64,000 nt of DNA. It comes from Affinundibacterium baiyunense (GTDB taxonomy: Bacteria; Pseudomonadota; Gammaproteobacteria; Burkholderiales; Burkholderiaceae_D). Under the pieces are notes generated by a model. That model was not told the DNA's origin. It saw only the letters and a program-made list of their open reading frames with translations, and searched no databases. The translations under genes were made by a program, and so were the position numbers. The stretch lies in the NCBI RefSeq assembly GCF_018139645.1, contig NZ_JAGSPM010000005.1, positions 235,984 through 299,983 on the forward strand, written 5' to 3'. Of the stretch, positions 1 through 64,000 are shown piece after piece; position 1 is the stretch's first letter, and every line of letters begins with the position of its first letter.

Positions 1-1
1 G

Positions 2-2104
2 ACAGAATCATTTCCTAAGCGGCTGGCGCTGGGGTGGTTCGATGATGCTGATGGAGTGATCGATACACCATCGCTACAACCAGGGCAGCGATGGCAATTG
101 CTGGTTCGTTTGAAACGACCTCATGGCAATGCCAATCCTTACGGCTTCGACTATGAGGCATGGCTGTTTGAGCAGGGCTTGCGGGCGACCGGCAGCGTAA
201 GACTGCGCTTAGGTTCTCACACTGATCTCAATGCGCAAAACGGTAGACCGAATTTACTATTAACTGATTTTGTTTGGAGTCTTTCTAATTTAATCGAACG
301 AAGCCGATTTCACTTGCGTGAGCACATGCTGCGTGATCTCTCTAGCTCAGCTTACGCAGGTGTATTAACTGCCTTAGTGATTGGCGATCAACGCGATATT
401 TCTTCGGCAGATTGGGTCATGTTTAATCGCACTGGGGTCGGTCATTTGATGTCGATCTCAGGTTTGCACATAACGATGATTGCCGGTTTATTTGCCAGTT
501 TGATGCATTTTTTGTGGCGGCATTCTTTCTTTACGCGGGCGCAATTGCCGCTGATAATTCCTGTACCAAAAGTAGCCGTATTGTCAGGTTTGATCGCGGC
601 GATCATCTATGTCGCTTTGGCTGGTTTTGGTGTTCCTGCTCAGCGCACTTTGTGGATGCTAGCTGTGCTGGCGATCGCGATATGGTGTGGCAGAAGCGCG
701 AGCAGCACTCACGTATTAATTCTTGCCTTGGGAGTTGTCGTTGTACTTGATCCTTGGGCTGTATTGTGGCCGGGATTTTGGCTGTCGTTTGGTGCGGTTG
801 GTGTTTTATTGTATTCGAGTGCGGGCAGAATTGAGGTGCGCGCAGCGGCGTCCGATAATCAGGTTTTTTTGCACCAATTTGGATTGCGCAAACTAATGCC
901 GCAGCTGCGCATTGCCGCACGCGCCCAATATGCGATTACCTTTGGATTAGTGCCATTGACCTTACTTCTGTTTTCGCAAATCTCTGTCCTTAGCCCAATT
1001 GCCAATGCTGTCGCGATTCCCTTGGTAAGTTTTGTCGTTACGCCGCTGGCATTGTTAGGGAGTGTGTTGCCTGCACCTTTATCCGCTTGGTGCTTATTCG
1101 TTGCGCATGAATGTGTCGCGCTTTTGGTGCAATTTCTCGAATTATTAAATAACAGTAGTTTTGCAGTGTGGCATACACCAAAACCAAGTTGGTGGATGTT
1201 TGCTGCGGCTAGTTTAGGCTTGCTGTATTTGCTTGCCCCACGTGGTATTCCTATGCGTTGCTTGGGAGCGATGTGCTGTCTGCCTTTACTATTGCAACCC
1301 GTACAGGGCCCTGCAAAAGATCATTGGCAGGTGACTGTGTTCGATGTTGGTCAGGGATCGGCTGTGTTGGTGGAAACTGCACACCATCGTCTCCTTTACG
1401 ATACCGGACCAGGAACTTCGTCCGACAGCAATAGTGGCACGCGAGTATTGCTACCTTACCTGCAAGCACGTGGCATTACACATCTTGATCAATTAATTGT
1501 GTCACACAGCGATAATGATCATTCTGGTGGTGCGATTAGCATTTTGAAGAATTTGCAGGTTGATCAATTGCTTTCGTCCTTACCTGAGCACCACCCGATT
1601 ACGCAGCATGCGAAACAGTCAACGCGTTGTATCGCTGGACAAAGCTGGGAATGGGATGGCATTAGTTTTGAGATTTTGCATCCGTTACCAGTGATTTATA
1701 CCAGTGATAAATGGAAACCCAATGCGCTTAGTTGCACTTTAAAGATATCAAGTAAATCACATGCGATGCTATTGACGGGCGATATCGAGGCAGTTCAAGA
1801 GGATCAGCTAATTCATAGAATCCCCGAAAAACTCGGCGCCGATGTGCTGTTAGTGCCACATCATGGCAGTGGTACTTCGTCAAGTGCTACCTTTCTTCAA
1901 GTGGTAAAGCCGAGCTTGGCTTTATTTCAGCTTGGTTATTTGAATCGCTACCATCACCCCAAAGATTCGGTATTGCAACGCTATCTTGATTTTGGAATAA
2001 AGCCTCTAAGGACGGACACAAGCGGTGCAATCACATTACAATTTGGCAGCGCGATACAAGTGAGTGAATACCGTAAAGGCCATGCGCGTTATTGGCATCA
2101 ATAG
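2..2104 (+). CDS. comEC: ComEC/Rec2 DNA internalisation channel (5' truncated by window edge)
   Basis: This protein forms the inner-membrane channel through which single-stranded DNA enters during natural transformation. The reading frame is open from base 2, so the true start lies upstream; the GTG at 56 is internal. Three parts are visible: the end of an N-terminal DUF4131-like region, a hydrophobic multi-helix Competence domain (about bases 300-1300), and a C-terminal metallo-beta-lactamase-like domain (about 1320-2050). The last carries VFDVGQGSA, SHSDNDHSGG and VPHHGSG, the metal-site motifs of ComEC family members with this domain. The family is usually 750-800 residues, so about 50-100 residues are missing on the left. 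Identification is firm from domain order and motifs. Confidence 0.95.
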   Translation, partial: TESFPKRLALGWFDDADGVIDTPSLQPGQRWQLLVRLKRPHGNANPYGFDYEAWLFEQGLRATGSVRLRLGSHTDLNAQNGRPNLLLTDFVWSLSNLIERSRFHLREHMLRDLSSSAYAGVLTALVIGDQRDISSADWVMFNRTGVGHLMSISGLHITMIAGLFASLMHFLWRHSFFTRAQLPLIIPVPKVAVLSGLIAAIIYVALAGFGVPAQRTLWMLAVLAIAIWCGRSASSTHVLILALGVVVVLDPWAVLWPGFWLSFGAVGVLLYSSAGRIEVRAAASDNQVFLHQFGLRKLMPQLRIAARAQYAITFGLVPLTLLLFSQISVLSPIANAVAIPLVSFVVTPLALLGSVLPAPLSAWCLFVAHECVALLVQFLELLNNSSFAVWHTPKPSWWMFAAASLGLLYLLAPRGIPMRCLGAMCCLPLLLQPVQGPAKDHWQVTVFDVGQGSAVLVETAHHRLLYDTGPGTSSDSNSGTRVLLPYLQARGITHLDQLIVSHSDNDHSGGAISILKNLQVDQLLSSLPEHHPITQHAKQSTRCIAGQSWEWDGISFEILHPLPVIYTSDKWKPNALSCTLKISSKSHAMLLTGDIEAVQEDQLIHRIPEKLGADVLLVPHHGSGTSSSATFLQVVKPSLALFQLGYLNRYHHPKDSVLQRYLDFGIKPLRTDTSGAITLQFGSAIQVSEYRKGHARYWHQ

Positions 2105-2182
2105 TATTTTTAGTTTGCTGATTGCATGCGTAGTAGAACTCAATATCGTAGTAAAACAAAGAACAAATCACTTTTCAAACAA

Positions 2183-2980
2183 ATGTCTAAACCTATCGTT
2201 CATTTTTGTCACGGCAATAGCTTTCCAGCGGGAAGTTATCGTCAAATGTTTAATGAATTATCTCCACATTACGATATTCAGTATTTAGACATGCATGGAC
2301 ATAATCCGGCTTATCCAGTTACCACCAATTGGCCGTTTTTGGTGCAAGAGTTGATCGATACTTTAGAAGCACGTTACCAAGAACCAGTGATTTTATTAGG
2401 ACATTCTTTAGGTGGAATTTTATCTTTAATGGCTAGCAGTCAACGTCCTGATTTAGTGCGTTGTGTGGTAATGATTGACTCACCTGTGGTAACTGGTTGG
2501 CGCTCTATGTTCTTAAAGACCTTCCGTGTGTTGGGCTTGTTAGAGAAATATTCCCCGGCTCAATTTTCTTTAAAACGACGCATGATATGGCGCGACAAGC
2601 AGGAAGCGTTTGAGCATTTCTCATCGAAGGAAAAGTTTGCGATTTGGCCGCCAGAAGTATTGCGCGATTATATTGATGCCGGAATGCAGGATCATCCCGA
2701 AGGCATTTGTCTCAAGTTTACCCGCGATATAGAAAGCCAGATCTATATGACCTTGCCAGGCAATCTCGGTGCTGTGGCCAAAAAATGTACACAAGTGCCA
2801 ATCGGCTTTGTTGGTGGTACTGAGTCGATAGAATGCCGACAAGGTGGATTATCCACCACGCGTCGCTTGTGTGGAGAGAACTTTGTGCAATTGCCAGCCG
2901 GGCATTTATTGCCGATGGAAATGCCAGAGAAAACCGCAGCGGCTTGTCATGCGATGATACAGAAATTGCTGAAAAAGTAG
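2183..2980 (+). CDS. alpha/beta hydrolase
   Basis: A 265-residue alpha/beta-fold hydrolase. The oxyanion-hole HG is at residues 10-11, the nucleophile elbow GHSLGG puts Ser at 75, and His241 in PAGHLLPME fits the catalytic histidine. The frame is open further upstream to 2126, but those extra residues are polar and unlike the family, so I start at ATG 2183, which gives MSKPIVHFCHG. No good ribosome-binding site is visible at either position. The natural substrate cannot be told; lipase, esterase or haloalkane-type activities share this fold. It lies 78 bases after comEC on the same strand and may be read from the same transcript. Confidence 0.8.
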   Translation: MSKPIVHFCHGNSFPAGSYRQMFNELSPHYDIQYLDMHGHNPAYPVTTNWPFLVQELIDTLEARYQEPVILLGHSLGGILSLMASSQRPDLVRCVVMIDSPVVTGWRSMFLKTFRVLGLLEKYSPAQFSLKRRMIWRDKQEAFEHFSSKEKFAIWPPEVLRDYIDAGMQDHPEGICLKFTRDIESQIYMTLPGNLGAVAKKCTQVPIGFVGGTESIECRQGGLSTTRRLCGENFVQLPAGHLLPMEMPEKTAAACHAMIQKLLKK

Positions 2981-3028
2981 CTTTGGCGAAATCCTCACTG
3001 TAAATGGTTCAATGCGGTATTGATCGCG

Positions 3029-3034
3029 TAAAAT
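3029..3034 (+). promoter_or_regulatory. candidate -10 element for the LpxR-like gene
   Basis: TAAAAT lies 32 bases before the ATG at 3066. A weak -35-like GTTCAA sits about 16 bases upstream. The placement also argues against the earlier in-frame ATG at 3033, which would fall inside the -10. Motif only; no experimental support. Confidence 0.35.
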
Positions 3035-3065
3035 GGCATTCTCATCTCGCTACCATGAGTTCATT

Positions 3066-4097
3066 ATGCGTTCATCTTTTTCCTTATTTTCGTTTTTGAC
3101 TATTTCAAGTACAAAATTCAGTGCAGGACAAATTACACGTTCTAGCGCGCTTTCATGTGCGCTGATTTCCTTGTTCATCAACGGTGAAGCGCTGGCGCAG
3201 GATAAATTGACCAAAGAACTAGGTGGTTCGTGGTTACCATCGTCTTCTGAGTATCAACAAGTGCAGGCACAAGGTCGTTCTCAGTTTGTTGTAGACGTAG
3301 AAAACGATAGTTTGCTAATGAACAAAGATGATGGCTTCTATACCAGTGGAATACACTTAATCCTAAACAAGACGCTGCGTATGCCAAGCCAATCAGTCAG
3401 CTATGGTTGGCATTTTGGACAAGAATTATTTACCGCATCTGATATCAAGTTAAAGCCAGAGCAAATCAGCCCAGTTGATCATCCTTATGCGGGATGGATC
3501 TACATGGGTGTTTTTCGTGAACTACAAAACAGTGATGGAAGCGGCTTGCGTCTAGGTTTGGATGTGGGTTGCCTTGGTCCCTGTGCTGGTGGTGAATGGA
3601 CCCAAACCAATTTACATCAGGCTTTAAATCAACCACTGCCGCAAGCATGGCGTACCCAGTTGCAACAAGAGTGGGGTGTGGTTTTAAATGCGGAACTAAC
3701 ACCGGCCCGATGGAGTTGGACGCCAGAGATGGACCTTGGTAGTCGATTCAAATTACGTGCTGGGAATATCTTTACCGATGCTAAGGCTGAGTTAGTCTGG
3801 CGTTACGGACATTTAAATGCGCGACGCGAAGATCAAGCTAGTTTTGTATTTGCACGTACCGAATTGCGAGCGAGTGCGTATAACGCAACTTTGCAAGGTG
3901 GGTATTTCAATCAACAAAGTTTGTCTATGCATCCACGACGCGTGATACCTGAACTTGAAGTTGGTTATCAATATCGAGGTGAAGTCTGGGGCTTTTATGC
4001 ATCGGTGCTGCGTCGAGGTAGCGAGATCAAAGAGTTATCGAATGCAAAAGCGGCACAGAATTTTGCCAAACTTCAGTTCATTTATACATTGCAGTAA
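3066..4097 (+). CDS. LpxR-like outer-membrane lipid A 3'-O-deacylase (DUF2219)
   Basis: The protein matches the DUF2219/LpxR family, outer-membrane beta-barrels that remove the 3'-acyloxyacyl chain of lipid A. The N-terminus reads as a signal peptide ending near GEALAQ. The mature part opens with VENDSL and YTSG, then VDHPYAGW; the Asn/Asp, Ser and His of these blocks correspond to the catalytic region of Salmonella LpxR. The rest alternates polar and hydrophobic residues as barrel strands do. Length (343 residues) fits the family. I start at 3066, because the earlier ATG at 3033 overlaps a likely -10 element. Deacylase activity is inferred from family membership; some DUF2219 proteins are uncharacterised. 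Confidence 0.75.
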   Translation: MRSSFSLFSFLTISSTKFSAGQITRSSALSCALISLFINGEALAQDKLTKELGGSWLPSSSEYQQVQAQGRSQFVVDVENDSLLMNKDDGFYTSGIHLILNKTLRMPSQSVSYGWHFGQELFTASDIKLKPEQISPVDHPYAGWIYMGVFRELQNSDGSGLRLGLDVGCLGPCAGGEWTQTNLHQALNQPLPQAWRTQLQQEWGVVLNAELTPARWSWTPEMDLGSRFKLRAGNIFTDAKAELVWRYGHLNARREDQASFVFARTELRASAYNATLQGGYFNQQSLSMHPRRVIPELEVGYQYRGEVWGFYASVLRRGSEIKELSNAKAAQNFAKLQFIYTLQ

Positions 4098-4167
4098 GCA
4101 ATTGCATACTTGGTTTTGAGTAGTCGTTTTTCAGCAAGGTAGTTTGCCTAAATTTGTCTGAATCTGT

Positions 4168-4764
4168 CTAAATATGACTCAGTATCCAATAATCTCGTGC
4201 TTTGCCATGAATATGTTTATAGCGGCGAAGTAGTCCCTCGCGTTCAAATTGACATCGTTGCAATACGTTCAGTGAGCGAAAGTTGCTGTCTAACACGCAG
4301 GCTTGTACGCGCACTAATCCGATTTCTTGATGTGCCCAATTAGTCAGTGCTTGGCAGGCGCTGCTAGCAATTCCTTTGCCCCAGTAGGAGGGTGATAAGT
4401 CATATGCAATCTCCGCACTGAAATTCGCTTTAACGTAGGTGTGAAAACCTATAGTGCCGACTAATTCATCTTGCTGATTGGCGATCGCAAATTTGATTTG
4501 TGCTAGTGCTTGTGACCAGTCTTGAGCTTGAATAAATTGTTGTAAATCTTCAGCCGATTTGAGCTGCCAACTAGTGTGCTCTTTTACTTCAGGCAAGGTC
4601 AGATAATTGAACCAAATAGGCAAGTCTTTGGCGAGTATCGGTCTCAAGCGATACCCACTTAAATTAAGTGCGGGTAGCGGTGATGTGTCGAAAGGGCTTT
4701 TGGTATTTGTTTTTGTCCCCAGCGAGATGTTGGGACGATTGAATTTGGGAAAGCCAAAGTTCAC
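4168..4764 (-). CDS. GNAT family N-acetyltransferase, RimJ/RimL type
   Basis: A 198-residue acetyl-CoA-dependent acetyltransferase. The domain starts near residue 33 with LSGYRLRPI, contains the acetyl-CoA loop region YWGKGIASSACQAL, and ends with the RimJ/RimL-like signature NVLQRCQFEREGLLR followed by KARDYWIL. Such enzymes acetylate ribosomal protein N-termini or small amines; the substrate here is unknown. The start is GTG at 4764, preceded by an AAGG-like ribosome-binding site about 11 bases upstream. The first 32 residues are non-conserved in character, so a later start is possible. It stands alone on the minus strand between two plus-strand genes. Confidence 0.8.
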   Translation of the reverse strand: MNFGFPKFNRPNISLGTKTNTKSPFDTSPLPALNLSGYRLRPILAKDLPIWFNYLTLPEVKEHTSWQLKSAEDLQQFIQAQDWSQALAQIKFAIANQQDELVGTIGFHTYVKANFSAEIAYDLSPSYWGKGIASSACQALTNWAHQEIGLVRVQACVLDSNFRSLNVLQRCQFEREGLLRRYKHIHGKARDYWILSHI

Positions 4765-4870
4765 TTTGTTTTTTAACCTTATTGTAAATAATTGTATTTT
4801 ATGAACAGCTTCGACTGATTAAATTGTCGGTGGATTAATTAAATTAATCGTTTAAATAAATGCAATTTAG

Positions 4871-6646
<1,776 letters not shown>

Positions 6647-6657
6647 GGAGTTTGACC

Positions 6658-7512
6658 ATGAAATTATGTGGATTTGACGTTGGTTTGGATCAGCCGTTCT
6701 TTTTGATCGCAGGTCCTTGTGTGATCGAGTCGCATCAAATGGCGATGGATACGGCAGGTGCTTTGAAAGTGATCACGAGTGAACTCGGTATTCCTTTCAT
6801 TTATAAATCGTCTTTCGATAAAGCAAATCGCTCCTCCGGTACGTCTTTCCGTGGCTTAGGCATGGAAAAGGGTTTGGAGATTTTGGCTGATGTGAAGAAG
6901 CAATTGAATGTGCCAGTGCTGACGGATATTCATGAAATCGATGAAATCAAACCAGTGGCAGCGGTGGTCGATGTTTTGCAAACGCCTGCATTTTTGTGTC
7001 GTCAAACCGACTTCATTCAAGCTTGTGCACAATCCGGCAAGCCGGTGAATATCAAAAAAGGTCAATTTTTAGCACCACACGACATGATCAATGTGATCGC
7101 AAAAGCGCGCTTGGCGGCAAAGCAAGCTGGCTTGCCAGAAGATAATTTTATGGCCTGCGAACGTGGCGTGTCCTTTGGTTATAACAATCTCGTATCCGAT
7201 ATGCGTTCATTAGCCATCATGCGCGAAACCAATTGCCCAGTCGTATTCGATGCAACGCATTCTGTACAGCTGCCTGGTGGTCAAGGTACCTCGTCTGGTG
7301 GTCAACGCGAATTCGTACCGGTATTGGCGCGTGCTGCTGTGGCGGTGGGTATTTCAGGCTTGTTTATGGAAACGCATCCGAACCCAGCTCAAGCGATGTC
7401 TGATGGTCCGAATGCAGTTCCACTCGGACGTATGAAAGAATTGCTCGCAACCTTATTAGATTTAGATCGTATCGTTAAGAAAAACGGATTTTTAGAATCT
7501 AGTTTTAATTAA
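6658..7512 (+). CDS. kdsA: 3-deoxy-D-manno-octulosonate 8-phosphate synthase
   Basis: Condenses phosphoenolpyruvate with arabinose 5-phosphate to give KDO 8-phosphate, the precursor of the KDO that links lipid A to the LPS core. Family blocks seen include [11 protein letters not shown] at the N-terminus, [12 protein letters not shown], and [12 protein letters not shown]. Its 284 residues match the family exactly. ATG 6658 is chosen over the in-frame TTG at 6652 because AAGGAG lies 7 bases before it. Together with waaC and the polysaccharide locus downstream it places several LPS steps in one neighbourhood. A terminator follows. Confidence 0.98.
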
Positions 7513-7519
7513 GACCAAA

Positions 7520-7558
7520 TGCCTCGCAAAGCCGATTGGTTTTGCGGGGCAAATTTTT
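7520..7558 (+). terminator. Rho-independent terminator after kdsA
   Basis: A 10-bp stem (7521-7530 with 7541-7550, one G-T pair), 10-base loop and a following AAATTTTT run. Confidence 0.7.
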
Positions 7559-7739
7559 ATCATCGGTTTCAATGTATGAATGGATGATGATCGCTGCAAA
7601 ACCATATATGTGTTTTGAAGAAGAGACTCGATGCAGACCAAACGAAATACTCGAATTGTGTGCGCAGTTTCTACAAGATTAGACCCGATTGTTTGTGATG
7701 CGTCGCATCAGACTTGAAATCAATATTTTTGTCATTTGA

Positions 7740-9041
<1,302 letters not shown>

Positions 9042-9080
9042 TGATGATGAATCGCAACTACTGTGATTGATTAGTGTACT

Positions 9081-9109
9081 AAAAAGGGGAAGTTCACTTC
9101 CCCTTTTTA
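9081..9109 (+). terminator. Rho-independent terminator after eno
   Basis: Perfect 11-bp stem AAAAGGGGAAG / CTTCCCCTTTT with a 4-base loop, ending in a T run. The flanking A run could let it work in both directions. Confidence 0.85.
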
Positions 9110-9171
9110 TCCTTATGAAATATAGTCCAGCTGTTCGTTCTGGTCATTCTGATTCTCATTCTAAATTTGAT

Positions 9172-9177
9172 TAAAAT
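9172..9177 (+). promoter_or_regulatory. candidate -10 element directly before ftsB
   Basis: TAAAAT ends only 3 bases before the ftsB ATG. If used, transcription would start at or next to the initiation codon, giving a leaderless mRNA. No ribosome-binding site is visible, consistent with this but not proof. Confidence 0.3.
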
Positions 9178-9180
9178 CGC

Positions 9181-9516
9181 ATGCGTCTTATCACCATTGC
9201 CTTGTTAGCCTTGCTAGTCCTGATCCAGTATCCGCTGTGGTTAGGTAAGGGCGGTTGGCTGCGCGTATGGGAATTGGACAAGCAAGTGAATGCAGCCCAT
9301 GCAAAAAATGAAGAATTGAAAGCGCGCAATGCGAAATTAGATTCTGAAGTACAAGATTTAAAGAGCGGTACAGCCGCAGTTGAAGAACGTGCCCGTTTTG
9401 AACTTGGAATGATTAAAAAAAACGAAATCTTTGTACAGATTTTGGATGCGGGAAGTAAGTTAGAAAGTAAGCCCCAAACCAGTGTTCACAAACCAGCGAG
9501 CGTGAAACCAAATTAA
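9181..9516 (+). CDS. ftsB: cell division protein FtsB
   Basis: A small bitopic divisome protein that forms the FtsQ-FtsB-FtsL complex activating septal peptidoglycan synthesis. It has a very short cytoplasmic start, one membrane helix (about residues 3-20), the conserved WLGKGG turn, then a heptad-rich coiled coil with [14 protein letters not shown] and the FtsB-like [12 protein letters not shown]. Its 111 residues fit. The start aligns with E. coli FtsB, so it is well set even though no Shine-Dalgarno sequence is seen; a -10-like TAAAAT sits right before the ATG. Confidence 0.93.
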
Positions 9517-9609
9517 GTTAGCTTAAGCCTCTATAAGTTATATCAGAACTATTTGCTCATCAGTAAATTTGTGTGATCGAAGCAATTTAGTGTTTGACGC
9601 GAATATTGA

Positions 9610-10593
9610 TTACTTGCGTTTCCCCAGTAATTTTTCAAACGCGATTTCAACTTCTGCAACGCTTGGTGGTTTTCCCTGATCGCCTAAATTAATGATCTTG
9701 TCTGACCAGTTTCCCTCAGTCTTCCATTTTGGTGAGTCGCAATAAAGTTCGACGGTCGGTGTCTCATAGGCGGCAGCGATGTGAACTAAGCCTGTATCTA
9801 CACCTATGACCAGGGCAGCTTTTTGCGCTAATACCGTAGCTTCTTGCATCGATAATTTGGGTAATACAACTGCATTGCTCATGTGTTCTGCCATTGCTTC
9901 CGCTTCGCGTTTTTCCGTTTCGCTACCCCATGGCAGCAAGATAGGCCAGCCCGTTACCTGTAAATCGCGTGCGGTGCCTATCCAATTGTGACGCGACCAC
10001 TTTTTCGATTCTCCTGCGGTGCCATGAAAGAACACGATGTAGGGCGTTGCGGGCATCCATGCTGGATGTAAATCGAGCTTTTGCAAACCAAAACTCGCAG
10101 GTGTATCGACTTTGTAATTCAGTGCTGCAGCTGCCACCAAGCGACCACGAAGAACAGCATGGGTTCGACGATCAACTGGGATGCTCACATCATGAAAAAT
10201 TCTGGAAATACCTTCATATCCAGATCCCTCCGTGCCATTTGCTAAACCGACCTTTTTTCCATTGGATGACTTGCGTGCCATGCCCATGATGATGCCCGTT
10301 TTTAGCAAACCTTGTGTGTCAAAAACAAAGTCGTAAGCTTCTTCACGTAGGGTGCGATAAAAATGTTTGATCTCCGCACGCGTTTCTTTATTGCCCAAAT
10401 TCTTACGCCAGCGTCGTTGCGCGTAGGCGATGACTTTATTGACCTTGGGTTGAAGTTTAACCAAATTCACATAGGCTTCTTCCACCACCCAATCAATTTG
10501 TGCGTCGGGATAATGTGCTTTGATGTCATCGACCATGGGCATATTGTGGAGGACATCGCCGAGGGAGGAAACGCGGATCAATAGAATTTTCAC
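9610..10593 (-). CDS. waaC: lipopolysaccharide heptosyltransferase I
   Basis: Adds the first L-glycero-D-manno-heptose to KDO in the LPS inner core, using ADP-heptose on the cytoplasmic side. It is a GT9 (ADP-heptose-LPS heptosyltransferase) protein of 327 residues. The start MKILLIRVSSLGDVLHNMP is characteristic, with WVVEEAY after it; the donor-binding part includes GVDTGLVHIAAAY and the C-terminal LYCDSP. It lies at the downstream end of the minus-strand polysaccharide block but is separated from manB by an element with inverted REP-like repeats, so it may have its own promoter. Confidence 0.95.
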   Translation of the reverse strand: MKILLIRVSSLGDVLHNMPMVDDIKAHYPDAQIDWVVEEAYVNLVKLQPKVNKVIAYAQRRWRKNLGNKETRAEIKHFYRTLREEAYDFVFDTQGLLKTGIIMGMARKSSNGKKVGLANGTEGSGYEGISRIFHDVSIPVDRRTHAVLRGRLVAAAALNYKVDTPASFGLQKLDLHPAWMPATPYIVFFHGTAGESKKWSRHNWIGTARDLQVTGWPILLPWGSETEKREAEAMAEHMSNAVVLPKLSMQEATVLAQKAALVIGVDTGLVHIAAAYETPTVELYCDSPKWKTEGNWSDKIINLGDQGKPPSVAEVEIAFEKLLGKRK

Positions 10594-10659
10594 GTTATTG
10601 AATTGATTTGATTTGATTAAAAAAATGACTGTCAGCTATTTGAATTCTGCTTGTGTTTA

Positions 10660-10819
10660 CTCCCTTCTCCCGCGAGCGGGAGAAGGGCAGGGGATGAGGG
10701 ACGTCGCGCAGGTAAAATGAAGTTTCGTTTTAGCATCCAAATAGAACGACATTTCATATGCGTTTCGCCAACCTGAACTACCCTCACCCCAACCCTCTCC
10801 CGCCTGCCGGAGAGGGGGT
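10660..10819. repeat. inverted pair of REP-like palindromic elements
   Basis: Two copies face each other. The left copy (10660-10700) starts CTCCCTTCTCCCGC and contains a hairpin around CCCGCGAGCGGG; the right copy (10780-10819) starts CCCTCACCCC and is close to the reverse complement of the left. The same arrangement occurs at 37843-38008 and a single copy at 40341-40381. The layout resembles REP/BIME intergenic elements; no transposase is nearby. Confidence 0.8.
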
Positions 10820-10831
10820 GTTCAACTGAAT

Positions 10832-12208
10832 TTAATAGGGTAAAACCGCATCCGGTTTTACTGTCAAAATTGCTGCTTTCAACGCAGCCTGAATTCGTGC
10901 TAACGCTTCTGGTGTTTCTGCTTCAAAACGCATAACAATAACGGGTGTCGTGTTCGAAGAACGCGCCAGTCCAAAGCCATCCGGATATTCAACACGTAAA
11001 CCATCGATGTCAATGATCTCGGTCGCATCTGGGAAATGGGCATTTTTTTGCATCTCAGCGATGATGGCAAAATTTTCGCCTTCACTTAATTTGACTTGTA
11101 ACTCTGGCGTACTGCTTGATTGCGGTAAATCTTTCAAGGTCGTGGTCATATCTGCTACCTTGCTGAGAATTTCTAACAAGCGTGCACCTGCATACAAGCC
11201 ATCGTCGAAGCCATACCAACGATCTTTAAAGAATACATGACCACTCATTTCGCCACCGAGCGGTGAGCCGGTTTCTTTGAGTTTGGCTTTGACCAGTGAG
11301 TGACCAGTTTTCCACATTAAGGGTTGGCCGCCATGTGACTTAATCCAGCTAGATAAATGGCGCGTGCATTTCACGTCATATAAAATTTGCGCACCCTTAT
11401 TGCGACTTAATACATCGGCGGCAAACAACATCAACTGGCGATCTGGGTAAATGATGTGACCATCTTTGGTGACGACGCCAAGTCGATCACCATCACCGTC
11501 AAACGCGAGACCAATTTCTGCGTCAGAATTTTGTAAACAACGAATCAGATCTTGCAGATTTTCTGGGTGCGCAGGATCTGGATGATGATTCGGGAAATTG
11601 CCATCAACTTCGCAAAATAACTCAGTCACTTCGCAACCCATCGCACGGTATAAGTCACCTGCGAATGCGCCAGCGACACCATTGCCGCAGTCCACCGCAA
11701 TCTTGATTTTGCGTGTGAGCTTGACGTCGCTGACGATGCGTTCCAAATATGCCGCTTTGATGTCATGGGTGCTGTATGTTCCTTCACCAACCGCGAAGTC
11801 TTTGGCGACGATGCGGTCGTACAAGGCGAGTATGGTATCGCCATAAATCGCTTCGCCTGCTAACACCATTTTGAAGCCGTTGTAGTCAGGCGGATTATGA
11901 CTGCCCGTGACCATGATGCCGGATGTCGCGCCTAATACGTTGGTGCCGAAATACACCATCGGCGTGGCGACTACACCGAGGTCAATCACATTGATGCCTG
12001 TCGCTTGCAAGCCCATTGCCAAGGCTGCCGCTAATGACGGACCCGATAAGCGTCCATCGCGACCGATGACGACGGTTTTCTCACCTTTGGCAAGCGCAGC
12101 ACTACCGAAGGCTTGTCCAATCGCGTAAGCAACATCGGCGTCTAAAGTCTTATCGATGATGCCACGAATGTCGTAGGCTTTAAAAATACTTTTGGAAAGT
12201 AGGGACAT
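10832..12208 (-). CDS. manB: phosphomannomutase/phosphoglucomutase
   Basis: Interconverts hexose 6- and 1-phosphates. The product feeds GDP-mannose or, as glucose 1-phosphate, the dTDP-rhamnose and UDP-glucose routes of this locus. The alpha-D-phosphohexomutase fold shows the N-terminal FKAYDIRGI, the phosphoserine loop VTGSHNPPDYNG, the metal-binding DGDGDRLGVV, and the sugar-specificity loop GGEMSGHVFF of the AlgC-type subgroup. Length 458 residues matches AlgC. ATG 12208 is preferred because CAGG lies about 8 bases upstream and the family start follows; the longer frame to 12283 runs into the upstream gene. It is the last gene of the probable polysaccharide operon. AlgC-like enzymes accept both mannose and glucose phosphates, so the name is provisional. 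Confidence 0.9.
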   Translation of the reverse strand: MSLLSKSIFKAYDIRGIIDKTLDADVAYAIGQAFGSAALAKGEKTVVIGRDGRLSGPSLAAALAMGLQATGINVIDLGVVATPMVYFGTNVLGATSGIMVTGSHNPPDYNGFKMVLAGEAIYGDTILALYDRIVAKDFAVGEGTYSTHDIKAAYLERIVSDVKLTRKIKIAVDCGNGVAGAFAGDLYRAMGCEVTELFCEVDGNFPNHHPDPAHPENLQDLIRCLQNSDAEIGLAFDGDGDRLGVVTKDGHIIYPDRQLMLFAADVLSRNKGAQILYDVKCTRHLSSWIKSHGGQPLMWKTGHSLVKAKLKETGSPLGGEMSGHVFFKDRWYGFDDGLYAGARLLEILSKVADMTTTLKDLPQSSSTPELQVKLSEGENFAIIAEMQKNAHFPDATEIIDIDGLRVEYPDGFGLARSSNTTPVIVMRFEAETPEALARIQAALKAAILTVKPDAVLPY

Positions 12209-12258
12209 AAAATTTACCTGTAAATTAATTTTTTTAAAACCTCTCAATACAGAGGCTT

Positions 12259-14157
12259 TTATGTTTTGTTCTTCAACTGCCAAATAAAATCTTCAATACC
12301 GCACTGCGGTTGATATTCAATAACCAATCGCTGTATCAAACTGCGAATTTTTTCATAATCAAAATGCTGGCAGGCTTGCTCTAATTCTTCTAATGCTGCT
12401 TGTAATTCTTCCCAAACTAATTCGGCTTCTTGCGCGCGCATAATCAGTGGATGCGTGGTACGTTCTACATTGTCGCCAATCAGCAATTCTTCGTATAACT
12501 TTTCACCTGGACGTAAACCGACTTCACGGATTTCTATCGTACCTTCCGGATGCTCGGTTGATTTCACTTCCAAACCGCACAAATGTACCATGCGACGTGC
12601 TAAATCGATGATGCGGACAGGTTCGCCCATATCGAGTACAAACACATCACCACCTTGTCCCATTGCACCCGCTTGCAATACCAATTGTGCCGCTTCGGGA
12701 ATAGTCATGAAGTAGCGTGTTATTTCTGCATGCGTCAAGGTAATAGGACCGCCTTGCATGATTTGTTTGCGGAATAGTGGAACCACTGAACCAGAGGAGC
12801 CTAGTACATTGCCAAAGCGAACCATACAAAATCGTGTGCCAGTTTGACGACGTGCGTTGGCTTGTAAGATAAGTTCGGCCAAGCGTTTAGTCGCGCCCAT
12901 CACATTGGTTGGGCGCACAGCTTTGTCTGTCGAGATTAAGACGAATTGTTTAACGCCGGCATCGATTGCTGCTTGTGCTAATTTGTAGGTGCCAAATACA
13001 TTATTGCGTATGCCCTCGATGGGATTGTGTTCGACCAGTGGAACATGTTTATAGGCGGCAGCGTGATATACCGTATCAATCTGAAAGCCACGGAAAATTT
13101 TGTCTAGCTTTGCGCTATCGTGTATCGAACCTAAGAAAGGTTTGATTTCGCATTTCAATTGTAATTGATCGCGCAAAGCACTTAATTCTTGCTCTATCGA
13201 ATACAGTGAAAATTCTGACATTTCCAATAGCATTAAGCTGTTGGGTTTTTGGCGCAAAATTTGGCGACATAATTCCGAACCGATAGAGCCGCCGGCGCCG
13301 CTGACTAAAACATTTTTATTGGTAATACAGGTGGCTAGCAATGCTTCATCTGGCTCCACCTGATCGCGTCCTAGCAAGTCTTCAATTTCGACATCGCGAA
13401 TATCTTGCACACGTAATTCACCATTGATCAAACTTTTGATCGATGGCGTGACTTTGACGCGCACCTTATAAGTTTCCAGATGATCGAGAATTTGTTTTTG
13501 TTTGGCTTTTGAAATACTGGGTAGAGCAAGCAAGACTTCTTTGATACCAAAGTATTTCACTAGTTGAGGAATTTGCTCAACCGCATAAACTTTGATGCCC
13601 GCGATTGAAGAACCATGCATGGAACGATTGTCATCGATGAAGGCGATGCAATCGAGTTCGTGTCCAGCGCGCAAAGCATTGGCCAGCTGCATGCCAGCGG
13701 TACCCGCACCATAAATGGCGATTTTGGTTGCGTTGGGATTGCGTCGCAAACCGCCGAGATAAGCGCGTGCCGCTAGGCGACTTGCACCGACGTAAAGTAT
13801 TGCGCCAGACCAGTAAATGACAAAGACCGCACGGGAGATTGCGGTTAGCTGCAACATAAAACTGAGAAAGGCAAGCGCCAATACAGATAGACTTACGCCG
13901 ATGATAACGACACTGACCATTTTGTGATCAATGTAACGTATCACTGCGCGGTATAAACCAATTTTGATGAAGATCGGAATGGCGAATAGAGGTACTGCTG
14001 CGATTAACCAAGCATAGTGTTTGATTAATTCAATATTAATCGTCTCATAGCGAGTAAGGATCGCCAGCATAAACGCAAGCGGCAAAAAAATGGCGTCAAC
14101 AGCGCCCGCAATAATTTGCTTTTGTAAGCGTGGAAGATTAACTAATGCTTGCATCAT
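12259..14157 (-). CDS. WbpM/CapD-type nucleoside-diphosphate-sugar 4,6-dehydratase
   Basis: A membrane-anchored UDP-GlcNAc 4,6-dehydratase-like enzyme of 632 residues. It has four predicted N-terminal membrane helices (about residues 12-110), a CoA-binding-like Rossmann domain (YGAGTAGMQLA), then the catalytic SDR domain with GAGGSIGSELC near residue 286. The catalytic block STDKAVRPTNVMGATKR has Met where classic SDRs have Tyr, which is the hallmark of the WbpM/PglF group. These enzymes make UDP-4-keto-6-deoxy-GlcNAc for QuiNAc, FucNAc or bacillosamine. The next upstream genes encode an initiating sugar transferase and a reductase/epimerase, matching the WbpV-WbpL-WbpM logic of pseudomonad O-antigen. 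Confidence 0.92.
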   Translation of the reverse strand: MMQALVNLPRLQKQIIAGAVDAIFLPLAFMLAILTRYETINIELIKHYAWLIAAVPLFAIPIFIKIGLYRAVIRYIDHKMVSVVIIGVSLSVLALAFLSFMLQLTAISRAVFVIYWSGAILYVGASRLAARAYLGGLRRNPNATKIAIYGAGTAGMQLANALRAGHELDCIAFIDDNRSMHGSSIAGIKVYAVEQIPQLVKYFGIKEVLLALPSISKAKQKQILDHLETYKVRVKVTPSIKSLINGELRVQDIRDVEIEDLLGRDQVEPDEALLATCITNKNVLVSGAGGSIGSELCRQILRQKPNSLMLLEMSEFSLYSIEQELSALRDQLQLKCEIKPFLGSIHDSAKLDKIFRGFQIDTVYHAAAYKHVPLVEHNPIEGIRNNVFGTYKLAQAAIDAGVKQFVLISTDKAVRPTNVMGATKRLAELILQANARRQTGTRFCMVRFGNVLGSSGSVVPLFRKQIMQGGPITLTHAEITRYFMTIPEAAQLVLQAGAMGQGGDVFVLDMGEPVRIIDLARRMVHLCGLEVKSTEHPEGTIEIREVGLRPGEKLYEELLIGDNVERTTHPLIMRAQEAELVWEELQAALEELEQACQHFDYEKIRSLIQRLVIEYQPQCGIEDFIWQLKNKT

Positions 14158-14187
14158 GATTTAGGAGTTTGCCCAGTTTGATTTGTC

Positions 14188-14748
14188 TTAGTGGGTCACG
14201 CCATCACGTTTAATCACTTTAAAGAAAGTGCGAAACAAAATTTGAATATCTAATAGCAATGATTGATGCTGTAAATAATAAGCATCCAACTCAACTTTTT
14301 GCGGGATCGGTAGTTCGTCGCGACCATTGATCTGCGCCCAACCAGTTAAACCAGGAACGATGGTGTGAACTTGTTTTTCGGTGCGCAAAGCAATTAAATC
14401 CGCTTGATTATAAAGAGCCGGGCGTGGGCCAACAAAACTCATATCGCCTTTGAGAATACTCCATAATTGTGGCAATTCATCTAGACTTGATTTACGCAAA
14501 AACGAGCCAACCGGCGTCAGATACTGATCTGGATTACTTAATAAATGGGTCGCAACTGCTGGCGTATCAATTCGCATAGAGCGAAACTTTGGCATCTTGA
14601 AAATACGATTGTAGCGACCAACACGATCAGACCAATAAATCACAGGTCCTTTTGACGTGAGTCTAACCATCAACGCAACGACGATGAATGGAATCACTAA
14701 GATGATGGCCGCTATCAAAGCGAGTATTAAGTCAGCTAGTCTTTTCAT
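14188..14748 (-). CDS. initiating undecaprenyl-phosphate sugar phosphotransferase (PglC-like)
   Basis: A small bacterial sugar transferase (Pfam Bac_transf) of 186 residues that moves a sugar 1-phosphate from UDP-sugar to undecaprenyl phosphate and so starts repeat-unit assembly. It has one N-terminal re-entrant/membrane helix (residues 5-30), then KMPKFRSMR, the catalytic Asp-Glu in [23 protein letters not shown], and [13 protein letters not shown]. This is the minimal PglC/WecP-like form without the extra membrane domain of WbaP or WcaJ. Its neighbours suggest the substrate is UDP-QuiNAc, UDP-FucNAc or a related 6-deoxy sugar, which is inference. It is 12 bases from the epimerase gene upstream. 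Confidence 0.92.
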
Positions 14749-14760
14749 AAATTTTACTTA

Positions 14761-15732
14761 TTAATTTGAATGAGGCTTGTGATCTGAAATCAGGCTTGCA
14801 GCACTTTCCCGCAAACCTTGCTGTATGGTGAAAGGTGGCGACCACTCCATTTGCTTCTGCGCTTTTTGGCTATCGACACGTAGTGATTGACACAAACGAT
14901 CCGTAATATTTTTTTTGCCAAGTAATTTTGCCGCAAAAGTCATCAAGCTAACTGGGAAGGGAAGCAGGCGTGAAGGCACTTCTAGCGCTTTTGCCGCTTC
15001 TTGTAGCAATTCTGTTGTGGATAAATCTTTGCCATCCGAAATCAAAAACACTTGGTTAAATGCACGCGGGTCTTGCACACAATGCAGAATAAAGTCGCAC
15101 AAATTTTTAACGAAGACAAAACTACGTTGGTTATGAATACTGCCTAGCGGCAGCGGGATCTGTTTTTTAACCCAAATTAATAAGCTAAGAAAGTTTGCGC
15201 CAACCCCCTTGCCGTAGACTAAAGGAGGACGAATGATGGTGATTGCCATACCTGACCGTTGCCCTAGTTCTAGCAATGCTGCTTCGGCTTCTTGTTTGGA
15301 TATACCGTAAGGATCAGTTGCCGACGGAGGATCGTTTTCTGAGAATGCTTGCCCATTCATAGTCATTTCACCATTGACTTTGATGGAACTTAAATAAATA
15401 AACTGACGCACTCCTGCAGCGGCAGCTTGCTCAGCTAAGCGTAAACTCCCGTACAAATTGACTTCACGAAATGCGGCCAAAGGATCGCTGGCAGTATCGT
15501 TCATCACATGCACTCGCGCAGCACAATGAATTACGGTGTGCACATTGTTTAAATGCGGCTGCCAATCAGTTTGACGATCGATGTTTTGAATTTGGCTCGC
15601 CCATGAATGTGACGTTGCATTTTTGCTTGTACGGATAGGACAAATGACTTCGCGATTTTGCGCCAAAGCCATTTGTAAAAGATGTGAGCCAACAAAACCA
15701 GTTGCACCCGTGATGAGGATTTTATTGTTCAT
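14761..15732 (-). CDS. NAD-dependent epimerase/dehydratase (WbpV-like)
   Basis: An extended SDR of 323 residues with the NAD-binding GATGFVGSHLLQ at residues 9-20, the serine block YLSSIKVNGE, and the catalytic Tyr-Lys in YGISKQEAE. By sequence style and position between a GT2 gene and a PglC/WbpM pair, it fits the WbpV/WbiG group, which reduces or epimerises the 4-keto-6-deoxy sugar made by WbpM to UDP-QuiNAc or UDP-FucNAc. A UDP-glucose/GlcNAc 4-epimerase cannot be excluded from sequence alone. Intergenic gaps of 10-12 bases on both sides place it firmly in the operon. Confidence 0.82.
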   Translation of the reverse strand: MNNKILITGATGFVGSHLLQMALAQNREVICPIRTSKNATSHSWASQIQNIDRQTDWQPHLNNVHTVIHCAARVHVMNDTASDPLAAFREVNLYGSLRLAEQAAAAGVRQFIYLSSIKVNGEMTMNGQAFSENDPPSATDPYGISKQEAEAALLELGQRSGMAITIIRPPLVYGKGVGANFLSLLIWVKKQIPLPLGSIHNQRSFVFVKNLCDFILHCVQDPRAFNQVFLISDGKDLSTTELLQEAAKALEVPSRLLPFPVSLMTFAAKLLGKKNITDRLCQSLRVDSQKAQKQMEWSPPFTIQQGLRESAASLISDHKPHSN

Positions 15733-15742
15733 AGTGCCGCAA

Positions 15743-16555
15743 CTAATTTTTGGTATCTGGTGCGCTTTTGCCAGAATAGGCAGGGCTTAGACGCAAGTAT
15801 CGACGTAATAGAAACTTGGAGAAGCTGTGAAAGAACCAGCGTGCATGCTGCGAGAAAATATTGCGATTCTTATGTGCCGCAGTATGAATAGCTTTTAAGT
15901 GCGGGTAATAGTAGACCGCTTGCTGATGATAGAGTCGGGCGCGGAAACAGATATCGACATCTTCAAAATACATAAAATAACTAGGATCGAATCCACCTAG
16001 AGCGCGATAAAGCGCGGGTTCAAACGCTAAGAATGCGCCAGAGGCCCATTCAACCGCAATCGCATCTGTCGCTGCGGCGATTCTATCTTTGTCGTAAGTT
16101 TCGCTGAAGGTGTTCACCAAAGGCATCTTCATAATCGATAACATGCCTGGAAAGTGTCGAATATTTTTATCAGGCACCTGCATCGCTTGATCTCGGTAGA
16201 GATTGAGCGTTGCGATCTCGTGGCCTGAAGTGCGCATCTTTTCCGTAAGGGAAAATACGGTTTCAGGCGTAACGGTAATATCAGGATTCATCACCAGAAA
16301 GAAATCGTAAACCTCGAAACCTGATTGCGCTTCAATCAATTTGAACAAGTAATTATTATTCTCGCCAAATCCTAGACCGGCGTCAGCATCGGTGTAAAAC
16401 ACTTGATGTTGCTCGCAGAAGGTTTTTAATTTGGCAGCTGGTTTATTATCTTTGATCCAAATTTTTAGATGCGTGCGTTCGTCCAACAGTCCGCCTAGCC
16501 GACTGTCGATTAAAAGTTGCTCGTGTCCATGACTAATAATAGCAACATGAATCAT
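15743..16555 (-). CDS. family 2 glycosyltransferase (rhamnosyltransferase-like)
   Basis: A GT-A fold glycosyltransferase of 270 residues. The GT2 start VAIISHGH, the donor-binding block GLGFGENNNYLF, the NPD variant of the DXD motif in LVMNPDITV, and GGFDPSYFMYFEDVDICFR all resemble WbbL-type rhamnosyltransferases. Since the complete dTDP-L-rhamnose pathway is encoded just upstream, rhamnose is the most likely donor sugar; this is inference. It is the only obvious processive or branch glycosyltransferase in the cluster, so the repeat unit is either very short or completed by genes elsewhere. Confidence 0.88.
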   Translation of the reverse strand: MIHVAIISHGHEQLLIDSRLGGLLDERTHLKIWIKDNKPAAKLKTFCEQHQVFYTDADAGLGFGENNNYLFKLIEAQSGFEVYDFFLVMNPDITVTPETVFSLTEKMRTSGHEIATLNLYRDQAMQVPDKNIRHFPGMLSIMKMPLVNTFSETYDKDRIAAATDAIAVEWASGAFLAFEPALYRALGGFDPSYFMYFEDVDICFRARLYHQQAVYYYPHLKAIHTAAHKNRNIFSQHARWFFHSFSKFLLRRYLRLSPAYSGKSAPDTKN

Positions 16556-16598
16556 CTAGGCAATCCTACTAAATTCGTTGGTTGATGAGTCTTTTGCA

Positions 16599-17933
16599 TC
16601 ACGATGATAAAAGTGTTTGATTGGTCGAGTCAGATTTAAATAGACGACGTGCCGCAAAGTGTAATAGTACCCAATCCACGCTTACTCGACAGACCCAAGC
16701 AAAGGCTGCTCCCATTAAACCAAATTCTTTTGTGAGTAAAACCAGTAAGGCCATATAAAAGAATAATTCGAATAAATGGAATAACGCCGTTGTTTTGGTA
16801 TTGCCCGTTGCGTGTAGCAGGGTATATGGTACTACAGCGATGCCGTTAATAAAGGTACCGAATACTAAAACGACAGTGATAGGGAAAGCTTTTTGTGCAA
16901 ATTCGGGTGAAATCCACCATGAGAATCCAGGATAAGCGATCACTAAAGTCAGCACGCATAGCCCCGCCATGATTTTTACCATGCGGCGTAAGTTACTAGA
17001 GTAGGAAAGATGTAGTTCTGTTCTTTGCGCAATTGTGGCGAAGACGGGCATTAATGCACCGCAAATAGCGATAGGGATCATCAGTAAGCGCATCAAGCCT
17101 TCTTGTGGAATCGCATATTCTGATAATTTATCCGCACCCACCAAGGCGCTGACGAAAAAACGATCACCATAAACCATCAACGGACTCACTATCCCAGTCA
17201 CTGTGACCCAAAATCCATATGAGACAAGCTGACGGATTTGCAGCTTCATGCTTCCCATATTTCCTTTGAGCTCTGCTACTTGGTGGCGAATAAATAAATA
17301 GTGTTTGAGTTGAAATGCGCCGTATAAAACCGTGATCAAGCGGGCCGCAACCAAGTAAATGGTGATTTTCCACAAGCTATTGCCATGCAGCATGATCGAT
17401 AGCGCAGGCAGAATAAACATGCTAAACCCAAGAAAAATCTTGTTAATGTTGGACTCTTTAAATTGACCGAGTCCCTCAAGTGCGCCACGCATGCCGCTGG
17501 TGAGCGTTGCAGGAATCACCCCAAGTGCGGTGATTTGTAAAGCAAGCTTGGTTTCGTGCTGCCATGTCGGCGTAATTTTTAACCAATCGTGTGCCAATGG
17601 ATAGGCGAATCCCATGATCAGTAAGAAACCAAGCACGCCAGTTACTGCGGTGAGTAATAATCCTGCGTTCAGAATATGGTGGATCGCATATCGACGGTGC
17701 TCAGCATTCGCTTCCAGCATTGAGCTTTGAAGACGACTGACCTCATAGGTTAAAGCACGTCCAGCACCAAAATCAAAAAAATTGAAATACCCAATCAAGG
17801 CCCAAATCAGCGTCAATACGCCGAATCCTTCGGCGCCTAATTCTCTTAAGGTGTAAGGAATGCAGAACGCTGCCGCGAGCAAGGGGGAACCGCTGCCAAT
17901 CAGATTCCAGATGGTATTTCTTCTTAGTGACAT
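16599..17933 (-). CDS. Wzx-like polysaccharide repeat-unit flippase
   Basis: A 444-residue MOP-superfamily membrane protein with about 12-14 hydrophobic helices, beginning MSLRRNTIWNLIG and with the conserved FFDFGAGRALTYE and the late GLMGAAFAWV. Such proteins flip undecaprenyl-linked repeat units across the inner membrane. The frame is open to 18023, but that would overlap rmlD by about 90 bases; ATG 17933 follows the rmlD stop after one base, as expected for translational coupling. Specific substrate is unknown. Confidence 0.9.
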   Translation of the reverse strand: MSLRRNTIWNLIGSGSPLLAAAFCIPYTLRELGAEGFGVLTLIWALIGYFNFFDFGAGRALTYEVSRLQSSMLEANAEHRRYAIHHILNAGLLLTAVTGVLGFLLIMGFAYPLAHDWLKITPTWQHETKLALQITALGVIPATLTSGMRGALEGLGQFKESNINKIFLGFSMFILPALSIMLHGNSLWKITIYLVAARLITVLYGAFQLKHYLFIRHQVAELKGNMGSMKLQIRQLVSYGFWVTVTGIVSPLMVYGDRFFVSALVGADKLSEYAIPQEGLMRLLMIPIAICGALMPVFATIAQRTELHLSYSSNLRRMVKIMAGLCVLTLVIAYPGFSWWISPEFAQKAFPITVVLVFGTFINGIAVVPYTLLHATGNTKTTALFHLFELFFYMALLVLLTKEFGLMGAAFAWVCRVSVDWVLLHFAARRLFKSDSTNQTLLSS

Positions 17934-17934
17934 A

Positions 17935-18876
17935 TCAGTTGTCAGCTTCGCGCTGTTTGGCTTCTGCCATCGCTTGTAGGCAAGCATGTAAAGCTTTATC
18001 CCAAGCAGGTAGCACAATACCAAATTGTTGAACTAGCTTGGTTTTATCCAAACGTGAATTTTGTGGTCGTTGAGCCGGGGTAGGATAAGCTGAGCTTGGA
18101 ATGCCGTGTATTTGCGGCAGCGGTGCGCTTAACAAACCAAGCTGTGCCGCATACGTCACAATCTCTTGGCTGAATTCGCACCAATTGGTCACGCCATCTG
18201 GCGTTAGGTGATAAATGCCTTGGTGTGTTTGCCACCATGTCATTGGGTATTCTGCTTGTTGTAATTGAGCCAGAATTTGTTTCGTGGCATCGCTCAGAAA
18301 CATAGTTGAACTAGGTGTGCCCCATTGATCTGCGACGATATTGAGCTCAGGCTTTTCTTTTGCTAAGCGCAAAATCGTTAGTAGGAAATTTTTGCCGAAG
18401 TCAGAATACACCCAACTCGTGCGAAGAATGATATGCGCACATCCGCTATCGACTATCGCCTGTTCGCCTGCCAGTTTGCTGGCACCGTATACATTGAGCG
18501 GCGCGCATTGATCTTGTTCTGTGTAGGCGCTAGCCGTTCCATCCGAATTGACTTTACCACCATCGAAAACATAGTCAGTTGAAAAGTGGATTAAGCCAAT
18601 ACTCAAACGCTTTGCTTCTTGTGCCAAGACGGCCGGAGCTTCGGCGTTGACGCGATAAGCTAGTTCGCTTTCTTTTTCTGCCAAATCGACCGCAGTGTAG
18701 GCAGCCGGATTGATGATCAAATCGGGTTTGCATTGTTGAATGTAGGACGCAATCGATGCACTGTTTGATAGATCTAAATCGGCTCGGCGTGGGGTGATCA
18801 GTTCAGCGACATCAGCTAAATTTGTCGCTAAAGTACGACCAAGTTGACCGCTTGTTCCCGTCAACAAAATTCTCAT
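17935..18876 (-). CDS. rfbD: dTDP-4-dehydrorhamnose reductase
   Basis: Last step of dTDP-L-rhamnose synthesis: NAD(P)H reduction of dTDP-6-deoxy-L-lyxo-4-hexulose. An SDR of 313 residues with the N-terminal GTSGQLGRTL, the serine block FSTDYVFDG, and YGASKLAGE. The RmlD features SWVYSDFGKNF and DQWGTPSS are present. It overlaps rfbC by 4 bases (ATGA), so the two are translationally coupled. Confidence 0.96.
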   Translation of the reverse strand: MRILLTGTSGQLGRTLATNLADVAELITPRRADLDLSNSASIASYIQQCKPDLIINPAAYTAVDLAEKESELAYRVNAEAPAVLAQEAKRLSIGLIHFSTDYVFDGGKVNSDGTASAYTEQDQCAPLNVYGASKLAGEQAIVDSGCAHIILRTSWVYSDFGKNFLLTILRLAKEKPELNIVADQWGTPSSTMFLSDATKQILAQLQQAEYPMTWWQTHQGIYHLTPDGVTNWCEFSQEIVTYAAQLGLLSAPLPQIHGIPSSAYPTPAQRPQNSRLDKTKLVQQFGIVLPAWDKALHACLQAMAEAKQREADN

Positions 18877-19430
18877 GCAAAAACCTCAGCATTTGCCAAT
18901 AATTTGCCCAATTGATCTTTGCCAGACAAAGCAGGTGCGCCATTCACAACACTATCAAGTGGCCAGTGAATTCCTAATGCAGGATCATTCCACAGAAGGC
19001 AGCGCTCATATTCTGGTGCCCAATAGTCGGTTGTTTTATACAGAAATTCCGCATAGTCACTGGTAACAATAAATCCATGGGCGAAGCCAGGTGGAATCCA
19101 CATTTGGCGAGAATTGTTGGCGGATAAAACCGCTGAGGTCCATTTGCCGAAGTTCGGTGAACTACGACGTACATCAACTGCGACGTCGAATACTTCACCT
19201 GCGATTACGCGTACCAATTTACCTTGCGCATGTTGAATTTGATAATGTAATCCACGCAATACACCTTTGGCAGAGCGAGAATGATTATCTTGTACAAATT
19301 CTGTCTGGATGCCTGTGCATGCTGCAAAGGTTTTGGCATTAAAGCTCTCGTAAAAAAAGCCACGTTCATCGCCAAATACTTTGGGCTCTAAAATAAGGAC
19401 TTCTGGTAAATCAGTTTGGATAATATTCAT
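18873..19430 (-). CDS. rfbC: dTDP-4-dehydrorhamnose 3,5-epimerase
   Basis: Double epimerisation at C3 and C5 of dTDP-4-keto-6-deoxyglucose. A cupin of 185 residues with the family blocks DERGFFYESFN, FVQDNHSRS, the catalytic-His region LRGLHYQ, and WIPPGFAHGF. Length and motifs are standard. It starts 9 bases after rfbA and overlaps rfbD, so it lies inside one operon. Confidence 0.97.
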   Translation of the reverse strand: MNIIQTDLPEVLILEPKVFGDERGFFYESFNAKTFAACTGIQTEFVQDNHSRSAKGVLRGLHYQIQHAQGKLVRVIAGEVFDVAVDVRRSSPNFGKWTSAVLSANNSRQMWIPPGFAHGFIVTSDYAEFLYKTTDYWAPEYERCLLWNDPALGIHWPLDSVVNGAPALSGKDQLGKLLANAEVFA

Positions 19431-19439
19431 AAAATACTT

Positions 19440-20330
19440 TTAAAAACTTTTTTGATTCAGCAAGCGCAACAAGTACTGGCCGTACTCATTTTTCTTTAAG
19501 GGCTGTGCAAGTTGTTCAAGTTGTGCGGCGCTAATATAGGCTTTACGAAAGGCGATCTCTTCAGGACAGGCCACTTTTAGACCTTGGCGTTTTTCTATCG
19601 TAGCGATAAATTGACTTGCATCTAAAAGGGAGTCATGCGTACCAGTATCCAACCACGCCATACCGCGCCCCATCAATTCAACCTTCAACTGACCCTGTTG
19701 TAAATAGACATTATTCACATCAGTAATTTCTAATTCGCCACGTGCCGAAGGTTTGATGTTGGCTGCAATATCGCAAATTTGTTGGTCGTAAAAATACAGA
19801 CCTGTGACGGCGTAGTTTGATTTTGGTTTGAGTGGTTTTTCTTCTATGCTAATCGCATTGCGCTGTGCGTCAAAATCCACCACACCATAGCGTTCAGGAT
19901 CATGCACGTGGTAAGCAAAAACGGTTGCGCCATCTTGATTGTTATCCGCACTACGCAGCATCGCTTCAAACTCGTGACCGTAATAAATATTGTCACCTAG
20001 AATTAGAGCGGACGGTGAATTACCGACAAATTCTTTACCGATAATGAAAGCTTGTGCTAACCCATCTGGCGAAGGTTGAACCGCATAGCTGAGATTAATT
20101 CCCCATTGTGCGCCATCACCAAGAAGTTCTTGAAAGCGAGGTGTATCTTGTGGTGTTGAGATAATGAGAATGTCTCGTATGCCCGCTAACATCAATGACG
20201 TTAGTGGGTAATAAATCATCGGTTTATCGTAGATCGGTAACAACTGCTTGGATACCGACTTCGTCACAGGATAAAGACGGGTGCCTGAGCCGCCTGCCAA
20301 TATGATGCCTTTACGTTGAGTTTGCGTCAT
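19440..20330 (-). CDS. rfbA: glucose-1-phosphate thymidylyltransferase
   Basis: Makes dTDP-glucose from dTTP and glucose 1-phosphate, the committed step to dTDP-rhamnose, and the usual point of feedback control by dTDP-rhamnose. A 296-residue nucleotidyltransferase with the N-terminal [16 protein letters not shown], the metal-binding LGDNIYYG, and [13 protein letters not shown]. The glucose 1-phosphate could come from the phosphohexomutase at the end of the same gene block. Confidence 0.97.
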
Positions 20331-20389
20331 GTAGGTCTCTTCTTTTTGGTTTTCTGAGATGTCTTGGTTGCTACGGATTTACTCAGGGC

Positions 20390-21451
20390 TTATGCCTGAT
20401 TTTGATATTGCAGATTAACCCAATTCTTGTATTCGCCAGAGAGAACTTGTTCGGTCCATGCATCGTTTGCCAAGTACCAGCTAATCGTTTTACGCAAACC
20501 AGTTTCAAATGACTCGGCTGGTTTCCAACCAAGTTCGCGCTCAATTTTGCGTGCGTCAATCGCATAGCGTTTATCGTGGCCGGGTCTATCTTTTACATGG
20601 CGAATTTGATCGCGATAGCTGCCATTCGCTTTTGGCTGCAATTCATCTAGTAGATCGCAAATGGTGTGCACCACATTTAAATTGGTTTTTTCGTTCCAAC
20701 CACCGATGTTATAGGTTTCACCCGGACGACCCGACTCTAAAACGCGGCGAATGGCAGCGCAATGGTCGCTCACGTATAACCAATCTCTGACTTGGCTACC
20801 ATCACCATAGATCGGTAAATCTTTTCCGGCGCGAGCATTGGTAATTACCAGTGGAATCAGTTTTTCTGGAAAGTGCAGAGGACCGTAGTTGTTGGAGCAA
20901 TTGGTGGTTAAGGTCGGTAAACCATAAGTATGGTGGTAAGCGCGGACCAGATGATCGGATGCAGCTTTTGATGCAGAGTAAGGGCTATTCGGCGCGTAAG
21001 GGGTGGTTTCCGTAAATGGCGGATCATTCGCTTCTAAGCTGCCATACACCTCATCGGTTGAAACATGCAAAAAGCGAAATGCCGCTTTTTCTGCATCTGG
21101 CAGAGCTTGCCAATAGCTCCGAACGGATTCTAAAAGGCTAAACGTGCCGTTGACATTGGTTTCGATGAAAGCGGCAGGACCATGAATCGAACGGTCAACA
21201 TGGCTTTCTGCTGCAAAATGAACAATCGCTCGGGGTTGGTGCTCTTGTAATAGACGATTAACCGTTGCTTTGTCATTAATGTCGGCATGCACAAACAAAT
21301 GACGTGTGTCATCTTTTAGTGAACTGAGATTATTAAGATTGCCAGCATAGGTGAGCTTATCCAGATTAATGACCGCCTCATTATTTGTTGCGAGCCAATT
21401 CAGAACAAAATTTGCGCCAATGAAGCCTGCGCCGCCAGTCACTAAAATCAT
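20390..21451 (-). CDS. rfbB: dTDP-glucose 4,6-dehydratase
   Basis: Converts dTDP-glucose to dTDP-4-keto-6-deoxyglucose with tightly bound NAD. An extended SDR of 353 residues with [16 protein letters not shown] at the start, the catalytic [13 protein letters not shown] (Asp-Glu pair) and the Tyr-Lys in [11 protein letters not shown], plus RVYNPN-like downstream blocks. ATG 21451 fits the family start; the open extension to 21493 is dispensable. It is the first gene of the minus-strand polysaccharide block and is divergent from grpE, so the operon promoter should lie in 21452-21640. Confidence 0.97.
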
Positions 21452-21645
21452 GCTGAAATCCGATCTTGAATGTTTTTTTATGAAAGTCCGCAATTTTACG
21501 CCACTTGGGTGTTATTTCGGTATCTGAGTAGTGCTTTTTATACCTCACTGGATATGTGAGTTGCAATTAAGGCAATTTGAATTCCATATTCCTCACTTTT
21601 TGCTAAGTTATTTATGTTTTTTACGCAAAAAAGCGCATTTTTCCT

Positions 21646-21673
21646 CTTGAATTGTCGAATACCCACCTCATTT
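21646..21673 (+). promoter_or_regulatory. sigma32-type heat-shock promoter for grpE
   Basis: CTTGAA (21646-21651) and CCTCATTT (21666-21673) are 14 bases apart. They fit the RpoH consensus CTTGAA-N13-15-CCCCATNT with one mismatch, and the bases before the -35 (TTCCT) also fit. It lies 36 bases before the grpE start. Confidence 0.7.
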
Positions 21674-21708
21674 ACAGGGGCAATGCTTGATTTTTATGGA
21701 GATTGTGA

Positions 21709-22287
21709 ATGCAAGAGCAAGATAAACCAGTAGAAAATACTGAAACAATAGCAACATCAGTTGATGTTGAAGCCTTACAGGCAGCTGCTGCACAAAATCA
21801 GGTTGAACCTGAGGCGGTCATCGAGCCAGGTGTTTCTGCTGAGACCTTAGCGCAGCTAGAAGCGAAAGTGCTGGAATTGCAAGATGCGTTTATGCGTGCC
21901 AAGGCGGAAGGTGAAAATATTCGCCGTCGTGCGCAAGAAGATATTTCAAAAGCACATAAATTTGCGATTGAAAGCTTTGCAGAATCTTTAGTCCCAGTAA
22001 AAGATAGTCTCGAGATGGGCTTGAAAGTTGAAACGCAAACGGTCGAATCAATTAAAGAAGGTGTTGAGATGACTTTAAAGCAACTCAATGCCGCTTTCGA
22101 GAAAAATCGCCTGCTTGAGGTTAATCCACAACAGGGTGAGAAACTTGATCCGACCAAGCATCAAGCGGTATCGATGGTGCCTGCAGAACAAGAAGCAAAC
22201 ACGATTGTGACAGTCTTGCAAAAAGGTTACATGATTGCAGATCGTTTGTTGCGTCCAGCATTGGTGACCGTTGCACAGGGTAAGTAA
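21709..22287 (+). CDS. grpE: nucleotide exchange factor GrpE
   Basis: Releases ADP from DnaK and so resets the Hsp70 cycle; also acts as a thermosensor in E. coli. The 192-residue protein has an acidic, non-conserved N-terminus (1-45), a long coiled-coil region, the dimer/DnaK contact region with [16 protein letters not shown], and a C-terminal beta domain with [15 protein letters not shown] and [21 protein letters not shown] lies 6 bases before ATG 21709. First gene of the grpE-dnaK-dnaJ block, behind a sigma32-type promoter. Confidence 0.97.
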
Positions 22288-22420
22288 ATTCAGCAAGTAA
22301 TATTGATTTGGAGAGCGCCTAAATGCGCTCGTTGTGCGCTGTAAATCAGTCTAGAACGAGATAAAAACAGCAAAAAGTAAGAGAAAACGCATAAAAATCT
22401 AAAGAAAATGCGAAAAGTAT

Positions 22421-22446
22421 CTTGAAAAGCAGTTTATTTGCCATAC
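22421..22446 (+). promoter_or_regulatory. possible second sigma32-type promoter, before dnaK
   Basis: CTTGAA (22421-22426) is followed after 12 bases by TGCCATAC, a weak match to CCCCATNT. It lies about 90 bases before dnaK in a 248-base gap. A GAGCGC/GCGCTC hairpin follows grpE at about 22314-22331. The -10 match is poor, so confidence is low. Confidence 0.35.
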
Positions 22447-22535
22447 ATCAGAAACAGAAGGGCACAGTTTGATGATTTTTGCAAAGTGTGGCTCGCCAAG
22501 TTCAAAAATATAATTTTTAAGGATAGGGAAATATC

Positions 22536-24473
22536 ATGGGAAAAATGATCGGTATTGATTTGGGTACAACCAACTCTTGCGTCGCTGTAATGGAAGGCGG
22601 CCAGCCAAAAGTGATCGAAAATGCAGAAGGTGCGCGTACCACGCCATCCATTATTGCGTATCAAGAAGATGGCGAAATTTTGGTTGGTGCATCAGCAAAA
22701 CGCCAAGCAGTGACTAATCCAAAAAACACTTTGTATGCGGTAAAGCGCTTGATCGGTCGTAAGTTTGATGAAAAAGAAGTACAAAAAGACATCGGCTTGA
22801 TGCCATACAGCATTTCTAAAGCAGACAACGGTGATGCATGGGTTTCAGTGCGTGACAAGAAATTGGCGCCGCCGCAAATTTCTGCGGAAGTGTTGCGTAA
22901 GATGAAAAAGACCGCTGAGGACTATCTCGGTGAAGAAGTAACAGAGGCGGTTATTACTGTTCCTGCTTACTTTAACGATGCACAACGTCAAGCGACTAAA
23001 GATGCAGGTCGTATCGCTGGTTTGGACGTAAAACGTATCATCAACGAACCAACAGCAGCGGCATTGGCATTCGGTCTCGACAAAAAAGAAAAAGGCGATC
23101 GTAAGATTGCTGTATATGACTTGGGTGGTGGTACGTTCGACGTTTCCATTATCGAAATCGCTGACGTCGATGGCGAAATGCAATTCGAAGTATTGTCGAC
23201 TAACGGCGATACTTTCTTGGGCGGCGAAGACTTCGACCAACGTGTGATCGACTACATCATTGACGAGTTCAAGAAAATCAATGGTTTGGATTTGTCTAAA
23301 GATCCTATCGCTTTGCAACGTATCAAAGCATCTGCAGAACGCGCGAAGATCGAACTGTCTAGCTCACAGCAAACAGAAATCAATGAGCCATATATCGCGA
23401 TGGCAAACGGCGCACCTGTGCATTTGAACTTGAAAATCACTCGCGCTAAGTTGGAAGCTTTGGTTGAAGAGTTGATTCAAAAAACCATCGAGCCATGCCG
23501 CTTGGCAATCAAAGATGCAGGCGTAAAAACCTCTGACATCGATGATGTGATCTTGGTTGGTGGCATGACTCGTATGCCGAAAGTGCAAGAATTGGTCAAA
23601 GAATACTTCGGTAAAGAACCACGTAAAGACGTGAATCCTGATGAAGCGGTTGCGGTTGGTGCGGCGATTCAAGGTTCTGTCTTGTCTGGCGATCGTAAAG
23701 ACGTCTTGTTGTTGGACGTAACACCATTGTCTTTGGGTATCGAGACATTACACGGTGTGATGACGAAGATGATTCAGAAGAACACAACGATTCCAACCAA
23801 GTTCAGCCAAGTGTTCTCCACTGCGGATGACAACCAACCTGCGGTAACGATTAAAGTGTTCCAAGGTGAACGTGAAATCGCAGCTAAGAATAAAGCGTTG
23901 GGTGAATTCAATTTGGAAGGTATCCCACCAGCAGCACGTGGTACACCACAAATTGAAGTGACTTTTGACATTGATGCCAACGGTATTCTGCACGTCGGCG
24001 CGAAAGATAAAGGTACGGGTAAAGAGAACAAGATCACCATTAAGGCAAACTCAGGTTTGACCGAAGAAGAAATTCAAAAAATGGTGAAAGACGCGGAATT
24101 GAATGCGGAAGAAGACAAAAAAGTCAAAGAATTGGCTGAGTCTCGCAATCAAGGTGATGCATTGGTTCACTCAACCAAGAAAGCTTTGGCTGAACACGGC
24201 GATAAGTTAGAAGCTGGTGAGAAAGAGAAAATTGAAGCCGCGATTAAAGAGTTGGAAGATGTCTTGAAATCAGGCGATAAAGCTGAGATCGATACCAAGC
24301 TCGGTAACTTGTCGACAGTATCACAAAAGTTGGGTGAAAAAGTGTACGCAGACATGCAAGCACAGCAAGCCGCTGCTGGCGGCGCAGCAGGTGCGGCACC
24401 TGGCGCAGATGCGAAACCACAAGATGATGATGTAGTCGATGCTGACTTTAAAGAAGTGAAAGACAGCAAGTAA
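22536..24473 (+). CDS. dnaK: molecular chaperone DnaK (Hsp70)
   Basis: ATP-driven Hsp70 chaperone that folds and protects proteins with DnaJ and GrpE. The 645-residue protein shows the ATPase start [37 protein letters not shown] and [11 protein letters not shown], the interdomain linker [13 protein letters not shown], the substrate-binding beta domain, a helical lid with an Ala/Gly-rich stretch near 615-630, and the terminal acidic [12 protein letters not shown], where E. coli has the same type of tail. ATG 22536 has AGGGA upstream. Everything expected is intact. Confidence 0.99.
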
Positions 24474-24495
24474 TCTAGCGGAAAGTAAGTCAAAG

Positions 24496-24597
24496 CCTCT
24501 AAACACAGAGGCTCAGAGACACAGAGGTTCACAGAGAAAAACAGATGCTTTAGTTGTTTTTCTTTGTGCCTCTGTGTCTCTGTGTTGAGAGGTTTAG
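24496..24597. repeat. long imperfect inverted repeat between dnaK and dnaJ
   Basis: The left arm (24496-24543) and right arm (24555-24597) share CCTCT, AACACAG, AGACACAGAGG and AGAAAAA in inverted order, with one internal insertion of about 5 bases. Transcribed, it would form a hairpin of roughly 40 pairs ending 46 bases before dnaJ. It looks like a member of a dispersed intergenic repeat family (ACACAGAGG-rich), but no second copy is in this window. Confidence 0.7.
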
Positions 24598-24643
24598 AAG
24601 CTTGATAAACGCAATACTCTAATGAAAACAAGGTGTAATCGAG

Positions 24644-25765
24644 ATGGCGAAGCGTGATTTTTACGAAATTCTGGGCGTTGCAAAAAATGCCTCAGATGAT
24701 GAAATCAAAAAGGCTTATCGCAAGCTGGCGATGAAATATCATCCGGACAGAAATCCAGACAGCAAAACTGCGGAAGACAAATTTAAAGAAGCAAAAGAAG
24801 CTTATGAAATGCTGTCTGATCCGCAAAAACGCGAAGCTTATGACCGCTATGGTCACGCTGGTGTCGATCCTAATATGGGCGGCGGTGGCGGTGGTCACGG
24901 CGCTGGATTTGCTGATGCATTTGGCGACATTTTTGGCGACATTTTTGGCGGTGGTCGTGGCCGTAGCTCTGGTCCACAGGTGTATCGTGGTGCCGATTTA
25001 CGCTACAACCTAGAAATTACCTTGGAGCAGGCGGCCAACGGTTTTGATACGACGATACGCGTACCAAGCTATGACGAATGCGAAACTTGTCATGGATCTG
25101 GCGCCAAGCCAGGTACTTCCCCCGTCACTTGTACGACTTGTGCAGGTCACGGGCAAGTACGTATGCAACAAGGTCTGTTCAGTATTCAACAAACCTGTCC
25201 TAAGTGTCATGGCACCGGCAAGATGATTACCGACCCATGTAATCCATGTAATGGAACTGGTCGCATCAAGCGCAACAAGACTTTGGAAGTGAAGATTCCT
25301 GCTGGTATCGATAACGGCATGCGGATTCGCTCTTCAGGTAATGGTGAGCCAGGTATTAATGGCGGTCCGCCAGGTGATTTGTATGTTGAGATCCATATCA
25401 AACCACATCAGGTTTTCCAGCGTGAAGGTGATGATTTGCATTGCGAAATTCCGATTTCCTTTGTTAAGGCCGCTTTAGGTGGCGACATCGAAGTGCCAAC
25501 TTTAAGTGGTAAGGCGACATTTACGATCCCTGAAGGTACGCAATCGGGTAAAACTTTCCGCTTGCGTAGTAAAGGTGTTAAAGGTGTTCGTTCTGGCTAT
25601 GCTGGTGATTTATTCTGCCACGTTGTGATTGAAACGCCAGTGAAGTTGACTGAGAAGCAGAAGGATTTGTTGCGTAGTTTTGAACAGCTGACGACTGAAG
25701 GTGGTTCTAAACACAGCCCGCAAAGTAAATCTTGGATGGATAAAGTCAAAAAGTTCTTTGAATAG
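24644..25765 (+). CDS. dnaJ: co-chaperone DnaJ (Hsp40)
   Basis: Delivers substrates to DnaK and stimulates its ATPase. A type I J protein of 373 residues with the J domain including HPD at residues 33-35, a Gly/Phe-rich linker (about 75-105), the zinc-finger region with four CxxCxGxG-type repeats ([32 protein letters not shown]), and the C-terminal beta-sandwich domains. The long hairpin in the gap before it may set how much of the dnaK transcript extends into dnaJ. A strong terminator follows. Confidence 0.99.
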
Positions 25766-25786
25766 AGAAGTTATTGATGGTAAATC

Positions 25787-25820
25787 AAAGCGCAGATAAT
25801 TTTTTATCTGCGCTTTTTTT
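25787..25820 (+). terminator. Rho-independent terminator after dnaJ
   Basis: A 13-bp stem AAAGCGCAGATAA / TTATCTGCGCTTT with a 4-base loop followed by T residues. Confidence 0.88.
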
Positions 25821-25918
25821 ATGCTCGGACGTTTAAGGCTTTGATTTTGTGGGGTTTAATTCGATTGATTCCTCTAAAAAAGGTAAAATGTCGTCGCTAA
25901 AAATAAAGAGGGAAGAAT

Positions 25919-26584
25919 ATGAGAGAAGTTATACGCGGAAGCGTTACTCCGGATCAATTATTTGAAAATAATCGTGATTGGGCTGCAGAGATTCTGAGCC
26001 GCGATGCTAATTTTTTTAAAAAACTTGCAGAACAACAAAGCCCTGAATATCTGTGGATAGGTTGTGCAGATAGCCGTGTTCCCGCGAATGAATTGTTGGG
26101 TTTATTGCCTGGTGAGTTATTCGTACATCGTAATATTGCTAACTTAGTTGTTCATTCCGATTTGAACTGTCTGTCGGTATTGCAATTTGCGGTAGATGTA
26201 CTAAAGGTAAAACATATTATTGTTTGCGGCCATTATGGTTGCGGCGGTGTGCAAGCGGCTTTGACTGGTCGTCGTGTGGGTTTGGCTGATAACTGGTTAC
26301 GCCATGTACAAGATGTGCACCAAAAACATGAAAAATATTTAGGTGAAGTGCTGCCTGAGAAAGTACGTGTCGATCGCTTGTGTGAGTTGAATGTGATCGA
26401 GCAAGTGGTGAACGTCTGCCAAACGACAATCATTCAAGATGCTTGGGAGCGAGGTCAATCAGTTGAAGTGCACGGTTGGGTATATGGCATTCAAGATGGC
26501 TTGTTAAATGAGCTTGGTATGTCGATCAATTCACCACAAATGTTGGCGCCGCATTTGGAGCGCAGCTTGGCTCGTTATCAGTAA
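25919..26584 (+). CDS. can: beta-class carbonic anhydrase
   Basis: A zinc enzyme for reversible hydration of CO2, supplying bicarbonate for carboxylations. The 221-residue protein has the zinc ligands Cys49 (IGCADSRV), His105 and Cys108 (CGHYGCGG) with Asp51-Arg53 completing the active site, as in the E. coli Can group. GAGGG lies about 8 bases before ATG 25919, and a TAAAAT at 25884-25889 could be its -10. Flanking terminators mark it as a single-gene unit. Confidence 0.96.
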   Translation: MREVIRGSVTPDQLFENNRDWAAEILSRDANFFKKLAEQQSPEYLWIGCADSRVPANELLGLLPGELFVHRNIANLVVHSDLNCLSVLQFAVDVLKVKHIIVCGHYGCGGVQAALTGRRVGLADNWLRHVQDVHQKHEKYLGEVLPEKVRVDRLCELNVIEQVVNVCQTTIIQDAWERGQSVEVHGWVYGIQDGLLNELGMSINSPQMLAPHLERSLARYQ

Positions 26585-26632
26585 GTCTCGGTTACTACTG
26601 CCATCAACGATACTTCGTTTGGCGTGTACATA

Positions 26633-26672
26633 GAAAAAAGGGAAATGCGACTTTTGCACATTTCCCTTTTTT
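26633..26672 (+). terminator. Rho-independent terminator after can
   Basis: Stem AAAAAGGGAAATG / CATTTCCCTTTTT with flanking A and T runs, so it can act for can and for the convergent gene ending at 26709. Confidence 0.82.
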
Positions 26673-26708
26673 ATTACTTAATACATTTTTTCTCTGAGAT
26701 TAACTCGT

Positions 26709-27302
26709 TCAAAGTTTGAGTTTTTTCAACAATTCAGAACGAAATTGATTTGCGCTAGTTTCATTAGGAATTTCTCCAGCTAGTTGCTCAATGAGCCCAC
26801 GTAAGTTAATAGCTTTATCAAAGTGATCTTGACATACGATTTCTGCAAATGGACCAATATAGATTGTCAACGTATCTTGTACTAACTTTTTGGTATCTGC
26901 GTTAATGCTAAAACTTGCTGGGCTAGCGACTGATGGCGTTGTAGGTGCCGCTGGTGCAGCCATCTTCGCCGTGACGCTTGCAGAGATACCTGATAATTTG
27001 CCCGCAGCCTTTAACAAGGTCTCAAAAACAGTTTGATTTGAAAGCCCATCTCGGTTTGGTGCGATCTTGATCGTATCATCGAAGCGTAGTCGCACACTTT
27101 GCATATTGCTTAAGCTATTTAGTGCCTCTTGTCCGCGCTGTCCTCGGCATAAAATCGAGGCGATATTCCCATTCTCTAAAAATACTTGTGCCATACGATT
27201 ATTATCGCTGACGAGAAAAATTGTCCCTGTTCGACCCTGTTCACACAATTGTTTGATGTCGTCGATGATCTCGAAGAAAGGGCTAAAGCTCTGCTGATTC
27301 AT
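26709..27302 (-). CDS. DUF4388-like signalling protein of unknown function
   Basis: I do not recognise a characterised homologue. The first 95 residues resemble DUF4388/PatA-N-type domains (a beta-rich fold with GRTGTIFLV and FLENGNIASIL). An Ala/Pro/Thr linker (about 108-132) leads to a small helical domain with YIGPFAEIV near residue 150, a type found at the C-terminus of assorted bacterial signalling proteins. No enzyme motif, membrane helix or DNA-binding motif is seen. It follows the Cache-HAMP gene by 11 bases with a strong AAGGGGG ribosome-binding site, so the two are almost certainly one operon and may act together. Confidence 0.65.
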   Translation of the reverse strand: MNQQSFSPFFEIIDDIKQLCEQGRTGTIFLVSDNNRMAQVFLENGNIASILCRGQRGQEALNSLSNMQSVRLRFDDTIKIAPNRDGLSNQTVFETLLKAAGKLSGISASVTAKMAAPAAPTTPSVASPASFSINADTKKLVQDTLTIYIGPFAEIVCQDHFDKAINLRGLIEQLAGEIPNETSANQFRSELLKKLKL

Positions 27303-27313
27303 TGTGCACCCCC

Positions 27314-28399
27314 TTATTCAGCACTTTTCTTACGTAAGCGATCCATCGCCATTTTTACGCTAATGCCCATGCGTTCGATCGCTAAGGCTAAAGCGCCAAT
27401 TTCATCGCCACGCTGAGTTTGCGGCATTTCTAAATCAAATTGACCGCGACTTAATTCTGAAGCGATTGTAGTCAATTCATTGATCGGCCGTGTCAATTGT
27501 TTACCAACTACAAAAGCAATACCGAATACTAATGCAATGGTGATCAAGATCAAATTACGTGCTTCTGCTTCCATTTTTTTGATTGAGCTATATGCTTCAT
27601 CGTAGTCTTGCTCAACGATGAGTGTCCAACCTTGTGGCAATTTGCGTTTGAATGCCAAAACATTTTTGTCGCCATCTTTATACGATGTTGGTTTGACGCT
27701 CGCTTCATCTAACGCAATGGCTGGATGATTGCTGAAATCTTGCAATGCAGTCTTTACCTTGTCGGCACGCCCATGCGCAATAACTTTATTGTGTTGATCT
27801 AACAAAATTGCGTGGCCGGTTTCACCAAGCTTGGTATCAACGATCGTTTTCGATACATCGGTCAAATTCATTACCATGGCGATGACGCCAGCAAGTTCGC
27901 CTGTGTTTTTGCGGATCGGTTCAGCCAAAACGTAGGATGGTTTTCCTGTGGTTTTACTTAACAATACTTCGCGACCAATCTTTGCCCCCTTTAAGATGGC
28001 TTGAACATAGCTACGGTCGCCGTAGTAATTCTGAGATTTGTCGTCACTTCGCCCAATATTGTCACCATTTAGGCCTATCGTTAAAGTTAAAAATGAATAC
28101 TCATAAGTCTCGGTCAATGCTTTTAATATGGGATTTTGTTTTTCTGCTTGCATAGAAGTCATGTCGTCTATGCGTGAGACTTGGCGTAAGGCGCGAATGT
28201 TCATGCTATCCCATGCATTGACGCCCATTTCAATCGTATCTGCAGTTGATATCATCGTCTGTGAGATATAGTTATCCATATCGCTACGGGCTTGCTTTGC
28301 ATTGATATACCAAAGGCTGACTAGGGGAATCAGCGATACAAGCAATAAAACCAACAATAGTTTTTGAAAAATATTGAGGCCAAATTTTGTTTTTTTCAT
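27314..28399 (-). CDS. membrane sensor with Cache and HAMP domains but no output domain
   Basis: A 361-residue protein with the layout of a chemoreceptor N-terminal half. A first membrane helix (about 13-33) is followed by a periplasmic double-Cache-like sensor (about 35-265, containing YGDRSYVQAIL and GKPSYVLAEPIR), a second membrane helix (about 276-296), and a HAMP domain (KQLTRPINELTTIASELSRG through GDEIGALA). The protein ends soon after the HAMP, without the methyl-accepting, kinase or cyclase domain expected there. The ATG at 28399 is preferred to the TTG at 28405. The stop is clean and the next gene begins at once, so this looks like a designed short form rather than a frameshifted receptor. 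Confidence 0.8.
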   Translation of the reverse strand: MKKTKFGLNIFQKLLLVLLLVSLIPLVSLWYINAKQARSDMDNYISQTMISTADTIEMGVNAWDSMNIRALRQVSRIDDMTSMQAEKQNPILKALTETYEYSFLTLTIGLNGDNIGRSDDKSQNYYGDRSYVQAILKGAKIGREVLLSKTTGKPSYVLAEPIRKNTGELAGVIAMVMNLTDVSKTIVDTKLGETGHAILLDQHNKVIAHGRADKVKTALQDFSNHPAIALDEASVKPTSYKDGDKNVLAFKRKLPQGWTLIVEQDYDEAYSSIKKMEAEARNLILITIALVFGIAFVVGKQLTRPINELTTIASELSRGQFDLEMPQTQRGDEIGALALAIERMGISVKMAMDRLRKKSAE

Positions 28400-28975
28400 G
28401 ATCAAGTTTTCTTTGTGACTGGTTATCGGATGATATTTCGAGCATCAAAGTTCATAAATGCGCAATCATTAGCCGTTTCTACAAATGACTAATGAATGAG
28501 CCAAACTAAATTTTTTTGGTCAAATTGGTGACCAGTGAATAAAGATGCGCAAATACAGATCGCTAGTTGTTTTCGAATCTGAAGATGTATTGGGGCTTTT
28601 AGAAGAAATTCCCTGCTTAAGTAATAAGCGGTATATTTTTCGAAAGTCGCGCAATATACCAGCTAGCCTCTTTTTTTCAATAGAGTTTTTTGCAATTTTG
28701 GATTAAAGAAGATTAAATATTGTTGAACGACTTAGTTAGAAGATTTTAGACTGATGCTTTTGGCAAGTAATTGTTTTTTATTGATGTTTAAAGTTTACTT
28801 TAGAGAATGATCGTTTAAGTTATTTATGTATTCTTCGTTGTTAACTTTTGCGCTGTCGATGACTTGTGGTTTGTAGAGGCCGCTTAAATAAATCACAGAA
28901 ATAAATCGTTTAAAACACGATTCATTTTGATAGCTGTTGTCGCATAATCACGAGTCCTTCTTCAGCGACATATTT
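28400..28975. other. AT-rich intergenic region
   Basis: Holds the presumed promoters of the divergent Cache-HAMP and acyltransferase genes. Two things stand out: a short palindrome GGTCA-N5-TGACC-like near 28519-28533, and a 53-codon ATG frame at 28545-28706 (start MRKYRSLVVFESED) with no clear ribosome-binding site. I see no firm gene or terminator here. Confidence 0.4.
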
Positions 28976-30094
28976 ATGCAATCCTTATCGATCAATTCAC
29001 GTATCAACGGCCTCGATACCCTGCGTGCCTGCGCGATCCTGTTGGTTTTGATGTATCACTACATGGTATTTGTCAGCCATGAGCCTAGCTTTGGTTTTCT
29101 GAGTGAAATCGGTTGGGTTGGGGTCGATTTGTTTTTTGTCTTGAGTGGCTATTTGATCGGTAATCAAATATTTGCAGGTCTAAAAGGTGAGCAGGGATTT
29201 TCGCTCAAGACCTTTTATATCCGCCGCGCATTGCGAACATTACCGAATTTCTATGTGGTGCTGGCGATCTATTTTCTGTTTCCGGTCGAAGCAGGAGGTA
29301 ACGCAGTAACGCCACTTTGGAAGTTTCTTACCTTCACACAAAATTTTGATTTAAAACCGGGCTCGGCATTTTCGCATGCGTGGTCGCTGAGTATCGAAGA
29401 ACAGTTTTATATCGTCTTGCCTTTGATAGCGATTGTTACGATTGCGACCTTAAAATCGGTTCGCGCCATGTGGTCCGTCTTGTTGTTAGCAATGGCCGCG
29501 GCTGCAGGCATGCGTTATTGGATGTGGCAGCAAGTTGGTGATGACTATATCCAGTACTACATCCACATTTACTATTCAACTTGGTGTCGCTTTGATGAGT
29601 TGCTACCCGGCGTGGCATTGGCTATGTTGAAGAATTTTCATTCGCCGATTTGGACCCGCTCACTTAGGTACGGTCACCATAGTTTCATCGCGGGCGTGGT
29701 AACGACTGCGCTGGCGATGGTGTTGTTCACTCACTTTAGTTTTGTCGAAGGGCAGGGCTTTTTGTGGTTCACTACGACCTTTGTCTATAGCATTTTAGCT
29801 TGTGGATTTGCGCTATTGACTTTGGCGGGATTAAGTCCCAATTCTTATCTATATCGGTTGCGCATCCACGGCGCATCTGTTTTAGCGCTGTGGTCGTATG
29901 CACTGTATTTAGTGCATAAACCGCTAATGAATGCTTTGCTACGTCCATTCCAAGCTTGGGATATTTCGGTGAAATCAGCGCTGGGAATTGCTGCGATGTT
30001 TGCAGTGAGTTTGTTAGCAGCGTATGTATTGTATCGATTCGTCGAGACACCGTTCATGCGCTTACGAGATCGTTATTTTCCGTATAAGGGATAA
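28976..30094 (+). CDS. acyltransferase 3 family membrane protein (OafA/YrhL-like)
   Basis: An integral membrane O-acyltransferase of 372 residues with about ten hydrophobic helices. The family start RINGLDTLRACAILLVLMYHY carries the catalytic His, and WVGVDLFFVLSGYLIG and HAWSLSIEEQFY are typical. Such proteins transfer acyl groups (often acetyl) from the cytoplasm to periplasmic sugars of O-antigen, peptidoglycan or exopolysaccharide. ATG 28976 is chosen over an upstream TTG. It is not inside the polysaccharide cluster, so its acceptor is unknown. Confidence 0.88.
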   Translation: MQSLSINSRINGLDTLRACAILLVLMYHYMVFVSHEPSFGFLSEIGWVGVDLFFVLSGYLIGNQIFAGLKGEQGFSLKTFYIRRALRTLPNFYVVLAIYFLFPVEAGGNAVTPLWKFLTFTQNFDLKPGSAFSHAWSLSIEEQFYIVLPLIAIVTIATLKSVRAMWSVLLLAMAAAAGMRYWMWQQVGDDYIQYYIHIYYSTWCRFDELLPGVALAMLKNFHSPIWTRSLRYGHHSFIAGVVTTALAMVLFTHFSFVEGQGFLWFTTTFVYSILACGFALLTLAGLSPNSYLYRLRIHGASVLALWSYALYLVHKPLMNALLRPFQAWDISVKSALGIAAMFAVSLLAAYVLYRFVETPFMRLRDRYFPYKG

Positions 30095-30098
30095 AAAA

Positions 30099-30142
30099 TT
30101 GTCCGGTATGAGTACTAGTGCAGCTTGACCCGCATTTCTTGA
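30099..30142 (+). promoter_or_regulatory. sequence blocks shared with the MerR-gene leader
   Basis: TTGTCCGGTAT (30099-30109) and CATTTCTTGA (30133-30142) both recur exactly, and in the same order, before the MerR-type gene (33113-33123 and 33129-33138). Spacing between blocks is 23 bases here and 5 there. A common regulatory role is inference. Confidence 0.45.
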
Positions 30143-30201
30143 GGCGACGCTGATAGCGATCTGGAATACTAAGAACCTCAATTTCTTTTCGCTTTTTATC
30201 T

Positions 30202-31824
30202 ATGTCTTACAGCGTTGTTTGGTTCAAACGCGATTTGCGCTTGCATGATCATGCCGCTTTGTTTGAGGCGGCATCACGCGGCCCTATCCTTTGTTTATAT
30301 GTTGTCGAACCAGACCTGTGGCAGCAAGCGGATGCAGCGCGCCAGCATTTTGAGTTCATCCTAGAGAGTTTGCGTGATCTCTATGTGGAATTGAAACAGC
30401 ACGGCGGTCGTTTGCAGGTCGTGACTGGCGATATGTTGGAAGTGTTACAGGCTTTGCATGAACGAGCGCCTTTTCACAGTTTGTATGCGCATGAAGAAAC
30501 GGGTAATGCTTGGACTTATCAACGTGATTTGGCGGTTGGGCGATGGTGTCGTACTCAACAAATTAATTGGTTAGAGTTCCGACAATTTGGCGTGGTGCGG
30601 CGTTTGGCTGATCGTGATCATTGGAAGGCAAGTTGGGACGCTCACGTTGAGCAAAATTGCTTGCCTGTGCCGGCACAATTGCAGTTCGTGGATATGCCGT
30701 GGCAAGATGCGTTGCCGCCTTCTGCTGATCGACTTCATTTGCACCAAGCTGATACGCCACGTCGGCAGCGCGGTGGGCGTCAAGCGGGTCTTGCTGTATT
30801 GTCGTCTTTCTTACTTGAACGTAGTGCCTATTATCGTGGTGGAATTTCCTCTCCCTTATCAGCGCCAGATGCTTGTTCTAGGCTGTCACCTTATTTGACG
30901 TTTGGCTGTTTAAGCTTGCGTGAAGTCGTGCATGCGACGGTACAGCGTATGGAGCAACTGCATGAGGATGCGGTCATGTCGCTTCATCCATCCGCGGGAC
31001 GAATGAAGCAGGGTCTAAATGCTTTTATTAGCCGGCTGTACTGGCATTGCCACTTCATTCAAAAATTGGAATCAGAACCCGAGATTGAATATCAAAATAT
31101 GCATCGTGGTTACGATGGTTTGCGCGAGCAGGATTGGAATGAAGCCCATTTTCAAGCACTCATTCAAGGTCGTACAGGTTGGCCTATGGTCGATGCCTGT
31201 ATCGCCATGTTACGTGAGACTGGCTGGATTAATTTTCGTATGCGCGCGATGTTGGTCTCCGTCGCGTCCTATCCGTTGTGGTTAGATTGGCGGCGGGTTG
31301 GTACTTGGTTGGCGACGCAATTTATCGACTATGAGCCGGGTATACATTGGAGCCAAATGCAAATGCAAGCGGGTACTACAGGTATCAATGTGCCACGCGT
31401 ATATAACCCAATTAAACAAGCGCATGATCATGATCCGAAAGGCATCTTTGTGCGACGCTGGTTGCCGGCGATGCGTAAAGTACCTGATTTGTTTTTGTTT
31501 GAACCTTGGACTATGCCAGCAGATGTCCAAGCTGCATGCGGCATACAGCTTGGACGAGAAATTCCTATTCCCGTAGTTGATCTAGATGTCGCGACACGTG
31601 AAGCAAAAGCAAAACTATTTGCAGTGCGTGGACAAGCGGAAGTGAGGGCAGCGAAATCAGCGGTAGTAAAGAAACACGGGTCACGTAATACACGTAGCGC
31701 ACCTAAATTACGCAGCGCAGGAAGTGCAAAGCGCGTAGGAAAATCGACTAAACGAGTAAAACAGCAAGACGCCGGTTCGACCAGTGATATCGAGCAAGCG
31801 CCGCAGCTGGGGTTTGATTTCTAA
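30202..31824 (+). CDS. cryptochrome/photolyase-family flavoprotein with basic C-terminal tail
   Basis: A 540-residue member of the photolyase superfamily, blue-light flavoproteins that repair UV lesions or act as photoreceptors. The N-terminal Rossmann antenna domain begins VVWFKRDLRLHDHAAL. The FAD domain shows LSPYLTFGCLSLREV, GWPMVDACIAMLRETGWI, FRMRAMLVS and the late RVYNPIKQ. It is not the DASH or FeS-BCP type, both of which are encoded nearby. Residues about 455-534 form a Lys/Arg/Ser-rich tail absent from standard photolyases, and the last six residues QLGFDF look like a sliding-clamp-binding hexapeptide. It ends 37 bases before a convergent gene. Confidence 0.88.
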   Translation: MSYSVVWFKRDLRLHDHAALFEAASRGPILCLYVVEPDLWQQADAARQHFEFILESLRDLYVELKQHGGRLQVVTGDMLEVLQALHERAPFHSLYAHEETGNAWTYQRDLAVGRWCRTQQINWLEFRQFGVVRRLADRDHWKASWDAHVEQNCLPVPAQLQFVDMPWQDALPPSADRLHLHQADTPRRQRGGRQAGLAVLSSFLLERSAYYRGGISSPLSAPDACSRLSPYLTFGCLSLREVVHATVQRMEQLHEDAVMSLHPSAGRMKQGLNAFISRLYWHCHFIQKLESEPEIEYQNMHRGYDGLREQDWNEAHFQALIQGRTGWPMVDACIAMLRETGWINFRMRAMLVSVASYPLWLDWRRVGTWLATQFIDYEPGIHWSQMQMQAGTTGINVPRVYNPIKQAHDHDPKGIFVRRWLPAMRKVPDLFLFEPWTMPADVQAACGIQLGREIPIPVVDLDVATREAKAKLFAVRGQAEVRAAKSAVVKKHGSRNTRSAPKLRSAGSAKRVGKSTKRVKQQDAGSTSDIEQAPQLGFDF

Positions 31825-31861
31825 ATTCTCATGTTGAAAATCGGGCTCTAAGAAATTTGGT

Positions 31862-32152
31862 TCAAAAATCCCGATTCTTCTGATCACGCGATTTAAATCG
31901 CTTTACCTCATCGCTGCGCAAAGCTTGATGTTTTGTTTTGCGTCCAGCCACGCGGCTACGCCACATTTTGAAGCTCGATGCTTTCATCGACTTACGCATT
32001 AGTCGAATCACTGCACTTTCGTTCAAGCCAAATTGGCGTTGGATGGCGTCGAAAGTGGTGCGATCTTCCCACGCCATTTGTATCACTCTATCGATGGTAG
32101 CTTGATCGACGGTAGCGTTGTTCATAGCCGCTTGATAAATTGTTGACGTCAT
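31862..32152 (-). CDS. DUF2805 / TIGR03643 family protein
   Basis: A 96-residue protein matching the TIGR03643 family: VIQMAWEDRTTFDAIQRQFGLNE then VIRLMRK and FKMWRSRVAGRKTKH, with a basic C-terminal tail. The first half looks like a helix-turn-helix of the type seen in small DNA-binding proteins. Function is unknown, but the family commonly occurs next to photolyases and related light-response genes. It starts 3 bases after the stop of the HiPIP gene, so the two are probably translated from one mRNA. Confidence 0.82.
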   Translation of the reverse strand: MTSTIYQAAMNNATVDQATIDRVIQMAWEDRTTFDAIQRQFGLNESAVIRLMRKSMKASSFKMWRSRVAGRKTKHQALRSDEVKRFKSRDQKNRDF

Positions 32153-32155
32153 GGT

Positions 32156-32467
32156 TTAGGCTTTCTTTGTCCATGCCATGCACCAGCCTTTTGCAGAGAC
32201 TTGCTTGTTACCTAAGGCGGCACAATCTGCCCATGCGTCTGTTGCTTTACCTTGATACAACATGCAGTTAGCGCAATTTTTTCCAGCCGCATACGCAGGA
32301 AATTTTTTGGCGTCCACTTTACTTGCGTCATGTTTATAGCCAAGAGCAACTGAACCGGGCGCTGCTTCATCGGCGCGATTTGCTTGAGCATTGACCTTGA
32401 GTGCGGCTCCCAAACCTAAGGCAGCGGGAACGGCTTGAATTAAAAATTGACGACGTGATTTCATCAT
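32156..32467 (-). CDS. Tat-exported high-potential iron-sulfur protein (HiPIP)
   Basis: A 103-residue periplasmic electron carrier. The twin-arginine signal SRRQFLIQ is at residues 4-11, with cleavage expected near NAQA. The mature part has the four [4Fe-4S] ligands Cys65, Cys68, Cys82 and Cys96 in the HiPIP spacing (NCANCMLYQG...DCAA...GWCMAW). HiPIPs work at high potential between cytochrome bc1 and oxidases or reaction centres. It is translated with the DUF2805 gene and is near photolyases, but a Tat-exported protein would not meet cytoplasmic flavoproteins directly, so any link is probably by shared regulation. Confidence 0.93.
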   Translation of the reverse strand: MMKSRRQFLIQAVPAALGLGAALKVNAQANRADEAAPGSVALGYKHDASKVDAKKFPAYAAGKNCANCMLYQGKATDAWADCAALGNKQVSAKGWCMAWTKKA

Positions 32468-32524
32468 GAATTCCTTTTTAGATAATGTAGTTAATTGATT
32501 TGATTCTCGGTACTGCTTAGTTGA

Positions 32525-32962
32525 TCAAAATTGGCGATCAATTTTTTCGCCAACTGGCTTGCGCCAAAGCGGTCGAAACTTTAGAAAGACGTGGTACAAA
32601 TTATCTAACAAAGCAATTACCCAGCGCCTTTCGAGTAAGGGCGTGGCCCATTGAAGGGCAGGCAATTGTCGCCACATCAAAATAAATGCAGCCGCTCCTG
32701 ATACAAGTTGTCCCGTTTCATCACGTGCATGCAATTTGTTGAGCGCTTGTTGTCGATTGAGTTGTGTTCCTAGCTCGATTTCTTCGCAGCGGCTTGCATC
32801 TATCCATTCAATTTTGTCAGCGCCTCGCCATGTTTGGTAGGTGGCGATTTCTTTCGCACACAAGGGACATGTACCATCGAAATAAACTGTGCAAATTGGC
32901 TTTGCTGCTTGTTTTTCGTAGTGCATATTTATTTGTATTGGCGCGTTTTTCATTGCTGTCAT
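32525..32962 (-). CDS. DCC-family thiol-disulfide protein (DUF393)
   Basis: A 145-residue member of DUF393, named after the DxxCxxC motif, here FDGTCPLC with Cys32 and Cys35. The fold is thioredoxin-like and a redox role is assumed, not shown. The C-terminal half holds the usual WATPLLERRWVIALLDNLYHVFLKFRP block with a short amphipathic or membrane-associated helix. No signal peptide is seen. It is divergent from the MerR-type gene, with 219 bases between them, and is the first of three minus-strand genes with HiPIP and DUF2805. Confidence 0.87.
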   Translation of the reverse strand: MTAMKNAPIQINMHYEKQAAKPICTVYFDGTCPLCAKEIATYQTWRGADKIEWIDASRCEEIELGTQLNRQQALNKLHARDETGQLVSGAAAFILMWRQLPALQWATPLLERRWVIALLDNLYHVFLKFRPLWRKPVGEKIDRQF

Positions 32963-33032
32963 TGTTATCGCTGCGAAGTTGCGTGAGATTTTTGATAATG
33001 AATTATTGACTTATCCTGTTTGATATAGAGTA

Positions 33033-33138
33033 GTCCAAAACGGAAATGATGTCCAATAAGTGAACCGTTAAAACTTGTGTTATGATGATTTTATTCGGTT
33101 CAATATCGGTTCTTGTCCGGTATTTTGTCATTTCTTGA
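33033..33138. promoter_or_regulatory. candidate operator region between DUF393 and MerR-type genes
   Basis: Several short repeats crowd this gap: GTCCAA at 33033 and 33051 (starts 18 apart); GAACCG at 33062-33067, then its inverse CGGTTC at 33096-33101 and 33107-33112 (11 apart, about one helical turn); and TATGAT at 33081-33086 as a possible -10. The blocks TTGTCCGGTAT and CATTTCTTGA are shared with the photolyase leader at 30099. This pattern suits binding by the MerR-type protein, but that is inference. Confidence 0.45.
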
Positions 33139-33181
33139 ATCAGTTCTTTTTCGATCAATTTGCTAAAAAAGTGGGTGAACT

Positions 33182-34225
33182 ATGAATAATCAAACAGTAA
33201 AGTCGGCCGCCAATGAGGCGAATGCCACTTATCGCAGTGGTGCTGCAGCGCGTTTGTCAGGTGTTCCTGTGGAGACTTTACGTGTGTGGGAGCGGCGCTA
33301 TGGCGTGACAGACCCAAGTCGCTCAGAACGTGGTCAGCGGCAGTATTCATTTGAGGATGTGCGGCGTTTGGGTCTGATCAAGCAATTGGTTGATGCCGGC
33401 AATTCGATTGGTGCGGTGGCGCATCTTGATTTGCAACAGTTACTGGCGATGTTAAGCGCGGTGGCAAATTTGCCTGCGGCAAAATCGCAAGTACAACTCA
33501 GTAATGGTATGTTGAGAATTGCGTTGGTCGGCGTGATGTTGCGCCAATCTTTGATTAATCTAGATCCAGATCAAAGCAAATTGAGCTTGGTGCAAACTGC
33601 CTTCAATTTGAAACAAGCACCGATGCAGTTGAAGGATGTCAAAGTCGATGTGATGGTAGTCGAACAAGGTGAATTGACTGCACCAGAAGAACAAATTCCA
33701 CTCTTAGGATTAGCTCAACAAGCTTGTCAGGCAACAGCGGTACTTATTCTGTATCGATTTGCATCAAGTGACGCGATTCGTCAATTGCGACTTGCAGGTT
33801 TTCATGTTGCACGCATTCCCGCTGACATGCTCGAAATAGACCATCTATGCCGCGTTGCAATGGCGCGCGCACTGACGCTCGCCGAGCAACAGGGGCGCAT
33901 GGGCCGCGTGAAGAAAAATGGCATGCGACCAGTTGATGCCGCTCGAAATAAGAAAAGCAATTTAATCCCAGCGCGTTTGCTCGATGATGAACACTTAACG
34001 CACATCGCCAAATTTGCCACGAGTATTCACTGCGAATGTCCTCGTCATCTAGTCGACTTGCTGCAAATGCTGACCAGTTTTGAACGCTACAGCGCGCAAT
34101 GTGAGAACCGTAACGAAGAAGACGCAAGTCTGCATCGCGATTTGCATTACACAGCGGCGCATGCACGTTCTGCGTTAGAGCAAGCTTTAGTGCGCGTCGC
34201 GCAGGCAGAGGGCATTCAGTATTGA
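33182..34225 (+). CDS. MerR-type transcriptional regulator with non-canonical sensory region
   Basis: A 347-residue regulator. The winged-helix MerR domain spans about residues 17-85 (GAAARLSGVPVETLRVWERRYG and RQYSFEDVRRLGLIKQLV), as in LitR/CarH light regulators. Residues about 110-235 look like a Rossmann-type fold, but the cobalamin-binding histidine motif and the four-helix W/EH module of CarH are not seen. The last 80 residues are helical with CECPRHLVDLLQML and ERYSAQC (Cys284, Cys286, Cys307). It sits between divergent light-island genes and heads the transcript with DUF2256 and two photolyase genes, so control of the island is likely. The signal it senses is unknown. Confidence 0.82.
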   Translation: MNNQTVKSAANEANATYRSGAAARLSGVPVETLRVWERRYGVTDPSRSERGQRQYSFEDVRRLGLIKQLVDAGNSIGAVAHLDLQQLLAMLSAVANLPAAKSQVQLSNGMLRIALVGVMLRQSLINLDPDQSKLSLVQTAFNLKQAPMQLKDVKVDVMVVEQGELTAPEEQIPLLGLAQQACQATAVLILYRFASSDAIRQLRLAGFHVARIPADMLEIDHLCRVAMARALTLAEQQGRMGRVKKNGMRPVDAARNKKSNLIPARLLDDEHLTHIAKFATSIHCECPRHLVDLLQMLTSFERYSAQCENRNEEDASLHRDLHYTAAHARSALEQALVRVAQAEGIQY

Positions 34226-34252
34226 AATTGAATATTCTCGAGAAAGCGCGTC

Positions 34253-34450
34253 ATGAAAATGCGTAAAAAATCGGATTTACCAAGCAAGCTATGTGAAGTC
34301 TGTGGTTTATCTTTTGCTTGGCGTAAGAAGTGGGAAAAAGACTGGGCTTCAGTCAAGTATTGCTCTGAGCGTTGTCGTCGAGCACGGCCTAGCGCATCGG
34401 TGAAAAATTTAACTAGCAATTCTGCAATCGCCTCGGTAAAGCACATATGA
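34253..34450 (+). CDS. DUF2256 zinc-ribbon protein
   Basis: A 65-residue protein of the DUF2256 family, with a treble-clef/zinc-ribbon-like set of cysteines at 14, 17, 37 and 41 (LCEVCG and YCSERCRR) and conserved FAWRKKWEK between them. Function is unknown; the family is very often encoded beside cryptochromes and photolyases, sometimes fused to them. Its stop overlaps the DASH cryptochrome start by 4 bases (ATGA), showing translational coupling. Confidence 0.85.
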
Positions 34451-35835
34451 AAAAACTAGTTGTTTATTGGTTTCGAAATGATCTTCGAGTTGAAGATAAT
34501 CCGGCATTAAATGCTGCCTGTGCATACGCGCAGCGTACGGGAGCGCAATTGCTTCCGCTGTTTTGTCACACCTCTGCGCAAGGCACTTTGCATGTCGAAC
34601 AAACGCAGTGGGGTTTTGCGCGTTTATCGGCTCATCGTCGATATTTTTTGCGCGATAGTTTGTTAGATTTACGCGAGCAGTTGCAGCAGTTTGGATTTGA
34701 ATTGATGGAATTGGAAGGAGAACTAAGCGCGCAATCAGCATTTTTGGCGGCACTCGCGCAAACGTATACGCTTCAGACCTTCTTTTGCGAAGATATCGCG
34801 GCACCAGAAGAGCGCGCGCAGGTAGATGCTGTGCGGGCATTGCAGATCGATGTGCAAGCAGTATGGCAATCGACAATGTACGATCCGACATCGTTCGATT
34901 TCGACATAACGCAGATGCCAGATCAGTTCACGGCATTTCGACACAAGATAGAACACGCGGCATATCCGATACGCCAAGTAGTATCATGTGCACTCTCTGC
35001 ATCGTTCGCATTGCGTGACGCCACATTAGAAAAATTTTCTGTGCATTTGAGTAAGCAAAGCCAGCCTCAACTTGACGCCCTTGACGATGTTGATACTCAG
35101 GTCATGCATGATATTCACGATGTGCGCAGTTCCTTCCCCTATTTCTTGCCCGAGTTTCGCGGCGGCAGTCGTGCTGCACATGCGCATCTAAAAAACTACT
35201 TCTCTTCTGAGTTGCCACATTCTTATAAACAAACACGTAATCAATTACAGGGTACGCGCTTTTCGACCAAGTTCTCGCCATGGCTGGCGAGTGGTGCGCT
35301 TTCGGCACCGCAAGTGATGGCTGCATTGCGCGAGTTTGAAGCGGAGAAAGGACAAAGCGACAGCACTTATTGGATTTGGTTTGAATTGCTGTGGCGTGAT
35401 TATTTTCGCTATTTGCATTGCAAGTACGGCGTGCGGCTGTATCGTGCCAGCGGTTTATCAAAACTACCCGTCGATTTGCCTGCTTTTGATGCGCAAAAAT
35501 TTCAAGCGTGGACGCAATCGATGACGGGTGAGTCTTTGATTGATGCTGCCATGCGTGAGCTGACCAGTACTGGGTATTTATCGAATCGCCTGCGTCAGCA
35601 AGTCATCAGTTATTGGCTGCATGAGTTAGGTGGTGATTGGCGCGTTGCTGCTGCTTGGTTTGAATCGCAATTGCTTGATTACGATGTGTACAGCAACCAA
35701 GGAAATTGCTTGTACTTGGCGGGTTTAGGAACCGATCCTCGCGGCTATTTAGGCGGGCGTTGGTTTGATCCGAAGAAGCAAGCAAAACAGCATGATGCAG
35801 ACGGAAGTTATCGAACACTTTGGAACTCACGGTAA
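34447..35835 (+). CDS. DASH-type cryptochrome / photolyase
   Basis: A 462-residue Cry-DASH protein, a blue-light flavoprotein known to repair single-stranded or loop-exposed cyclobutane dimers. It starts [21 protein letters not shown]-specific blocks are QSTMYDP with [42 protein letters not shown], and [17 protein letters not shown]. The late [18 protein letters not shown] is the DASH FAD-domain end. It is coupled to DUF2256 upstream and lies 8 bases before the FeS photolyase gene, so the whole group reads as one operon. Confidence 0.94.
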
Positions 35836-35843
35836 ACCAAATC

Positions 35844-37391
35844 ATGAACAACAATCAGCAACCCGCGCATACCTTGCGCCTGATCTTAGGTGATCAGTTA
35901 AATTCACAACATAGTTGGTTTGCGCATCAGCAAGACGATGTGTTGTACGTGATGATGGAGGTGCGTCAAGAGACGGATTATGTGCTGCATCATGCGCAAA
36001 AGATCATCGCGATCTTTGCTGGCATGCGTGAATTTGCGCGCCGTTTGCAGTTGGCAGGACATCGTGTGCATTTCTTGACGATAGATGATCCAGACAATCT
36101 GCATGCGATTCCAGCCAATATTGAGAAACTAGCGCAAATGGTGCAAGCGCAAGAATTTCAATATCAAGCGCCTGATGAATATCGTTTGGATCAACAGTTA
36201 CAGATATTTGCGCAAACCACGGCCTTGCGTTGCTATATGTTTGATAGCGAACACTTTCTAACGCAGAGAGAAGAAGCGGGAAAGATTTTTGAAGGTCGCA
36301 AGAAATGGTTGATGGAACATTTCTATCGACAAATGCGGGTCAAATATCAGGTGTTGATGACGGGGCAAGATCCCACTGGCGGTGCATGGAATTTTGATCA
36401 CGATAATCGTAAAGCATGGTCAGGATTGCCGTGGGAACCAGAAGATTTTCGACCACGCCACGATCACAGTGCCTTGTGGGAGACGATACAAAATGCGGGC
36501 GTGAAAAGTTTTGGCGAACCCAATGCCAGCGAATTTGCATGGCCTTTACACCGTGACGAAGCCTTGACGCAATTGCAGGCCTTCGTGCGTTTGGCATTGC
36601 CACATTTTGGTGATTTTCAAGATGCGATGAGTAGCAAGGCATGGCGTTTATTTCACTCGCTGTTGTCGTTCGCATTAAACGTCAAGATGCTAAGCCCGCG
36701 CGAGGTGATTGCCGCGGTAGAAGCGGCGTACTCACGTGGCGAAGTATCGATTGCCGCCGCCGAGGGATACATTCGACAAATCCTCGGTTGGCGGGAATAT
36801 GTGCGTGGCGTGTATTGGCATTTCATGCCCGATTACGCGCAAGAAAATGCGTTTGATCATCAAGCTGAATTGCCGACGTGGTTTTGGACCGGCAAGACCA
36901 AGATGCGCTGCCTATCGCATGCGATTGGACAATCTTTGCAGCAAGCGCATGCACATCATATTCAACGCTTAATGGTGATCGGCAATTTCTCGCTGCTAGC
37001 TGGTTTGCACCCACAGCGTGTTCACGAGTGGTATCTCGGTGTGTATATCGATGCGTTTGAATGGGTGGAATTGCCGAATACTTTGGGCATGAGTCAGTAC
37101 GCTGATGGTGGTGTGTTAGCGACCAAGCCCTATGTATCGAGCGCCGCTTACATTGATCGCATGAGCGATTATTGCAAGGGCTGTCAGTACGATAAAAAGC
37201 AGCGCACCACCGAAAATGCTTGTCCGTTCAATGCGCTATATTGGGATTTCTTCTCACGCAATGAAAAACAATTGGCGAGCAATCCACGCATCGGTATGGT
37301 GTATCCGCAGTTACGAAAAATGAGCGCAGAAGCAAGGCAGGATTTGAGCGAACGAGCGATTTATTTGCGTCAGAATTTCGATGCGCTATGA
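35844..37391 (+). CDS. iron-sulfur bacterial cryptochrome/photolyase (FeS-BCP)
   Basis: A 515-residue member of the FeS-BCP class, whose known members (Agrobacterium PhrB, Rhodobacter CryB) bind FAD, a lumazine antenna and a [4Fe-4S] cluster, with (6-4) photoproduct repair shown for PhrB. It begins TLRLILGDQLN. The four cluster cysteines are Cys356 (KMRCLSHA), Cys444 and Cys447 (DYCKGCQYD), and Cys460 (NACPFNALYW), exactly the PhrB spacing. ATG 35844 is chosen over an upstream TTG that would overlap the DASH gene. The next gene overlaps its stop by 4 bases. Confidence 0.95.
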   Translation: MNNNQQPAHTLRLILGDQLNSQHSWFAHQQDDVLYVMMEVRQETDYVLHHAQKIIAIFAGMREFARRLQLAGHRVHFLTIDDPDNLHAIPANIEKLAQMVQAQEFQYQAPDEYRLDQQLQIFAQTTALRCYMFDSEHFLTQREEAGKIFEGRKKWLMEHFYRQMRVKYQVLMTGQDPTGGAWNFDHDNRKAWSGLPWEPEDFRPRHDHSALWETIQNAGVKSFGEPNASEFAWPLHRDEALTQLQAFVRLALPHFGDFQDAMSSKAWRLFHSLLSFALNVKMLSPREVIAAVEAAYSRGEVSIAAAEGYIRQILGWREYVRGVYWHFMPDYAQENAFDHQAELPTWFWTGKTKMRCLSHAIGQSLQQAHAHHIQRLMVIGNFSLLAGLHPQRVHEWYLGVYIDAFEWVELPNTLGMSQYADGGVLATKPYVSSAAYIDRMSDYCKGCQYDKKQRTTENACPFNALYWDFFSRNEKQLASNPRIGMVYPQLRKMSAEARQDLSERAIYLRQNFDAL

Positions 37392-37675
37392 CTATAAAAA
37401 GTGAGGTAAAAATGCATTCTCCAAATCAAGCGCAATTACAAATAAGAGATCGTCCAGTTCAACTGAATCCCAAAAAGCTTTTGCTGACGAAATGGACAGC
37501 GGTAAAGGTAATCGCCAAGCAAAAACATTGTTTGGTCAGCCGCGTGCTGCAACCTGAAGACTTGAGTTTACCGATTACTGAAATCGAGATGGAAGCAGTT
37601 TATTCCGGTAATAAACAAATCATCGCTTGGCGAGAATTGCAAGATGCCGAACGCTGGAAGCAAGGTTGGCTTTGA
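37388..37675 (+). CDS. TIGR02450 family Trp-rich small protein
   Basis: A 95-residue protein matching the small Trp-rich family: NPKKLLLTKWTAVK, HCLVSRV, and ELQDAERWKQGWL. Function is unknown; members are often near photolyase or DUF2256 genes. The ATG overlaps the FeS-BCP stop (ATGA), so it is co-translated; an internal ATG eight codons later is an alternative start. It ends the light-island operon before a stretch of repeats. Confidence 0.8.
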   Translation: MTIKSEVKMHSPNQAQLQIRDRPVQLNPKKLLLTKWTAVKVIAKQKHCLVSRVLQPEDLSLPITEIEMEAVYSGNKQIIAWRELQDAERWKQGWL

Positions 37676-37687
37676 TGTGTGTTTTAT

Positions 37688-37769
37688 GTAGGGCGGGTGC
37701 AACCCGCGCGGTCGAAACGTGGTGCAACCGTGATCGGTGTATGTGCGGCGCGGGTTGCACCCGCCCTAC
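37688..37769. repeat. perfect 22-bp inverted repeat (GTAGGGCGGGTGC family)
   Basis: The left arm 37688-37709 (GTAGGGCGGGTGCAACCCGC start) is an exact reverse complement of 37748-37769, around a 38-base centre that contains a partial copy (GGTGCAACC). It starts 13 bases after the TIGR02450 stop and could also end the transcript. It looks like an intergenic repeat element; no other copy is in the window. Confidence 0.8.
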
Positions 37770-37842
37770 AAACTAAAGCGCTAGTTTTATTTCTTCCTTT
37801 TTAGGGTATAGGTATTTATATATGTTCAGATTTGGTTGGTCA

Positions 37843-38008
37843 CTCCTTCTCCCGCAAGCGGGAGACGGCTGGGATGAGGGCAGTTCAGATTGACGAAATA
37901 CATATTTAAATGCCGCGTTCTGTATTTAGAGCATATGTAGTCGATACGTTGTTTTCGCTTGTTAATCTCCCTCACCCCAACCCTCTCCCGCTTGCGGGAG
38001 AGGGAGTG
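37843..38008. repeat. inverted pair of REP-like elements (second locus)
   Basis: The left copy (37843-37880) has CTCCTTCTCCCGCAAGCGGGAG and ends GATGAGGG; the right copy (37968-38008) starts CCCTCACCCC and contains CTCTCCCGCTTGCGGGAGAG. This is the same facing-pair layout as at 10660-10819. The whole gap 37676-38112 holds only repeats; I see no gene in it. Confidence 0.8.
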
Positions 38009-38112
38009 TTATTGGAACTCCGACTTGTTTAGATGCATGTCCCTTGAACGGGCGGAATTCCAAGTAAGCATCCCCAAATAATTTAGTTTTTATTTCGACA
38101 GAGGCCCATCCT

Positions 38113-38814
38113 ATGCAATGTCACTCTTTCCCAGAACAATTTCGCGCATGCGTGATCGGTGCGAGCGGTGCAATCGGTGCAGCATTTGTCAGTGCCTTGC
38201 AGCAAAATCCACGCTGCGCGGAGGGCGTCGCATTGCATCGACACTCAGATCCCGCAATCGATTTAACTGATGAGGCCAGCATACAAAACGCGGCAGAACA
38301 GATCAAAGCACAAGGACCGTTTCATTTGATTATTCACGCTGCTGGTATTTTGCATCAGCAAGAATTTATGCCCGAGAAAAAATTAGGCGACTTGAACATG
38401 GCGCAAATGCAAGCGACCTTTATGGTGAATACTTTTGGCCCTGCAATTGTACTGCGACATTTTTCCAAGCTGCTCGATAAACAGCGCGGTGTATTCGCGC
38501 TGCTTTCGGCGAAAGTAGGTAGCATAGAAGACAATCGCCTCGGTGGTTGGTATAGCTATCGCGCATCGAAAGCGGCATTAAATATGATGATCAAAACCGC
38601 CGCGATAGAAATTAAGCGAACCCAGCCCAACGCGATCGTCTTTGCGCTGCATCCTGGTACAGTCAACTCGGCATTATCCCAACCTTTTCGTGGTGCAGAG
38701 ATTGGTCGATCCGCCGAGCAAGCAGCGCAAGAAATGTTAGAGGTGATCGATCGCCTACAAGCCGAAGATCACGGGAGCTTTTTGAGCTACAAAGGAGAGC
38801 GCTTGCCGTGGTAA
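38113..38814 (+). CDS. C-factor-like short-chain dehydrogenase (SDR)
   Basis: A 233-residue SDR related to the CsgA/C-factor group. The cofactor motif is IGASGAIGAAFV (residues 15-26), with HAAGIL, and the catalytic Ser-Tyr-Lys is seen in LLSAKVGSIEDN and YSYRASKAA. The group is commonly encoded with cryptochromes and photolyases in proteobacteria, which fits this place; the substrate is unknown. It is separated from the photolyase operon by two repeat elements, so it may be expressed on its own. Confidence 0.83.
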   Translation: MQCHSFPEQFRACVIGASGAIGAAFVSALQQNPRCAEGVALHRHSDPAIDLTDEASIQNAAEQIKAQGPFHLIIHAAGILHQQEFMPEKKLGDLNMAQMQATFMVNTFGPAIVLRHFSKLLDKQRGVFALLSAKVGSIEDNRLGGWYSYRASKAALNMMIKTAAIEIKRTQPNAIVFALHPGTVNSALSQPFRGAEIGRSAEQAAQEMLEVIDRLQAEDHGSFLSYKGERLPW

Positions 38815-38915
38815 TTACTGGCTTGAAAAGTTAGAATGCGCCTACCATACTGTAATCCCACTGTAACCCCTAATTAATTCATTTTGATTCATTTAATCAA
38901 GAAAGTGAGTAGTGC

Positions 38916-40304
38916 ATGCAAAAAATGACGATTCAACTGTGGCTGAAACGGAGCTTGTCTTTAGCGCTAATTCAGTTGCTGCTTGCCTGTGCTGCGATAG
39001 ACCCGAATCATGTACTTACGCGTGGGTTCGGAAATAATGCCCCTGCGGCAGGCGTCGCGCTAGATAGCGACACCAAGCAACGAGCCTATGATTTTGTATG
39101 GAACCGCGTGAATGAGGCTTATGTTGATCCGAACTTGAATGGTGTGGATTGGAAAAAAGTCGGAGACGAATATCAACCACGCATTTTTAGCGCGCCAAGT
39201 GATGAAGCATTTTGGAAAAGTTTAGATAACATGGTAGGCGAACTTGGTGACGCGCATACCCGTGTGCTCTCAGCAAAACAATATGCTTATTTTAAAGATA
39301 AAGCCGCTTACACCATTGGTTTAGGCGTCGCAGAATTGCAAGGCGAATTGATTGTGACGGGTGTTGCGAAAGATTCTCCCGCCGAGAAAGCAGGCATCAC
39401 TAAAGGTAATCGTCTATTAAAAATTGAAGGCGTCGATGCAAATGATTGGTGGCGCTTGCAGTTGAGTAAGGTGCGTAAAAATTCTTCAGAGCGAGCGCAA
39501 GCCAAGTCGGTGAAACGCATATTGAATAGCGGTGACTTAGATGCACCGACCGATAACGTCGCTCTACAAATAGAACGGAATGATGGCAGCACGATGGATG
39601 TCGTTTTACAACGCACCCAATTGCCAGTTAGCGATAGTCTCAACGGCAAAATGTTGGATGAGCAGATTGGCTATATCCGCATGAGTAGTTTTGATGCCAG
39701 TTTGGGCAAACAAATTGAAGCCAATTACGACAAAGTGCGCGAGGCTAAAGGTTTAATCATTGATCTACGTGGTAACGGCGGCGGCTCACTCGGTGTTTCT
39801 CTTGGCATGATGAATCAATTAGTGCAAGGAACCGTGCCGATTGGTAAACGCATTACGCGCAGCGGCAAACCACCAGCTTTGTTTTTTGGATTAATTAGCA
39901 TCGGCAAATTAGAGCTTGAATTGCGCGGAGTGAAAAATCCTTATCTTGGCCCCGTGATCGTTTTGGTCGATGGTGACAGCGCAAGCGCGAGTGAGTTTCT
40001 CGCCAGCAGTTTGCAAGCCATAGGTCGCGCCAAAGTCTTAGGCGAAACAAGCTGCGGCTGCTTGCTCGGTTACATGGGTTACGCCAATGTACCAGGCGGC
40101 GGTGCTTTGGCGTATAGCGAAATTGACTTCGCCCCCGTTAATGGCAAACGCATAGAACGCGTCGGCGTGATCCCAGATCAGCAAGTGAGTTTGAACAAGA
40201 TGGATTTGCGTGCAAACAAGGATGCAGGCTTAGAAGCGGCTATCCAAACTTTAAAAAACATGCAGCAAGATAGCGTCGTGAAATTAGCGAGCGCCTCTGA
40301 GTAA
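38916..40304 (+). CDS. S41-family peptidase lipoprotein
   Basis: A 462-residue C-terminal-processing-like protease. The signal peptide ends in the lipobox LLLAC, so it should be a lipoprotein facing the periplasm. A PDZ domain (about 130-185, with SPAEKAGITKGNRLLKIEG) precedes the S41 core with IDLRGNGGG and the nucleophile Ser357 in SASASEFL. In Prc/CtpA the catalytic Lys follows 25 residues later in FGKG; here that place is Cys382 (SCGC). So the usual Ser-Lys dyad is not visible, and the catalytic arrangement may differ or be lost. It could be a monocistron; a REP-like element follows. Confidence 0.85.
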   Translation: MQKMTIQLWLKRSLSLALIQLLLACAAIDPNHVLTRGFGNNAPAAGVALDSDTKQRAYDFVWNRVNEAYVDPNLNGVDWKKVGDEYQPRIFSAPSDEAFWKSLDNMVGELGDAHTRVLSAKQYAYFKDKAAYTIGLGVAELQGELIVTGVAKDSPAEKAGITKGNRLLKIEGVDANDWWRLQLSKVRKNSSERAQAKSVKRILNSGDLDAPTDNVALQIERNDGSTMDVVLQRTQLPVSDSLNGKMLDEQIGYIRMSSFDASLGKQIEANYDKVREAKGLIIDLRGNGGGSLGVSLGMMNQLVQGTVPIGKRITRSGKPPALFFGLISIGKLELELRGVKNPYLGPVIVLVDGDSASASEFLASSLQAIGRAKVLGETSCGCLLGYMGYANVPGGGALAYSEIDFAPVNGKRIERVGVIPDQQVSLNKMDLRANKDAGLEAAIQTLKNMQQDSVVKLASASE

Positions 40305-40340
40305 ATCGAGTGAAATTCTTTGCATTCGTACTGTCCTAAA

Positions 40341-40381
40341 CTCCCTTCTCCCGCAAGCGGGAGAAGGGCAGGGGATGAGGG
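40341..40381. repeat. single REP-like element (third locus)
   Basis: Starts CTCCCTTCTCCCGCAAGC and ends GATGAGGG, nearly identical to the left copy at 10660-10700. Here the facing partner is missing. Confidence 0.8.
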
Positions 40382-40525
40382 CGCCTCAGCAATTGCAAAC
40401 GTATTCAAGCAAACAAACGCCAATCATCTGAAAAATGAACGTCAACTTGCCGAACGTGGTGTAGTCAAGCCGACGAACAAAAGCGAGAACACGCGACAAC
40501 AGAAAAGTCGCTAAACAAAACCAAA

Positions 40526-41488
40526 TCAATCCTCAAAACTAGCCAACTGTTGACGCTGGCGATTCACTACCAAACGCGTAATATCGGGTCGAGAATAATG
40601 TCCAGCAACATCAAAATTCTGCCGTTCACGCCGAACGTGATTTTTATCCAAAGTCGCAATCAATAAACACTCTTGATCAACTACAGGTTCAACAACCCAG
40701 CTACCATCTGGCGCAGCGATACACGAACCACCATTCGCCAAGACATCGGGGCAACGCGCCAAAATCAGATCCAGATGCGGAGTATCCACCGGAAAATCCT
40801 GCTTGCGCATTAAGCCCGATACGGCAATACTAAAACTACGGCCTTCCTTCGCAATAAAGCGAGTTAGGTCTTCGGTATTGCGCAAATTGCCAGGCCAAAT
40901 TCCCACATGCAAATCTTCTCCTTGTGCATACAAGGCAGCACGCGATAAAGGCATCCAGTTTTCCCAACAATTCAAACCACCTACAGTAAAACCATCCAGC
41001 GCATGCGTACGCAAGCCATGTCCATCACCCGCCGCCCAGGTCAGGCGCTCTTCGTAAGTCGGCATCAATTTTCTATGCACCGAGCCAATCACACCATCAG
41101 CGCCGATGTACACGCAAGAGCAATACACGCTATAACCCGTGCGATCTTTCGGACGCTCCAAACAGCCGAGCATGATCGCAATCTGATACTGTTTCGCCGC
41201 CGCACAAAATGCATCAAGATCACCTGCCTCAATATCCACCCCTTGCTGCACATAATGCGCATGCAAATCCTTTTGCACCTCATCATTAAAACGCGCACCA
41301 TCGGTCAGATCCAACCAAAACGGATAACCGGGCAATAAAGTCTCACCAAAACAAACCAAGCGCGCACCTTGCTGTGCGGCTTGCTGCACGTAATTAAGCA
41401 TCTTGGTGGTGGTGGCGATGCGGTTGAGCCAGACGGGGGCGATTTGGGCTAGGGCGACGGTGATGTGGTCTTGGTGATTGATGATCAT
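40526..41488 (-). CDS. nitrilase-family hydrolase
   Basis: A 320-residue carbon-nitrogen hydrolase of the nitrilase branch, converting nitriles to acids and ammonia. The catalytic triad is Glu49 (CFGETLLPGYP), Lys140 (HRKLMPTYEER) and Cys174 (GLNCWENWMP), the last block being typical of true nitrilases and cyanide hydratases. ATG 41488 gives the family start ITVALAQIAPVW; the frame is open to 41596 but that would run into the ParE-like gene. Native substrate is unknown. It lies downstream of the toxin-antitoxin pair on the same strand. Confidence 0.92.
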   Translation of the reverse strand: MIINHQDHITVALAQIAPVWLNRIATTTKMLNYVQQAAQQGARLVCFGETLLPGYPFWLDLTDGARFNDEVQKDLHAHYVQQGVDIEAGDLDAFCAAAKQYQIAIMLGCLERPKDRTGYSVYCSCVYIGADGVIGSVHRKLMPTYEERLTWAAGDGHGLRTHALDGFTVGGLNCWENWMPLSRAALYAQGEDLHVGIWPGNLRNTEDLTRFIAKEGRSFSIAVSGLMRKQDFPVDTPHLDLILARCPDVLANGGSCIAAPDGSWVVEPVVDQECLLIATLDKNHVRRERQNFDVAGHYSRPDITRLVVNRQRQQLASFED

Positions 41489-41549
41489 GAGAATATTTGT
41501 GAGATAGCGTGGAAGGAGAATGTTGAATGGTGAAAGTCTCAATCTAAAT

Positions 41550-41843
41550 TTAATCTTGATAGCCAGCTTCGCGGTGATGCCGAATTGCCAGAACAAGAAT
41601 CACATCATCGATTTCTTCAAAACTGTATAACCCAACGTAGCCAGTATTGCCACGTGAAATCACTAACTCGCGTAATTCATTTTTGATAGGGCGACCAATC
41701 AGAGGATGATGCTCCAGTAGCGAAATAGCTTCTTGAATTAAATCGACGGTTTGTAAAGCGATGTTAGGATCACTGTCAAATAAAAAATCAACGAGTCGTT
41801 CGAGATCATCAAGCGCCCGTTGTGAATAAATTATGCGCGCCAT
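41550..41843 (-). CDS. RelE/ParE-family toxin
   Basis: A 97-residue ParE/RelE-superfamily protein: YSQRALDDLERLVDFL, HHPLIGRPIKNELRELVI, and VILVLAIRHHREAGYQD. ParE toxins poison gyrase, while RelE types cut mRNA on the ribosome; the sequence style and the RHH-type partner favour ParE. The gene overlaps the antitoxin end by 13 bases, the normal order of antitoxin first, toxin second. Confidence 0.88.
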   Translation of the reverse strand: MARIIYSQRALDDLERLVDFLFDSDPNIALQTVDLIQEAISLLEHHPLIGRPIKNELRELVISRGNTGYVGLYSFEEIDDVILVLAIRHHREAGYQD

Positions 41844-42145
41844 GGTTTGGCAGTGAGTTTTGTAGGCGCGACAGTTTTTTTCTTACTCGCCGCGTCCATT
41901 TTTTTCTGAATGCGGTCACGCAAGTGTTGATGCACCTCATCCGCCGCATAGCCCAATCCTGACTTCAAAGTTGCAGCACGTGCGGCCTCTGCGTCATTGA
42001 GAAATGCAGCTTGTTTCTCTGCCGCGAGCGTCGCTTTACGAATCGCTTCCACCATAAAGGCATGTGGCGTGACACCCAAATCCATCGCAGCAGCACTCGC
42101 TTTCTGCTTGAGTTCGTCGGGTAGTTTGAGTGATGTCGTGGACAT
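41831..42145 (-). CDS. ribbon-helix-helix antitoxin
   Basis: A 104-residue partner of the ParE-like toxin. The N-terminal ribbon-helix-helix DNA-binding region (TTSLKLPDELKQKASAAAMDLGVTPHAFM) would repress the pair; the rest is a flexible, charged toxin-binding tail. At 104 residues it is longer than classic ParD (about 80). Confidence 0.85.
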   Translation of the reverse strand: MSTTSLKLPDELKQKASAAAMDLGVTPHAFMVEAIRKATLAAEKQAAFLNDAEAARAATLKSGLGYAADEVHQHLRDRIQKKMDAASKKKTVAPTKLTAKPWRA

Positions 42146-42541
42146 GGCAAGCCTCGGTGCTTTGAAAAATAGTAGGTAACACTAAAGTAGCACCTTTTGT
42201 TTTTCTGTGCAATATAAGAGGTTGCTAGTGTGTATTGTTTTTTTAATTATTGAATGGTGGTATGGAGTTGTGCTTCACTCAGCCCGGTCACGATTGCATC
42301 GCCAATTTTTGCGGCTGAGAAGCTTAGCCAAATTGTGTGCATTCATAAAAAAATTTAAATAGGGGGAGAGTTTTACCGTGGTCTTTGAAGTGATAAATTT
42401 GTCTGTTTGGGTATGCAGCGCGTCTTCAGCACGACTAAATTGAAAGAGGTTTCATGCTTGCTTCAAGGGTATCGAACAAATTGTCTTTATTTGGTCAACA
42501 AGTTAGTATTCATTTTGTTAAATTAAATTACAGACATCAGA
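42146..42541. other. AT-rich intergenic region between toxin-antitoxin pair and unknown gene
   Basis: Nearly 400 bases without a supported gene. A 31-codon ATG frame on the minus strand (42247-42342) has protein-like composition (KIGDAIVTGLSEAQL) but no ribosome-binding site. The promoter of the antitoxin should lie at its left end and that of the unknown gene at its right end. Confidence 0.4.
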
Positions 42542-43552
42542 ATGCAGAAGATTTGCCAGTCATGCGAGATAGCAGTAGCTGAAGTTAAAGAGAGTTGTGA
42601 TTCAGAGACTACTCCATATCACATCTGCAAGTCTTGTCACAAACGTTTGCTTGCAAGATCATTGCGTCCGAGTGAGTGGTACAACCTTTCAAAGCGTTTC
42701 GGTTGGTGGCAATTCCTACTTCATGACGATTTTTATGATGAAGCTGGCACAGCTTCTCAACCAGAGGTACAGGTTGAAAACGCTGAAGCATTTCCAATCA
42801 TTTCATTGAACGATGCGGCTAAGGACGCGCAACTTCTGCTCGATTACACGATCACTAGGTGGAGAGTATCGGAAGAAGTTGCTGCAATCTGGCTCATCAT
42901 TCCGCCGTCCGAAGTGCTTAAAGCTCTCAATGCAAGGTTTATTAATGCGTCGAACGATGGTGTTCGGGCAGTTGTTCTAGAAGTAGCCTCCATTGCACTA
43001 AAGACAATCGCTGCTGATCTCGTAGAATCAGCTTGGAATTTATTTCCACACCAAGTTCAACTTTCGTCGCTTATTCAAGCGTCGGCTGCATGCCTTCCTT
43101 TTGAAATAGCATTTGAGCGGGCGACAACAGCAATAGAGGCGTTGCCACAAAATGAGAGACGCAACGCCATGCTGGCACTTAGCCACTTTCAATCACCAGC
43201 AACGCTCGACTGGATAGAGAAGCACGCCTCTGAACCAGTAACAGATGGATGGGGATACTTAGCAGCCGCATCAAAACTTTCTTGGCCTCGGGTAACTAAT
43301 TGGTTGCAACGAGGTCGGCCATATAGTCTGGTGGCGATCGATGCATTGCTCGCAATTGCAAATCCTAGAACACTAAATTTGCGTTCTATACAACCAGTAC
43401 TTATTGATGCACCAACTATATCGAAACTACGAACCGAATTACAGCAATATGTTGCATTGGACGGCGTTCCTCGTGTTCGGCAGCGTGTAGATGCAATTTT
43501 TAGATACGCAACACGCCTCTCTACGGCCGACGAACTTGATACTCGACAATGA
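42542..43552 (+). CDS. unrecognised protein with N-terminal zinc-ribbon-like cysteines
   Basis: I do not recognise this 336-residue protein. The first 40 residues have two CxxC pairs (Cys5-Cys8 and Cys29-Cys32), which suggests a zinc ribbon. The rest is rich in Ala, Leu and Ile with repeated amphipathic helices (for example VRAVVLEVASIALKTIAADL and RNAMLALSHFQSPATLDWIE), resembling HEAT-like or other alpha-solenoid proteins. No signal peptide, membrane helix or catalytic motif is seen. It stands alone behind AT-rich DNA, next to a toxin-antitoxin pair, and its codon choice looks less like its neighbours, so acquisition by transfer is plausible. Confidence 0.6.
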   Translation: MQKICQSCEIAVAEVKESCDSETTPYHICKSCHKRLLARSLRPSEWYNLSKRFGWWQFLLHDDFYDEAGTASQPEVQVENAEAFPIISLNDAAKDAQLLLDYTITRWRVSEEVAAIWLIIPPSEVLKALNARFINASNDGVRAVVLEVASIALKTIAADLVESAWNLFPHQVQLSSLIQASAACLPFEIAFERATTAIEALPQNERRNAMLALSHFQSPATLDWIEKHASEPVTDGWGYLAAASKLSWPRVTNWLQRGRPYSLVAIDALLAIANPRTLNLRSIQPVLIDAPTISKLRTELQQYVALDGVPRVRQRVDAIFRYATRLSTADELDTRQ

Positions 43553-43610
43553 CCTATGATAAAGCGTATTTCTTCAGTTTTTTAATTGGCTCGAGATTTC
43601 CAACTTCATG

Positions 43611-44423
43611 TTAAAAACAATGCTCAGCAGCAGGAAAACTTTTATCTTTCACCGCAGCCACATACGCCTTAATCGCCGCATCAATATTGGTTTGGCCTTC
43701 CATAAAATTCTTCACAAAACGTGCTTTACGACCTGGGAAGACGCCGAGTAAATCGTGCATGACTAAAACTTGGCCTGAGCAATCAGGGCCTGCGCCTATG
43801 CCTATGGTGGGGATGTGTAAGAGATCGGTGACTTCTTTTGCCAGACCTGCGGGGATAGCTTCTAAGACTAATAAGCTTGCTCCCGCTTCTTGTAATAATT
43901 GCGCTTCGGCTTTGAGTAGATCTGCCGCTGCCGTGGTTTTGCCTTGGACTTTGTAGCCGCCTAATTGGTGTACCGACTGTGGCGTTAAGCCTAGGTGGGC
44001 GCAGACAGGGATGGCGCGTTCGGTCAGGAATTTGATGATGGGGGCGATCCATGTGCCGCCTTCGACTTTGACCATTTGTGCACCGGCTTGTATCAATTGC
44101 ACCGCGTTGTTAAATGCAGATTCTGGCGTGGCGTAGGTGCCGAATGGCATGTCGGCTATGATGAAGGCTTTGTCGTTGCCGCGTGCGACGGCGGCGGTGT
44201 GGTAGGCAACATCGTTGTTGGTCACGGGCAGGGTGGAGCTATGGCCTTGGCATACCATGCCAAGTGAATCGCCTATCAACAAAATCTCTACCCCGCATCG
44301 ATCCATCATGGCGGCAAAGCTGGCGTCGTAGCAGGTCAACATGGTGATTTTTTCGCCTTGCTCGCGCAGGGTGTTGAGTGTCGTGATGGTGACCGCTTTG
44401 CGGTCTTGTAAGTATTCAGCCAC
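43611..44423 (-). CDS. panB: 3-methyl-2-oxobutanoate hydroxymethyltransferase
   Basis: Transfers a hydroxymethyl group from methylene-tetrahydrofolate to alpha-ketoisovalerate, giving ketopantoate for pantothenate and CoA synthesis. The 270-residue TIM barrel shows [19 protein letters not shown] with metal-binding Asp, VKVEGG and HLGLTPQS, and [15 protein letters not shown]. Its position with folK and pcnB is the usual Burkholderiales arrangement, except that panC is not next to it and a DUF486 gene lies between. Confidence 0.97.
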
Positions 44424-44482
44424 GATGTTTCCTTTGGTGTGAAGTTTGCATGGTACTTTTTAGTCGACATGCTTTAGCATTT

Positions 44483-44588
44483 TTAGGATGGTCGAAAAAT
44501 TGTTCCAGCTAGGCGTAGCTTCGCAGACAGTACCTTGAGTACGGCAAGAAGCTACAACAACGCTGGGGCAGTTTTTTGACCATCCTAA
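44483..44588. repeat. 106-bp nested inverted-repeat (cruciform-like) element
   Basis: The ends TTAGGATGGTC (44483-44493) and GACCATCCTAA (44578-44588) are exact reverse complements. Inside lie CCAGC/GCTGG and GTAGCTTC/GAAGCTAC pairs in nested order, so the whole unit could fold into one long hairpin. Its right end touches the stop codon of the DUF486 gene. It may be a small mobile or repeat element or a transcript-end structure. Confidence 0.65.
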
Positions 44589-44932
44589 CTTCTAAAAATA
44601 AAATACACAGCGCCGACTAAGCATAATCCCGCCCAAACGTAGTCTAACTTAAACGGCTGATTCATATAGATCATCGAAAAAGGGACAAAAACTAAGAGCG
44701 TTAAGACTTCTTGCAGAATTTTGAGTTGCGCCAAACTGTACTGAGTGTAACCGATACGATTCGCGGGGACTTGGAGTAAGTATTCAAAAAGGGCGATGCC
44801 CCAGCTAACAAATGCTGCAATATACCAAGCCTTGCTATTGAGATTTTTAAGGTGGCCATACCATGCAAAAGTCATAAAGACATTCGACAGGATTAAGAGA
44901 CCAGTAGTTTGAACGATGACAGGAATTTGCAT
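44585..44932 (-). CDS. DUF486 family small membrane protein
   Basis: A 115-residue protein with four membrane helices, matching DUF486 (small drug/metabolite-transporter-like): FMTFAWYGHLKNL, WGIALFEYLLQVPANRIG, LAQLKILQEVLTLLVF and the end AGLCLVGAVYFIF. The family resembles SMR-type half-transporters but has no known substrate. It lies between panB and folK on the same strand. Confidence 0.88.
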   Translation of the reverse strand: MQIPVIVQTTGLLILSNVFMTFAWYGHLKNLNSKAWYIAAFVSWGIALFEYLLQVPANRIGYTQYSLAQLKILQEVLTLLVFVPFSMIYMNQPFKLDYVWAGLCLVGAVYFIFRS

Positions 44933-44960
44933 GGGCTGAGTTCGCTTAGGCTAAAGAACG

Positions 44961-45437
44961 CTAGAGTTTTCGTATGCCTTGATCCGCCACTGCTGGGGCA
45001 AATTGATGGGCTGCACCTTTGCCTGGGATCTGAACGAATGGATCGAGTTGTAGCAGTGGAATTAATACGAAGGCGCGTTCTGTCATGCGTGGATGTGGCA
45101 CGTTTAAGTGTGGCACGTCGATGATTTGTTGACCATAGAGCAGCAAGTCGAGATCTAAGGTGCGTGGTGCGTTGCGATACGGACGTTCACGCCCACACGA
45201 TAATTCTAGGGCTTGCAAATGTTCAAGCAGGGTGAGTGCCTCTAATTCGGTGTTGATCGCAACCACGGCATTGATATAGTCATCGCCACTGGAGTCGATG
45301 GGAGCGGTGATAAACAGTGACGAGGCTTGCTCGAATTGTGTTTGCGGCAAACTATGGAGCTTCGCTATCGCATATTCAACCATCGCGCGTGCGTCGCCGA
45401 GGTTGGCACCGATCCCGATGTAGGCAGTGATGGTCAT
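44961..45437 (-). CDS. folK: 2-amino-4-hydroxy-6-hydroxymethyldihydropteridine pyrophosphokinase
   Basis: Pyrophosphorylates hydroxymethyldihydropterin in folate synthesis, the step before DHPS. The 158-residue protein shows AYIGIGANLGD at the start, the PPPK signature RPYRNAPRTLDLDLLLYG, and HPRMTERAFVLIPL. I start at ATG 45437, 16 bases after the pcnB stop; the open extension to 45485 would overlap pcnB. Confidence 0.95.
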   Translation of the reverse strand: MTITAYIGIGANLGDARAMVEYAIAKLHSLPQTQFEQASSLFITAPIDSSGDDYINAVVAINTELEALTLLEHLQALELSCGRERPYRNAPRTLDLDLLLYGQQIIDVPHLNVPHPRMTERAFVLIPLLQLDPFVQIPGKGAAHQFAPAVADQGIRKL

Positions 45438-45453
45438 TCTGTTATTCTGTAGT

Positions 45454-46851
45454 TTATTCTGTCGGCGCTGCTTTAGGCTTGCCACCGGATTGACGATGCG
45501 GGCTGCGTCGTGGCCGGCGTTTTTTTGCAGGTGCGCTCTCGGCTGATTTTGCTTTTGGTTTGATACTTAGTAGGCGCACACGTTCTTGTTCGTCGCCGTT
45601 GATGAAGTCAGTCCACCATTCGCCAAGTTCGGCGTCGATTTCGCCAGATGCACAACGCAATAATAAGAAATCATAGCCAGCGCGCAGACGATTATTCTCT
45701 AATAATTTGTAAGGCGCTTTGCCTACGCGTTTTTCAAAGCGCGGTTGCATCGCCCAGATGTCGCGCATATCGGTGCCGATCTTACGTTGCAGAGCGAGTG
45801 CGTCGGTTTGGGTGTTCAAGACATCGTCAGCCGCCAAGTGCAATGCGGGGATAGGGAGTTCGCCAGAGACTTTGTAGGCTTCCCATTTTTCGAGAACTTG
45901 ATGCCACAGTAATGAGGCGAATAAAAATCCTGGTGAAACGGTTTTGCCTTGCTGTACGCGTTCGTCGGTATTCGCGAGCGCCAAGGTGACGAAGCGTTCA
46001 CCTAAAGGCTGCTCCAACACAACATCGAGCAAAGGCATTAAGCCGTGGTGTAAGCCTTCTTTGCGTAATTGCTGCAAACAAGCCATCGCATGACCGCTCA
46101 TTAAGAGTTTGAGCATTTCATCAAAGACGCGCGCGCTTGGCACATTGTTGATGAGTGGCGCCATCACTTTGATCGGCGCACGTGTATCGTCGTCAATCGT
46201 AAATTTGAGTTTGGCAGCGAAACGCACCACGCGCAGCATGCGCACTGGATCTTCACGATAACGTAATTCTGGTACCCCGATGATGCGCAAAGTCTTTTTG
46301 CGAATATCGGCAATGCCACCGTGGTAATCCAATACCGATTGGCTGGCGGGGTCGTAATACATAGCATTGATGGTGAAATCACGTCTTACCGCATCTTCGT
46401 GTTGTTCGCCAAACGTGTTGTCGCGCAACACGCGGCCGTGTTCGTCTTTGGGCGCTTCATGCTTGGCAGCGCCGCGGAAGGTGGTGACTTCAATCAGATC
46501 TTGTCCAAACATCACGTGCACAATTTGAAAGCGACGACCAATGATGAAAGCACGGCGGAATAAGCGTTTAACTTGCTCGGGAGTGGCGTTGGTCGCTACG
46601 TCAAAATCTTTTGGTTTCACGCCAAGCAAGAGATCACGCACCGCACCGCCGACGATAAAGGCTTTGTATCCGTTGTCTTGCAAAGTCTGCGTGATGCGTA
46701 TCGCGTTGTTCGATACCAAGGCGGGGTCGATGCCATGTTCTTTCGCACTCAAGACTTTTGGCTTGTTTTTCTTCGCGCTGGCTTTGCCTTGATCGAGGGT
46801 GTCGTCAGGGTTCTTTACGCCTAAGATTTTGCGGATAAATTTCTTAATCAT
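45454..46851 (-). CDS. pcnB: poly(A) polymerase I
   Basis: Adds poly(A) tails to RNA 3' ends and so promotes decay by PNPase and RNase E (rne is at 57106-60243). A 465-residue class II nucleotidyltransferase. The catalytic site is AFIVGGAVRDLLLG with KDFDVATNA, then RRAFIIGRRFQIVHV, and REDPVRMLRVVRFAAKL. The arginine-binding C-terminal domain ends in a basic low-complexity tail (KKRRPRRSPHRQ), usual for PcnB. CCA-adding enzyme is the close alternative, but the tail and the RRAFIIGRRF block favour PcnB. Confidence 0.95.
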   Translation of the reverse strand: MIKKFIRKILGVKNPDDTLDQGKASAKKNKPKVLSAKEHGIDPALVSNNAIRITQTLQDNGYKAFIVGGAVRDLLLGVKPKDFDVATNATPEQVKRLFRRAFIIGRRFQIVHVMFGQDLIEVTTFRGAAKHEAPKDEHGRVLRDNTFGEQHEDAVRRDFTINAMYYDPASQSVLDYHGGIADIRKKTLRIIGVPELRYREDPVRMLRVVRFAAKLKFTIDDDTRAPIKVMAPLINNVPSARVFDEMLKLLMSGHAMACLQQLRKEGLHHGLMPLLDVVLEQPLGERFVTLALANTDERVQQGKTVSPGFLFASLLWHQVLEKWEAYKVSGELPIPALHLAADDVLNTQTDALALQRKIGTDMRDIWAMQPRFEKRVGKAPYKLLENNRLRAGYDFLLLRCASGEIDAELGEWWTDFINGDEQERVRLLSIKPKAKSAESAPAKKRRPRRSPHRQSGGKPKAAPTE

Positions 46852-46875
46852 GCTTCGTGCTTGTTGTCGTTACTG

Positions 46876-47574
46876 TTAATGTTGTTGCGCAAATAATTGC
46901 AGCGTCGGCCAGCCATTTGCTTGCGCATGGGCTAACAAGAGTTGATTCGGATTGGTCGCAATCGGGTGCGTCACGATAGAGAGCAATGGAATATCATTTT
47001 GAGAATCGCTGTAAAAATAACTCTTAGCAAAGTCGCTCAGTTGTTTGCCTTGTTGCGCCAGCCAAGCGTGTAAATGCGTGACTTTGCCGGGGCCAGAAGT
47101 CGGCACACCGCGCAGTTTACCAGTCAAATTGCCTTGTTCATCGAAATGTGGTTCCGCCGCCAATAAATGTTCAACACCTAGCGCTTGTGCGATCGGTTGG
47201 GTAACAAAGCGATTGGTCGCGGTGATGATGGCGATTAAGTCGTTTTGTTCTTGATGTTGTTTTAGCAAATCAAACGCCGCTGGCAGTAGGGCAGGGTTGA
47301 TGACTTCTTGCATGAATTGCGCATGGTAATCATTCAGTTGTTGACTTGAAAATTGCGCCAAAGTGCCTAGTGCAAATTCCAAATACTCGACTGGATCTAA
47401 AGTGCCAGCCTGATATTGTGCAAAGAATTCTGCGTTGCGACGACCAAACTCGTCTGCATCGACTGCACCAATGCGGCACAGAAATTGTCCCCATTCATAA
47501 TCAGAGTCAATCGGCAATAAGGTATGGTCAAGATCGAATAAGGCGATATTTTGCGTCGATTGTTTAGTCATCAT
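46876..47574 (-). CDS. HAD-IB family phosphatase (SerB-like)
   Basis: A 232-residue haloacid-dehalogenase phosphatase of subfamily IB. Motif I is FDLDHTLLPIDSD with the two catalytic Asp, motif II IITATNRF, and motif IV YFYSDSQNDIPLL. It resembles the SerB/CicA-like proteins regularly found beside hda in Burkholderiales; the substrate is not certain (phosphoserine, histidinol phosphate or another small phosphate). Two ATG codons stand in tandem at the start. Confidence 0.88.
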   Translation of the reverse strand: MMTKQSTQNIALFDLDHTLLPIDSDYEWGQFLCRIGAVDADEFGRRNAEFFAQYQAGTLDPVEYLEFALGTLAQFSSQQLNDYHAQFMQEVINPALLPAAFDLLKQHQEQNDLIAIITATNRFVTQPIAQALGVEHLLAAEPHFDEQGNLTGKLRGVPTSGPGKVTHLHAWLAQQGKQLSDFAKSYFYSDSQNDIPLLSIVTHPIATNPNQLLLAHAQANGWPTLQLFAQQH

Positions 47575-47624
47575 TGTTTATCTCAATACATACTCAGGGT
47601 GCTCGTTTTTCACTGCAGTCAACT

Positions 47625-48302
47625 TTATTCTGCGTGATCTCTTTGCAATAATTCGCGCAATAAGGGTAAGGTAATAGGGCGTTTGGTTTCTAGCGAATAA
47701 TGATCGAGCTCGCCCAGCATAGAACTTAGCGAACGCATATCGCGGCGATAGTGGGTAATTAAATACGGCAATACGCCTTGTGCTAAGCCAATTCCTTTGG
47801 CCTGCGCGGATCGCTCTAGTGCGTCGATTTTATCTTCATCTGATAAACCAATAACTTGATAAATCAAGCCCCATCCCAATCGGGTACGCAGATCCTCGCG
47901 TACGTTTAAAATCATTGGCGGATGGTTCCCCGCTGCCACAAAAAAAGCACCGTTCGCACGCGCTTCATTGAATAAAGCAAATGCATCAATTTGAGCCGCT
48001 GGCGACAGTTGGTCGCAATCATCAAGCAAGTAAAGATCAATCTCGGGGCTATACCAAAAATGTTCTTCCGCTGCGTTTGCGCTGATGTAACGCGTATTGG
48101 GCGTTTGTGCAATTGCGTTCAGTAGATGTGTCTTACCTGCGCCGGCTTCTCCCCAAAGATATACCGAGCGTTCGCCATACTGGCTCGCAATACGTTCTGA
48201 AAACAGACACAAGATTTGCGCCAGTTCTGCATTTTGTCCAACTACAAAGGTGTCTAGCGACGGAGGGCTCTCCGCATCTAGATCAAGTAAAAGCTGTCTC
48301 AT
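47625..48302 (-). CDS. hda: DnaA regulatory inactivator Hda
   Basis: Turns ATP-DnaA into ADP-DnaA on DNA-loaded sliding clamp and so limits re-initiation. The 225-residue AAA+ protein starts MRQLLLDLDAES, where QLLLDL (residues 3-8) is the clamp-binding hexapeptide; Walker A is GEAGAGKTHLLNA and Walker B LLDDCDQL. I take ATG 48302, which puts the clamp motif right at the N-terminus as in E. coli; an ATG six codons earlier exists. The HAD phosphatase and pcnB follow on the same strand. Confidence 0.95.
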   Translation of the reverse strand: MRQLLLDLDAESPPSLDTFVVGQNAELAQILCLFSERIASQYGERSVYLWGEAGAGKTHLLNAIAQTPNTRYISANAAEEHFWYSPEIDLYLLDDCDQLSPAAQIDAFALFNEARANGAFFVAAGNHPPMILNVREDLRTRLGWGLIYQVIGLSDEDKIDALERSAQAKGIGLAQGVLPYLITHYRRDMRSLSSMLGELDHYSLETKRPITLPLLRELLQRDHAE

Positions 48303-48360
48303 TGTCGTGTATATCGTCAAAAACCAGTTTCGGCACCACTGAAGACATTACAAATTGTCT

Positions 48361-49449
48361 TCATTGTGATTGACGATAAAAGGAACTATTTAAATAAGAA
48401 ATACGCAGGTTTTTCGCCGCTACCGATAATACTGCCGATGCAGGAAGTGCAACCAAGATGCCTATGAAACCAAATAACTGACCAAATGCCATTAAGGCAA
48501 AGATGACAGTCAGAGGGTGTAAACCAATGCGTTCTCCGACCAATTTAGGTGTCAGGAAAAAGGATTCTAAGGCTTGGCCAGCGCCATAAATAATTGCAAC
48601 CGCGATCAGACCATGCAGATCACTGAACTGCAGAACGGCACTGATCAAGGCTAGAAATAAACCCAATCCAAAACCTAAGTAAGGAATAAATACCAATAAT
48701 CCAGTCAAAATCCCGACTGGAAGAGCGAGATCAAATCCGGCAATTGCAAGGCCAATGGAGTAGTAGCACGCAAGTACCACCATCACCAATATTTGACCAC
48801 GTAAATATTGAGCGAGTAATTCATCGACTTCTTTAAACCATGATTGGGTTTGCGCCAACCAGCGGCGAGGAATGAAATTGCGCACTCGCGCGATTAAGGC
48901 ATGCCAGTCAACCATCAAATAAAACAAAACGATTGGAATCAAAATAAAGTTAGCTAGCATACCTAATACAGCAGTTCCACCAACGCGAATCGACGACAAC
49001 ACCGCTTTACCAATCACATCACCGCTACTGGACAGATGGCTGCTGATTAAGGCTTTGATACCCTCGCTATCGATATTGGCTTGGATGCCAAAGTCATGTA
49101 ACAGTGGGCCGATTGTGGTGTTGAGCTTGTCGAGAAATAAAGGAATTTGATTATGCAGTAAGGGAATTTGCTTTTGCAAAATTGGCACCATGATGAGGAC
49201 GATCGCCAAGATACACGCAACCACAAATAAGATCATCAAGGTTGCAGCGATCGGTCTAGGTAATTGTCTATTTCTAAAGCGTAGCTGGCATAAACGGTCT
49301 AACCAAGGATTAAGTACATAAGCCAAAATCGCTGCCACAATAAATGGCATCAAAATCGGTCCCAATAACGATAGCAAAAGAATAAACGCGAGGGCGACAC
49401 CTAACCACGTTAAAGATTGTTTTTGCTTACTGGTCAAATTAAATGGCAT
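48361..49449 (-). CDS. AI-2E family transporter (PerM-like)
   Basis: A 362-residue membrane protein with about eight helices. The family blocks are LLGPILMPFIVAAILAYVLNP at the N-terminus, RGQILVMVVLACYYSIGL and VFIPYLGFGLG, and HPLTVIFALMAFGQLFG. The name comes from a proposed autoinducer-2 exporter, but most members act on other or unknown substrates. It is divergent from purM and just before hda, the common Burkholderiales order. Confidence 0.9.
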   Translation of the reverse strand: MPFNLTSKQKQSLTWLGVALAFILLLSLLGPILMPFIVAAILAYVLNPWLDRLCQLRFRNRQLPRPIAATLMILFVVACILAIVLIMVPILQKQIPLLHNQIPLFLDKLNTTIGPLLHDFGIQANIDSEGIKALISSHLSSSGDVIGKAVLSSIRVGGTAVLGMLANFILIPIVLFYLMVDWHALIARVRNFIPRRWLAQTQSWFKEVDELLAQYLRGQILVMVVLACYYSIGLAIAGFDLALPVGILTGLLVFIPYLGFGLGLFLALISAVLQFSDLHGLIAVAIIYGAGQALESFFLTPKLVGERIGLHPLTVIFALMAFGQLFGFIGILVALPASAVLSVAAKNLRISYLNSSFYRQSQ

Positions 49450-49656
49450 AGACTTTAGTCAGTTAAATTTCGATATGAAACGCTGGATTTGCCTAAAAAC
49501 TAGGTAAAACGCAGGTCAATTTGTTAAAATACCGCTTTTGGTTTTACTAAAGTTCGTATTCTCCCTGAATTTCTAAGGAAATTACGAATTTTTGTGAACC
49601 ACGTTTCTGGCAATTCCGCTATTTTACCGCCTCAAGCCCCTACTGACGAATATCCT

Positions 49657-50700
49657 ATGAGCACAAATACTCCTGTTTCTCTTTCTTATGCCGACGCTGG
49701 TGTTGATATGGTTGCTGGCGACGCGCTGGTCGATGCGATTAAACCGTTTGCAAAACGTACTATGCGTGAAGGCGTCATGGCTGGCATCGGTGGTTTTGGT
49801 GCGATGTTTGAAGTCAGCAAAAAGTACAAAGAACCGGTATTGGTCTCTGGTACAGATGGTGTTGGAACTAAATTGAAATTGGCTTTCCATTTAAATCGTC
49901 ACGATACTGTCGGTGTTGATTTGGTCGCTATGAGCGTCAATGACATCTTGGTACAAGGCGCTGAACCTTTATTCTTCCTCGATTATTTTGCTTGCGGCAA
50001 ATTAGATGTGGCGACGGCGACCGACGTGATCAAAGGCATCGCGTTTGGTTGCGAACAAGCGGGTTGCGCTTTGATTGGCGGAGAAACGGCTGAAATGCCT
50101 TCTATGTATCCAGAAGGTGAATACGATTTGGCAGGTTTCGCAGTCGGTGCCGTGGAAAAATCCAAGATCATCGACGGCAGCAAAATTGTCCCAGGTGACG
50201 TAATTTTAGGCTTGGCATCTTCAGGCATTCATTCCAACGGCTTTTCTTTAGTACGCAAAATCATCGAAGTCGCGAATCCCGATTTAAACGCTGATTTCCA
50301 CGGTCGTAGCTTGGCAGACGCCTTGATCGCACCAACTCGTATTTACGTCAAACCTTTATTGGATTTGATGGCGAGCATGGAAGTGAAGGGCATGGCGCAT
50401 ATCACTGGCGGTGGTTTGGTAGAAAACGTACCACGTGTATTGGGCGATAAACTCACGGCAATCTTGGATAGTAAATCTTGGGAAATGCCGCCATTGTTTA
50501 AATGGTTGCAACAACATGGTGGTGTGGCTGACGCAGAAATGCATCGTGTGTTCAACTGCGGTATTGGTATGGTTGTCATCGTGGCAGCTGATCAAGCAGA
50601 TGCAGCAATGGCACAGCTTACAGCCGCGGGCGAAGCGGTGTACAAGATCGGTGCGATTCGCGCACGCGAAGGTAACGAACATCAAACTATTGTTGTGTAA
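49657..50700 (+). CDS. purM: phosphoribosylformylglycinamidine cyclo-ligase (AIR synthetase)
   Basis: ATP-dependent ring closure of FGAM to aminoimidazole ribotide in purine synthesis. The 347-residue protein begins [18 protein letters not shown] and shows [10 protein letters not shown], the metal/ATP loop [23 protein letters not shown], and [11 protein letters not shown]. The frame is open to a GTG at 49594, but E. coli PurM begins at the place of ATG 49657. A TAAAAT at 49525-49530 could be part of its promoter. A strong terminator follows. Confidence 0.96.
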
Positions 50701-50858
50701 CGCAAATCTCGATCTTGTTTGTCTTGGTCGAATGTATGCGATGTAAGGCAGTTATAGAGAATTAATACTAAGTTCGCTGTAGTTTTTTATTTGTAGCTCG
50801 TCAGCGATGCTTATTCAGCAAGATAGTTTGTAGTTCGTTTTATGAATAAAAGAAAAGA

Positions 50859-50892
50859 CCAGAATCTGTATTTCGCAGATTCTGGTTTTTTT
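50859..50892 (+). terminator. Rho-independent terminator downstream of purM
   Basis: Perfect 10-bp stem CCAGAATCTG / CAGATTCTGG, 7-base loop, then seven T. It lies 158 bases past the purM stop, between convergent genes. Confidence 0.88.
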
Positions 50893-50936
50893 GTTTGGGG
50901 AGTTAGTGATTAGAGAATCAGAAATATTCGTTCAGC

Positions 50937-51467
50937 TTAATTTAATGGATTGCTTTGCGCACTGATTTGAAATTGATTGATGTTGTAACCGAGGGTTGCA
51001 GCTTTCTCTAGAATTTTCTCTTGAATTGATGGATCGAGTGCGGCAGAGCGCGACAAAATCCAGCCATATTTCCGACTTGGTTCACCAACCAAAACCCACT
51101 GATAATTCGGATCTAAATCGAGTACCCAATAATTGCCGTAGAACGGCCTGAAGAAGCTAACGCGTAGCTTGGCGTTTCTACTTGCTTCAACAAGTTTGGC
51201 AACGCCATTTGCCTCTTCAATACTGCCGTCTTTGGTTCGACAACGATTAATGACGCGAATTTGGTCGTCATCGCGTTGGTATTCAGCTTGTGTATCGGCC
51301 ACACACATCGATTGAAACTTATTGGGGATAAAAGCAACTTGATACCATTTTCCTATGTAGCGATTTAAATCGACTTTTTCTACGGTCGCTAATGGTGCAT
51401 ATTCTTCATTGCAAGCGCTTAATAAGCTGGTACACACCAGCGCTACGACTGTCAAAAGCTTCTTCAT
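50937..51467 (-). CDS. blc: outer-membrane lipocalin lipoprotein
   Basis: A 176-residue lipocalin. The lipobox LLSAC at residues 15-19 predicts an outer-membrane lipoprotein. The lipocalin signature GKWYQVAFIPNKFQ and the later YWVLDLDPNYQWVLVGEPSRKYGWILSR are those of the Blc group, which bind lysophospholipids or fatty acids under envelope stress. ATG 51467 starts the signal peptide. Confidence 0.93.
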   Translation of the reverse strand: MKKLLTVVALVCTSLLSACNEEYAPLATVEKVDLNRYIGKWYQVAFIPNKFQSMCVADTQAEYQRDDDQIRVINRCRTKDGSIEEANGVAKLVEASRNAKLRVSFFRPFYGNYWVLDLDPNYQWVLVGEPSRKYGWILSRSAALDPSIQEKILEKAATLGYNINQFQISAQSNPLN

Positions 51468-51614
51468 GATTATCGGATGTGAAGTTGAGAGGACTTCATT
51501 CTAAAGTGTTTTTGCTTTGGGAGATGCCTGTACAGAATCTCTTTGAAGGAATCTTCAATCGCTTAATTAGCTTGAATAACTTAAAGAGTTGAAATATTTT
51601 GCGCTGGGTATTTT

Positions 51615-51650
51615 TTAAATAAAAAAAAGGCCGGGTATGAGAACCGGCCC
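51615..51650 (-). terminator. Rho-independent terminator for the cyclophilin gene
   Basis: Read on the minus strand: GGCCGG stem with 9-base loop, followed by a T run of eight. It lies 35 bases past the gene's stop at 51685. Confidence 0.82.
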
Positions 51651-51684
51651 TAAGAGGGAGATTAAGACTTGAAAACTTGATCGA

Positions 51685-52521
51685 TCACTGCGTTTGTATC
51701 ATTGAGTTAATTAACACACTTGTGACCGGAACATTTTGTAACCCGCCGCGGGTTGATGTTGGAACGACCTTAATTTTATCGACGGTCTCAATACCACTCA
51801 CCACTTTGCCGAATACCGCATATCCACCAGCATTGGTATCGAGTGCTTGGTTATCAACGACGTTAATGAAAAACTGTGCGGTAGCCGAATCTAAAACCTC
51901 AGTGCGTGCCATCGCGATCGTGCCGCGTAAATTGCTCAGACTATTTCCAGCTTCTAACTTGATTGGTGCTTGCGTCGCTGGTTGGGTTAAATCTGCATTG
52001 AAACCACCGCCTTGGATCATAAAATCTTGAATCACACGGTGAAAGATTTTATTCACATAAAAACCGGATTCAACATAGTTCAAGAAATTATCAACAGTGA
52101 TCGGCGCTTTTGCTGGATTCAATTCAAGCACAACGCTGCCCAATGAAGTTGTCATTGTTACTTGCGGCTGTTTAGCGAGTGGGATGGTCACGTTATTGGC
52201 ATACAGAGAATTTGAACTACCATCACTAATAACTATAGGAACGCTGCCAACACCGATGATTTTGCAACTGAATACTTTTTGTGTTGGAGTGCTACCTGTT
52301 AATTCCGTTATTTTTAAGCAGCCTTGATGCGACATATTGATGCCTAAATCTAAGTTCTGCCCTTTCACAGTGATAACACTTGTTTTACGATATACCAATT
52401 GGTCACTGCTTACTTCAGAAATACTAACTTTTCTTGTTGCTGGTGTAGAGCTGTCGCTACCGCTACCACCACAAGCGCTCAACAGCGCAACAGAACTCAA
52501 TAAAAGAACAGATAATTTCAA
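51685..52521 (-). CDS. cyclophilin-type peptidyl-prolyl isomerase lipoprotein with extra N-terminal domain
   Basis: A predicted periplasmic lipoprotein of 278 residues. The signal peptide ends in LLSAC; a beta-rich domain of about 95 residues follows (ISEVSSDQLVYRKTSVITVKG, IPT/TIG-like in look), then a cyclophilin domain with VDNFLNYVESGFY, FHRVIQDFMIQGG and AQFFINVVDN. The start is TTG 52521: GGAG lies 6 bases before it and it gives MKLSVLLL, a good signal peptide. A second TTG four codons upstream is less well placed. An extra domain between anchor and isomerase is unusual and may bind substrates or a partner. Confidence 0.85.
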   Translation of the reverse strand: MKLSVLLLSSVALLSACGGSGSDSSTPATRKVSISEVSSDQLVYRKTSVITVKGQNLDLGINMSHQGCLKITELTGSTPTQKVFSCKIIGVGSVPIVISDGSSNSLYANNVTIPLAKQPQVTMTTSLGSVVLELNPAKAPITVDNFLNYVESGFYVNKIFHRVIQDFMIQGGGFNADLTQPATQAPIKLEAGNSLSNLRGTIAMARTEVLDSATAQFFINVVDNQALDTNAGGYAVFGKVVSGIETVDKIKVVPTSTRGGLQNVPVTSVLINSMIQTQ

Positions 52522-52671
52522 GAGAAACTCCAAAAAGCTTGATTAGATAAAACAGCAGTATAGGCTGCCAACCGAGGATCAGAAATTGTTTTCCTGTCCT
52601 AATTTTGTAGCAATATGTAGCAATTTGTATGTGTGAACAAAGGGTTGCAATTGCGAGCGATGATAGTGTGT

Positions 52672-53529
52672 TTATTGATCTCTTTTTCTCCCTTTTTGCT
52701 TTGTATTTAATCGGCTCAAGGTGCGATCAATGTCGCTGATTAATTTGTCATTTTTCCCTTTTAATAAAGCAAATCGAATTCCGTCTTTGAGCACAGGAAT
52801 AGGTAGTACAGAAAATCGCGTCACTTGATGTGCTGATAAATCCGTTTCGTTTTCTTGCGGGATTTTGATTGATTTAATGAGCGCTTCGACTTCTTTATGA
52901 TTTGTTAAGGGGCTAGCAAAAATCATTGCGTCGATACGTCGACTTTGTAACTTTTTCAGGCGTGGTCCGTAGGCATCGATATCATCGTCGGTTTTAAATA
53001 AGACATTTTTTAAACGATCAAATTCTCCGCCATACTTGGAGCCACGAACGACACCAATCGTTTTTCCTTTTAAATCTTCAATTGTTTTAAAGGGGAATTG
53101 CTGATCAGTGCGTGTGACTAGCCACAGATATTGATATACAACCGGTTCAGAAAAGCGAAAAATCTCTGCACGTTCTGGTGTCAGACTTAAGCCAAAAATC
53201 AATCCGCCCTCCGTACTGGCAATCTTTACCGCGCGATTCCAAGGATATATTTGTAAACTAAATTGAATATTGTGATCTTTCTCGATTGCGGAAAATACGC
53301 GAGTAAAGCGTTCTGGAATTGGGTTGAGTTCGCCTTTTTCATTACGATTTTCACCAAAAAGTAAGGGGACTTTGGTTTGTGCAAAACTAGGGATCACAAT
53401 CAAATAGCTACAGACAATTAGCGTGAGGGCGAGCACACCGATCGTTTGTGATAGCCAATACTTCGCGGCACCAGTTTGCGTGCGCAGCAGGAGATCGGAA
53501 TTGAATATACGCACTTTGGATTGTTGCAT
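52672..53529 (-). CDS. periplasmic substrate-binding protein, family 3-like
   Basis: A 285-residue SBP_bac_3-type protein: one N-terminal hydrophobic segment (about residues 33-52, followed by PSFAQ, a plausible cleavage site), then the bilobed binding fold with FSEPVVYQYLWLVTR and FKTIEDLKGKTIGVVRGSKYG. No transporter genes are adjacent, so it may be an orphan binding protein or signalling input rather than part of an ABC importer. The start is uncertain: ATG 53529 gives 30 residues before the hydrophobic segment, which is long for a signal peptide. Confidence 0.75.
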   Translation of the reverse strand: MQQSKVRIFNSDLLLRTQTGAAKYWLSQTIGVLALTLIVCSYLIVIPSFAQTKVPLLFGENRNEKGELNPIPERFTRVFSAIEKDHNIQFSLQIYPWNRAVKIASTEGGLIFGLSLTPERAEIFRFSEPVVYQYLWLVTRTDQQFPFKTIEDLKGKTIGVVRGSKYGGEFDRLKNVLFKTDDDIDAYGPRLKKLQSRRIDAMIFASPLTNHKEVEALIKSIKIPQENETDLSAHQVTRFSVLPIPVLKDGIRFALLKGKNDKLISDIDRTLSRLNTKQKGRKRDQ

Positions 53530-53691
53530 TAGGCCCACGTGATCTTGATAATTTCTGTATTGCAATTATAAGTGCGAATGGGCGCTTTGCGCAGGATGTG
53601 TGCTTGATTCAAGTGGACAAATATGATTTTTTACATTTTGTTTTGAATTAACTTTTGAAAATGGATAAATTGACTTAAAAAACAGAGGGAT

Positions 53692-54966
53692 TTATACAAG
53701 TCCCTCGAGCAGTAAGATATCAACCCAACTTCCTGAAACTACATTCGCTTGATCTTCGTTTAACACAATGATGCAGTTCGCCTCTGACATTGACCGCAGC
53801 ATGCCTGAACCTTGCGCGCCAGTTGTGCTCACTTCCAATAGACCGCTTGCATTGCGTTTGACAATTCCACGTTGATATTCGGTCCGCCCTGGCCGTTTGG
53901 CGATAGCTTGCGTCGATGTCGCTGGCACCAAAATTGGAGACGTAATGATTGCGCCATTGAGCTGTTGTAGTGCTTGTTTCACAAAAAAATAGAAACTGAT
54001 CATGGTTGCGACTGGATTGCCTGGTAAGCCAAACAAATAGGCCGATTTGCCGTTTGATTGAATTTCACCAAAAGCCAATGGCCGTCCAGGTCGCATTGCA
54101 ATGTTCCAAAAATTAATTTGTCCTAATTTTGCCATGACTTGTTTGGTGTAATCGGCGGCACCAACTGAGACACCACCTGATGTGATGATGGCATCCGCCT
54201 GTTCACAAGCGCAGCGCAGTGCTTGTTCTAAAGCTTCAGGTTGGTCTTCAACGACGCCCATATCGATGACCTCACAACCAAGGCGAGATAGCATACCGAA
54301 TACGGTGTATCGATTGCTGTCAAATATACACCCAGCCTCTAGTGTTTCTCCCAGTGAGCGAACTTCATCGCCAGTTGAGAAGTAGGCGACTTTTAAGCGT
54401 CTTTGTACGCGGATTTTTGCAATGCCGAGTGAAGCGAGTAGGCCTAATTCTGCTGGGCCAAGTAGCTTGCCTTTGGTGATGGCACATGAACCATTGCTTA
54501 AGTCTTCGCCACGCAAACGGCAATTATTCCCTTGTTTAATTTTGTTGGCGGGAATCTCAATTTGGTTCGATGTGAAGTTGACGAGTTCTTGAGGAATAAC
54601 GGTATCGCAAGAATCTGGCATTACGGCACCAGTCATGATCTTGATACAAGTTCCTAACCTGACTTGCTGTTGATACGGATGACCGGCAAGCGCTTCGCCA
54701 GCAATATCGAGGCGCAATACTTGATCGGGGTGTAACTGTGCACCGTCAAAGGCATAGCCATCCATGGCTGAATTATTGTGTGCAGGGACATCGATCGGTG
54801 AGAGCACATCTTCTGCAAGGACGCGACCAAGTACAGATTTGAGATCAAGCTCTTCGCTATCTGAGATGGGGCTTAAATTGGATAATATCCAGTTTCGTGC
54901 TTGATCGACAGATAGTGTGGAACCATCTTGCTGTGAATTGCTGTGCTGCGTATTGGTTGGCTTCAT
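53692..54966 (-). CDS. moeA: molybdopterin molybdenumtransferase MoeA
   Basis: Inserts molybdate into adenylated molybdopterin to form the molybdenum cofactor. The 424-residue protein shows VPAHNNSAMDGYAFDG, the MPT-binding fold with STGDEV and SGGVSVGAADYTK, and the GLPGNPVATMISFYFFV block, in MoeA order. Together with mobA and moaA upstream it forms a Moco biosynthesis group on the minus strand. Confidence 0.96.
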   Translation of the reverse strand: MKPTNTQHSNSQQDGSTLSVDQARNWILSNLSPISDSEELDLKSVLGRVLAEDVLSPIDVPAHNNSAMDGYAFDGAQLHPDQVLRLDIAGEALAGHPYQQQVRLGTCIKIMTGAVMPDSCDTVIPQELVNFTSNQIEIPANKIKQGNNCRLRGEDLSNGSCAITKGKLLGPAELGLLASLGIAKIRVQRRLKVAYFSTGDEVRSLGETLEAGCIFDSNRYTVFGMLSRLGCEVIDMGVVEDQPEALEQALRCACEQADAIITSGGVSVGAADYTKQVMAKLGQINFWNIAMRPGRPLAFGEIQSNGKSAYLFGLPGNPVATMISFYFFVKQALQQLNGAIITSPILVPATSTQAIAKRPGRTEYQRGIVKRNASGLLEVSTTGAQGSGMLRSMSEANCIIVLNEDQANVVSGSWVDILLLEGLV

Positions 54967-55029
54967 AAAAGTGTTCTTTAATGTGATTAAAGAGGAGGCG
55001 GAAGCGTAGTTGCTTGTCGTCGATGTGTG

Positions 55030-55644
55030 TTAACTGGCAAATAATATCAACTCTTCTTTTGTGTTGATATTGCGAAAATCGGCATTGTGTTCGAATGGAA
55101 CTTCAACCACGCTTAATTCGCGATACCAAACACTGACTTTGCGACCACCATTTTTTAGGAACGCTTCCAAATGTGATTTCAAATTGGTTTTGAGTAGACA
55201 AAATACAGGTTGCTGTTGCCATCGAAGGCTGTGCTCATGTTGGCCATTGCTGTCAGCGGTAATGACTACCGCTAGCTGAGCATTTGTTTGTTCTAAAGCA
55301 GTCGCAAGCTTCTGTACCAAATCGAGCGGGAGAAATGGCGAGTCGCAAGGTGCAGTCACCATGAAGTCACTTTCGCAATAATTTAATCCAGCATGTACAC
55401 CAGCCAGTGGGCCGGCATAATCAGGAAGAATATCGGCGATTAAATGCTCAGAGAATGGAGCGTATTGATCTGCATCTTGATTTACATTGATCATTAATTG
55501 CCCTACTTGTGGCGCTAATCGACGCGCCACGTGCGCAACCATCGCTTCATTCTTAAATGTTTGTAGACCTTTATTCACGTGCCCCATGCGCGTGCCTCGA
55601 CCACCTGCCAATATCAATCCAGAAATTTGTTCAATCGGGATCAT
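55030..55644 (-). CDS. mobA: molybdenum cofactor guanylyltransferase MobA
   Basis: Joins GMP to the molybdenum cofactor to make the MGD form used by DMSO-reductase-family enzymes. The 204-residue nucleotidyltransferase has the GTP-binding signature LILAGGRGTRMGHVNKGLQ, the middle VTAPCDSPFLP with the metal-binding Asp, and NINTKEEL near the end. It sits between moaA and moeA with gaps of 98 and 63 bases. Confidence 0.95.
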   Translation of the reverse strand: MIPIEQISGLILAGGRGTRMGHVNKGLQTFKNEAMVAHVARRLAPQVGQLMINVNQDADQYAPFSEHLIADILPDYAGPLAGVHAGLNYCESDFMVTAPCDSPFLPLDLVQKLATALEQTNAQLAVVITADSNGQHEHSLRWQQQPVFCLLKTNLKSHLEAFLKNGGRKVSVWYRELSVVEVPFEHNADFRNINTKEELILFAS

Positions 55645-55742
55645 GCGAAAGATTTCTTTATTATGAATGTGAATAAATGGCTTACTGTAAATTAGACAGT
55701 TAGTACGCGATCATCGCCCTTTTTCTCGATGCCTTGCGCGGC

Positions 55743-56891
55743 CTAACCACCAATATATGACATCTCAATTTTTTGCGAAGTCACATCTTTAGTAGTCATT
55801 GCGCTCCCACGTAATTCTGAGTAGCGATCTTGGCGATTCTGCCAGATTGAGGCAATTAGCTTAGAAATTTTCACGTCTATTTGATTGGAATCTTGATTTG
55901 GCTCATTGCTGCGTAAGTATTGTCGCAAATCGTAACCAGCTGTGGCAAATAGACAGGTATAGAGCATTCCTTGGGTAGATAGTCGTGCTCGACTGCAATC
56001 GCGACAAAAGGCTTTGCTGACACTAGAAATAAAGCCCAATTCTCCTTGCCCATCTTGATGCTGATAGCGTGTTGCTGTTTCACTTTTATTGTTCGCTTGA
56101 AGTGCTACCAATGGCATACCTGCATTTGCTAGCGTATCGATAATCTGCGCTGTTGACATCACTTCATCCATGCACCATGCATTCGATGATCCCACATCCA
56201 TAAATTCAATGAATCGAAGGATGTGCGGTGTGTCTTTAAAATAGCGAGCCATCTCAATAACTTGGTTGGCGTTGACACTTTTTTTGACAACCATATTGAT
56301 TTTGATTTGCTCAAAGCCAGCCGATTCTGCGGCTTGAATTCCTTCAAGCACCTGCGCGACGGGAAAATCAACATCGTTCATTTGCTTGAAAATGTGGTCG
56401 TTAAGCGCATCTAGCGAAACTGTCAGGCGATTTAATCCGGCATCTTTTAGGCTTTGCGCTTTTTGCTTTAGCAATGCGGCATTTGTAGTTAAGGTGAGGT
56501 CAATAGGCTGACCGTTAGCGCTGCGTATTCCGCTCAATAGATGAATTAATTCTTCGAGATTTTTCCGTAATAGAGGCTCGCCGCCTGTTAAACGGATTTT
56601 CGTGACGCCATGTGCAACAAAGAGTTTCGCTAATCGGGTAATTTCTTCAAAACTGAGTAAGTCGCGTTGTGGAAGATACGCATAGTCTTTATTGAATATC
56701 TCTTTGGGCATGCAATAGGTACAGCGAAAATTACAGCGATCTGTCACTGAAATTCTGAGGTCTTGCAATGGACGATGCAGTTGATCCTTTAGTGTTCCAG
56801 TTGAACTGTCGGAAGGTAAGTTATTCCAAGATAAATCGACCAAATCGCTGCCGCTTGGGAGCATTTTTATTGGAATGAATTGTTTGGACAT
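55743..56891 (-). CDS. moaA: GTP 3',8-cyclase MoaA
   Basis: Radical-SAM enzyme that starts molybdenum-cofactor synthesis from GTP. The N-terminal [4Fe-4S] motif is CNFRCTYC with Cys53, Cys57 and Cys60; the second cluster is bound by FCRDCSRARLS and the downstream TCLFA cysteine. The protein ends in the conserved Gly-Gly. A 40-residue N-terminal extension precedes the core, making it longer (382) than E. coli MoaA (329); the C-terminal part also has an insert of about 15 residues. Confidence 0.96.
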   Translation of the reverse strand: MSKQFIPIKMLPSGSDLVDLSWNNLPSDSSTGTLKDQLHRPLQDLRISVTDRCNFRCTYCMPKEIFNKDYAYLPQRDLLSFEEITRLAKLFVAHGVTKIRLTGGEPLLRKNLEELIHLLSGIRSANGQPIDLTLTTNAALLKQKAQSLKDAGLNRLTVSLDALNDHIFKQMNDVDFPVAQVLEGIQAAESAGFEQIKINMVVKKSVNANQVIEMARYFKDTPHILRFIEFMDVGSSNAWCMDEVMSTAQIIDTLANAGMPLVALQANNKSETATRYQHQDGQGELGFISSVSKAFCRDCSRARLSTQGMLYTCLFATAGYDLRQYLRSNEPNQDSNQIDVKISKLIASIWQNRQDRYSELRGSAMTTKDVTSQKIEMSYIGG

Positions 56892-57019
56892 AAGTCAGAA
56901 AAATCGATAAGAAAATTTCACGAACAATATCACGAGTTGACATGTTTTGTTGAAGCTGCTGTGAAAGTAGGCACGCTTGCTTGGTGACACAATGCGCGCT
57001 GAAACGTCAATCAAATACC

Positions 57020-57060
57020 AATAAAAATAGCCCAGTACCTGAAGTGACTGGGCTATTTTG
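57020..57060 (-). terminator. Rho-independent terminator after rne
   Basis: Stem AAAATAGCCCAGT / ACTGGGCTATTTT with a 10-base loop and a T run on the minus strand. Confidence 0.85.
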
Positions 57061-57105
57061 TTATTGGCTAGTCTAGCTGATTAGCCAAACCAACGACAAG
57101 GTCGA

Positions 57106-60100
57106 TTATTTTTTTGTTTCGACGAAAACTAAAGGTTCATCAGCGATGACTGCAGCAGGTTTGCGTTGACGTCCCAAGCGCGGCACTGCTGCTACTTGGC
57201 TTGATGATTGTTGTGCTGCCTTTAATTTTTCTGGATCAGTTGCCGCCAATACCAGACCGGCTTGTGCCAAGACCGAATTGAGATCGACCGTTGGCGCTGT
57301 TTCTACGACAGGTGCTGGCGTAGAAATTGGTGCAACAGGCGCGACTTCTACAGTAACTGCCTCAGCAAACATCGGTAGCGTTTCATTCATTGCTACTGGT
57401 GTGCTTGTCACTGTTGTTTCAAGCGGTTTTGCTGATGCTTGAACTGCAATGTCAGCTTCTGGTGCTGAAGTTGCAGTTGAATCTTCGCTTGCATTGGTGC
57501 TGGAATTAGTGCTTGAATCTGTAGCCTGAGTAGGGACTTCAACAGCAGCGTCTGCGGAAGTCGATACAGATGAACTTACAACTGCTTCTGTATTCAAAAT
57601 AGTCGTAGCTTCAGCTGCAATATTGACACTCGGCACCTCAGAGTTGTTCGTTACAGGCGCATTTGCAGAGACGTTTGAGTCTTCAACAGTTGACGCAACT
57701 ACCTCGATGTTGGAAGCAGGCACGGTTGCAGAAACTGCTGCAGGAGCGAGATCCAAGCTGGTTTGAACTGGTGAATCAACGGCGACTTCTTGATTTGAAG
57801 ATGCAGCTACCGGTTTTTCCTCAGTTTGGGCATTATTAAGCTCTACAGCAGGGCTAGCACTGATCGTTTCATTTGCAATTGGTGTGTTAATCATTAAGTC
57901 AGCAACTGGGATAAATGCTGGTGGATCCTCATGCTTTTGTTCAGCATTAGATTCGTTTGCATTTGTTGCCAAGTCCGCATTTTCTACACCATTGCGATCA
58001 CGACGATTGCGATTGCGACCACCACGACGACGACGACGACCTTCTTCTGCCTGAGGTTCTGCGCCATCTTGCTCAGATCCAGTTACCAGATTCTCACGTG
58101 GCTCGCGCACTTCCTGAGTTTTCGGTTTGTTCAACGCTGGCGCAGTTAAGCTAGTTGCTGTCGTGCTTGCAACATCGTCTGCTTTTATTTCAGCACTATC
58201 TTTCTTCGCGTCGCGTTGGCGCTGTTGACGATCGCGACGACCTTCTTGCGCTTCTTTTTCTTCGCGAGGAGGGCGTGCTGGTTTGTTTTGGCGCGCTTGA
58301 GTTTCGGAGCTAGACTTTGTTAAATCTTTATCTGCAGACTTGTTCGCATTGCCATTGTTATTGCTATTTTGGTTTGCATTGTTCGTTGCTGCACGGTCAT
58401 CTTCTGCTCCGTTGCGACCATTTCGACCATTGCGACCATTTTGACCACGATTACGTTGACGATTGCGATCATTTTTATCGCGACCATGTTTTGGTTTTTC
58501 TTCTGGTGCAGGTGCTTTTGCTTCTGCGCCGCCAAAGATAGAGCTAAAGAACTTCGCAATGCCGGCGAATAAGCCACCTTCTGAGCCTGCTTTTGGACTT
58601 GTCGCTACTGGAGCTGGTTTACGCTCAACGATAGGTGCAGTCTCTGGTGTAATGCTCTTAACAACGGCTTCTTGACGCGGTTTTACTTCGTCTTTTTGAC
58701 GCTTGTTGTAACCGATATCAGTATCCGCTTGTTCCGCCATAGCGTAGCTAACATGCGCTTCTTCCAAACGTGGATCATCGTGTTTCAAGCGATCAAGTTT
58801 GTAATGTGGGGTCTCCAAATGTTTATTTGGAATCAAAATTGCGGTGACGCGATGACGATTCTCAATCTTCAGAATTTCGCCACGCTTTTCATTCAATAAG
58901 AATGCCGCAACATCGACTGGAACTTGTACGTGAATCGCCGCTGAGTTTTCCTTCATCGCTTCTTCTTGGATGATGCGCAAAACTTGTAATGCGGAGGATT
59001 CAGTATCGCGAATGTGACCTGTGCCATTGCAACGCGGGCAAGTCACATGACTGCCTTCGGATAGAGAAGGGCGTAGACGTTGGCGCGATAATTCCATCAA
59101 ACCAAAACGGGAAATCTTACCCATTTGGACGCGCGCGCGGTCATAACGCAATGCGTCTTTCAAGCGCGTTTCGACTTCGCGTTGATTCTTGGCGTTTTCC
59201 ATATCGATAAAATCAATCACGATCAAACCACCCAAGTCACGCAAACGCAATTGGCGCGCTACTTCTTCCGCTGCTTCGCAGTTGGTATTGAATGCCGTTG
59301 TTTCGATATCGCCACCGCGAGTTGCACGTGCTGAGTTGACGTCGACTGACACTAAGGCTTCAGTATGATCAATCACAATCGCGCCGCCAGATGGCAAAGG
59401 TACGGTGCGTGAGTAGGCGGTTTCGATTTGATGTTCGATCTGGAAGCGTGAGAACAGCGGCACATCATCGCTATAGCGCTTAACACGGTGCACCATGTCA
59501 GGCATCACGTGGCTCATAAATTGCTGTGCTTGTTCGTAGATGTCGTCGGTGTCGATCAGAATTTCGCCGATGTCCGGTTGGAAATAATCACGGATAGCAC
59601 GGATTACTAAGGAAGATTCTTGATAGATCAAGAATGCGCCTTGTGCAGATTTGCCAGCACCATCAATCGCACGCCAGAGTTGCATTAAATAGTTTAAATC
59701 CCATTGCAATTCATCAACATTGCGACCGATGCCGGCGGTACGAGCAATCACGGACATGCCTTGTGGCAAATCCAATTTATCCATGGTTTCGCGCAATTCT
59801 TGACGGTCTTCACCTTCAACACGGCGAGAAACACCACCACCACGCGGATTATTCGGCATCAAAACCAAGTAGCGGCCAGCCAAAGAAATGAAGGAAGTTA
59901 AAGCTGCACCTTTGTTGCCGCGTTCTTCTTTTTCTACTTGTACGATGATTTCTTGACCTTCGCGCAATGCATCTTTAATCGATGAATTGCGGACGTCGAT
60001 GCCTTCTTTGAAGTAACTGCGAGCAACTTCTTTGAATGGTAAAAAGCCATGGCGTTCTTCGCCATAATTGACGAAACAGGCTTCTAATGATGGTTCGATG

Positions 60101-60243
60101 CGGGTGATAACCCCTTTGTAGATATTCGATTTACGGAGTTCGCGTCCAGTGGTCTCGATATCAATGTCAATCAGCTTTTGCCCATTAACAATGGCTACGC
60201 GCAACTCTTCTTGCTGCGTAGCATTAAACAGCATACGTTTCAT
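57106..60243 (-). CDS. rne: ribonuclease E
   Basis: Essential endonuclease that starts mRNA decay and processes rRNA and tRNA, and the scaffold of the RNA degradosome. The N-terminal catalytic half (about 1-510) begins MKRMLFNATQQEELRVA, contains an S1 RNA-binding domain, the metal-binding DHTEALVSVDVNSA and IVIDFIDM regions, and the Zn-link CPRCNGTGHI. The C-terminal half is disordered: Arg/Asn/Gly-rich blocks (about 600-780) followed by a long acidic Ala/Val/Thr-rich stretch and a short conserved-looking end (LGRQRKPAAV). ATG 60243 has GGAGAA upstream. At 1045 residues it is full-length. The eno product (7758-9041) is a possible degradosome partner. Confidence 0.97.
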   Translation of the reverse strand: MKRMLFNATQQEELRVAIVNGQKLIDIDIETTGRELRKSNIYKGVITRIEPSLEACFVNYGEERHGFLPFKEVARSYFKEGIDVRNSSIKDALREGQEIIVQVEKEERGNKGAALTSFISLAGRYLVLMPNNPRGGGVSRRVEGEDRQELRETMDKLDLPQGMSVIARTAGIGRNVDELQWDLNYLMQLWRAIDGAGKSAQGAFLIYQESSLVIRAIRDYFQPDIGEILIDTDDIYEQAQQFMSHVMPDMVHRVKRYSDDVPLFSRFQIEHQIETAYSRTVPLPSGGAIVIDHTEALVSVDVNSARATRGGDIETTAFNTNCEAAEEVARQLRLRDLGGLIVIDFIDMENAKNQREVETRLKDALRYDRARVQMGKISRFGLMELSRQRLRPSLSEGSHVTCPRCNGTGHIRDTESSALQVLRIIQEEAMKENSAAIHVQVPVDVAAFLLNEKRGEILKIENRHRVTAILIPNKHLETPHYKLDRLKHDDPRLEEAHVSYAMAEQADTDIGYNKRQKDEVKPRQEAVVKSITPETAPIVERKPAPVATSPKAGSEGGLFAGIAKFFSSIFGGAEAKAPAPEEKPKHGRDKNDRNRQRNRGQNGRNGRNGRNGAEDDRAATNNANQNSNNNGNANKSADKDLTKSSSETQARQNKPARPPREEKEAQEGRRDRQQRQRDAKKDSAEIKADDVASTTATSLTAPALNKPKTQEVREPRENLVTGSEQDGAEPQAEEGRRRRRGGRNRNRRDRNGVENADLATNANESNAEQKHEDPPAFIPVADLMINTPIANETISASPAVELNNAQTEEKPVAASSNQEVAVDSPVQTSLDLAPAAVSATVPASNIEVVASTVEDSNVSANAPVTNNSEVPSVNIAAEATTILNTEAVVSSSVSTSADAAVEVPTQATDSSTNSSTNASEDSTATSAPEADIAVQASAKPLETTVTSTPVAMNETLPMFAEAVTVEVAPVAPISTPAPVVETAPTVDLNSVLAQAGLVLAATDPEKLKAAQQSSSQVAAVPRLGRQRKPAAVIADEPLVFVETKK

Positions 60244-60943
60244 ATTTTTCTCCATGGCACTAAAGCCATATTTCACAATGATCAGCTTGGCTGAGTAATC
60301 GTGAGGTGCTTACATTGGATGTATGCGAGAACGGAGAGTTTGAGGGCGTGGGAAATGCCACTGGCATAAAGAAATACAAAAGTCTCCTACGAGCGATCAG
60401 CCAAATGCTGGAATCATTCAAAGGTACTTTTTACTTCTGTTATGCGCTTGGCGCGGATAGTTCTCACCTAGGCGAGTGCACATGTCTCCGAGTATTCTTG
60501 CTTGTACTCTGTCATCTGGTGATGTACAGCAGCTTTAACCAAGCTAATATTATTCAGGCGATGCGCAACTTACTAAAATTAATAGTGTCAAAGCGTTTGT
60601 TAATCAAATTAAAGCAAAACGTATGACGGAATCGACCGGTACTTTTCAAACTATCAACCGGCAAGCCAACGAATTTATGTCAATTCGCGTCTCTTGCCAG
60701 ACTTATCCTTATATTTCAAACCTTCTGATCCAAATCGCTTTGCATGAATCCGATTGCCACAATTGGTTGCAACCTTGACCTGTAAAACGATGTGCATACA
60801 CATCTTTTCTATCGAATTTGCAAAATGGCGAGGCCGATAGACTCGCCCCTGTGTAGAATAGTCGTCTTTCTTACACATGCTGAAGCTTGGTAAGCTTCAG
60901 CTGCAGCGATTATATATTCAAAATGAAGGACTTAGCGATAAAA
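60244..60943. other. rne leader and divergent rne/rluC promoter region
   Basis: A 700-base gap. RNase E controls its own mRNA through a long 5' untranslated region in E. coli, and a similar leader is likely here. Visible structure: GATGTG-CATA-CACATC hairpin at 60789-60804, and a perfect 10-bp inverted repeat GCTGAAGCTT / AAGCTTCAGC at 60879-60901 just before a TATATT (60913-60918) that may be the rluC -10. The plus-strand frame at 60306-60626 does not look like a real gene. Confidence 0.5.
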
Positions 60944-61930
60944 ATGGCGGCAAATTCTCAAAAACCATCTAAAAAAGTGGATGAACAGCCAGCCTCGCAA
61001 ACTTTTGCACAAGTGCAACTGATTACGATTAATGAAGAAGATGCTGGTCAGCGTATTGATAACTTTTTGTTGCGTATTTGCAAGGGCGTACCCAAAAGTC
61101 ACGTTTATCGCATACTCAGATCAGGTGAAGTGCGTGTCAATAAGGGACGTATCGATCAGTTATATCGCCTGCAAGTGGGAGATATCGTACGTGTACCACC
61201 AACCCGAATTGCAGAAAAAGAAACTACGCATGTCCCAAGTGCTGAGTTTGCTGTCATTTTCGAAGATAGTCATTTGTTAATTATCGATAAACCAGCTGGC
61301 GTTGCAGTGCACGGTGGTTCTGGCGTGAGTTTTGGCGTGATTGAGCAATTACGTGCGTCTCGTCCTGATGCCAAGTTTTTAGAATTAGTACATCGCTTGG
61401 ATCGTGAAACTTCGGGCTTATTGTTGTTAGCAAAGAAACGATCAGCCTTGGTCAATTTGCATGAGCAAATGCGTGATGGCCATACGGATAAACGATATTT
61501 AACCTTGGTTGCAGGTGATTGGAAGAATCAACGTCAACATATTAAATTGCCATTGCACAAATATACGACGGCAGATGGTGAGCGACGTGTACGGGTGCAA
61601 GCGGATGGGATGGAGTCACATACGGTATTTAGTTTGAAGAAAAAGTATACCGATTTTGCGTTATTAGAAGCAGAACTTAAGACTGGTCGAACACATCAAA
61701 TTCGTGTGCATTTGTCATCAAGTGGCTTTGCGATTGCTGGGGATGATAAATACGGTGATTTTGCTCTGAATCGTGCATTGTTGAAGGCAACTGAACATCG
61801 AGGCGCGCTAAAACGTATGTTTTTACATGCACATCAAATTACCTTTACGCATCCAGAAACCGGAAAACAAATGACTTTGAATGCAGCTTTGCCGAAAGAA
61901 TGTGAAAAGTTTCTACAGAGTTTGCATTAA
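60944..61930 (+). CDS. rluC: 23S rRNA pseudouridine synthase RluC
   Basis: Makes pseudouridines 955, 2504 and 2580 of 23S rRNA in E. coli. It has an N-terminal S4 RNA-binding domain (RIDNFLLRICKGVPKSHVY) and the RluA-type catalytic domain with the active Asp in HRLDRETSGLLLLAK, and RTHQIRVHL near the end. Starts at 60923 (MKDLAIKM) and 60944 (MAANSQ) are both possible; I prefer 60944 because AAGGA lies 13 bases upstream while 60923 has nothing and sits next to a -10-like TATATT. Head-to-head with rne, as in many gamma- and betaproteobacteria. Confidence 0.94.
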   Translation: MAANSQKPSKKVDEQPASQTFAQVQLITINEEDAGQRIDNFLLRICKGVPKSHVYRILRSGEVRVNKGRIDQLYRLQVGDIVRVPPTRIAEKETTHVPSAEFAVIFEDSHLLIIDKPAGVAVHGGSGVSFGVIEQLRASRPDAKFLELVHRLDRETSGLLLLAKKRSALVNLHEQMRDGHTDKRYLTLVAGDWKNQRQHIKLPLHKYTTADGERRVRVQADGMESHTVFSLKKKYTDFALLEAELKTGRTHQIRVHLSSSGFAIAGDDKYGDFALNRALLKATEHRGALKRMFLHAHQITFTHPETGKQMTLNAALPKECEKFLQSLH

Positions 61931-61986
61931 TTGTAATAATTTGTTGTTCGGAAAAATGTTGATTTGTATTGTGAAAAAATAATAAT

Positions 61987-62646
61987 ATGGCAAAAAAGTT
62001 ATTTGATTTTATTGTATTTGATTGGGATGGTACGCTGATGGATAGTACAGCGACCATCGTAAAGTGTATTCAAGCTGCGGCCAGAGATTTGCAGCTTCCT
62101 GTACCTGATGATGCCGCCGCTGCCCACGTAATTGGTTTAGCCTTAGCAGATGCGATGCGTGCAGTTATGCCTGATGTTGATCCTAAGTATTATCCAAAAA
62201 TGGTGGAGCGTTATCGTTACCATTATTTAGTGCGGGATCACGAGTTACCCTTATTTCCAGGTGTTCGAGAAATGCTAGGGGATCTGGCACAACAAGGTTA
62301 TTTTTTAGCCGTTGCAACAGGCAAGAGTCGTGTCGGTTTGAATCGCGCAATGAATAGCGCTAATGTCTTGTCGATGTTTGATGCGACACGCTGCGCCGAT
62401 GAAACTTTTTCTAAGCCGCATCCTGCCATGTTGCAGGAATTGACTCGTGAGTTGGGGCAAGATATGCAACGCACCTTGATGATTGGTGACACGACACATG
62501 ATTTATTGATGGCCGCAAATGCAGGTGCTGCCGCGGTTGCGGTCGAATACGGTGCACATGAACCCGAGCTGTTGGCCACTGTGCCTAGTTTGTATTCAGC
62601 GAAGAAAGTGGCAGATTTGCATCAGTGGTTAACTGAAAACGCATGA
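61987..62646 (+). CDS. HAD-IA phosphatase (phosphoglycolate-phosphatase-like)
   Basis: A 219-residue HAD hydrolase with motif I FDWDGTLMDS, a helical cap of the Gph/PGMB type, motif II VATGKSRVGL, and motif IV MIGDTTHDLLMAANAG. Substrate unknown; the closest style is the Gph-like protein regularly found after rluC in Burkholderiales. It follows rluC by 56 bases and precedes the Rieske gene by 32, so it is likely co-transcribed with both. Confidence 0.9.
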   Translation: MAKKLFDFIVFDWDGTLMDSTATIVKCIQAAARDLQLPVPDDAAAAHVIGLALADAMRAVMPDVDPKYYPKMVERYRYHYLVRDHELPLFPGVREMLGDLAQQGYFLAVATGKSRVGLNRAMNSANVLSMFDATRCADETFSKPHPAMLQELTRELGQDMQRTLMIGDTTHDLLMAANAGAAAVAVEYGAHEPELLATVPSLYSAKKVADLHQWLTENA

Positions 62647-62678
62647 AGCCTTATCGATCAATAATTTAGGATGGAGAA

Positions 62679-63056
62679 ATGGCTGAGATTTTTATTTGTA
62701 ATTCGCTAGAACTAGAAGAAGGTGGAAAAGGGATACGCTTTCCCTTGCTTGCAGGTAGTGACGAAGCAACTGGATTTGTTGTGCGCTACGATGGCGCAGC
62801 ACATGCTTATTTAAATCGATGCGCGCATGTGCCGGTTGAGTTGGATTGGTCGCCGGGGGAGTTCTTTGAAGGAAGTGGACTGTATATCATGTGCGCAACA
62901 CATGGTGCGATTTATGTTCCTGAAACAGGTCACTGCACAGGTGGCCCTTGCCGAGGTGGTCGATTACGAAAAATTCAAGTTACTGAAGTGGATGGTAAGA
63001 TTTACTGGCACACGGATGATTATCTGACCGTTAAATCGTCTTCATCAGTATCTTAG
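62679..63056 (+). CDS. small Rieske [2Fe-2S] protein
   Basis: A 125-residue soluble Rieske-domain protein. Cluster ligands are Cys48 and His50 (RCAHVPVE) and Cys72 and His75 (MCATHGAIY), with a Pro-rich loop region TGGPCRGGRL. The spacing fits stand-alone Rieske ferredoxins. Its electron partners are unknown. It is conserved after rluC and the HAD gene in Burkholderiales, where a S49 peptidase gene often follows; that gene is absent here. Confidence 0.9.
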   Translation: MAEIFICNSLELEEGGKGIRFPLLAGSDEATGFVVRYDGAAHAYLNRCAHVPVELDWSPGEFFEGSGLYIMCATHGAIYVPETGHCTGGPCRGGRLRKIQVTEVDGKIYWHTDDYLTVKSSSSVS

Positions 63057-63386
63057 TCTGCTGTACAAAATGGCATGCTTGTCTGCTTGGAGTAGCTTTA
63101 ATTTCTTTAATCTTGAAAATCATTTAGATAGTTAAAATTTTCTTCCTATCGTATATTCCCTCGACTATATTGAAGTCGTAACTGGTTCAAGCGAGGAGGT
63201 CAATATACATAAATATTTTTGTATTTCAGACGAATGGCATTTGAGCTCCGGTGTTGATGTTTTGCCGGTTATGTGTGAAGTAGAAGGTCTAGTTTGTACA
63301 ATCAGTACTTTCAGTACTATTAATGCGAAGAAATCATCGAGTGAATTTTCCTCGATTTAGAGGCTTCTAATAAGCCTCAATGTGAT

Positions 63387-63414
63387 AAAAACGATGGCTA
63401 ATGCCATCGTTTTT
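63387..63414 (+). terminator. strong Rho-independent terminator
   Basis: Perfect 12-bp stem AAAAACGATGGC / GCCATCGTTTTT with a 4-base loop. It lies over 330 bases past the Rieske stop and directly after the start-less frame. Confidence 0.85.
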
Positions 63415-63459
63415 CATTTCTGAGCAGGTATTTTCAATTGTTGGTTTTATAGAATTTGC

Positions 63460-63500
63460 TTGCGTCAAATCAAGAAAAAATGCGCATACTCCGTTATCAT
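63460..63500 (+). promoter_or_regulatory. FNR/ANR-type box and -10 for the copper ATPase gene
   Basis: TTGCG-TCAA-ATCAA (63460-63473) matches TTGAT-N4-ATCAA at 8 of 10 positions. TATCAT (63495-63500) matches the -10 at 5 of 6, and transcription from about 63507 would place the box near -41, the class II activator position. This fits low-oxygen control of a cytochrome cbb3 assembly gene. Confidence 0.6.
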
Positions 63501-63532
63501 GCGAGAAATCATATTGAAATTTTTGTTTTCTT

Positions 63533-63781
63533 ATGCAATTAGCCTTGTCGCACATTTATGGCACTTATTTTTCGCGTTTGTTTAAGCGCGAGAAATGCTT
63601 GTGCTTTCACTGTGGTGAGAGCATGCGTAAAGATGGAGCATTAATGGTGACATTTCAGCAAACTCAACAACCTGTTTGCTGCCACGGATGTTTGGCTGTG
63701 CTCAACACCATACAAAGTAACGGTTTGGTTGAACAATATTTGCAATCCAAACAAATCAATGAAAGTAGTTCGCCCAGATGA
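63533..63781 (+). CDS. N-terminal cysteine domain of CcoI/FixI-type copper ATPase, separate frame
   Basis: An 82-residue protein that corresponds to the N-terminal metal-binding region (YHS-like/ATPase-associated) found at the start of CcoI/FixI P-type ATPases. Metal-binding cysteines are Cys22, Cys24 and Cys27 (KCLCFHCG) and Cys49, Cys50 and Cys53 (PVCCHGC), followed by the typical LVEQYL. In most relatives this is fused to the ATPase. Here a stop (63779-63781) overlaps the ATPase ATG at 63778, so the parts are made as two chains by coupled translation, or the gene is disrupted. The FNR-type promoter upstream supports a cbb3-oxidase role. Confidence 0.75.
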   Translation: MQLALSHIYGTYFSRLFKREKCLCFHCGESMRKDGALMVTFQQTQQPVCCHGCLAVLNTIQSNGLVEQYLQSKQINESSSPR

Positions 63782-64000
63782 GCATCGCGAGTGAGCCCTC
63801 AACCACAGGCGAATTGCCAACTTCAGACCAGCAGATACAGACAGAGTTACTCAGCGTAGCAGGTATTCGTTGTGCCGCATGCGTGCAATTGATTGAGTTT
63901 CGAGTTTCTCAATTAACTGGAGTTGAATCGTTTCGAATCAATCCTATTTCGCAGAAGGCGCAATTGCGTTGGGATTCAGCTCGTTTGAGTTTAAAGGAAA
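63778..64000 (+). CDS. CcoI/FixI-type copper P-type ATPase (3' truncated by window edge)
   Basis: The first 74 codons of a heavy-metal P-type ATPase that delivers copper for cytochrome cbb3 assembly, if the family call is right. It opens MSIASEPSTTGEL and reaches a heavy-metal-associated domain with the metal site GIRCAACVQLIE. Only this domain is in the window; the ATPase core must follow to the right. The ATG overlaps the stop of the preceding frame (ATGA). In this frame a stop lies at 63766-63768, so only the 13 bases 63769-63781 would permit a frameshift from the first frame. Confidence 0.78.
   Translation, partial: MSIASEPSTTGELPTSDQQIQTELLSVAGIRCAACVQLIEFRVSQLTGVESFRINPISQKAQLRWDSARLSLKE

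Follow-up and report, generated by a model that had tools for sequence, protein, structure and literature searches.

A photolyase-like flavoprotein with a putative beta-clamp-binding tail beside a LitR/CarH-type regulator gene in Affinundibacterium baiyunense

In a stretch of 64,000 nucleotides from Affinundibacterium baiyunense (the window), three genes of the photolyase superfamily lie together with a MerR-type regulator gene and several small genes. This raises the question whether the ten genes form one coordinated light-response module, as suggested in the original prediction, and what kind of protein is encoded by the first of them, here named PHR1. All ten were confirmed as open frames, each with a family match in Pfam or NCBIfam, as were both 4-base overlaps, located at 34447-34450 (DUF2256/DASH) and 37388-37391 (FeS-BCP/TIGR02450):

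30202..31824, + strand: PHR1, photolyase/cryptochrome-superfamily flavoprotein of 540 aa (PF00875 and PF03441)
31862..32152, - strand: DUF2805/TIGR03643 (120 bits), all-helical, possibly HTH-like
32156..32467, - strand: HiPIP, iron-sulfur electron carrier (PF01355, 79 bits)
32525..32962, - strand: DUF393/DCC1-like thiol oxidoreductase (PF04134, 68 bits)
33182..34225, + strand: LitR/CarH-type MerR regulator (PF13411, 65 bits)
34253..34450, + strand: DUF2256, small putative zinc protein (PF10013, 74 bits)
34447..35835, + strand: DASH cryptochrome (TIGR02765)
about 35844..37391, + strand: FeS-BCP, prokaryotic (6-4)-type photolyase (PF04244, 239 bits)
37388..37675, + strand: DUF2389/TIGR02450, Trp-rich small protein (Pfam 54.5, above cut-off)
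38113..38814, + strand: C-factor-like SDR (PRK09009 score of 186, below its cut-off of 330)

The TIGR02450 score of the Trp-rich protein was 34.7 and thus just below the cut-off of 36.85. The SDR gene starts 0.44 kb further on, with hairpin-like repeats seen by eye at 37680-38010 in between, and is probably a transcription unit of its own. Since it is set apart and PHR1 also forms a separate unit, by layout the genes around merR fall into three or more transcription units. The assignment of the DASH cryptochrome is based on a TIGR02765 score of 399.1 against a cut-off of 317, and that of FeS-BCP on its PF04244 domain and on four cysteines aligned with those of its best solved relative (7ykn, E 1e-153), which presumably hold the cluster. 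The DASH protein reads GNC at a stretch located by script in 29 frames, 27 of which read GNW and one other GNT; the expected proximal Trp is replaced by Cys. The AlphaFold2 model of the DUF2805 protein (pLDDT 67.8) gave no significant Foldseek match (best E 1.3), leaving a hint of an HTH only, and its best PDB profile match, ribosomal protein L7/L12 (E 0.054), was judged to be due to chance. DUF2256 belongs to the Pfam TRASH clan (PMC4047054). Searches of the window found neither a tRNA gene nor an Rfam match reaching the gathering score, and a fourth photolyase gene of the genome, class I-like, is located outside the island on contig C87.

PHR1 has at least 592 relatives forming a broad bacterial class, the best 80 of which were taken for study. 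It scored below the cut-off of every matched NCBIfam photolyase class, e.g., those for class I CPD photolyases (NF007955, 143.6 vs 506; TIGR03556, 127.8 vs 884.6). CRY-DASH ranked first among the curated classes, yet at 161.3 bits (TIGR02765, E 3e-47) PHR1 reached only about half of the cut-off of 317; the best TIGR02765 match among 48 members of the class had an E of 9e-53, a value at which the bit score cannot approach 317. The profile of PHR1 scored most solved photolyase classes about alike, the DASH structures 6kii (217 bits) and 1np7 (209 bits) being among the top matches. Its AlphaFold2 model (pLDDT 88.9) gave Foldseek matches in the PDB with 19-25% identity among those listed; the best was the class III CPD photolyase PhrA (4u63), but with 24% identity and a sequence profile score no better than those of other classes. 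FeS-BCP proteins (7ykn, 4dja, 3zxs) belong to a different branch, and PHR1 had no PF04244 match at E<=0.001. Among phage records, homologues were limited to matches of 25-29% in four Listeria-labelled records. Altogether, the PHR1 class lacks both a curated family and a close relative with a solved structure.

For the comparison of the flavin pocket we used the Met-less numbering of E. coli Phr (1dnp) and the residue roles assigned to it. PHR1 shares the two-domain fold and the equivalents of W277 and W359 with this class I CPD photolyase, but E274 is replaced by R278, N341 by F, N378 by H382, and the proximal W382 by M386, and a tail with a candidate clamp motif is added. A His at the N5-facing position was found in all 86 aligned members of the class that have a residue there. 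By the alignment, the pocket is non-canonical, with a His facing N5 and no proximal Trp, and repair activity of PHR1 is not assured, since canonical photolyase residues are replaced.

The tail itself had already been noted in the original prediction, but the motif at its end had been passed over:

31687..31803, + strand: PHR1 tail linker, variable, basic and predicted to be disordered (about residues 496-534)
31804..31821, + strand: candidate beta-clamp-binding motif QLGFDF (residues 535-540, C-terminus of PHR1)

Disorder of the tail is predicted by the AlphaFold2 model, in which the pLDDT is <50 at residues 508-519 and 521-540. Column conservation was 0.12 at residues 501-534 vs 0.61 in the core, and the linker of the homologues revealed a median net charge of +4. 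We searched with the pattern Q-x-x-[LFMWI]-(x)-[LFWIV], in which Q is fixed by the pattern itself. A match in the last 14 residues was present in 86 of 94 complete members, compared with 2.2% of shuffled tails and 49 of 1743 other frames from the same loci (2.8%, PHR1 frames excluded); within the last 30 residues it was present in 89 of 94 (shuffled, 5.6%; other frames, 124 of 1743), and absent from the remaining five (L141, L155, L165, L166, and L183). Position 2 was L in 50 and position 4 was L or F in 85 of the 89 motifs, and all six codons showed synonymous variation among the 14 homologues with QLGFDF. Unlike in PHR1, the loose pattern occurred in none of 20 DASH frames, and it was found in 2 of 25 FeS-BCP frames and 1 of 32 other photolyase-family frames. 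Validated clamp clients carry QLGLF (Pol II), SEQVELEFD (Pol III alpha), and QLSLPL (Hda), and phage display yielded LQLELDF (PMC11139829); EQLPLF is the C-terminus of the DNA polymerase IV encoded by the organism itself. Like PHR1, Pol II, Pol IV, and Hda have a short Q-x-x-hydrophobic motif in a disordered terminus, but they are polymerases or initiation regulators, whereas PHR1 is photolyase-like; the parts of PMC11139829 consulted list no photolyase in the clamp-partner table. The PHR1 class thus combines a Q-x-x-L-(x)-F motif with a predicted-disordered segment, the sequence features of a clamp client, and the tail end is putatively a beta-sliding-clamp-binding motif. DNA polymerases dock on the clamp by such a motif, which suggests that PHR1 may ride with the replication machinery.

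The motif was also found at the C-terminus of 7 of 16 plasmid-borne PHR1 homologues, in the version QLDLF in Duffyella, and was absent from five of the 16 (two from Vibrio, one each from Salinivibrio, Pseudoalteromonas xiamenensis, and Persicobacter). A Vibrio/Persicobacter-type group without the motif can be recognised within the class. The Deinococcus members of the class are fused to a uracil-DNA glycosylase (UNG), mostly with QPNLF at the joint; three such fusions carry it there, inside the chain and not at its end, and the homologue of Deinococcus QL22 reads HPTLF, without the Gln.

The original prediction had the genes arranged around one regulator, and a light-type regulator is indeed present: the best PDB matches of the MerR HTH were CarH (5c8d, 3whp) and then 2jml, which puts it in the LitR/CarH branch by PDB matches. 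No Pfam B12 domain was detected at E<=0.001, which sets it apart from class I LitR/CarH proteins. Two candidate sites were located upstream of genes of the island:

33096..33123, + strand: candidate MerR operator, CGGTTC-N5-CGGTTC, an 11-bp direct repeat running into TTGTCCGGTAT
30099..30109, + strand: TTGTCCGGTAT, weak candidate operator half-site before PHR1, common to the merR promoter

The repeat lies in the intergenic region from which DUF393 and merR diverge and is the only exact copy of CGGTTCN5CGGTTC in the genome. CarH itself uses 11-bp repeats, and here too 11-bp direct repeats are found 5' of the regulator gene. A GGTTCA-type repeat with this spacing, of which the copy in the window is imperfect, was detected in 22 of 40 promoters of merR homologues and not in the other 18, in comparison to 0-2 promoters at spacings of 7-10 and 12-15 and 0.28 in mononucleotide shuffles. 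Across 116 genomes, the exact operator occurred at 20 sites in 12 genomes vs 6 reversed-control sites; ten of the 20 lie in front of a merR-type gene, which in one case is a short frame. A candidate operator at its own promoter and photolyase-type neighbours are features that this MerR shares with LitR/CarH regulators. The class II LitR element is TGTACA-N12-TGTACA (PMC9758184), instead of which the window has the GGTTCA repeat; TGTACA was absent upstream of both merR and PHR1. A one-mismatch search of the organism's own genome gave 8 sites vs 46 in the reversed control and thus cannot define a regulon. TTGTCCGGTAT has three exact copies in the genome, two of them at the PHR1 and merR promoters in the window. 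Chance alone would give about 2 copies in the 4.27 Mb of the genome, and its one-mismatch count was reached by 2 of 100 window shuffles; noticed after the fact, it is a weak link between these promoters. The operator repeat offers a handle on LitR-type regulators without B12.

The explanation that we favour, and regard as fairly probable, is that a LitR/CarH-type repressor controls a light-inducible regulon for photorepair, of which a clamp-tethered PHR1 is part. Two operons, DUF393-HiPIP-DUF2805 and merR-DUF2256-DASH-FeSBCP-TIGR02450, diverge from the candidate operator with the 11-bp direct repeat, which the repressor would occupy in the dark, and light would derepress the regulon. By its tail, PHR1 would be held at DnaN on the DNA, which would concentrate light-driven repair at and behind replication forks and at gap-filling sites, with FeS-BCP acting alongside on 6-4 lesions and DASH on single-strand lesions. 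Beyond this locus, we lean slightly towards the view that PHR1 founds an unrecognised, widespread class of clamp-tethered photolyases with a His facing N5 and no proximal Trp, in which photorepair is coupled to the clamp and, in Deinococcus, also to uracil removal.

The common picture of a photolyase is that of a free enzyme reaching its lesions by diffusion. If true, clamp docking conserved in a whole class would couple direct reversal by light with the replisome. Translesion polymerases and mismatch repair use the same clamp pocket, and whether photoreactivation competes with or precedes translesion synthesis at the fork would become a testable question. The built-in glycosylase of Deinococcus might then immediately remove uracil uncovered by the repair of deaminated dimers. 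Our search, which mostly covered open-access literature, returned nothing pairing a photolyase with a clamp-binding motif; among the listed open-access papers on photolyases and sliding clamps, none dealt with photolyase docking, as judged by title and start of abstract, and the parts consulted of a photolyase class survey (PMC9498864) contain no word beginning with 'clamp'. DUF2256 together with photolyase was likewise not found in the open-access literature searched.

Among other explanations, PHR1 might not repair at all and act as a clamp-bound light or redox sensor signalling UV or flavin state to the replisome. The replaced E274, N378, and proximal Trp together with the invariant His would fit, but the UNG fusion in Deinococcus and the (6-4) photolyase neighbours point to repair, and the W277 and W359 equivalents are kept, so that we consider a sensor unlikely. 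It is quite improbable that the island is a mere accumulation of ordinary LitR-controlled light-repair genes with PHR1 as another CPD photolyase. Such control is published for phr, cry, SDR, and oxidoreductase genes of Pseudomonas (PMC9758184), in Vibrio cholerae the response to blue light depends in part on a MerR encoded beside phr (PMC5241685), and Synechococcus PCC 7335 has a UV-B-inducible two-photolyase operon (PMC9649867). Against this stand the failure of PHR1 to match any curated class, its even scores to most of the solved ones, the remodelled flavin and substrate residues, and the conserved motif, which is missing in the genome's own class I, DASH, and FeS-BCP proteins. That the motif is no clamp ligand, but serves protein sorting or degradation or binds another protein, e.g., DUF2256 or FeS-BCP, is in our view very unlikely. 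It does lie at or near the extreme C-terminus, the site of protease tags, and a DUF2256 gene lies within 3 kb of PHR1 in 35 of 80 loci, but the Gln and the pentamer/hexamer spacing obey the published clamp rule (PMC11139829), exactly so in QLSLPL and QLDLF; moreover, the motif is present at L186 and L172 without DUF2256 in the fetched flanks and is internal in the Deinococcus fusions.

Returning to the gene set, it was not found together in any of four congeners. G085, the only one keeping both PHR1 and MerR, has these genes split over two contigs, as PHR1-DUF2256-DASH-FeSBCP and MerR-HiPIP-SDR; G063 and G104 kept DUF2256 and FeS-BCP with a DASH remnant only, and DUF2805 was absent from all four. 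Since the genes are scattered in close relatives, the observation by which the original prediction was to be judged, a strict ten-gene light-response module had to be given up, and the looser regulon described above is what survives of it. That the ten genes form one module whose small proteins serve the photolyases in folding, redox, or chromophore functions is highly improbable, as DUF2805, TIGR02450, HiPIP, DUF393, and SDR are rarely near photolyases, even if DUF2256 recurs as a neighbour of PHR1, DASH, FeS-BCP, and photolyases of a divergent type. In 80 PHR1 loci, these five families were found 5, 3, 2, 4, and 2 times, respectively, at a distance of up to 3 kb, counts that are lower bounds since some contigs end sooner, and DUF2805 adjoins a photolyase gene in 2 of 10 genomes. 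A survey of neighbours by longest frames was discarded as too noisy in GC-rich genomes. FeS-BCP often shares an operon with PHR1 and lay within 3 kb of it in 31 of 80 loci, and DASH did so in 18 of 80 (19 by script, L168 being class I-like). Over 116 genomes of the family, 28 of 47 over-cut-off DUF2256 matches, counted by hand, lay within about 2 kb of a photolyase-family match. Thus, a looser core of photolyase genes and DUF2256 recurs in shuffled order.

All ten genes of the island (PHR1, DUF2805, HiPIP, DUF393, MerR, DUF2256, DASH, FeS-BCP, TIGR02450 and SDR) were found where the original prediction had placed them, and the families assigned there were matched, apart from the TIGR02450 gene (34.7 bits) and the SDR gene, which scored under the cut-offs of their own models, TIGR02450 and a C-factor-like model, respectively; the former reached the Pfam cut-off for DUF2389. 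FeS-BCP aligned over nearly its full length, including the cluster cysteines, with the (6-4) photolyase 7ykn. On a different contig, this genome encodes a fourth photolyase, which is class I-like. By eye, two hairpin-like repeat elements (gcgggtgcaacccgc; ccctctcccgcttgcgggagaggg) were seen between the TIGR02450 and SDR genes (window 37680-38010) and, outside the island, a nitrilase-like amidohydrolase frame (window 40526-41596, minus strand).

What is new here is a class of photolyases with a conserved tail that putatively docks onto the clamp. The photolyase-superfamily protein PHR1 ends in QLGFDF, and 19 of 19 PHR1 relatives in the bacterial family end in similar motifs, e.g., QMTLGF, QLTLEF, or QVALF. 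For counting, the loose motif Q-x-x-[LFMWI]-(x)-[LFWIV] was used. A scan of a genome collection revealed at least 592 relatives, the best 80 of which were fetched. They represent Beta-, Alpha-, and Gammaproteobacteria, along with records carrying labels such as Cyanobacteria and Verrucomicrobia, and many are MAGs. As five of these run off their contig, 75 and the 19 family members gave 94 complete proteins, which are partly non-independent (e.g., loci L076 and L168 are apparently one contig). The loose motif was detected in the last 14 residues of 86/94 and within 30 residues in 89/94, the motif-less members being L141, L155, L165, L166, and L183. Shuffling of the last 40 residues resulted in 2.2% and 5.6%, respectively, and of the 1743 other frames with 150 or more residues at the same loci, 49 and 124 carried it. 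The loose motif was found in 0/20 DASH, 2/25 FeS-BCP, 1/32 other photolyase-family, and 1/44 MerR frames, and in none of the frames of the remaining small families. In A3, an alignment of PHR1 homologues, the column majority fraction was 0.12 for the linker, 0.61 for the core, and 1.0 for Q535, the last value being flattered because three motif-less representatives are among the 10 of 57 omitted. The 81 measurable linkers had a median length of 19 residues and a median net charge of +4, positive in 80. Among the 14 proteins whose motif is exactly QLGFDF, codon usage varied at all six positions, a pattern consistent with selection for the amino acids and not with recent copying.

The PHR1 motif agrees closely with the clamp-binding rule and the validated ligands given in PMC11139829, and DNA polymerase IV of the same genome ends in QLPLF. 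The tail motif is very probably a ligand of the beta-sliding clamp DnaN; coupling of PHR1 repair to replication via the clamp is slightly more likely than not.

Plasmid records contained 36 PHR1 relatives at the E-value limit applied, 16 of which were read. Seven carried the C-terminal motif (Tritonibacter, Duffyella, Marinobacter, Novosphingobium, Pseudoalteromonas THAF3, P. piscicida, and Pseudorhodobacter) and five were motif-less (Vibrio pelagius, Vibrio THAF191d, Salinivibrio, P. xiamenensis, and Persicobacter). On Deinococcus plasmids, PHR1-class photolyases were fused to a uracil-DNA glycosylase in four records:

L194, 4001-6256: photolyase-glycosylase fusion
L201, 2989-5262: photolyase-glycosylase fusion
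L237, 1489-3771: photolyase-glycosylase fusion
L241, 1474-3753: photolyase-glycosylase fusion

The joint reads QPNLF in three and HPTLF in one; in D. gobiensis, the annotated gene starts within the photolyase part, so that the evidence for a fusion in this species is the open frame. The joint motif may belong to the glycosylase, as Deinococcus UNG starts similarly. Distant photolyase-like matches (25-29%) were also seen in Listeria phage-labelled records OR848149, OR846718, OR848178, and OR846764, possibly representing host DNA.

PHR1 scored under the cut-off of every curated class matched (bits/cut-off: DASH 161/317, class I models 144/506 and 128/885, plant cryptochrome 130/604, phr2 48/550). 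All 48 A3 members matched just these five models, none near the cut-offs, since their best E-value was 1e-56 compared to 3e-47 for the window's 161 bits. Most solved classes scored nearly equally against the A3 profile, i.e., DASH-like 6kii 217 bits, plant CRY2 213, class III 207, animal-like CRY 206, insect (6-4) 202, and E. coli class I 201, followed by 1owl class I (184), Arabidopsis DASH (166-170), and 1iqr (136). The AF2 model revealed a confident photolyase fold (pLDDT 88.9), and the 50 Foldseek matches listed from the PDB showed 19-25% identity. Judging from curated-model, profile, and structure-match scores, PHR1 appears to form a separate class. Compared with E. coli Phr (initial Met not counted), E274, N341, N378, and W382 are exchanged for R278, F345, H382, and M386, while W277 and W359 are retained as W281 and W363. 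Histidine occupies the H382 position in 86/86 members with a residue there. Because of these replacements, the chemistry of PHR1 may differ from that of E. coli Phr.

The proposal of one conserved light/UV-response module did not hold: the island was found in 0/4 congeners, and co-occurrence was compared in 116 genomes of the bacterial family, each single family being sought with equal sample size. Taken by itself, the island is most likely an unremarkable photorepair regulon of the LitR type whose genes are loosely kept together, and its conserved core is PHR1-DUF2256-(DASH)-FeSBCP. DUF2256 gave 47 matches over the cut-off, 28 of which share their contig with a photolyase-family match no more than about 2 kb away (hand count), and FeS-BCP fragments in G091 indicate a possible 29th pair; besides FeS-BCP, DASH, and PHR1, the neighbor can be a photolyase of a more divergent type. 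DUF2805 occurred in 10/116 genomes, adjoining a photolyase in just two. Of the congeners, G085 carries PHR1-DUF2256-DASH-FeSBCP consecutively and MerR-HiPIP-SDR on a separate contig, and G032 possesses DUF2256 and FeS-BCP. Within 3 kb of PHR1 (80 loci, named genomes) we counted at least 35 DUF2256, 31 FeS-BCP, 18 DASH, 8 MerR, 5 DUF2805, 4 DUF393, 3 TIGR02450, 2 HiPIP, and 2 SDR, all lower bounds because some contigs stop within 3 kb; for DASH, the script gave 19, from which L168 was left out (class I-like protein). Judging from gene order, the core in the window looks split by a divergent MerR/DUF393-HiPIP-DUF2805 block. In one genus, the stretch separating the MerR/DUF2256 end from DUF393-PHR1 holds another gene of the photolyase family, which is very divergent (FAD domain c. 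91-95 bits; L054, L055, L058, and L060, at c. 7.8-12.1 kb).

DASH seems to be decaying within the window's genus. Two congeners, G063 and G104, retained DUF2256 and FeS-BCP with only a DASH remnant of 49-59 residues between them (L092 7563-7739, L093 7846-7992), and the window DASH (34447-35835) reads GNC, with Cys at the proximal Trp position, where nearly all other DASH frames read GNW.

The HTH of the window MerR has CarH and LitR as nearest PDB relatives, and no B12 domain was detected in this protein. GGTTCA-N5-GGTTCA, with an exact 11-bp period, was present upstream of 22/40 MerR homologues (at most one mismatch per half); other spacings from 7 to 15 gave 0-2 promoters, and mononucleotide shuffles a mean of 0.28 (maximum 3). 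The 40 include closely related homologues as well as the three at which the motif was first spotted. In the window, the repeat sits between the divergent DUF393 and merR genes. Pseudomonas LitR regulons include phr, cry, and SDR genes as well as genes for FAD oxidoreductases (PMC9758184), and part of the Vibrio cholerae blue-light response requires a MerR adjoining phr (PMC5241685). Since these related regulators act so, light control of the island is probable by kinship. The repeat in its exact extended form occurred at 20 sites in 12/116 genomes (reversed pattern: 6), ten of them upstream of merR-type genes. By eye, a few of the remaining sites adjoin a small exported fasciclin-domain-like gene (L207, L213, L214, L223), likely a further regulon member.
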